In this document: positions 1-25,439 of the stretch, piece after piece | How positions within the stretch are numbered: the stretch's first letter is position 1 | Layout of the letters: every line of letters begins with the position of its first letter | Source: a virus | Virus record (IMG/VR): IMGVR_UViG_3300025889_000865 | Coordinates: 1-25,439 of that record | DNA length: 25,439 nucleotides | Reading direction: 5' to 3' (one strand) | Translations under genes and position numbers: made by a program | The notes under the pieces: model-generated | The model's input: only the letters and a program-made list of their open reading frames with translations | What the model was told of the DNA's origin: nothing | Database searches by the model: none

Positions 1-677
1 GCAAGGGCTGTCTCCTCGATACCAAGTTTGCTAAGTAGCGCATGGCGCTTTGTTCTTTCCTCTTCGATTGCCTCACTTAGTATCTCCTTATCAAGCACCA
101 GCACAGGGTTAATAAACATCTTCAAGGTCATGTCGATAAGCCGTAACTCTTTGGCAGGGTAGCCACTTATCAATCGCTTAAAGACTTCCTCGCACAAGAA
201 CGTATCGTGCTTACAGTAGTCAGCCAGTTCTTTCTCTACCTCTGGCGGTAACTCGATCAGACCGTCTGTGCCGTGAACTGCGTTACCTTTGGGCGGTAGC
301 TCAAACTCATTAGCCAGTTGCGCTAGCCCGTTGCCAGCATCCACACCACGCAGGGCACGAGCCATTGACAGCGAGTCGAATACGAAGCACGGCTTGACAC
401 CGTAGACCCACGACAGTATCGACACATCGAACTGGGCATTATGCGCAAGCACCGCAGTCTCTGACCAGTCAATCGCATCGACGTACGCCTGTAACCTATC
501 GTGCGTTACCCACTCGGTGTTATCAACGCCGTAGTCTTTGAAGCACGCACCGAACGCTTTGAACTCGTTGTTGCGAATGTACTGCTCAGTTGTCAGCTTT
601 GATAGCGTGTAGTGTTTGCGATCCCACCTAGTCTCAAAGTCGATGACCAGTATGCGCTTGTATGGCGGCTTTGACAT
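1..677 (-). CDS. DNA polymerase family A, N-terminal 3'-5' exonuclease part (partial at window edge)
   Basis: This frame is open from an ATG at 677 to the window edge and gives about 225 residues. It contains a DnaQ/DEDD-type proofreading exonuclease: Exo I is ILVIDFET (Asp13, Glu15), Exo II is AHNAQFD near residue 80, and Exo III is the DYCKHD segment (YxxxD pattern). The order and spacing match the exonuclease domain of phage family A DNA polymerases, so the missing part should hold the polymerase domain. The start is fixed because Exo I begins only 13 residues in, and GAGGAG lies about 10 nt upstream. The gene starts inside the preceding nuclease gene. It probably copies the phage genome. 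A free-standing exonuclease is possible because the polymerase domain is outside the window. Confidence 0.85.
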   Translation of the reverse strand, partial: MSKPPYKRILVIDFETRWDRKHYTLSKLTTEQYIRNNEFKAFGACFKDYGVDNTEWVTHDRLQAYVDAIDWSETAVLAHNAQFDVSILSWVYGVKPCFVFDSLSMARALRGVDAGNGLAQLANEFELPPKGNAVHGTDGLIELPPEVEKELADYCKHDTFLCEEVFKRLISGYPAKELRLIDMTLKMFINPVLVLDKEILSEAIEEERTKRHALLSKLGIEETAL

Positions 678-933
678 ATTCAATGTTCTCCTCATTTACA
701 ACGATTGCTACACCGCCAGCTTTACGAATCTTTTCAAGCTCACGTTCTTGAAGGGCAGTTGTCTTGTTACTACCCGCTTTACACTCAACGGCAAAGAAAA
801 AACCTTTGTAGCACCCAATGATGTCAGGCACCCCAGCACGACCAAATCCCCCCATCAGGGGAAAGAAATGATAGGCGCCCAACTCATCGAGTATGGCTTT
901 GACCTTGCGCTTTACCTTGGCTTCAGGCGTCAC
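634..933 (-). CDS. VRR-NUC domain nuclease
   Basis: This is a 99-residue protein consisting of little more than a VRR-NUC domain, a PD-(D/E)xK-fold endonuclease family common in phages and often linked to Holliday junction or replication intermediate cleavage. Visible motif residues are GVPD (Asp37), the E-x-K pair in VECKAG (Glu50, Lys52) and a downstream Gln62. The length is normal for stand-alone phage members. The start is a GTG at 933 with AGGTGAGG seven bases upstream, lying in the end of the previous gene. Its last 44 bases overlap the start of the DNA polymerase gene, which fits a shared role in replication or recombination and suggests coupled translation. The substrate cannot be read from the sequence. 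Confidence 0.85.
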   Translation of the reverse strand: MTPEAKVKRKVKAILDELGAYHFFPLMGGFGRAGVPDIIGCYKGFFFAVECKAGSNKTTALQERELEKIRKAGGVAIVVNEENIEYVKAAIQAHTGHRL

Positions 934-942
934 AGCAGTGCC

Positions 943-1155
943 TCACCTAGACCAGACAAATTTTTCAGCTTCTTTGGTTTCTTCTTCGTTTTCGGGTGAA
1001 AGGCCGAGTACACATGCGGCCCGTATAGTTTCGAGGCTTGTTTCCAAATGGACGATTCTGCGTTTGCGCTCGGCAAGTTCTTTTCTAAGTTGTTTGATTT
1101 GCTCACGTGCTTCTCCTAGTTGTAAGTCAAGTTCTTGTTCGTCGATGATACTCAC
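943..1155 (-). CDS. Small coiled-coil protein, unknown function
   Basis: This 70-residue charged protein is predicted by eye to be mostly one long helix. Residues about 5-45 are rich in Glu, Gln, Lys, Arg and Leu with heptad-like spacing, suggesting a coiled coil and self-association. The start is a GTG that overlaps the previous stop by four bases (GTGA), a sign of translational coupling. It lies between an unknown 63-residue protein and the VRR-NUC nuclease, so it is probably part of the replication-side operon. I do not recognise a family. Codon use and spacing match its neighbours, which is the main reason to call it a gene. Confidence 0.6.
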   Translation of the reverse strand: MSIIDEQELDLQLGEAREQIKQLRKELAERKRRIVHLETSLETIRAACVLGLSPENEEETKEAEKFVWSR

Positions 1156-1343
1156 TGCACCACCCCCTCAGCCCACACGAGTATGACGCTTGCAGCTCGG
1201 ACTGTTTTTTTGCTTAGCTCAGTCACTTCATCAAGCTCGCTTTGCGTTAATTTTGCGTTGGCGCATATCTCTTGTAATCTTGTGCTTGCCTTTTTTAGAT
1301 CGACGACTGCTTGGCCCGGATCGTATAGTTTAGCTTCAACCAT
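1152..1343 (-). CDS. Small hypothetical protein, helical
   Basis: This 63-residue protein is not a family I recognise. It is likely helical, with LKKASTRLQEICANAKLTQ in the centre and a short hydrophobic end (AASVILVWAEGVV). The ATG at 1343 has AAAGGAA upstream and overlaps the end of the DUF3310 gene by eight bases. Its stop overlaps the next GTG by four bases. It is therefore one link in a chain of coupled genes between 2592 and 634. No catalytic or metal-binding pattern is visible. Confidence 0.6.
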   Translation of the reverse strand: MVEAKLYDPGQAVVDLKKASTRLQEICANAKLTQSELDEVTELSKKTVRAASVILVWAEGVVQ

Positions 1344-1629
1344 TGTCTTGTTCCTTTCTCAAAGTCTCAACAAGTTTTTCTTGATAGTGCAAACCCTTCT
1401 GCGCTTCTTGAAGTCGCTCATCTTTATTACCCATGCGCATAATATATTTAAGCGCACCACCTCGGTAATAGCCAATACGTTGCTCAATAGGCCACGTGTC
1501 TACAACGTCCCAAGGCTCAACACCCATGCGCTTGTAGTGATCACCACCAAACTGTTTCTCACGCACTGGCACTTTGTAAGGCACACCACTTACGCGCATG
1601 GTTTCTTCAGTAATATCTTCAGCGTTCAT
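1336..1629 (-). CDS. DUF3310-type phage protein
   Basis: The 97-residue product has the DUF3310 signature: GGDHYKRMGVEPWDVV (residues 28-43), then a Gly-rich segment ending in LKYIMRMGNKD (about 60-70), then a charged C-terminal helix. The family is widespread in phages. Phage T7 gp1.7, reported to have nucleotide kinase activity, is often placed here, so some annotations say nucleoside monophosphate kinase. No P-loop is visible, so I keep the function open. The ATG at 1629 is preceded by GGAGGTGAA and overlaps the previous stop by four bases. Its position among replication genes would suit a role in nucleotide supply, which is inference. Confidence 0.8.
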   Translation of the reverse strand: MNAEDITEETMRVSGVPYKVPVREKQFGGDHYKRMGVEPWDVVDTWPIEQRIGYYRGGALKYIMRMGNKDERLQEAQKGLHYQEKLVETLRKEQDNG

Positions 1630-1880
1630 TTCACCTCCGCAGGTTGTTTGTTGGCCCAGACTTCTAGGCAGGTCTCTTCTAACTCAAAGGATGGGGGGTT
1701 CGTTTTAAGGGCATCTTGTTTGCCTTTGTTGTAAGAAGTAATAACCGCAAGCGGGTAAGGCGGCATAGTGGTCTTAACTTTATGTTCTTCCCAACTATCT
1801 GCTAATCTCTCGCCAGCCATGATAGTCATACACCCCATCGTATAACCAAGTAGCCATGTCACAACTTTAGATTCGTTCAT
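1626..1880 (-). CDS. Small hypothetical protein with hydrophobic N-terminus
   Basis: This 84-residue protein begins with a hydrophobic stretch, VTWLLGYTMGCMTIMAG (residues 7-23), long enough for one membrane segment or a buried helix. A polar, acidic C-terminal half follows. The start ATG at 1880 lies in the end of the preceding gene (14-base overlap), with AAAGGAG about 10 nt upstream. The stop overlaps the DUF3310 start by four bases. I do not recognise a family. The hydrophobic stretch has two glycines and no strong positive flank, so membrane insertion is uncertain. Confidence 0.55.
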   Translation of the reverse strand: MNESKVVTWLLGYTMGCMTIMAGERLADSWEEHKVKTTMPPYPLAVITSYNKGKQDALKTNPPSFELEETCLEVWANKQPAEVK

Positions 1881-2133
1881 GCGTGTTCTTCTCCTTTAAT
1901 TTTTTTTCTACTTCATCGACGATACTGTATACAGCATCATGAAGTTGTGGGTCATCAGATCGCAAAAGACCTATGTGATCGTTAACACAGTCGTAACGTT
2001 CTTCTTTTGTAAGCCCCACCCAATGTTTTTCTCTTTCTTTTTTTGCGGCAAGTTCTTCTTCCATTTCTTCTAGCCACTTGGCTAGACGTTTACTTGCCAA
2101 ACTGTAAAGATTTTTATTAGTGTGCACGCTCAT
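1867..2133 (-). CDS. Small charged coiled-coil protein, unknown function
   Basis: This 88-residue protein has a strongly helical middle (KWLEEMEEELAAKKEREKHW, residues 19-38), then a possible helix pair ending in DEVEKKLKEKN. The segment LTKEERYD resembles short LT-x-EE motifs seen in many small phage proteins of unknown role, but that is too little for a family name. The ATG at 2133 shares bases with the stop of the zinc-ribbon gene, and AAGGAGGAG lies directly upstream. It belongs to the same coupled chain as its neighbours. No catalytic residues can be pointed out. Confidence 0.55.
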   Translation of the reverse strand: MSVHTNKNLYSLASKRLAKWLEEMEEELAAKKEREKHWVGLTKEERYDCVNDHIGLLRSDDPQLHDAVYSIVDEVEKKLKEKNTHERI

Positions 2134-2294
2134 TTCTCCTCCTTCACAATAACATCTTCGGCAGGCATCTCGACAGTCCAGAACGTATGATCGCAGTTCT
2201 TACAAACTCTGCGGCGCTTAGTCCATCGAGGGTTTTCTTCAATGACTCTTGTCTCTTCGACTTCAGTTTTCATTTGGCACTTGTGGCATTTCAT
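2130..2294 (-). CDS. Free-standing zinc-ribbon protein, NrdR N-terminal type
   Basis: This 54-residue protein has two CxxC knuckles (Cys3/Cys6 and Cys31/Cys34). The region between and after them follows the zinc ribbon of the repressor NrdR: T-x-V near the first knuckle, an arginine a few residues on, then KRRRVCKNC and F-x-T-x-E. NrdR itself continues into an ATP-cone domain, which is absent here, so this is only the DNA-binding zinc ribbon or a look-alike. The ATG at 2294 lies inside the winged-helix gene (32-base overlap), and the stop overlaps the next ATG. It may bind DNA or RNA. Pairing with the neighbouring regulator is suggestive only. Confidence 0.7.
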   Translation of the reverse strand: MKCHKCQMKTEVEETRVIEENPRWTKRRRVCKNCDHTFWTVEMPAEDVIVKEEK

Positions 2295-2592
2295 TAGTAG
2301 CTCCTTCCCATGCGTTTAAATACTTAAGACCCTTCTCGGTAATCTCGATCCAAGTCTTACGTTGGTCACGGTCGTTGGGGTGATCGTGCTCTCGCACGAA
2401 CCCCTTGGCTTTAAGTATGGACAGCTTCTTGTACGTAGTCGCTGGTGCAGAAATCTTATCTTTGTGGCACTCACGAACAAGCGACTCCGTGGGCGTTGGC
2501 CCACGAAAGTCACTCAGAACATCAAGCACACAATCGGCACCCATCTCCAAACCAAATTCTTGTTGAAGCTGGTATACACGAATTGGTCGCAT
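2263..2592 (-). CDS. Winged helix-turn-helix, MarR-like DNA-binding protein
   Basis: This 109-residue protein reads as one winged-helix domain. A helical start (VYQLQQEFGLEMGADCVLDV) leads to the recognition-helix region TTYKKLSILKAKGFV, then to a charged wing (REHDHPNDRDQRKTWIEIT) and a final helix EKGLKYLNAW. The pattern of arginine-rich wing followed by ITEKG is typical of MarR-like regulators. The ATG at 2592 has AAGGAG five bases upstream; a GTG one codon earlier is too close to that site. It probably regulates phage or host transcription. Its operator is unknown. The palindromes at 11.3-13.3 kb are possible targets only by inference. Confidence 0.7.
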   Translation of the reverse strand: MRPIRVYQLQQEFGLEMGADCVLDVLSDFRGPTPTESLVRECHKDKISAPATTYKKLSILKAKGFVREHDHPNDRDQRKTWIEITEKGLKYLNAWEGATNEMPQVPNEN

Positions 2593-2601
2593 CACTACTC
2601 C

Positions 2602-3477
2602 TTAGAAATTAAACTTGTCAGCGATCTCAGCAACCTGCGTACGAATCTCAGTACGGGCACTCGCATGCTTGCGAAGATCATCAATAGCTACGCCGTTAAG
2701 AACAGAGCGCAACTGCTTACGTGCGTCTTCAATCAGCGGGTCGTTGGTTAGATTCAACGACTCAAGAAGATCGCACAACTCAACACCGCCCTCGATCAGA
2801 GAGTCGTAGATTTTACCCTTACGCTCTTTGCCATCAGGCCCAACCTCAACGTGAAGCTGCTTCATCAACCGCTCAAGGTGCGCTTTGAGGCGCTCACGTG
2901 CGTCCTGCATCGCCGCCTCGACACGCTGGTCAGCAAGCGCAGAGAGCTTGGCTTGAAGCTCGGCTTGCGCCTCGTTGCCTACGTCCACCCTGAAGTCACC
3001 AGCCTTGGGCACAGGCATGTAGTTGAGGTAGAACCCAAACTTACGAGCGATGGTGTGTGGCTCGGGGTACTCACTGCGGTTGAACATATCACCCAAGGCC
3101 ATCGCTTGCGCTGTAATCAGCGATGGGTAGACATCGACAAACTCGTTGACCGACTGAGCAAAGTCACTTTCAAACTGCATCATGCGGCTGTTGAACTCGT
3201 TGAAGCGTTTGGTTGGTAGCAACCGAGTGCCCGAGTCAGACCAAGGCAAGGTGTTGTCATACACATAGGTACGAGCCGCACCGACTTTCTGATTGATAAC
3301 CTCTAACTCCTTTCGCCCAGCAAGCAGATGCTTGTTAACACGAGCGGCGTCTTTAGCCGCCGCACCCTTACGTAGAACAACTTCCTCAGAAGTGTTGCGG
3401 TCAAGACGGCGAGCCGTCCACTGTGAAGCGCTAAACTCAACGAGCATAGCGCAGGTGTCAATGTTAAATCGTGCCAT
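2602..3477 (-). CDS. DUF3150-like protein of the AAA+/VWA module
   Basis: The 291-residue product resembles DUF3150 proteins. The recognisable core is a helical segment ending near YPSLITAQAMALGDMFN, then SEYPEPHTIARKFGFYLNYM, then PVPKAGDFRV (about residues 120-168). Long helices follow (about 170-220 and 240-285). In other genomes this family occurs beside MoxR-type AAA+ ATPases and VWA proteins, and that is the arrangement here, with the ATPase at 6540-5407 and VWA gene at 5379-4135. Its role is unknown; it may be the substrate adaptor or partner. The ATG at 3477 follows the arm's standard AAGGAGAATCATC leader. The family call rests on remembered motifs and was not searched. Confidence 0.65.
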   Translation of the reverse strand: MARFNIDTCAMLVEFSASQWTARRLDRNTSEEVVLRKGAAAKDAARVNKHLLAGRKELEVINQKVGAARTYVYDNTLPWSDSGTRLLPTKRFNEFNSRMMQFESDFAQSVNEFVDVYPSLITAQAMALGDMFNRSEYPEPHTIARKFGFYLNYMPVPKAGDFRVDVGNEAQAELQAKLSALADQRVEAAMQDARERLKAHLERLMKQLHVEVGPDGKERKGKIYDSLIEGGVELCDLLESLNLTNDPLIEDARKQLRSVLNGVAIDDLRKHASARTEIRTQVAEIADKFNF

Positions 3478-3499
3478 GATGATTCTCCTTTTCTTTTAA

Positions 3500-4117
3500 T
3501 TAAAGTATGCGCAGAACTTCCAAGCGTTTAGTCTTGGGGTTCATTGCCGTGGTCACAGTCCCTCTGCCCCACATTCCAAATGCCGTACTGCAAGCGGCAG
3601 ACTGCAACGAATACAGAGAGACGAGCGTGCCGTCAGGGTGATGTGCTGGTATCTCAATGCAGTCGCCGATCTGCATGGGTTTGAGAAAGGGTTCAACGTA
3701 GCTACGCAGATAGCCTCTCTTATACTTGTACGTGCGTACCTTTTTCTTTGCTTTTGGTTCAGGGGCATTGTCGGAGATAAACTGAATCTCTTCCCACCTA
3801 CAAGTATGAACATCGGCTGGGTCTTTACGACTCTCAACGACATAGTTGTAGCCAAGGTTAAACAAAATCTTCAACGCGCCGTCTAGCGTACGCATGGACA
3901 GCGGGAGAAGCGTTCGTGACTTTTTCCCTGATGGAATACCAGAAGCTCGGCGTTTCTTCTCGGCAAGCTCTGCACTTGGAGTAAGAACACCTCGTCGTTT
4001 CTTAGCGTCCTCATGCTCACGCTCGAACAGGTCAAGCTTAAATTGGTTAGTATCAAACTGGTCTTTATCGGTAAGCCCCGCAATAGCGGTAGCAAGTTCA
4101 CGTGTCATTCTAGTCAT
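3500..4117 (-). CDS. Hypothetical protein inside the AAA+/VWA module
   Basis: I do not recognise this 205-residue protein. Its N-terminal half is very basic and helical, with KKRRGVLTPSAELAEKKRRASG and repeated Lys/Arg clusters. The C-terminal half has short strands, for example IGDCIEIPAHHPDGT, and ends in WGRGTVTTAMNPKTKRLEVLRIL. The centre (TYKYKRGYLRSYV) is rich in aromatic and basic residues, which would suit nucleic acid binding. The ATG at 4117 follows AAGGAGATTCATC. It lies between the VWA gene and the DUF3150-like gene with short gaps, so it is probably transcribed with them. One repetitive element is the near-copy of Lys/Arg-rich stretches early in the protein. Confidence 0.6.
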   Translation of the reverse strand: MTRMTRELATAIAGLTDKDQFDTNQFKLDLFEREHEDAKKRRGVLTPSAELAEKKRRASGIPSGKKSRTLLPLSMRTLDGALKILFNLGYNYVVESRKDPADVHTCRWEEIQFISDNAPEPKAKKKVRTYKYKRGYLRSYVEPFLKPMQIGDCIEIPAHHPDGTLVSLYSLQSAACSTAFGMWGRGTVTTAMNPKTKRLEVLRIL

Positions 4118-4134
4118 GATGAATCTCCTTTTGA

Positions 4135-5379
4135 TTACGAGTGAATACGCAAGGCTTTGCCATGCGCGGGTTGGAAGTGGTCGTTGTCAACAACGCCCCA
4201 CAATTCGTTGCCACACGCAGGCGTGGGGCAAGCGGGTAGATAACCGTCAGTCAGCCAGATGGCACCAGACGGTTTGTATTGCTTGGATTGAACATAGTCG
4301 ATAACACATTGTGGAGTTGTGCCGCCACCACCTTTAGGTGCAAGCTGAGTCGCAATGAGATCGTACTGACCACGCTTGAACACTTGCTCACCGCACACCT
4401 CGCTGTCCCACCACACGATGCGAACTGTCTCGGGGTTGGACTGACTGCAGATGTTGGCGATCTCACCGAACACAACTGGATAGACGCCATGCATTGAGCC
4501 TGATGTGTCGCAGTAGATATGAAGCTCATCCATTGCAATGTCGAAGTGCGTGGGCAGGATAACGCCGAGAGGTAGCATGCGGCGGTTAGGCGGGTTGTAA
4601 CGAGAGTACTCGTCGCCAGCACAGACTTCTTGCACCCACTCACGCAACGCATTGCGCCAGTCGGTATCACGCTTGCGACCAAGACCAGACAGAGGGTTAC
4701 CGGCTGAAGTTTTGCCTGCGTTCTTAGCGATACGCTTTTGCACCATTTCACCGTGCGTCAATGCATCGCGCACGCGTTTGGATAACTCATCTTTGTCGAG
4801 TCCCTTGGGTGTAGGCATGTGTTCATCGAGTGGCTTAGGAAAACCCCCTTGACCGTCTTCTGGTTTGCCACCGCCATGACCGTCTTCTGGTTTGCCACCA
4901 CCGTCAGGCGGGGGCTGGTTGCGCAGTAAGTCTTGAAGAATGTCAACGAACGCTCGGTCATAGTACTTGGGGTCGAGCAAAGGCTTAGGCTCGTCGGGAT
5001 ACTCCATGAACTTATGCTCGGGGTCAGTCTGTTCGATAAACGCATTGACCACATAGTCCATCGCTACGTTAGAAAGGTCAGGGTACTTCTCGCAGATGTC
5101 GGTGTACTCAGAACAATGGCGCAACGATTTGTGCAACGTCTCGTGCAACTGCACGAAGCGCAACTGCTTACGGTTGAGTGACATCACGAACGCCTCACCG
5201 TAGTAAACGTCAACGCCATTGGTGCCTGCTGTTGGTAAGTCAGGCACAACGTGGATCTCACCCATGGTCACAAGGCCCGACAGAATACTGAAGTCGATGT
5301 GATCCATAATGTCGATGTTGACAGCGGCGATGCGCTGTCGAGGGGTCATGGTGTCCCATGTCGTTTGTGCTTTAGTCAT
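4135..5379 (-). CDS. VWA domain protein with metallopeptidase-like N-terminus (DUF2201 type)
   Basis: This 414-residue protein has two parts joined by a Pro/Gly-rich linker. The N-terminal part carries HETLHKSLRH (His79, Glu80, His83, His88), a zinc-peptidase HExxH pattern. The linker (about 155-195) has two GGGKPEDG repeats. The C-terminal VWA domain has a complete MIDAS: DTSGS (291-295), the Thr in GGGGTT (354) and LTDG (376-379). This arrangement matches VWA-like/metallopeptidase (DUF2201) proteins that work with MoxR-type ATPases. It lies directly after the ATPase gene with a 27-base gap. It probably binds a metal-dependent partner for ATP-driven remodelling. Whether it cleaves peptides is unknown. 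Confidence 0.85.
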   Translation of the reverse strand: MTKAQTTWDTMTPRQRIAAVNIDIMDHIDFSILSGLVTMGEIHVVPDLPTAGTNGVDVYYGEAFVMSLNRKQLRFVQLHETLHKSLRHCSEYTDICEKYPDLSNVAMDYVVNAFIEQTDPEHKFMEYPDEPKPLLDPKYYDRAFVDILQDLLRNQPPPDGGGKPEDGHGGGKPEDGQGGFPKPLDEHMPTPKGLDKDELSKRVRDALTHGEMVQKRIAKNAGKTSAGNPLSGLGRKRDTDWRNALREWVQEVCAGDEYSRYNPPNRRMLPLGVILPTHFDIAMDELHIYCDTSGSMHGVYPVVFGEIANICSQSNPETVRIVWWDSEVCGEQVFKRGQYDLIATQLAPKGGGGTTPQCVIDYVQSKQYKPSGAIWLTDGYLPACPTPACGNELWGVVDNDHFQPAHGKALRIHS

Positions 5380-5406
5380 GATTGACTCTCCTTTCGTTTT
5401 TGTTTA

Positions 5407-6540
5407 TCAAACTTTGTAATAGATTTTGTTGTCACGAAGCATTGCCCCGAACGCCGTCACGCTGACGTAGTGCCCGATGAAAGAAGACTCTGACACCCGT
5501 CGAAGAAAGAGACTCTGAAGCTCAGGCTGAAGACGCTGGACATACGTAGTGAACGCCTCGGCATCGTCTCGATCTTGGGTCGCCCCGATCAACTTGAACG
5601 CCATCACCTGTTGCGCCACGTTGTTGCGTGGTAGCGGCGCATTGACAGGATCTTCACGCACGAGAGAGACGGCTGGTATCTGCTGACCGAACTTGATGAA
5701 TGACATCATGACTTCTGCGTATGATTCACCAACCGTACCCGCTAGTGCAACCGCAAGGGTGTGGTCGTCCATGCCACCAGCCTCGTACCCGTCGATAAGA
5801 TCAGACGCCGCATGCAACGAACGAAGCGAAGCATAGGCATCCTGCGCCTCTTTGGGGTTGTAGATGGCGGGGTTGTCTTTCTTAAGGTCACGCCCCTCGT
5901 ACTTGCCCCCAGGCTCGTAGTCGAGGAATGAGTCGAACACAAAGTCATGCTCACTCACGCAAGCGATAAGCGTAGCGTTCAGCCCATTAGGCAGAGCGAA
6001 CTCATTGATCCACTCGTCGCCTGTGGCTTTGCGCATCTTGACCTTAATCAGTCGGTTGCCAAGGTGTGCTTGCAACGAGTCACCCAGACCCTCGTTTGCT
6101 AGGTTGGTCGCCATGATAATGATTGACCCATACGGTGCGTAGAACACACCAGCACGACGCTCGTAGCCGATAGGCGCAATCATATTCTTGATGTACTGCG
6201 GCACCTTGGCGATCTCGTCGAACATGATGAGGGTTGGCTTCGAGCCATTGATGCCACGCTGGTTGTGCCTACTGATACCCAGCCGCTCGTTGGGCAACTC
6301 GGTTGACACGCCACGCTCACGGTCAATGTCCGGCATGAACAGCGAACCGTCAGACAACTGCGTGCAGTCGATAGGCTCAGGCTTGATGAAGTCAGCGAAG
6401 TCAGGGTCAGCGCACAGCGCCCTGTGAACAGAGGTCTTGCCGATGCCGTTCTCACCCATGATGAGGACGGTGCGCTTGTGACCGATGGACTTGACGAGGG
6501 AAACAACTTGTTTGAATGAAAGAAAGTCTGAATTAGCCAT
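5407..6540 (-). CDS. MoxR/CobS-like AAA+ ATPase
   Basis: The 377-residue product is an AAA+ ATPase. Walker A is GENGIGKTS (29-37), Walker B is LIMFDE (104-109), sensor 1 is the ATN at 144-146, and NR at 162-163 is a possible arginine finger. The region after Walker B (KVPQYIKNMIAPIGYERR) is like MoxR and CobS ATPases, and some phage homologues are labelled cobaltochelatase CobS. The C-terminal third is helical. Its immediate neighbours are the VWA gene and, further on, the DUF3150-like gene, so it should power a chaperone-like complex. No cobalamin gene is present, so a chelatase role is unlikely. The ATG at 6540 follows AAGGAGAATCACC. Confidence 0.9.
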   Translation of the reverse strand: MANSDFLSFKQVVSLVKSIGHKRTVLIMGENGIGKTSVHRALCADPDFADFIKPEPIDCTQLSDGSLFMPDIDRERGVSTELPNERLGISRHNQRGINGSKPTLIMFDEIAKVPQYIKNMIAPIGYERRAGVFYAPYGSIIIMATNLANEGLGDSLQAHLGNRLIKVKMRKATGDEWINEFALPNGLNATLIACVSEHDFVFDSFLDYEPGGKYEGRDLKKDNPAIYNPKEAQDAYASLRSLHAASDLIDGYEAGGMDDHTLAVALAGTVGESYAEVMMSFIKFGQQIPAVSLVREDPVNAPLPRNNVAQQVMAFKLIGATQDRDDAEAFTTYVQRLQPELQSLFLRRVSESSFIGHYVSVTAFGAMLRDNKIYYKV

Positions 6541-6597
6541 GGTGATTCTCCTTTTGGGTATGTTGTAAAAAGATATTACTACGGTAAAACACCGCCG

Positions 6598-7710
6598 TCA
6601 AACCTTTGACAAGCGGTTTGCCAACTCATCAACCCTTGTTACTAACGTGTTAATGAGATTGTTAGATGCCCCACCCAGCTTCGGTGTGGCGTAACGCCTA
6701 GACTTAGGAACGATGTCATGCGCAGGGAACAGCCCATTGTCATCAATCAGGCGTAGGTCATCGGCCTCGGTGAGGTTAAGCGCCGTCATGATGGTGCGCT
6801 CGTAGGCTTTGATGAACTGCTCGAACGTAGGCTTGGTCGGCGTAGGTAGTGGGCCGTGGCTATTAGCGTAATGCTTGTGCCACCACGAGGGCTTGAGTGC
6901 CCCCTCTGAGTACGCAATGCGTGATGCCAACGTGTCGTACACATCTTCGGCTACGCCAATCAAAGCCTGCGTTAGTTCGTTCGCCTCCTGCGTGTCGATG
7001 CCGCTGTGAATCTTGTCGTCAAGCAGGTTCTTGATGGTGCGCCAGTCGGTTGTACCCACAGCCTTGGACGATGAGAACGGTAGCCCCTTGTAGTAGTCAA
7101 GTTCCTCACGCTCGGACAGCCTGCCAAACTGCATGAGCATGATGTCTTTGATGACGGTCAACTCTTTGCGCACCCTTGCACGCCTCTCCTTCAAAGGCCC
7201 ACTGGCAACGGGCGAAGCCAACGGCACCATGAGACTCTGGTCTTCGACTAGCTTACGCCCAGCTTCCATCACGAGGTGCACTGAGAACGGCCTGTCGAAC
7301 TTGTGGTCAAACCCCCATGCTCGTGCGTAACTTGACGTACTGACCGGCACAGCAACCGTCTTTCCCGTTGTTGTGTCCAACTTGTTGTAGCCATACCAGT
7401 AGTGCGCCCCCATGAAGTCGCGTGACGAGATGGTGTTGTGGTAGAGCAGAGACACAACCTCGTCGCCATTGGCAAGCGGCTCCCAATATCTGACCAGCGC
7501 GGTTTCGTAGTGCATGAGGTCGTAGAAGTTACGCCCCTGCCACGTGCCGTGCTTCAGTCGATAGTGGTGCTGACTGCGTCTGCGCAGGGGTCGCTCGTCT
7601 GACCCCCATATCCCCTTGCGGCTGTTGACGGGTTTGGTTTCATTGAAATGCCGCTCGGCGGCGTGGTAGTTGCGGATACTTGCACAGTCATAAGCTTTGT
7701 TTCCATACAT
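6598..7710 (-). CDS. Hypothetical protein upstream of the AAA+/VWA module
   Basis: This is a 370-residue protein without a family I recognise. The N-terminal 160 residues are rich in Tyr, Trp, His and Arg (for example HYRLKHGTWQGRNFYDLMHY), suggesting a compact globular fold. The middle is charged and helical (KERRARVRKELTVIKDIML), and the last residues (NNLINTLVTRVDELANRLSKV) form a probable coiled coil suited to oligomerisation. The ATG at 7710 follows AAGGAGAATCATC. It precedes the ATPase gene by a 57-base gap and may be part of the same transcript. No catalytic signature is visible. Confidence 0.65.
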   Translation of the reverse strand: MYGNKAYDCASIRNYHAAERHFNETKPVNSRKGIWGSDERPLRRRSQHHYRLKHGTWQGRNFYDLMHYETALVRYWEPLANGDEVVSLLYHNTISSRDFMGAHYWYGYNKLDTTTGKTVAVPVSTSSYARAWGFDHKFDRPFSVHLVMEAGRKLVEDQSLMVPLASPVASGPLKERRARVRKELTVIKDIMLMQFGRLSEREELDYYKGLPFSSSKAVGTTDWRTIKNLLDDKIHSGIDTQEANELTQALIGVAEDVYDTLASRIAYSEGALKPSWWHKHYANSHGPLPTPTKPTFEQFIKAYERTIMTALNLTEADDLRLIDDNGLFPAHDIVPKSRRYATPKLGGASNNLINTLVTRVDELANRLSKV

Positions 7711-7731
7711 GATGATTCTCCTTGTGGTTAG

Positions 7732-8139
7732 TTAGTCTCGACCTGAGACACAAATTTTTGTGACGGTGTACAACATACAGCCGCCTGTCTCATTGCAGGC
7801 TTCATTGTGTAGATGCTCAACGTCGGCAGGTTCCTCACCCACACGCATGAACTCCACCGATATGCCAGCTTCGTCACCAAGTTCTTTGTATTCATCGAAC
7901 CACTCTTGCGCTTCGCCGTACCACTTGATGTCGTGGAAGGCACTACAGTAGAAAGCAAACCCTGAGTTGTCCCAATACTCGCAGTCACAGAACCGGTCGC
8001 CTTCGTTAGCACCCAAGCAATCCTTGACAAGGTCAAGCGTGTTTTTGTTTCTGTACCGCAACAGCATCGCTTGCTTGAACGCTTCGAGCTTGGCTGTCTC
8101 ACCCGATGTGAGTATGGTCACTTCGCTTCTGTACCCCAT
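7732..8139 (-). CDS. Conserved small protein with MGYRSEV start
   Basis: The reading frame extends further upstream, but I set the start at the ATG at 8139, directly after AAAAGGAGAATCATC. This gives 135 residues beginning MGYRSEVTILTSG, the characteristic start of a conserved small phage and bacterial family of unknown function. The middle is rich in aromatic and acidic residues (YWDNSGFAFYCSAFHDIKWY). Six cysteines are spread through the protein, two of them as the CDC triplet near residue 52. The upstream codons give a low-complexity Ser/Thr sequence that is an antisense-like shadow of the neighbouring gene. The role is unknown. Confidence 0.7.
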   Translation of the reverse strand: MGYRSEVTILTSGETAKLEAFKQAMLLRYRNKNTLDLVKDCLGANEGDRFCDCEYWDNSGFAFYCSAFHDIKWYGEAQEWFDEYKELGDEAGISVEFMRVGEEPADVEHLHNEACNETGGCMLYTVTKICVSGRD

Positions 8140-8152
8140 GATGATTCTCCTT

Positions 8153-8770
8153 TTAGTTAACAGCTTCTTGGTTGATGTCGAACTGCTCGGCGATGTGCTC
8201 GTCGCTTGTGAGGTACTCGTACTCGTCACGCAGTCGCTTGTAAATCTCATCGGCGTAGTCGCGCACGCTCACCAACGCATCACCCATCATCTCCTCGTAG
8301 TACGTATTAAGGTCAGCGTTCTCGACGAGTGTTTTCACACTAGCTCGCGCCATCATGCCGTTGCCACCCACGGGCTTGTCGGCAAACTCTTCGTTGTAGC
8401 AGTCACCATGCCAATACGTAGTAGCGCCGTCTAACTGCATGTTCCATGAGTGCACGTGGAGAGAGTTCAGTCTTATGACGTTGGCTTTTGAGTCAACCCA
8501 GCCTTGAGCGATTAGCTCAGCCATGATGGTCGCTTTGATGCAGTCGGGTCGGTGTTTCTCCAGCCACGTGACGAGGTCCACGCTGCCTGTCCACGATGCG
8601 CCATCGCCTTGAGAATAAAAGCCTGAGAAACATATGTCATCAATGCGGAAACCGTACTGATGCGCGTCCTCTTTGGCGTTGTCGTAAACGTAGTCCCACC
8701 ATTCGTAGTCAGGCTCGTACTGCCTGCGCACCTCGTCTTTCTCTGTGTCGCTTAGGTCGTTGAACTTCAT
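8153..8770 (-). CDS. Conserved phage protein with FSGFYSQGDGASWTG motif
   Basis: The 205-residue product begins with acidic helices (LSDTEKDEVRRQY) and then carries ICFSGFYSQGDGASWTG (about residues 47-63), a strongly conserved motif that I have seen in many phage proteins of unknown function. The centre contains several His and Trp residues (LHVHSWNMQLDGATTYWHGDC), and the C-terminus is an acidic helix. The ATG at 8770 has AGGAGG nine bases upstream, lying just after the previous stop. Some homologues carry vague antitoxin-like labels, which I do not adopt. No function can be assigned. The His-rich centre could bind metal, which is a guess. Confidence 0.65.
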   Translation of the reverse strand: MKFNDLSDTEKDEVRRQYEPDYEWWDYVYDNAKEDAHQYGFRIDDICFSGFYSQGDGASWTGSVDLVTWLEKHRPDCIKATIMAELIAQGWVDSKANVIRLNSLHVHSWNMQLDGATTYWHGDCYNEEFADKPVGGNGMMARASVKTLVENADLNTYYEEMMGDALVSVRDYADEIYKRLRDEYEYLTSDEHIAEQFDINQEAVN

Positions 8771-8781
8771 GGTCTGCCCTC

Positions 8782-9231
8782 CTATCGTACGAGTTGAACT
8801 TCGATGTTGTCGATGGCGTCGTTGACAATTTCTTCCATCTTGTCTTGGATTTCGGAAGACTCGATGACCTGCCTTGCGATTGCATCTACGTCGATGTGAT
8901 CGTTGAGGTCGTAGTTGCTCAGGTCAAAGTGCCTCTCGATGTAGTCGTCGTCAACAACATTCTCGACAGTCTCGCGCACCTGCTCATCAACTAAGTTAGT
9001 CAAGCTGTCACCAAACCTGTCATCGAACCACTTGTCAAACTTGTCGTTACCCAAAGCCAGAGCTGCAAGCTCAGACACGACGACACGCAGGCTCTCAACT
9101 TCTCGACGCATGGCGGCGATAGTTCCCTTGAGGTCAATGACCTCAGCCTCGTTGATAGGCTCAGGGGTTTCAGGTGTGTCAATCTGAACAACGCTCCAGT
9201 TATGAAGCTCGGTTGTTGTTTCGTTTAGCAT
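8782..9231 (-). CDS. Acidic coiled-coil protein, unknown function
   Basis: This 149-residue protein is very acidic. Residues about 30-60 (DLKGTIAAMRREVESLRVVV) form a clear coiled coil. The rest is rich in Asp and Val/Ile in repeated short segments, such as VDEQVRETVENVVDDDYI and VIESSEIQDKMEEIVNDAI. This alternation suggests repeated amphipathic helices. The ATG at 9231 follows TTAAGGAGAATCAAAA, the standard leader of this arm. It ends 11 bases before the next gene. I do not recognise it; a DNA-mimic or scaffold-like role would be speculation from composition alone. Confidence 0.6.
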   Translation of the reverse strand: MLNETTTELHNWSVVQIDTPETPEPINEAEVIDLKGTIAAMRREVESLRVVVSELAALALGNDKFDKWFDDRFGDSLTNLVDEQVRETVENVVDDDYIERHFDLSNYDLNDHIDVDAIARQVIESSEIQDKMEEIVNDAIDNIEVQLVR

Positions 9232-9253
9232 TTTTGATTCTCCTTAAATAAAT

Positions 9254-9276
9254 GTTTGCTACACCGTGTAGCAAAC
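9254..9276. repeat. 23-bp perfect palindrome, variant of the 9-3-9 family; possible leftward terminator
   Basis: GTTTGCTACAC and GTGTAGCAAAC are exact inverted arms around one central C. The inner part is TTTGCTACA-CCG-TGTAGCAAA, the same layout as the TTTGGGACA-N3-TGTCCCAAA palindromes further right, with paired changes at two positions per arm. It starts at the stop codon of the membrane-protein gene and lies 22 bases upstream of the next start's ribosome site. On the minus transcript it would form a long hairpin followed by ATTTATTT, so weak termination is possible. Operator function is equally possible. Confidence 0.8.
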
Positions 9277-9407
9277 TATCCGAACAGCACAAGCACAAAC
9301 ACCAGCAACGCCCAAAAGACAATGAACGCCATTGCCGCAAGCACTAACAGTACAAAGAACTCTTTCCAACTACGGCAGTAAAAGAAATCAAGTAGCCATC
9401 TCATCAT
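9276..9407 (-). CDS. Small single-pass membrane protein
   Basis: This 43-residue protein starts MMRWLLDFFYCRSWKEF and continues with an almost uninterrupted hydrophobic run to the end (FVLLVLAAMAFIVFWALLV plus FVLVLFG). It should be an inner-membrane protein with its short basic N-terminus inside. AAAGGAGTGGA lies directly upstream, and the ATG overlaps the previous stop (ATGA). A second ATG follows at once, at 9404. It is too short for a classic holin and lacks a second segment, though a small membrane-active role is possible. A perfect palindrome begins at its stop codon. Confidence 0.7.
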   Translation of the reverse strand: MMRWLLDFFYCRSWKEFFVLLVLAAMAFIVFWALLVFVLVLFG

Positions 9408-9580
9408 TCCACTCCTTTCATCGTGTACTCGTAAGAGTAGCTAGGCGCATCGCCCCTACCCGCATTGAACTCGGGGTTGTTCATGATCCACGCCCCAATG
9501 TTCTGCATCGCATCGAACAACTGATACTGCCAAATGTCCGACGACTCCACAGTTATCGTCACAGTCACTTCAATCTTCAT
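9404..9580 (-). CDS. Small hypothetical protein
   Basis: The 58-residue product begins MKIEVTVTITVESSDIW, a likely beta-strand, followed by YQLFDAMQNIGAWIMN, a likely helix, and a polar end. The ATG at 9580 has AAAGGAGGT about six bases upstream and overlaps the previous stop by one base. The stop overlaps the next start. Strong ribosome site and tight coupling support a real gene. No family is recognised. Confidence 0.6.
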   Translation of the reverse strand: MKIEVTVTITVESSDIWQYQLFDAMQNIGAWIMNNPEFNAGRGDAPSYSYEYTMKGVE

Positions 9581-9861
9581 CAGGTACCTCCTTTCAAATA
9601 ATCAGCAATAGTCCACACAGGTTGATGCTTGCCATCGAACCCAAACGCTTTCCACTTGTACAACGCAAACGGCACGCACCGCATAGACATAACCTTTGCG
9701 TGCTCATCTTTGGCGTCAATCATCTTCCAGTTCCAACCTTTCTCTAGGCGACGAGCGCGTTTCTGCGCCCATGTCCAAGGTTGTGGGTGTTTCTCATGCC
9801 AACGGCACACGTTGTTATGGTTGCGGTTGTTTTGTAGCGGCGTTACTTTAGTTGGTTTCAT
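9580..9861 (-). CDS. Hypothetical basic protein
   Basis: This 93-residue protein is basic and rich in Trp, His, Asn and Lys (VCRWHEKHPQPWTWAQKRAR at about 18-37). Its C-terminal half contains KWKAFGFDGKHQPVWTIADY. The composition would suit nucleic acid or protein binding, but there is no known motif. The ATG at 9861 overlaps the previous stop (ATGA) with GAGAGGTGAAG upstream. It is coupled on both sides. I do not recognise a family. Confidence 0.6.
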   Translation of the reverse strand: MKPTKVTPLQNNRNHNNVCRWHEKHPQPWTWAQKRARRLEKGWNWKMIDAKDEHAKVMSMRCVPFALYKWKAFGFDGKHQPVWTIADYLKGGT

Positions 9862-10037
9862 TTCTTCACCTCTCTTTCTAAATAAACATCTGTGTCAAAA
9901 TCCACGGCTTCGGTGTCGGTGACAAAACCATTACCAATCCTGACCCACGCTAGGTCAATGGCATCCTGCTCACTCTCCGCTTCGACCTCCATGTAGCGGT
10001 ACTCTTTTGATACCACGCACAACTCATAAGTCTTCAT
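9858..10037 (-). CDS. Small hypothetical protein, alpha/beta
   Basis: The open frame extends upstream, but the ATG at 10037 is preferred because AAGGAGGGCTAGTGAG lies directly before it and the upstream codons overlap another gene. The resulting 59 residues, MKTYELCVVSKEYRYMEVEA and a following ESEQDAIDLAWVRIGNG helix, end in VYLEREVKK. The strand-helix-strand pattern with SEQDAIDLA resembles small phage proteins that have EAxxEEEAxxxA segments, of unknown function. It overlaps the next ATG by four bases. Confidence 0.6.
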   Translation of the reverse strand: MKTYELCVVSKEYRYMEVEAESEQDAIDLAWVRIGNGFVTDTEAVDFDTDVYLEREVKK

Positions 10038-10041
10038 CTCA

Positions 10042-10221
10042 CTAGCCCTCCTTAAATTCATAAACAGTTTTGAAATAGATACGTGCATACCGCTTAAGCA
10101 CATCTTCATCGGGGAACCTAAGCCTTGCGTAAATCTCCGCATCAAGTTTGGTTTCAAACAAATAACCTTCCTCACAACCCGATACGAACCAAACTTCTTG
10201 CGTCGGTACTATGCTTCTCAT
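10042..10221 (-). CDS. Small hypothetical protein
   Basis: This 59-residue protein starts at an ATG at 10221 that overlaps the previous stop by four bases, with AAAGGAGGGCTAGTGCG upstream. That leader is nearly identical to the one before the next gene (AAGGAGGGCTAGTGAG). The sequence WFVSGCEEGYLFETKLDAEIYARLRF, given here in pieces as WFVSGCEEGYLFE then TKLDAEIYARLRF, suggests strands followed by a helix. The role is unknown. It does not appear among longer frames because of its size, but its position in the coupled run supports it. Confidence 0.6.
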   Translation of the reverse strand: MRSIVPTQEVWFVSGCEEGYLFETKLDAEIYARLRFPDEDVLKRYARIYFKTVYEFKEG

Positions 10222-10430
10222 CGCACTAGCCCTCCTTTGTTGTTGAGTCCGATCAGATCGGCTCGGTTGGTAATCAGAATGTTGTTGCTCTTGTGTAGCG
10301 GCGCTACCGTATGCACCACAGGCGGCGCAAGGTGCGCGTGACTGATGCAGTAAGACCTAGAGGGTTGCCCCTCCAGCGCATCGAACCGCGCCTGCGGAAA
10401 CGGCTTCTTGCAATGTTTGCAGTTAGGCAT
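10218..10430 (-). CDS. Small Cys/His protein, possible zinc-binding
   Basis: The 70-residue product begins MPNCKHCKKPFPQARFD, a CxxC knuckle, and then has YCISHAHL, giving Cys and His residues that could complete a zinc site. The C-terminal part is basic with Asn-rich NNILITNRADLIGLNN. The CxxCxxxF start recalls zinc knuckles of phage NinG-like proteins, but the rest does not match. The ATG at 10430 overlaps the previous gene by eight bases. The overall family is not recognised. Confidence 0.55.
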   Translation of the reverse strand: MPNCKHCKKPFPQARFDALEGQPSRSYCISHAHLAPPVVHTVAPLHKSNNILITNRADLIGLNNKGGLVR

Positions 10431-10686
10431 GACTCACCTCCTCCCATTCAAGTAACTCAAAACTATGCGAATAGTTGCCGAAGTTGTAGTTCGCCATGAC
10501 CAACTGCTCGATGGCGTACTTATCCAAGCCACGCCCAAGGGCGTAGTCACCCAAGGGTATTGCCCCAGGTATGCCCCTAGACAGGTCATGAAACAGCAAC
10601 TGATTGTTGGCTTCATCAACTACAGCCACCATGCGCTGACCATGCGCGTCGTACTGACGCCCCGTATTCCATTGAACCTTCTTCAT
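10423..10686 (-). CDS. Hypothetical protein
   Basis: This 87-residue protein starts at the ATG at 10686, preceded by GCGAGGTGATTTG. A TTG one codon earlier is possible but less likely. The sequence MVAVVDEANNQLLFHDLSRG suggests a small beta fold, followed by a Gly-rich segment (GIPGAIPLGDYALGRGL) and a helix (DKYAIEQLVMANYNFG). It ends in an acidic tail. No known motif is visible. Its start shares bases with the previous stop. Confidence 0.55.
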   Translation of the reverse strand: MKKVQWNTGRQYDAHGQRMVAVVDEANNQLLFHDLSRGIPGAIPLGDYALGRGLDKYAIEQLVMANYNFGNYSHSFELLEWEEVSHA

Positions 10687-10799
10687 CAAATCACCTCGCT
10701 TTCTAATCGGTTGAAGTAATCATCAAGCCATCTGAAAAAGTCTTTGTTCAGAATCTGTGAAAGCGTGTACGCCTTGCGTGTTGCGTGTCGTATCTTCAT
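10686..10799 (-). CDS. Very small hypothetical protein
   Basis: A 37-residue frame begins at an ATG at 10799 with GCGAGGTGATGTG upstream and ends in ESEVI. The first part is basic (MKIRHATRKAYTLSQIL), the second aromatic and acidic (NKDFFRWLDDYFNRLESE). Start and stop each overlap a neighbouring gene by one base. The 3' end of the gene contains the ribosome site of the next one. The evidence is context and ribosome site only, so confidence is moderate. Confidence 0.5.
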   Translation of the reverse strand: MKIRHATRKAYTLSQILNKDFFRWLDDYFNRLESEVI

Positions 10800-11014
10800 C
10801 ACATCACCTCGCTTTCTTTAACCCACTTCAGGTTGAACACGCTAGGAAAAAACTCCCCGCCGTTGACCCACACACGCCCCGTACTAGCAGGTTTATGCGG
10901 GGGTCTACCGCCTTTAACTACGTCAGGCTCGCCACGAAAACTTGTGACGCTGGCGCCTACCTTGACTTCTTCGTTTGTTTCTTCGTGCACTAGCACCCAG
11001 TCGTTTACTCTCAT
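10799..11014 (-). CDS. Conserved small phage protein with PHKPASTGRVWV motif
   Basis: The 71-residue product has VTSFRGEPDVVKGGRPPHKP (about 23-42), then ASTGRVWVNGGEFFPSVFNL and a WVKESEV tail. The combination FRGE, PHKP-x-STGR-V-V and YPSV/FPSVF-x-LKW recurs in a small phage family of unknown function, probably a compact beta barrel. The ATG at 11014 is preferred over a GTG one codon earlier because TAGGAGG lies seven bases upstream. The stop overlaps the next ATG. Confidence 0.65.
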   Translation of the reverse strand: MRVNDWVLVHEETNEEVKVGASVTSFRGEPDVVKGGRPPHKPASTGRVWVNGGEFFPSVFNLKWVKESEVM

Positions 11015-11018
11015 CACA

Positions 11019-11270
11019 TCACCTCCTATCTAAAACAAACGCCATCTGTGTGTACGGCGTGGGTTCACCATTAATAACCGCGTAGTCTTTGTTGTCGTAA
11101 TAAACGCCAAGCGACAAGCGCCCGTCCTTAACTGATATGCAGACCTCGGGGTCGTAGTCAGCGCCTTCGTACCGAATACTCACGCCGTTTGGCGATGGCA
11201 CTACGCTGAAGTTGTTAATGACAGCCTTCTTCAAGCCGCCTTTCTTCTCGTCAAAGTCAACGCTGTTCAT
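11019..11270 (-). CDS. Hypothetical protein, beta-rich
   Basis: This 83-residue protein alternates strand-like segments (AVINNFSVVPSPNGVSIRY, VCISVKDGRLSLGVYYDN, YAVINGEPTPYTQMAFVL). No family is recognised. The ATG at 11270 follows GCGAGGTGAGCA, which is also the end of the previous gene. It ends in DRR with a stop whose last base is followed by the next ribosome site. It belongs to the coupled run of small genes. Confidence 0.55.
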   Translation of the reverse strand: MNSVDFDEKKGGLKKAVINNFSVVPSPNGVSIRYEGADYDPEVCISVKDGRLSLGVYYDNKDYAVINGEPTPYTQMAFVLDRR

Positions 11271-11273
11271 TGC

Positions 11274-11477
11274 TCACCTCGCTTTCTTCAAAAGAACACA
11301 CTCGGACTTCAGGCGTGACCACGCGACGCTAGCTTGCGCATCGGACTCGTACTGCATCTTTGGGACAGGCTGTCCCAAAGGTTTACCTTCAAATGGTTTA
11401 GTCTTTACGCTCAATAAAAGAGCGCATTGACTGTCGGTCAGCGTGGTGCTGGTGTTGCGGTTGCGTTTGTTAGACAT
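11274..11477 (-). CDS. Small hypothetical protein containing a palindrome copy
   Basis: The 67-residue product starts at an ATG at 11477 after TTTAAGGAGAATCAACC. It is basic at the N-terminus (SNKRNRNTSTTLTDSQ) and ends in LKSECVLLKKAR. One 21-bp palindrome lies inside the coding region and is read as PLGQPVPK. Its last codons contain the GCGAGGTGA ribosome site of the next gene. I do not recognise it. The presence of the palindrome may shape this protein's sequence more than its function does. Confidence 0.5.
   Translation of the reverse strand: MSNKRNRNTSTTLTDSQCALLLSVKTKPFEGKPLGQPVPKMQYESDAQASVAWSRLKSECVLLKKAR
11359..11379. repeat. Palindrome copy 1 (TTTGGGACA-N3-TGTCCCAAA)
   Basis: The arms TTTGGGACA and TGTCCCAAA are exact inverted copies around GGC. 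One extra base pair (C/G) extends each arm. It lies inside the 11477-11274 gene. Confidence 0.95.
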
Positions 11478-11533
11478 GGTTGATTCTCCTTAAATAAAAG
11501 TACTGCGTGAAAAGAACTGACACCCGAAGAGCA

Positions 11534-12055
11534 TCAGTCCGTGGCTTTGGGACACAATGTCCCAAACTTGTTAGAGAGAAGTTCTTCCCAATGCTTGGGC
11601 GGTCTTCTCCCCTCTTGTTTCAGGCGCTTGAAGATTTTATTGGCGCTCAGAATTTGGCTTAGTCGTTCAGGGTCAGGCGCACGCATCGCACGCTTTTTCT
11701 CCCTGTCCAGTTGTTTGTGCATAGACTCGTAGTCGTCAGCGAATCGAGCCTGCCTGTTCTTTAATATGGTTGACCGCTTGCTCACAAGCGCAACCTCTCT
11801 CATTCGTGCGAGGGTCTGATCTATCTCCAGCAAAGTCTTGCCCTCGTTCACCATACGTTTGCGTGCCTCGGCTGGTGCGAGCTTCATCACACTTCTCGTG
11901 TGGGTTCTTGCACACTCGTTACACACAGCAGACTCGTAATCAAGGCGCATTTTCATGGCTGGATTCTTAGTCCACGCACGAGATTGTGCGAGTGTTGCCC
12001 TGCGTTTGAACGCATCGGGCGGTTTGAGTTGGTTACAGCGGATGCATGGCTTCAT
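11534..12055 (-). CDS. Zinc-knuckle protein, charged C-terminus, unknown function
   Basis: I place the start at the ATG at 12055, with GAGGACATC upstream; the frame upstream of it runs through the repeat zone and is not likely coding. The 173-residue product begins MKPCIRCNQLKPPDAFKRR, a CxxC knuckle, and a second CNEC lies about 40 residues later, so a zinc finger of four cysteines is likely. The rest is highly basic helix (REKKRAMRAPDPERLSQIL). The first motif recalls zinc fingers beside HNH nucleases, but no HNH residues are visible. DNA binding is plausible. It borders the candidate origin zone, which is notable. A palindrome copy covers its last codons. Confidence 0.6.
   Translation of the reverse strand: MKPCIRCNQLKPPDAFKRRATLAQSRAWTKNPAMKMRLDYESAVCNECARTHTRSVMKLAPAEARKRMVNEGKTLLEIDQTLARMREVALVSKRSTILKNRQARFADDYESMHKQLDREKKRAMRAPDPERLSQILSANKIFKRLKQEGRRPPKHWEELLSNKFGTLCPKATD
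11546..11566. repeat. Palindrome copy 2
   Basis: TTTGGGACA-CAA-TGTCCCAAA lies in the last codons of the zinc-knuckle gene, read as FGTLCPK. This is a different reading frame from copy 1. A 12-base TGACACCCGAAG lies just to its left, near 11520. Confidence 0.95.
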
Positions 12056-12094
12056 GATGTCCTCGGTAAAAAGTGTCCACTTGTGTCCTGCGAT

Positions 12095-12380
12095 GTCCAC
12101 TTTTGTCTGAAGTGTCCAGCTAAGTGGGTCGCTGGAACGCAAGTAAAGACGTAGGGTTTGAGCATGATCGTCCGAACTATAATAGCATTTTTAGAAACAA
12201 GCCCGTCAGACAAGAGGAAAGTTGGGGCGAGCAAAAAGTGTCCACAAGTCCAGCCCCCTATAATAATAATTAATAAAAATAAAAATATATATTATAGTAA
12301 GGACGCTAAAGTGGACAGCGCTAATAACGGCGCGGGAGTTGAGTGACCCACTTGTGTGTCCAGCCCAGACAAAAGTGGAC
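12095..12380. repeat. 15-bp inverted repeat pair flanking the A+T core
   Basis: GTCCACTTTTGTCTG at 12095-12109 is the exact reverse complement of the bases at 12366-12380. The pair encloses 256 bases containing the A+T-rich core and several further GTCCA words. The length and exactness make chance unlikely inside a short zone. Confidence 0.8.
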
Positions 12381-12436
12381 TATTGTCCAGATTAGACAAG
12401 AAGTGGGTCATATCCACAACACGTTGTACACAAGCG

Positions 12437-12457
12437 TTTGGGACAGGTTGTCCCAAA
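12437..12457. repeat. Palindrome copy 3
   Basis: TTTGGGACA-GGT-TGTCCCAAA ends two bases before the stop codon of the 51-residue gene (minus strand), at the border of the repeat zone. On the minus strand it is followed by CGCTT, as is copy 5. Confidence 0.95.
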
Positions 12458-12459
12458 GC

Positions 12460-12615
12460 TCAGTCGTCTCGCCCAAGGCGATACTCAAGGGCAGACTTCC
12501 ACTCACGCTTCTGCACTTGCTCACGCTTGTATCGGGCGCCATGCTTGCGTGGCTTGGGCGTGGTTGTGGATTGCTTGGCTTTGAACTGCACGAGGTCTTT
12601 GTAGGTTTTAGACAT
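12460..12615 (-). CDS. Small basic hypothetical protein
   Basis: The 51-residue product begins MSKTYKDLVQFKAKQ and is rich in Lys and Arg, ending in EWKSALEYRLGRDD. The ATG at 12615 follows AAGGAGAATCAACC, the arm's standard leader. Similar small basic proteins with a W-K-x-AL-E end occur in phages, but no function is known. It is followed directly by a palindrome copy and then by the candidate origin zone. A plus-strand frame across the same bases is rejected because it lacks a ribosome site. Confidence 0.6.
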   Translation of the reverse strand: MSKTYKDLVQFKAKQSTTTPKPRKHGARYKREQVQKREWKSALEYRLGRDD

Positions 12616-12642
12616 GGTTGATTCTCCTTAGTAGGTTGGTGA

Positions 12643-12780
12643 TTAAAGGTACTGCTGGTTTTGCCGCTTGAGTAAACGCCAAGCAACGAAGATCGCCCAA
12701 GGGCTATAGCCTCGATACAGGCAATACGCTAGCCCAAAGGCACGAAGGTTGTCTCTGATACTGAAGATGCTTCTACGCAT
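12643..12780 (-). CDS. Small protein with hydrophobic core, possibly membrane-associated
   Basis: The ATG at 12780 is chosen because TAGGAGAACTACC lies directly upstream; the frame extends further only through a terminator. The 45 residues start with MRRSIFSIRDNLRAFGLAYC and continue LYRGYSPWAIFVAWRLLKRQ. Two short hydrophobic patches are broken by arginines, so it may lie on a membrane surface or form a helix pair. No family is recognised. It begins right after an intrinsic terminator, so its expression may depend on readthrough or on a separate start. Confidence 0.55.
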   Translation of the reverse strand: MRRSIFSIRDNLRAFGLAYCLYRGYSPWAIFVAWRLLKRQNQQYL

Positions 12781-12793
12781 GGTAGTTCTCCTA

Positions 12794-12821
12794 GAAAAGA
12801 AAAGGGCGACCGAAGTCGCCC
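12794..12821 (-). terminator. Intrinsic terminator, leftward, UUCG tetraloop
   Basis: On the minus strand, GGGCGAC-TTCG-GTCGCCC forms a seven-base-pair stem closed by a C(UUCG)G loop, which is unusually stable. It is followed by TTTTCTTTTC. It lies after the 13258-12851 gene and just before the ribosome site of the next gene, so it probably attenuates transcription into the rest of the left arm. Confidence 0.8.
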
Positions 12822-12826
12822 CAAGG

Positions 12827-12847
12827 TTTGGGACAGCGTGTCCCAAA
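12827..12847. repeat. Palindrome copy 4
   Basis: TTTGGGACA-GCG-TGTCCCAAA lies between the stop of the 13258-12851 gene and the intrinsic terminator, five bases from the terminator stem. Confidence 0.95.
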
Positions 12848-12850
12848 GGT

Positions 12851-13258
12851 TTAAGCACGCCCGATGTATTTCATGAGGCGGTCAATCTCAGACTTGTTGA
12901 GCTTGCCGAGAATTGAATCGCCTAGCTTCTGCCACTCGGGCTTAGCCTCGGTCTTGCGTGCGCCGCCTCGCTTGCTCTTGACGATGCTGTGGAACTTGGC
13001 GATGCATCGGTTCCATTGCTTTTGAGCCGCCTCGTGGCGGTTAGCAGACACAGCTTCCTCGCACGTATAAAACTTCCAGCCAGACTCTTGAAGAACAAAG
13101 CACGCGCCATAACGACTAGCGTGTTCTTCTGCTAGTTGCTTAATGAGCGAATCAGGCAAGAAGCCATCCTTGTCGAGCTTCCCCGTTATTGCTTTGTCTA
13201 ATTCCAACGTGAGTGCAATGAGTTGCCCGTAGATTGAAACGATTGATGTGTTAGTCAT
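12851..13258 (-). CDS. First gene of the leftward arm, hypothetical protein
   Basis: This 135-residue protein is the promoter-proximal gene of the left arm. The first half is helical (IVSIYGQLIALTLELDKAIT and KLDKDGFLPDSLIKQLAEEH), with a short strand region (CFVLQESGWKFYTCEEA). The second half is basic (KFHSIVKSKRGGARKTEAK) and ends in NKSEIDRLMKYIGRA. I do not recognise a family. The ATG at 13258 follows AAGGAGAGTCAATC. Early position, basic tail and terminator directly downstream would suit an early regulatory protein, which is inference. Confidence 0.6.
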   Translation of the reverse strand: MTNTSIVSIYGQLIALTLELDKAITGKLDKDGFLPDSLIKQLAEEHASRYGACFVLQESGWKFYTCEEAVSANRHEAAQKQWNRCIAKFHSIVKSKRGGARKTEAKPEWQKLGDSILGKLNKSEIDRLMKYIGRA

Positions 13259-13285
13259 GATTGACTCTCCTTAGTAAGTTAAGCG

Positions 13286-13306
13286 TTTGGGACAGCGTGT
13301 CCCAAA
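13286..13306. repeat. Palindrome copy 5
   Basis: TTTGGGACA-GCG-TGTCCCAAA lies 28 bases upstream of the first left-arm start codon, inside the leader of the leftward transcript. TTGACACCCGAAG follows it at about 13325, echoing the sequence beside copy 2. Confidence 0.95.
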
Positions 13307-13371
13307 CACACAAGCGCTACGGGCTTGACACCCGAAGCGGCTGGCTGGGCGAACTCCCAACCAACACTTAC

Positions 13372-13380
13372 ATTATAACA
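13372..13380 (-). promoter_or_regulatory. Leftward extended -10 promoter candidate
   Basis: On the minus strand, TGT-TATAAT gives a consensus -10 with an extended TG element. No good -35 is visible. Transcription would start near 13365 and pass through palindrome copy 5 before the first gene. Confidence 0.45.
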
Positions 13381-13595
13381 TAATAGGTATTTTGCCCACC
13401 AGCCTGCCGATTGATTTGGCGGTTTTGCAGACCCCACCACGGGGGTATCCCCCTAAATATTGCGGCGATGCAGGGCTAGGCAAGAACAGTGTTTCGTAGC
13501 CGCAAATCGCATCTGTCAAATTTTGAGTAAAAAATAACCCCACCCCTACCTCCACGCATAAATAAACAAAAGGAGGGAACGCTATGCTAAAAATA

Positions 13596-13624
13596 TTTGT
13601 AAAAATAAAAATAGTCATTGTCAA
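13596..13624 (-). promoter_or_regulatory. Leftward sigma-70-type promoter
   Basis: On the minus strand, a perfect TTGACA (-35, 13619-13624) is followed after 17 bases by TACAAA (-10, 13596-13601, four of six consensus). The spacer is A+T-rich. It is well placed to drive the whole left arm, with a start near 13589 and a leader of about 330 bases. Confidence 0.6.
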
Positions 13625-13643
13625 ATCTTAGACACGACTAAGT

Positions 13644-13668
13644 AAAAAAGCCCCCGCGTGTGCGGGGG
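13644..13668 (-). terminator. Leftward intrinsic terminator upstream of the left-arm promoter
   Basis: On the minus strand, CCCCCGC-ACAC-GCGGGGG is followed by CTTTTTT. This is a strong intrinsic terminator for transcripts coming from the right. It lies 20 bases upstream of the main leftward promoter, so it would shield that arm from antisense transcription. In the plus direction it has no U tract. Confidence 0.7.
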
Positions 13669-13790
13669 AGGGGGAAAGGGCCATGTGACCCTGAGAGGAG
13701 AATCAAACACCGGAGCTTGCGTATCCGGCACGTGTAAGTATACACTTCTGTCTACAGAGAACAACTCTGCTTTCGGGAGGAATTACCCGC

Positions 13791-14378
13791 GTGCTAGAAC
13801 ATTTGGTAAAAGGTAACTACGACCCAACGGTATACGACATGCCGATGGAAAGCTTTTTGCCTTTGGACAAGGCTGACGCCAATGAACTGCTGGAAGCCCA
13901 GGTCAATACGACCGACTGGTTAACAGAGTTGGGCGCCAAACCTGACGAAGATGTTGTTACGGATGCACAAGATGCTCAGGCACGGCAGGCGTTCCACGCT
14001 CTGACCGCTGACCCTGAAACAGCAAAGCAAGCACTAACTCAAATTACTCTACCACCAGCTATTCAACGACTGGTCAGTATGCTGACTGTCTACGACTGGT
14101 CATTTGTTGAGCATGCTAAACAACTGCGCGGCATGGCGGTGGCGAAGATATTGGAAGAAACCGACCACCCTGATGCCCGGATACGCCTCAAAGCACTGGA
14201 GATGTTGGGCAAAGTGACTGAGGTTGGCTTATTTACAGACAGGATTGAGATTAAAAAGACCGAGCTTAGTGACATTGAGCTTGACGAGCGCATAAAACAG
14301 AAGCTAGAAGTGATACAGAAGACCATTGAGGTAGACGCTACTGAGGTTGAACCTGTCGAAGATGAACAGGTTGACTGA
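13791..14378 (+). CDS. Terminase small subunit
   Basis: This 195-residue protein directly precedes the large terminase and overlaps it by 17 bases. The centre is helical with a likely DNA-binding helix bundle (WSFVEHAKQLRGMAVAKILE, DARIRLKALEMLGKVTEVGL). FTDRIEIKKTELSDIELDER follows, a segment of the kind seen at the C-terminal side of small terminases. An acidic tail (VEPVEDEQVD) may bind the large subunit. The start is GTG with GGGAGG ten bases upstream. The small subunit would recognise phage DNA and control packaging initiation. The call rests mainly on position and overall shape. Confidence 0.75.
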   Translation: MLEHLVKGNYDPTVYDMPMESFLPLDKADANELLEAQVNTTDWLTELGAKPDEDVVTDAQDAQARQAFHALTADPETAKQALTQITLPPAIQRLVSMLTVYDWSFVEHAKQLRGMAVAKILEETDHPDARIRLKALEMLGKVTEVGLFTDRIEIKKTELSDIELDERIKQKLEVIQKTIEVDATEVEPVEDEQVD

Positions 14379-15879
14379 CGCTGAACTGCAGGCGCTGCTC
14401 AAAAGCATGACGCCTAAGCAAAAACTAGAGTTCTTGGAAGAATTAGAAGAACAGCAGAGGCGGTTGCAGCTACGGCAGGCCCGAGGCGACATGATTTCGT
14501 TTGCCAAAGAGGTCTATCCGGGGTTCAAAGAAGGCGCACACCACAGGAAACTGGCGAAAATCTTTGCTGATGTAGCCTCCGGCAAGAAAAAGAGGGTGAT
14601 TATCAATATTGCCCCTCGTATGGGTAAGTCAGAATTTGCCTCCTATCTGTTTCCAGCATGGTTTTTAGGGCAGTACCCCGAGCAGAAGATTATTATGGCG
14701 ACCCACACGGCTGGATTGTCAGAAGATTTTGGTCGAAGGGTGCGAAATCTCATCGAAGGAGAGGATTATGCGCAGGTATTCCCCAGCACAAAGGTGGCTG
14801 ATGATCAGAAAGCAGCAGGTAAGTGGTCCACCAGCGAAGGAGGGCAGTATTATGCCGTGGGTGTTGGCGGCGCACTTGCAGGACGCGGTGCTGATCTGTT
14901 TGTTATTGATGATCCACACTCCGAACAGGATATAAAAGCCAATTCCAGGGCGACATTTGACAACGCATGGTCATGGTTTCAGACGGGGCCGCTGCAGCGG
15001 TTGATGCCAGGGGGCCGAATTATCGTGGTAATGACACGATGGAGCCTGGTGGACTTGACCGGGCGGCTTCTTAGCTTTCAGGCACGCAACCCCGATGCTG
15101 AACCTTGGGAAATTGTTGAATTACCAGCAATTTTGTTTGAGAACACAGAAAGAGAGAAGAGCCTGTGGCCTGAGCAATGGCCCCTGAAGGAACTTAAGTC
15201 TAAGAAAGAAGCGATGGACCCCAGGTACTGGAACGCCCAGTACATGCAGCAGCCAACATTAGACTCGGCGGCGTTTATTAAGCGTAGCCATTGGAAGATT
15301 TGGGAGCCAGAAGACCCACCCCCGTGCGAATTTATTATTCAATCCTGGGATACGGCGCACGAAGCCAAGACTACGGCTGACTACACAGCCTGCACAACCT
15401 GGGGAATCTGGTATAACGAAGAAGAGAATAGCCGACCTAGCATTATTTTGTTAGATGCCTTTAAAGATAGAATGGAATTTCCTGAACTCAAGGAGACGGC
15501 GTTCAAGCAGTGGAGAGAGTGGAACCCTGATGCGTTTCTGGTGGAGAAAAAGGCAGCCGGTGCCCCGTTGATACAGGAGCTGCGGCGTATGGGGATACCT
15601 GTGGATGAATTTACCCCCAGCCGTGGAAACGATAAGATCGCACGTGTAAACGCAGTTTCTGACCTATTTGCCAGTGGGTGCGTATGGGCGCCAGATACAC
15701 GATGGGCGCGAGATGTGATCGAAGAAGTCGTAGCGTTTCCGGTAGGTGAGCACGATGACTACGTGGACACCATGACCCAGGCCCTGTTACGCTTTCGCAA
15801 TGGGGGGTTCATTACGCTGCCAAGCGATGAAGCCGACGAACCAATGTATTTTAGAAGCCGCAAGGCGGCGTACTACTAG
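14362..15879 (+). CDS. terL: Terminase large subunit
   Basis: The 505-residue product has both activities of a packaging motor. The ATPase has Walker A APRMGKSE (84-91), Walker B LFVIDDPHSE (179-188) and the coupling motif MTRW (224-227). The C-terminal RNase H-like nuclease has QSWDTAHE (Asp330), VEKKAAG (Glu395) and the HDDYVDTMTQAL segment (Asp465-Asp469). The total length is typical. I prefer the ATG at 14362; a TTG five codons earlier is also in frame. It translocates DNA into the prohead through the portal and cuts it. Confidence 0.95.
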   Translation: MNRLTDAELQALLKSMTPKQKLEFLEELEEQQRRLQLRQARGDMISFAKEVYPGFKEGAHHRKLAKIFADVASGKKKRVIINIAPRMGKSEFASYLFPAWFLGQYPEQKIIMATHTAGLSEDFGRRVRNLIEGEDYAQVFPSTKVADDQKAAGKWSTSEGGQYYAVGVGGALAGRGADLFVIDDPHSEQDIKANSRATFDNAWSWFQTGPLQRLMPGGRIIVVMTRWSLVDLTGRLLSFQARNPDAEPWEIVELPAILFENTEREKSLWPEQWPLKELKSKKEAMDPRYWNAQYMQQPTLDSAAFIKRSHWKIWEPEDPPPCEFIIQSWDTAHEAKTTADYTACTTWGIWYNEEENSRPSIILLDAFKDRMEFPELKETAFKQWREWNPDAFLVEKKAAGAPLIQELRRMGIPVDEFTPSRGNDKIARVNAVSDLFASGCVWAPDTRWARDVIEEVVAFPVGEHDDYVDTMTQALLRFRNGGFITLPSDEADEPMYFRSRKAAYY

Positions 15880-15887
15880 GATAGAAC

Positions 15888-16178
15888 GTGTCAACACAAA
15901 AACATATGGGAAAAGGCGTGCTGCTTGAGCGTTTAACAGAGCAGCTTCGTACGCAAAAGGGGGCGCCAAAAGACCCAGAGTCAGTAGCGCGTGAGATTCT
16001 TATTAAGCGCGGGCACATGACTAAAGACGGCACATATACAGAAGCGGGGCAGAAACGTAATAGTATGACGGCAGAAGAACGCGCTAAAGATCGAGCAGCT
16101 AAGAAATCTAAAAAGCCAACATCTGCGTTTAAGTACAACCCCAAGACAAATACAGCGACGCTAAGGAAATCAAGATAA
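15888..16178 (+). CDS. Small basic protein between terminase and portal
   Basis: The 96-residue product is strongly basic. It starts with MSTQKHMGKGVLLERLTEQL, then AREILIKRGHMTKDGTYT, and ends in SAFKYNPKTNTATLRKSR. The pattern ILIKRGH-x-x-x-DGT-x-T-x-x-G-x-x-R followed by A-E-ER-A-KDRAAK and a KYNPKTN end recurs in phage proteins of unknown role in similar positions. It may bind DNA or act in head assembly. The GTG at 15888 has TAGGAT upstream; an ATG six codons on is an alternative. The stop overlaps the portal start. Confidence 0.6.
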   Translation: MSTQKHMGKGVLLERLTEQLRTQKGAPKDPESVAREILIKRGHMTKDGTYTEAGQKRNSMTAEERAKDRAAKKSKKPTSAFKYNPKTNTATLRKSR

Positions 16179-18649
16179 TGGCTATTGATAAAGCACTGTA
16201 CCAAGCCCCTCTAGGGATTGAAGAAGAAGCCCAAGACTTAATGGGTGAGCCTGACATTGAGATCGAGATTGAAGATCCTGAGTCGGTCAAGATTGAAGCC
16301 GGTGGCCTAGAGATATTGATTGATCCCGACGCAGAAGGCCCTGACTTTTACAATAATTTGGCAGAAGAGATTGAAGACCCCGCGCTTCAGAGCCTGGGTG
16401 ATGAGCTGTTAAGTCAAGTAAAAGACGACCTAGACTCACGTAAAGACTGGGAGAAGACATACAAAGAGGGCCTTGTATTGCTTGGCTTGAAGTATGAAGA
16501 GCGCACGGAACCGTGGGATGGCGCTTGTGGTGTGTTCCACCCCATGATTACAGAAGCTGTGGTGAGATTCCAGTCGGAAACCATCATGGAGACTTTTCCT
16601 GCCCAAGGGCCGGTGAAGACAAAGATTATTGGTAAAGACACACGGGCGAAGGAAGAAGCTGCCCAACGTGTGAAAGATGACATGAACTACGAGCTGACCG
16701 AGCGTATGCCGGAGTTTCGTATGGAGCATGAGCGGATGCTGTGGAATCTGCCAGCTACAGGTTCAGCATTTAAGAAAGTCTACTTTGACCCGAGTCTCCA
16801 GCGGCAGACATCAGTGTTCGTGCCAGCAGAAGACATTATCGTGGCCTACGGTACCGTAGGGCTGGAGAGTGCTGAGCGTGTTACGCACCGCATGTATAAA
16901 ACCAGCAATGAGATTCGCAAGTTGCAGGTGGCTGGGTTCTACAGAGACATTGAGCTGGGTGAGCCGACGCAGTCAAAGAACGAGCTGCAAGAGAAGAAAG
17001 ACAAAGAAAGCGGAATGTCGCCGATTAACGACGACCGCTATGTGCTGTACGAGGTCCATGCCAACCTGGACCTGCCTGGCTACGAGGATATGGACGACGA
17101 TGAGCCGACAGGCATCGCCATACCGTACGTGGTGACTGTGCTTGAGGGCACGGGCGAGATACTGTCCATACGCCGTAACTACTACGAAGATGATGAGACA
17201 AAGAAACGCCGAGATCACTTCGTGCACTACACCTACATTCCTGGCTTTGGGTTCTATGGCTTCGGTCTGTTCCACCTGATTGGTGGGTTTGCGAAATCAG
17301 CGACCTCGATCATGAGGCAGCTTGTGGATGCCGGTACGTTATCAAACCTGCCCGGTGGCCTAAAGTCCAGGGGGCTGCGCATCAAGGGCGACGACACACC
17401 GATTGCCCCAGGCGAGTTCCGAGATGTGGACGTTGGTTCTGGTGCACTGCGGGATAACATCCTGCCGCTGCCCTATAAAGAACCCAGTGCAACGCTGTAT
17501 CAGTTGCTAGGTACGATTGTTGAAGAAGGGCGTCGATTTGCTGCTACGGCAGACATGAAGATTTCGGACATGTCGGCGCAGGCTCCGGTTGGTACAACGC
17601 TGGCTCTGCTTGAGCGCATGCTCAAGGTGATGTCTGCTGTCCAGGCCCGTGTGCACTATGCCTTCAAACACGAGCTTCAGCTTCTGGCTGCGATTATTAG
17701 GGATTACACTGACGACGATTACGACTACGATCCACAAACGTCTGACCGTCAAGCAAAACAGTCTGACTACGACATGGTGGAGATTATCCCTGTGTCGGAC
17801 CCCAATGCGGCAACCATGTCTCAAAGGGTGGTGCAGTATCAAGCAGTGATCCAGTTGGCACAGATGGCCCCGCAGGTGTACGACATTCCTGCGCTTCACC
17901 GCCAAATGCTAGAAGTATTGGGTATCCGCAACGCTGCAAAGCTCGTGCCGCTTGAAGACGATCAAACGCCGAAAGACCCGATCACAGAAAACATGAACGC
18001 GCTTAAGCTTAAGCCGCTAAAAGCCTTTATGTATCAAGATCATACGGCGCATATTCAGTCACACATGAACATGATGAACGATCCAGCGGTTGCTGCGCTT
18101 ATTGGGCAGAACCCACAGGCAAGCTTAATTACTGGCGCATTGCAAGCCCACATTGCTGAGCACTTAGGCTATCAGTACCGCCGCCAGGTTCAAGATGCCA
18201 TCGGAACGCCATTGCCAGGGCCAGAAGAGAAAATCCCAGAGGCCATGGAGGTTCAGATTTCCAAGATGGTGGCTGAGGGTTCTCAGATTGTTCTGTCGCA
18301 AAGCTTACAAGCTCAGGCACAACAACAGGCACTGAAAAACGCGCAAGACCCAATCATGATGGCGGAGATGCAGAAACTGCAGATCCAACAGGCTGAGGTC
18401 CAGCGTAAAGCTCAGAAAGATCAAGCAGATACGCAGATAAAGATGCTGCAGTTGCAGCTTGACCAGCTAAAAGCACAGCAGCAGACAGAGCTTGATGGGG
18501 CGCGATTGGGTGTTGAAATTGAGGCATCGCAGGCCGAGCTGGACTTGAAGCGTCAGATTGCTGAAGCAAAACAGGAGTTGGAAGGGACGCGCTTAGGCGT
18601 GGATATTGGTAAAACCTTTGCGGAATCGCAGGAGGCACCTAGAGAATGA
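16178..18649 (+). CDS. Portal protein with long C-terminal coiled coil
   Basis: This 823-residue protein is the portal. Its N-terminal part includes KDWEKTYKEGLVLLGLKYEER and the following WDGACGVFHPMITEAVVRFQ; later come PAEDIIVAYGTVGLESAERV and a stem/crown region (GGFAKSATSIMRQLVDAGTL). These are segments found in large portals of podovirus-like phages. The length is like P22-type portals, which have a helical barrel at the C-terminus. Here the last 150 residues are a Gln-rich coiled coil with a near repeat, ELDGARLGVEI and ELEGTRLGVDI, 29 residues apart. It would form the dodecameric ring at one vertex through which DNA passes. The start overlaps the previous stop. Confidence 0.85.
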   Translation: MAIDKALYQAPLGIEEEAQDLMGEPDIEIEIEDPESVKIEAGGLEILIDPDAEGPDFYNNLAEEIEDPALQSLGDELLSQVKDDLDSRKDWEKTYKEGLVLLGLKYEERTEPWDGACGVFHPMITEAVVRFQSETIMETFPAQGPVKTKIIGKDTRAKEEAAQRVKDDMNYELTERMPEFRMEHERMLWNLPATGSAFKKVYFDPSLQRQTSVFVPAEDIIVAYGTVGLESAERVTHRMYKTSNEIRKLQVAGFYRDIELGEPTQSKNELQEKKDKESGMSPINDDRYVLYEVHANLDLPGYEDMDDDEPTGIAIPYVVTVLEGTGEILSIRRNYYEDDETKKRRDHFVHYTYIPGFGFYGFGLFHLIGGFAKSATSIMRQLVDAGTLSNLPGGLKSRGLRIKGDDTPIAPGEFRDVDVGSGALRDNILPLPYKEPSATLYQLLGTIVEEGRRFAATADMKISDMSAQAPVGTTLALLERMLKVMSAVQARVHYAFKHELQLLAAIIRDYTDDDYDYDPQTSDRQAKQSDYDMVEIIPVSDPNAATMSQRVVQYQAVIQLAQMAPQVYDIPALHRQMLEVLGIRNAAKLVPLEDDQTPKDPITENMNALKLKPLKAFMYQDHTAHIQSHMNMMNDPAVAALIGQNPQASLITGALQAHIAEHLGYQYRRQVQDAIGTPLPGPEEKIPEAMEVQISKMVAEGSQIVLSQSLQAQAQQQALKNAQDPIMMAEMQKLQIQQAEVQRKAQKDQADTQIKMLQLQLDQLKAQQQTELDGARLGVEIEASQAELDLKRQIAEAKQELEGTRLGVDIGKTFAESQEAPRE

Positions 18650-18840
18650 TTAATAAATTCGTAGAAGTTCTACGCGGAAAGATTAGAGAAGATTTAAATA
18701 ACTACGCCGACGACATTGCAGGCGGCGCTTGTCAAAATTTTGAGCAGTACCAAAAACTCTGCGGGGTAATCCAAGGTCTAGCCATGGCAGAGTCTTATTT
18801 ACTTGATCTTGCCAAGAAAGTAGAGGAAGCAGATGACTGA
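18646..18840 (+). CDS. Small conserved protein after portal
   Basis: The 64-residue product is probably helical: FVEVLRGKIREDLNNYADDI, then GGACQNFEQYQKLCGVIQGL and MAESYLLDLAKKVEE. The pattern of a short helix, acidic turn, GxCxxFxxYQxLxGxIxGL and a closing coiled coil recurs in small phage proteins behind the portal. The role is unknown; it could assist head assembly. The start overlaps the portal stop (ATGA), and the stop overlaps the GroES-like gene by eight bases. Confidence 0.65.
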   Translation: MINKFVEVLRGKIREDLNNYADDIAGGACQNFEQYQKLCGVIQGLAMAESYLLDLAKKVEEADD

Positions 18841-19189
18841 AGAAACTCAGCAGGCAACCCAGTTGCCAACCCCAACAGGCTGGAAATTACTGTGTGCAAT
18901 TCCTGAAGTTGAGGATAAGTTCTCCGGTACCGACCTGGTAAAGCCAGAGTCTATGGCAAAAGTTGAAGAGCACAGCACAACCGTTTTGTTTGTTATGAAG
19001 GTTGGGCCTGATGCCTACAAAGAAGAGAGTAAGTTTCCACGAGGCCCCTGGTGTAAAGAGGGTGACTTTGTGTTAGTTAGGGCTTACTCAGGAACTCGTT
19101 TTAAAATTCACGGCAGAGAGTTCCGCTTGATTAATGACGATCAAGTTGAGGCCGTTGTTGAAGACCCACGTGGATATACCCGCGCCTAA
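18833..19189 (+). CDS. GroES-like co-chaperonin
   Basis: The 118-residue product has the GroES fold pattern: an N-terminal strand GWKLLCAIPEVEDKF, a variable mobile-loop-like region with LVKPES, then TTVLFVMKVGPDAYKEE, WCKEGDFVLVRAYSGTRFKI, and a closing strand with LINDDQVEAVVEDP. The G-D-x-V and Y-S-G-T positions are typical. It should cap the host GroEL chamber, analogous to phage T4 gp31, which helps fold the major capsid protein. It lies in the head gene cluster, in keeping with that role. Whether it replaces host GroES is unknown. The first 14 residues are extra to the fold. Confidence 0.8.
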   Translation: MTEETQQATQLPTPTGWKLLCAIPEVEDKFSGTDLVKPESMAKVEEHSTTVLFVMKVGPDAYKEESKFPRGPWCKEGDFVLVRAYSGTRFKIHGREFRLINDDQVEAVVEDPRGYTRA

Positions 19190-19201
19190 TAGGAGGTAGT
19201 C

Positions 19202-20137
19202 ATGGCAGAAACATATAAGTTTCCTGACGAGCAGGAACCCGAAGAGAAAGATGTAGAAGTTGAAACGGAAGAAGGCGATATTGAGCTAGAAATCGTAGAC
19301 GATACGCCAGAAGAAGACCGTGGGCGTAAGCCTCTTGACCGTGAAGTTAATGACCCAACGGATGAAGAGGTTGCCGAGTACAGCGATAAAGTACAGAAGC
19401 GTATGAAGGAGCTTACGCACGCGCGTCATGACGAGCGCAGGGCGAAAGAATCGGCTGTGCGCGAGCGGGAAGAAGCTATCCGCATTGCACAAAAGCTGAT
19501 TGAAGAAAATAAAGCACTTCGCCAAAATGTTAGTACGAATCAGAATATGGCTGTTGAAAGTATGAAGGCCCAAGCTGAGTCGTCTTTGATTATGGCGCGT
19601 AAAAAGCTCAAGGAAGCCCAAGAGAATTACGATACAGATGCGATTATTTCTGCCCAAGAAGAGTTGGCTGAAGCTAAATTTAGTATTGAGCGGTTAAAAA
19701 ATTATCGACCAGCCCCTTTACAAGAAGAAAAAGAACAGGTATATAATCAAAACACTACGCCGCAGGCACCTCCGCCCGATCCAAAAGCGATGAGCTGGCA
19801 ACAGCAAAATCAGTGGTTTGGGCAGGATGATGAAATGACCAGCCTAGCCTTAGCGGTGCACAAACGATTGGTCGAATCAGGGGTCGATCCCCGCAGTAAC
19901 GAATATTACGAGCGAGTAGACGCTCGCATGCGCGAAGTGTTTCCGAGTTATTTCGGAGAGACAAAGAAGGAACAACCGAGTAAACGTCCGGCTAACGTAG
20001 TAGCCGCTGTAACACGATCTGCCAATGGTAAAACAAAGGTTAAATTGACCAAGACCCAGGAAGCCCTGGCAAGAAAATTTAATCTAACCAATGAGCAGTA
20101 CGCTAAAGAAGTACTTAAACTTACATCGGAGTCCTAA
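19202..20137 (+). CDS. Head scaffolding protein
   Basis: This 311-residue protein has the composition of a scaffold. The N-terminus is very acidic (residues 1-60), the centre is a long coiled coil (KVQKRMKELTHARHDERRAK through IVDD-like and EENKALRQ segments to IERLKNY), then a Pro/Gln-rich linker, and a basic C-terminus (KTKVKLTKTQEALARKFNLT) that could bind the coat protein. Position between portal and coat protein fits. TAGGAGG lies upstream of the ATG. It would organise procapsid assembly and leave before packaging. The helical C-terminus is the usual coat-binding end in other phages. Confidence 0.8.
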   Translation: MAETYKFPDEQEPEEKDVEVETEEGDIELEIVDDTPEEDRGRKPLDREVNDPTDEEVAEYSDKVQKRMKELTHARHDERRAKESAVREREEAIRIAQKLIEENKALRQNVSTNQNMAVESMKAQAESSLIMARKKLKEAQENYDTDAIISAQEELAEAKFSIERLKNYRPAPLQEEKEQVYNQNTTPQAPPPDPKAMSWQQQNQWFGQDDEMTSLALAVHKRLVESGVDPRSNEYYERVDARMREVFPSYFGETKKEQPSKRPANVVAAVTRSANGKTKVKLTKTQEALARKFNLTNEQYAKEVLKLTSES

Positions 20138-20138
20138 A

Positions 20139-20615
20139 ATGTCTGAACGAATTAGCCGTGACGGCGCGCAAGAGCGCACGCCTAGAAACCTTCAAACACG
20201 TGAGAGTTCTGCTCGTAGCATGGAATATGTTCCACCGAGCACTCTTCCTGATCCCACCCCTCAACCGGGTTGGAAGTTTCGGTGGATTGCAACTACCCTT
20301 CTGGGTGCTGCTCTTCCCCAAAATGTTTCCAGAAAGACCCGTGAAGGTTGGGAACCGGTCAAAGCATCTGACCATCCCGAGCTTATGCTCGCAGGTGACA
20401 AAAATGGGAACGTTGAACTGGGCGGTTTACTGCTGTGCAAAATGCCAGAAGAACTGGTGGATTCGCGCAACAGGTTCTACCGCAAACAGAACACGGCCCA
20501 AATGGAGTCTGTGGATAACAACTTCATGCGACAAAGTGATCCCCGGATGCCGCTGTTTAGTGAGAAGAAAACTTCCACGACCAGAGGTGTCGGGTTTGGT
20601 TCTGGTTCTAAATAA
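20139..20615 (+). CDS. Conserved head-region protein, unknown function
   Basis: The frame opens at 20091, but I choose the ATG at 20139, one base after the scaffold stop. The 158 residues begin disordered and basic (MSERISRDGAQERTPRNLQT), then GWKFRWIATTLLG, GWEPVKASDHPELMLAGDKN, LGGLLLCKMPEELVDSRNRF and an end in RMPLFSEKKTSTTRGVGFGS. The arrangement with GWEPV, GGL-LC-KMP-EL and the Gly/Ser tail is conserved in phage head modules. No role is known. Decoration or assembly factor would be a guess. Confidence 0.6.
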   Translation: MSERISRDGAQERTPRNLQTRESSARSMEYVPPSTLPDPTPQPGWKFRWIATTLLGAALPQNVSRKTREGWEPVKASDHPELMLAGDKNGNVELGGLLLCKMPEELVDSRNRFYRKQNTAQMESVDNNFMRQSDPRMPLFSEKKTSTTRGVGFGSGSK

Positions 20616-20629
20616 ATTAGGAGTTTAAA

Positions 20630-21250
20630 ATGGCTTATCCTACCGTTAGCAAGCCTTATGGCTTCAGACCGATCAATTTGATCGGTGGACAGGTATTTGC
20701 CGGTGCTACACGTAAAATGCGAATCGCCAGTGGCTACGCCACTTCAATTGGTTATGGCGATTTGCTGATTCGTGCTAGTGACGGTACTGTCGAGCGTTCA
20801 GCAGCAACTACCTCAAAGCCCACCGGCGGTTTCGCTGGCGTGTTTCTTGGTGTTGAGTACGTTAACCCCAGCACAGGTCAAGTGCAGTTCCAACAGAACT
20901 TTGTTGGCGGCACGACAGTTACGTCTGGCTATATCACGGCTTATGTCTGTGACGATCCCGATGCACTGTTCCAAGTTGCTGTAGTTTCTGGTACGACCGT
21001 TGTGACCGGTGTTCAATTCACTTCTGTTGGCAACAACGCCACAATCGTGAACAACACTGCCATTACGACTGCTGGTAACTCGCAAGTGGCACTGCTTGAT
21101 TCAACTGCTACTACTGATACTTTGACAATTCGTATTGTTGACGTAGTGCCGGACACCGCTTACGTTTCAGGCGGCAACACGCTGTATCCCGAGGTTATTG
21201 TTAAATTTAACTTCGGTATGCATGCTTATGACACTGCCGTTGGCGTCTAA
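20630..21250 (+). CDS. Putative head decoration or structural protein
   Basis: The 206-residue product is beta-rich with few charges (MAYPTVSKPYGFRPINLIGG, VFAGATRKMRIASGYATSIG, and later FAGVFLGVEYVNPSTGQVQF). Proteins with this PYGFRP start and a following ATRKMRIASGYAT segment are found next to coat proteins in environmental phages and are likely virion surface or decoration proteins. The ATG at 20630 follows TAGGAG. No enzyme motif is present. Its position between scaffold-side genes and the major capsid protein supports a structural role. Confidence 0.65.
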   Translation: MAYPTVSKPYGFRPINLIGGQVFAGATRKMRIASGYATSIGYGDLLIRASDGTVERSAATTSKPTGGFAGVFLGVEYVNPSTGQVQFQQNFVGGTTVTSGYITAYVCDDPDALFQVAVVSGTTVVTGVQFTSVGNNATIVNNTAITTAGNSQVALLDSTATTDTLTIRIVDVVPDTAYVSGGNTLYPEVIVKFNFGMHAYDTAVGV

Positions 21251-21261
21251 GGAGTTAACAA

Positions 21262-22173
21262 ATGGCTATTTCACGCGCACAACTACTTAAAGAACTCCTT
21301 CCTGGCCTAAACGCACTGTTTGGCCTTGAGTACTCCCGCTACGGCGAAGAGCACAAGGAGATTTATGAAACCGAAACTTCCGAGCGTTCGTTCGAGGAAG
21401 AAACCAAGCTGTCTGGTTTCTCTGCTGCCCCTGTTAAAAACGAGGGTGCTGCAATTGCCTATGACAATGCGCAAGAAGCTTTCACTGCCCGCTATACACA
21501 CGAGACAATCGCTCTTGGATTCTCCGTGACTGAAGAGGCCATCGAGGACAACCTCTATGATTCTCTCTCGGCTCGGTACACCAAGGCTCTTGCCCGTGCT
21601 ATGGCTTATACCAAGCAAGTTAAGGCTGCTGCTGTTCTTAACAATGGCTTCGACACCAACTATAACGGTGGTGACGGTGTGCCTTTGTTCTCTGCTTCGC
21701 ACCCCCTGGTGTCTGGCGGAACCAACAGCAACATCCCCACCACGCCTGCTGACCTGAATGAGACTTCTCTTGAGAACGCCGTTATTCAGATCGCTGCATG
21801 GACGGATGAGCGTGGCCTGTTAATTGCTGCTCGCCCCCGCAAGCTGATTATTCCTCCTGCATTGCAGTTTGTTGCCACCCGCCTCTTGGAGACTGAACTC
21901 CGCGTGTCTACGGCTGACAACGACATCAATGCACTTAAGAGTAACGGCTCGATTCCTGAGGGTTACGCAATTAACCACTTCTTGACTGACTCCGACGCGT
22001 GGTTCCTTACCACTGACGTTCCCAACGGTATGAAGCACTTTGTTCGTACCCCCATGCAGAACAGCATGGACGGAGACTTTGATACCGGCAATGTCCGATA
22101 CAAGGCTCGTGAGCGTTACAGCTTCGGTTGGTCTGATCCCCTTGGAATGTACGGTTCCCAGGGAGCTGCCTAA
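21262..22173 (+). CDS. Major capsid protein (HK97-fold, Mu gpT-like)
   Basis: The 303-residue product is the coat protein by position and motif. Segments such as EYSRYGEEHKEIYETETSER, VLNNGFDTNYNGGDGVPLFS and SASHPLVSGGT resemble Mu-type major head subunits, which have a Q/D-G-x-PLF-S-x-x-HP signature. The C-terminal part (WFLTTDVPNGMKHFVRTPMQ, FDTGNVRYKARERYSFGWSD) fits too. The upstream GGAG and start at 21262 are clear. It is followed by a strong terminator, so it is the last gene of the transcript. It forms the icosahedral shell. Confidence 0.85.
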   Translation: MAISRAQLLKELLPGLNALFGLEYSRYGEEHKEIYETETSERSFEEETKLSGFSAAPVKNEGAAIAYDNAQEAFTARYTHETIALGFSVTEEAIEDNLYDSLSARYTKALARAMAYTKQVKAAAVLNNGFDTNYNGGDGVPLFSASHPLVSGGTNSNIPTTPADLNETSLENAVIQIAAWTDERGLLIAARPRKLIIPPALQFVATRLLETELRVSTADNDINALKSNGSIPEGYAINHFLTDSDAWFLTTDVPNGMKHFVRTPMQNSMDGDFDTGNVRYKARERYSFGWSDPLGMYGSQGAA

Positions 22174-22177
22174 GATT

Positions 22178-22203
22178 GGGGGCCTTGTGCCCCCTTTCTT
22201 TTT
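22178..22203 (+). terminator. Intrinsic terminator after the major capsid gene
   Basis: GGGGGC-CTTGT-GCCCCC is a perfect six-base-pair stem followed directly by TTTCTTTTT. It starts five bases after the capsid stop and ends the head operon. Confidence 0.9.
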
Positions 22204-22231
22204 GGTGTATTTTGCTTTTATTGCCTAGGAT
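22202..22231 (+). promoter_or_regulatory. Promoter candidate behind the capsid terminator
   Basis: TTGGTG (22202-22207) and TAGGAT (22226-22231) are separated by 18 bases of A+T-rich sequence. It lies directly behind the terminator and about 80 bases before the next gene, so it could restart transcription. The match is moderate. Confidence 0.35.
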
Positions 22232-22308
22232 TTTTACTCATGCCGACTGGCCTAGCAGACTTAGTAGAGACGGTGTGAGGATGTGCTACTACACGAAAGG
22301 AGCCTAAA

Positions 22309-22827
22309 ATGGCCCAAACGACCTTTTCCGGTCCAGTTAGATCGCTTAACGGCTTTATTACTCAAGGCCCTGGTAATGTTGTCAACATTACCGCAAACAC
22401 CACCCTTACTGTTGCTGACCACGCAGGTAAAGTTATCACTGCTGGCGGCACTCTTGCTTCTAATCTGACCATTACTCTTCCTGCTATTGACACTTCTGCA
22501 GCAACCGACCCAAATACTGCAAATAATCAAGGCGCTGTCTTTACCATATTTGTTCCTACAACAGTTGCTACAAGCAGCCTTAAAATTGGCACAGACGGCA
22601 CAGACAAGTTTGTTGGTTCAATCCTGACTATTGACACTGATTCCTCAGGCGCAATGGCTGGTTTCGCTCCTGGTGCAACCAACGACTTTATTAATTTAAA
22701 TGGTGGAACCACTGGTGGCGTTGCAGGCTCGTATGTGCAAATTACAGCCCTTTCGAGCGCCAAATACATGGTTCAAGGTGTTGTTAACTGTACTGGGATT
22801 CCCGCTACACCGTTTGCTGATTCCTAA
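22309..22827 (+). CDS. Putative structural protein, beta-rich
   Basis: The 172-residue protein is rich in Thr, Ala, Gly and Val with almost no helix-forming charge. Strand-like segments run throughout, for example VVNITANTTLTVADHAGKVI, SNLTITLPAIDTSAATDPNT and VFTIFVPTTVATSSLKIGTD. This composition is typical of virion surface, fibre or head-decoration proteins. AAAGGAGCC lies before the ATG. It is the first gene after the capsid terminator. No known domain is recognised, and a tail role is not excluded. Confidence 0.6.
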   Translation: MAQTTFSGPVRSLNGFITQGPGNVVNITANTTLTVADHAGKVITAGGTLASNLTITLPAIDTSAATDPNTANNQGAVFTIFVPTTVATSSLKIGTDGTDKFVGSILTIDTDSSGAMAGFAPGATNDFINLNGGTTGGVAGSYVQITALSSAKYMVQGVVNCTGIPATPFADS

Positions 22828-22840
22828 TTAGGAGGTTCAC

Positions 22841-23434
22841 ATGGGAATGGAAACTGACGTTTGGTCAGTCACCCTTGGCTCGGATGCGGATTTCTATGTA
22901 ACCACAGTCGCCCCCACGGGGGCGGGTAGCCTTACTCTTGCGGCAACAACGCCGGGTATTAATGGTTACGGTTATAAAGTGTCCCAAACCTCTGCTTCAG
23001 GTGACAACACCAGTGTAAATTTTGTAATTACCGGCACGACAGTGGGTGGTGAGATTGTCTCTGAAACATTGGCTGGTGCTGATGGATCGGGTGGGGCGGC
23101 AACCGTTTACTCGACAAATTATTTTTCTTCCGTAACCAGTATTACAGTTAGCGCAGCAACAACTGGAAATATCACGATTGGTTACGGTGGCGATCTGGCT
23201 ATTCCCCGTGTGCGCATTAGAGATTGGTATTACATTGGAACCGGTAGCGCTGGAAGCTTAACAGTCACCAATAACGGAGAGACAGTGCCTCGGTTGAAAA
23301 TAATGACTCCCGGCGTAGCGGATGCCTATTCACTGACGCTGTCTGGTCATGGAATCCTAGTTGGGCAGTCTGCAACTGGTTATGCGGTTGTCACTACGTC
23401 CAATGTAACTTCTTACACTTTGACGCTTGGTTAA
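22841..23434 (+). CDS. Putative structural protein, Ig-like beta composition
   Basis: The 197-residue product is again rich in Thr, Gly, Ser and Val. Segments such as NTSVNFVITGTTVGGEIVSE and SSVTSITVSAATTGNITIGY look like repeated strands of an Ig- or jelly-roll-like fold. The C-terminal part ends in YAVVTTSNVTSYTLTLG. It lies 13 bases after the previous gene with TAGGAGG before the ATG. It is probably a virion protein of the same kind as its neighbour. There is no sequence similarity strong enough for me to call a duplication. Confidence 0.6.
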   Translation: MGMETDVWSVTLGSDADFYVTTVAPTGAGSLTLAATTPGINGYGYKVSQTSASGDNTSVNFVITGTTVGGEIVSETLAGADGSGGAATVYSTNYFSSVTSITVSAATTGNITIGYGGDLAIPRVRIRDWYYIGTGSAGSLTVTNNGETVPRLKIMTPGVADAYSLTLSGHGILVGQSATGYAVVTTSNVTSYTLTLG

Positions 23435-23436
23435 TC

Positions 23437-23730
23437 ATGGCTAAGTCAAAAGGCATGGGCATAAAAACTTCTGTGAAGTCGGGCAACTTTCGCCCGACCA
23501 AGCAGGGGGCTGGTATGACTGAAAAAGGCGTAAAAGCCTACAGGCGTGCTAATCCAGGCTCTAAGCTTAAGACAGCCGTTACTGAGTCCAACCCATCTGG
23601 AAAACGTGCAGCCCGGCGTAAGTCGTTCTGTGCCCGTATGGAGGGTATGAAGAAATTGGCTAAGCCAGAGACACGAAGCGATCCTAATAGCCGTGTTAAT
23701 CAGTCGTTAAAGAGATGGAGATGCGGTTAA
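23437..23730 (+). CDS. Small basic protein with KSFCARM motif
   Basis: The 97-residue product is very basic. It contains GAGMTEKGVKAYRRANPGSK, then LKTAVTESNPSGKRAARRKS, FCARMEGMKK and an end in SRVNQSLKRWRCG. The sequence GMT-x-KGV-x-x-YRR-x-NPGSKLKTAVT with KSFCARM is shared by a phage family (DUF6321-like, as I recall it). The function is unknown; DNA binding or a virion-internal role is plausible from charge. The start lies two bases after the previous stop with a weak ribosome site, suggesting coupling. Confidence 0.65.
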   Translation: MAKSKGMGIKTSVKSGNFRPTKQGAGMTEKGVKAYRRANPGSKLKTAVTESNPSGKRAARRKSFCARMEGMKKLAKPETRSDPNSRVNQSLKRWRCG

Positions 23731-23976
23731 ATGGAAATGATGTTATGGAACGTCGTCCTCAGCGCGATAGTGGGGGTCATGGTGTTTATGCTTAAGGGCA
23801 AGTTTGATGAGCTTCAGCGGATTAGTATTCTGCTGAACAAAACTCGTGAAGAGGTCGCCCGTGATCACATTACCCGCGCAGAAGTAAGGGCTGACTTAGA
23901 CAAGATCCGTGAACATTTTGACAACGGTTTTGACCGGCTTGAAGCAAAAATTGATGCCCTAGCGGCAAGGAGATAG
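23731..23976 (+). CDS. Single-pass membrane protein with coiled coil
   Basis: This 81-residue protein has one membrane segment at the N-terminus (LWNVVLSAIVGVMVFML, residues 5-21) followed by a long charged coiled coil (FDELQRISILLNKTREEVAR through DNGFDRLEAKIDALAARR). This topology is seen in small phage lysis-associated or membrane-anchoring proteins. There is no lysin beside it, so I do not call it a holin or spanin. It starts directly after the previous stop (no gap) and ends two bases before the next gene. Confidence 0.6.
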   Translation: MEMMLWNVVLSAIVGVMVFMLKGKFDELQRISILLNKTREEVARDHITRAEVRADLDKIREHFDNGFDRLEAKIDALAARR

Positions 23977-23978
23977 AA

Positions 23979-24377
23979 ATGCCTCTCAAAATAACACCTA
24001 AGACATTTGGAGCAGCTTTTAGTGCTGCACGTAAACGTGGTGACAAGACCTTTGAGTTCAAGGGTAAGAAGTACACCACCCAAACCAAAGAAGAGAAAGA
24101 CCGAGAAGTAACGCCCGAGGCAAAGAAGGTCATGGACACTATGCGTATGGATCGGGCTTCCAATATGCGGGCACAGGCTCGTAAGGCCGATGTTGAGATG
24201 GAAACCCCGGAAGAGCGCGGCGCTATGAACCTCAAAGGGTTTAAACGAGATAAAGAAGATATGTCGGGTTCTGGCGAATACTCGCCGTTCAAAAAAGGTG
24301 GCTCAGTCAAGTCTTCCGCTTCTAAGCGTGCAGATGGCATTGCGCAGCGGGGTAAGACTCGCGGAAAAATGGTTTGA
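23979..24377 (+). CDS. Small basic protein with ADGIAQRGKTRG tail
   Basis: The 132-residue product starts MPLKITPKTFGAAFSAARKR, then GDKTFEFKGKKYTTQTKEEK. The centre is a charged helix. It ends in YSPFKKGGSVKSSASKRADG followed by IAQRGKTRGKMV. The F-x-AAR-x-x-G-x-KTF-x-x-x-GK-x-Y segment and the KKGG...ADGIA-x-RGKT tail are common in environmental phage proteins of unknown function. The same ADGIA-x-RGKT peptide begins the gene at 25041. AAGGAGATAGAA lies before the ATG. Confidence 0.65.
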   Translation: MPLKITPKTFGAAFSAARKRGDKTFEFKGKKYTTQTKEEKDREVTPEAKKVMDTMRMDRASNMRAQARKADVEMETPEERGAMNLKGFKRDKEDMSGSGEYSPFKKGGSVKSSASKRADGIAQRGKTRGKMV

Positions 24378-25036
24378 TGTATTTAACAAGTAACATTCCA
24401 TACTTCAAGTGCTGGGTCAGGAAAGAATTTACTAATGCGCACCAAAATTATCATGGAGAGTACATACACGGCTTGGCGGTCGCTGTTACGACGATCCCTG
24501 ATCGGTGCCTTAGTTTCCAAATTATCTTCACAGGATGTGAGGCCGAAGGAGAGCCAAACCCTCATGGCGGGGCTATGTGGGCGCGTATGCCGATTACTGC
24601 ACTTGTGGGTGACATCCCACTTGAAGAGTGGCCTGAGCGCATGTCAACTCATTTGGCGCAGCCTTGGGACTGTAGTTCGTACAACCACGGAATTATTAAG
24701 ATCGCAAGGGCACAGCCTTCGCCGTGGTTGTGCAAGATTGACAACGAGTTTCATGTTGGAAGGTACTTGTTTACGGTTGACTACGCCGAGAGCGATGTGG
24801 CTGAAGACCCCTCCCAGCATAAACAGAGCCATGTCTTGGTGTTAACGGACGCAGGGAAATGGACGGGCAACGTAGTGGCTTTACCAAACAATCGAGTGCG
24901 AGTTACCAGTCCAGCTTATTGGCTGACGGGAGAAGGAGCGCCTGATTTTAGACCGAGCCAATGGATTCATTGTGCGGAGCAGGACGATTCGTATATGGAC
25001 CCCGAGGTGACTTTTAACAACTTGTACAAGGAGTAG
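24377..25036 (+). CDS. Conserved phage protein, unknown function
   Basis: The ATG at 24377 shares a base with the previous stop; a TTG one codon earlier is less likely. The 219 residues begin MYLTSNIPYFKCWVRKEFT, then GEYIHGLAVAVTTIPDRCLS and FQIIFTGCEAEGEPNPHGGA. Later segments include MWARMPITALVGDIPLEEWP. It looks like a compact globular protein with conserved Trp, His and Cys residues. Similar proteins are seen in marine and freshwater phages near structural genes, never with a function that I know. It may be virion-related. Confidence 0.6.
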   Translation: MYLTSNIPYFKCWVRKEFTNAHQNYHGEYIHGLAVAVTTIPDRCLSFQIIFTGCEAEGEPNPHGGAMWARMPITALVGDIPLEEWPERMSTHLAQPWDCSSYNHGIIKIARAQPSPWLCKIDNEFHVGRYLFTVDYAESDVAEDPSQHKQSHVLVLTDAGKWTGNVVALPNNRVRVTSPAYWLTGEGAPDFRPSQWIHCAEQDDSYMDPEVTFNNLYKE

Positions 25037-25040
25037 CAAA

Positions 25041-25241
25041 ATGGGATTCAGGAAAGCAGCAGACGGCATTGCTATGCGAGGCAAGACTAAAGGTGAAGCA
25101 GTTTCTATGGGCGGCAAAACTGGTATGAAGGCTGGCGGTACAGCCAAAGCCAAGATGATGTACGGCGGTGGCATGGCTAAAATGAAAGCCGGTGGCGGCG
25201 TTGGCAAAGCCAAAATGATGAAGAGTGGCGGTAAGGCTTAA
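25041..25241 (+). CDS. Gly/Lys/Met-rich repeat protein
   Basis: The 66-residue product starts MGFRKAADGIAMRGKTKGEA and then consists of short Gly/Lys/Met repeats (GMKAGGTAKAKMMYGGG, MKAGGGVGKAKMMKSGG). The near-copy KAKMM[Y/K]-x-GG occurs twice, about 22 residues apart. It is likely disordered and strongly basic, suited to binding DNA or acidic surfaces. The AAGGAGTAGCAAA before the ATG is partly the end of the previous gene. The ADGIA-x-RGKT-x-G peptide links it to the 23979 gene. Confidence 0.6.
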   Translation: MGFRKAADGIAMRGKTKGEAVSMGGKTGMKAGGTAKAKMMYGGGMAKMKAGGGVGKAKMMKSGGKA

Positions 25242-25243
25242 TC

Positions 25244-25439
25244 ATGATGCCGAGCCGTGGAATGGGGGCTATAAGGGCCTCCAAGATGCCCAATGCCAAA
25301 ACTGAAAGGCGTAAAGATGGAGACAAATTCCAAGTCTTTAAGTCTGGAGGAAGCGCTAAAACTCGCGTCAATGAAGCAGGAGTTTATACAAAGCCTTCTA
25401 TGCGCAAGCGCTTGTTTGAACAGATTAAAGCGTCAGCCA
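25244..25439 (+). CDS. Basic phage protein, partial at window edge
   Basis: This frame starts at an ATG at 25244 (a second at 25247) two bases after the previous stop and stays open to the window edge, giving 65 residues. It includes NAKTERRKDGDKFQVFKSGG and NEAGVYTKPSMRKRLFEQIK. The combination of a KSGG segment with AGVYTKPSMRKRLF is a conserved start of a phage protein family of unknown function. It is basic like its neighbours. The C-terminal part lies outside the window. Confidence 0.65.
   Translation, partial: MMPSRGMGAIRASKMPNAKTERRKDGDKFQVFKSGGSAKTRVNEAGVYTKPSMRKRLFEQIKASA

Follow-up and report, generated by a model that had tools for sequence, protein, structure and literature searches.

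The 25.4-kb virus record of an aquatic phage analyzed here (the window, by which we mean the whole stretch at its full length) combines rightward-oriented late genes for the terminase, portal, and head protein with an early operon that runs leftward from a −10-like TATAAT (13372 to 13377, minus strand), a probable leftward early promoter that is conserved in the related contigs L139 and L190. The first gene of this operon codes for p135, a protein of 135 aa (12851 to 13258, minus strand), and is followed on the same strand by the genes for a basic protein of 51 aa (p51; 12460 to 12615), a zinc-ribbon protein of 173 aa (p173; 11534 to 12055), and a protein of 67 aa (p67; 11274 to 11477), with p51 and p173 being conserved neighbors. 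Upstream of p173 lies a 380-bp origin-like non-coding region (12056 to 12436, without strand) that is AT rich, falls to 3% GC over one stretch of 40 bases, and contains repeated words of the AGTGGACA and TGTCCACTT types, with AGTGGACA-type repeats on both sides of the 3% GC stretch. This region recurs in the relatives and, on the basis of its composition and repeats, is the probable replication origin of this phage group. DNA of this part of the window had no match in cultured phages, among which Pelagibacter phages HTVC027P and HTVC023P, phages 023Pt_psg01 and DSL-LC04, and Planktothrix phage Pag-Yong1 come nearest by terminase (about 46 to 52% identity). The window also codes, at 4135 to 6540, for a VWA-like/metallopeptidase (DUF2201) and AAA ATPase pair, which these phages conserve in their early operon and which is likewise conserved in Pag-Yong1.

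Distributed over the operon are five exact copies of the strand-symmetric palindrome TTTGGGACA-N3-TGTCCCAAA, with 9-base arms that are identical throughout. Copy 5 (13286 to 13306, center GCG) lies in the p135 leader, 28 nt ahead of the start codon in this first leftward gene, and copy 4 (12827 to 12847, center GCG) lies 4 nt past the p135 stop codon. Copy 3 (12437 to 12457, center GGT) begins 3 nt past the p51 stop codon and borders the origin-like region. Copies 2 (11546 to 11566, center CAA) and 1 (11359 to 11379, center GGC) are intragenic, in the 3′ end of the p173 gene and within the p67 gene, where they encode FGTLCPK and LGQPVPK, respectively, and are thus read in different frames. Of these features, the positions, identical arms, centers, and different frames, and the placement after stop codons or in a leader, had been described in the initial annotation and were reproduced here. 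Its further statement that all copies fall in the promoter-proximal 2 kb holds only for the exact ones, since we found a sixth palindrome, TTTGCTACA-CCG-TGTAGCAAA (9255 to 9275, without strand), whose arms are altered but still symmetric and which follows a stop codon by 1 nt and precedes the next start codon by 24 nt. No further matches to the exact pattern were recovered in the window, even with three mismatches, and the five-copy set has a chance expectation of about 0.01 (mean over dinucleotide-preserving shuffles, up to three mismatches allowed). Four of the six palindromes are wholly non-coding, against 15% expected for a random 21-mer in the region, and together the six flank p135 and the AT-rich, repeat-rich non-coding stretch. 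The array is a real and strongly constrained set of sites. Intrinsic terminators were considered and rejected, as no T-run follows the palindromes and the true terminator-like hairpins are separate elements; one of these (GGGCGACTTCGGTCGCCC followed by TTTTCTTT; 12796 to 12821, minus strand) comes right after copy 4. For most of the palindromes, no promoter was found at the site, which counts against the operator role proposed below.

The initial annotation had proposed looking for the 9-3-9 pattern in related phages, and we found the exact pattern at homologous places in related viral contigs. Searches with p135 added contigs without the exact pattern, in which the letters or the spacing have changed across the set. 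In L139 to L141, all copies are TTTGCGACA-N3-TGTCGCAAA, except for one TTTGCTACA-N3-TGTAGCAAA, and every copy in L145 to L148 and in a marine clade has a 2-base spacer. Conversely, a DNA-pattern search for the 2-base-spacer form retrieved contigs that mostly also encode p135. L197 and L198 were reached by the p135 profile search alone and by none of the palindrome patterns, and carry TTTGCGACA-N2-TGTCGCAAA arrays. Overall, palindromes are present in 28 of 28 records encoding p135, a count that includes the window, partial genes at contig ends, and some contigs reached through the DNA pattern only. Wherever the relatives examined have a complete p135 gene, its start or stop codon, and usually each of them, has a site no more than about 50 nt away. 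The intragenic copies shift with the rest of the set at the cost of the encoded peptide: LGQPVPK of p67 becomes LRQTVAN in L139, and FGTLCPK of p173 becomes FATRCSK. The sites are also strict, in that 58 of 67 distinct sites (16 sequences) found in a search allowing up to two mismatches are perfect, most of the others deviate at one position, and single half-sites are nearly absent outside the distant phage G027 (see below). In the p135 tree, the phages with a 3-base spacer form one group and the CG arms arose twice, so that the four site types need three changes (one for the 3-bp spacer and two for the CG arms), which is the minimum. As near-copies and shared descent favor such an outcome, we take this pattern as support and not as proof; likewise, the co-occurrence of p135 and the palindromes partly mirrors common descent within related phages. 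Separately, in the p135 leaders of L146, L196, and L191, a terminator-like hairpin ends directly before the palindrome, and early transcripts in these contigs may need read-through or may start at the palindrome. The phage record L204 (IMGVR_UViG_3300028558_000003) has a DUF3150-type gene in common with the window and carries, at 22.5 to 42 kb and immediately ahead of gene starts, a TTTGCGACA array with mixed 2- and 3-base spacers as well as single half-sites.

More distant phages show comparable arrangements. The 61.6-kb G027 has eight perfect TTTGCGACA sites with spacers of both 2 and 3 bases, and a gene for a 293-aa protein (KRYERTIKPF...RGGAR) sits between two of its near-perfect palindromes. 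This protein is the best match to the p135 profile among the sequences scanned (E value of 0.05), and a strict p135-core motif occurs once among the 10,099 open frames of the scanned set (two overlapping loci), in this very gene. G006 has TTTGGGACA-TCA sites and, between palindromes, a gene for a 169-aa protein with the sequence EAAARKTWQR, which we only tentatively regard as p135-like (profile E value of 7.4). Neither of the two phages has a clear p135, and the links of p135 to them are weak. Pag-Yong1 (OL906435; our L225/L227) has 37 GGTTCAG-N-CTGAACC sites across its genome (17 of them exact), against an expectation of 0.0; many lie 18 to 29 nt before start codons and some lie inside a giant gene of 8.3 kb. 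Palindromes also flank its first leftward gene, UMO76074.1, whose product is similar to p135 over no more than 22 C-terminal residues (HHalign probability of 26%). We found nothing in the literature on Pag-Yong1 and no publication describing its 37 palindromes.

On the basis of these observations, p135 is a good candidate for the partner protein of the palindromes. Against this, it retrieved no match in Pfam, PHROGs, NCBIfam, or PDB, Foldseek searches of PDB and BFVD with its models returned nothing below an E value of 0.1, and it is only mildly basic; two AlphaFold2 models have mean pLDDT values of 74 and 82. No clear relative of p135 was found in cultured phages, and in four related cultured phages that do not encode it, scans of about 50 kb each recovered no repeated palindrome. 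The initial annotation had pointed to the phage's winged-helix and zinc-ribbon proteins as possible binders, both of which seem less likely than p135. The zinc-ribbon protein p173 is conserved beside the cluster in most relatives and its gene often contains a palindrome, so that p173 or another conserved early protein could be envisaged as reading the sites in place of p135. However, no p173 homologue was detected in G027 and G006, both of which have palindromes together with a p135-like gene, and the L146-type p173 protein lacks the zinc ribbon, yet the sites there are intact. We accordingly consider this assignment less likely than p135 and, taken by itself, quite improbable.

The palindromes could also act as RNA. 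Their predicted RNA hairpins are stable (−8.7 to −10.9 kcal/mol), many copies are positioned 17 to 30 nt ahead of start codons, and all copies examined lie in or beside transcribed genes. They might thus be stem-loops in the early mRNA that control translation or processing, either as targets of a nuclease or through binding by p135, in which an RGG stretch is present. Nevertheless, the loop is variable while all the bases of the stem are fixed, and clear G-U wobble occurs in only one of nine imperfect sites; with 58 of 67 sites perfect, base pairing with compensatory or wobble pairs, as in an RNA element, does not explain the constraint. Moreover, the innermost A and T are invariant across all 34 sites with a 2-base spacer even though they are unpaired in the predicted RNA fold, a count toward which the search with up to two mismatches leans slightly. 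The Pag-Yong1 sites within long genes are, in addition, far from start codons. An RNA role is therefore unlikely. Given that the symmetry is conserved beyond the bases that an RNA hairpin could pair, a dimeric DNA-binding protein is favored: perfect two-fold symmetry, a variable center, and a spacing fixed within each clade are what such a protein requires. The main exception to the clade-fixed spacing is G027, whose mixed 2- and 3-bp spacers count against this interpretation because a rigid dimer would not readily accept both.

Hairpins also feature in the early promoters of phage N4, where the virion RNA polymerase uses short, perfect inverted repeats that have three central bases and lie just upstream of early genes. 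The palindromes share these attributes but differ in that centers of two bases or one base also occur. We rejected this model, which the sites before early genes and the presence of a giant protein had brought into consideration, as the giant protein turned out to be of the LPD38 polyvalent type, without RNA polymerase signal. The giant proteins showed no Pfam, PHROGs, or PDB match to a T7-family virion RNA polymerase and no RNA polymerase-like motif set; a search with PF00940 also returned no match but is uninformative, since its control was silent too. The giant polyvalent proteins in L210 (9689 to 17854) and L216 (5355 to 13850), of 2,721 to 2,831 aa, combine LPD38 with a HELIGH metallopeptidase-like motif.

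A further set of models concerns the genome itself, in which the palindromes would load a protein around the origin-like region and serve replication control, genome segregation, or genome organization. In most relatives, an AT-rich region in which AGTGGACA-type words recur is enclosed by the cluster, and sites of the parS and KorB types are typically dispersed, perfect palindromes. In particular, the operators of KorB from plasmid RK2 (PMC11790492) and ParB-type sites resemble the palindromes in being perfect, dispersed, in some cases intragenic, and near the regulator gene. The sites differ from those of these systems in sequence and length. The ParB_N CTPase domain was found in none of eleven palindrome-bearing phage records other than the window, with a control that was positive in 11 of 14 known genomes, and a ParB/KorB system was rejected on this ground. 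Furthermore, the Pag-Yong1 sites are genome-wide, and in L139 the AGTGGACA words are unchanged while the palindromes have changed, so each motif is read by a factor of its own. A role in replication or partition appears rather improbable.

The same arms also occur outside phages. A scan of GTDB genomes recovered at least 119 stretches with the palindrome, against roughly 4 expected (257 Gb over 4^18). Among the matches listed, almost all belong to Clostridia elements that carry MobA-type relaxases together with serine recombinases, and the center is mostly AAA/TTT. These integrative or mobilizable elements resemble the phages in having several copies of 9-base arms (TTTGGGACA-AAA/TTT-TGTCCCAAA), both between and inside genes, and differ in their predominant center, in some AG arms, and in having no p135, which was not found in seven of these Clostridia genomes. 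Some Clostridia copies (L016 to L134, e.g., L097, L036, L106, and L059) encode peptides such as LGQNVPK and FGTKCP, and one lies inside a ParB gene (L059, position 5100). We found no published description of the Clostridia palindromes, and literature searches with the arm sequences gave primer-type hits only. They are probably a separate system, with the shared half-site reflecting either convergence or a binder that is unrecognizable by sequence. The check that the initial annotation had set for a phage-specific role, namely that homologous phages have the palindrome at the same places, was passed; the sequence itself, though, is not restricted to phages, as its arms also occur in many Clostridia mobile elements without p135. 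A general host repeat was rejected, given that the arrays are clustered and track p135 and that the genome matches listed are mostly from Clostridia mobile elements. A host protein that binds the sites and is exploited or titrated by the phage would account for identical arms in unrelated Clostridia elements and in two phages in which any p135-like gene is weak. However, this is highly improbable in light of the clustered, clade-specific phage copies that track and flank p135 and of the lack of any such array in the four related cultured phages without it.

Of the three roles initially suggested, operators for a phage regulator fit best, with the partition or replication site and the RNA hairpin fitting less well. 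We propose, with about even confidence, that the palindromes are high-stringency operators for the phage's own p135, which would regulate itself and turn early transcription down. A p135 homodimer would recognize a pair of 9-bp half-sites in double-stranded DNA, separated by a fixed spacer of 2 or 3 bp. The sites in its own leader and right behind its own stop codon suggest that p135 would regulate its own gene through them. By binding the downstream sites at leaders and gene ends, it could then slow or block the host RNA polymerase along the early operon, such that early transcription would be damped as p135 accumulates; the origin-like region between the sites might be affected secondarily. 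Such a block to elongation is suggested by the sites in later leaders and at gene ends, as in the stoperators of mycobacteriophages (PMC6550527, PMC9283540).

Stoperators of cluster A mycobacteriophages such as L5 and TipsytheTRex are 13-bp asymmetric sites in one orientation that are bound by the monomeric helix-turn-helix repressor of these temperate phages, with site motifs that shift along with the repressor between related phages (PMC6550527, PMC9283540). The palindromes parallel them in the many near-identical sites per genome (6 in the window and 37 in Pag-Yong1) that favor short intergenic gaps, in the presence of a site near the gene of the cognate or candidate protein itself, and in the set-wise shift of the motif, with GG or CG arms and N2 or N3 spacers here following the p135 tree. 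Unlike stoperators, they are 20 to 21 bp long and palindromic, and p135 does not match the N-terminal helix-turn-helix and Stoperator domain of that repressor. No tyrosine integrase was found in nine phage records, which are possibly incomplete, with the control positive in 14 of 14.

More tentatively, it is possible, though the less expected outcome, that p135 is the founding member of a new class of phage DNA-binding proteins whose fold is unknown and whose targets are long perfect palindromes. The protein and its palindromes would form a module that is widespread among aquatic phages and heads their early operon, with a specificity (arm letters, spacer, and, in Pag-Yong1, the whole palindrome) that changes at all sites at once. 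The role of this module may lie in organizing or marking the genome around the origin and not in simple repression. If the operator proposal is true, the palindromes would constitute a second architecture for dispersed phage control sites, one with symmetric sites, a previously undescribed protein, and no detected integrase. The natural switches from GG to CG arms and from a 3- to a 2-bp spacer would then offer a ready set for understanding how a small protein changes its DNA specificity while all of its sites follow.
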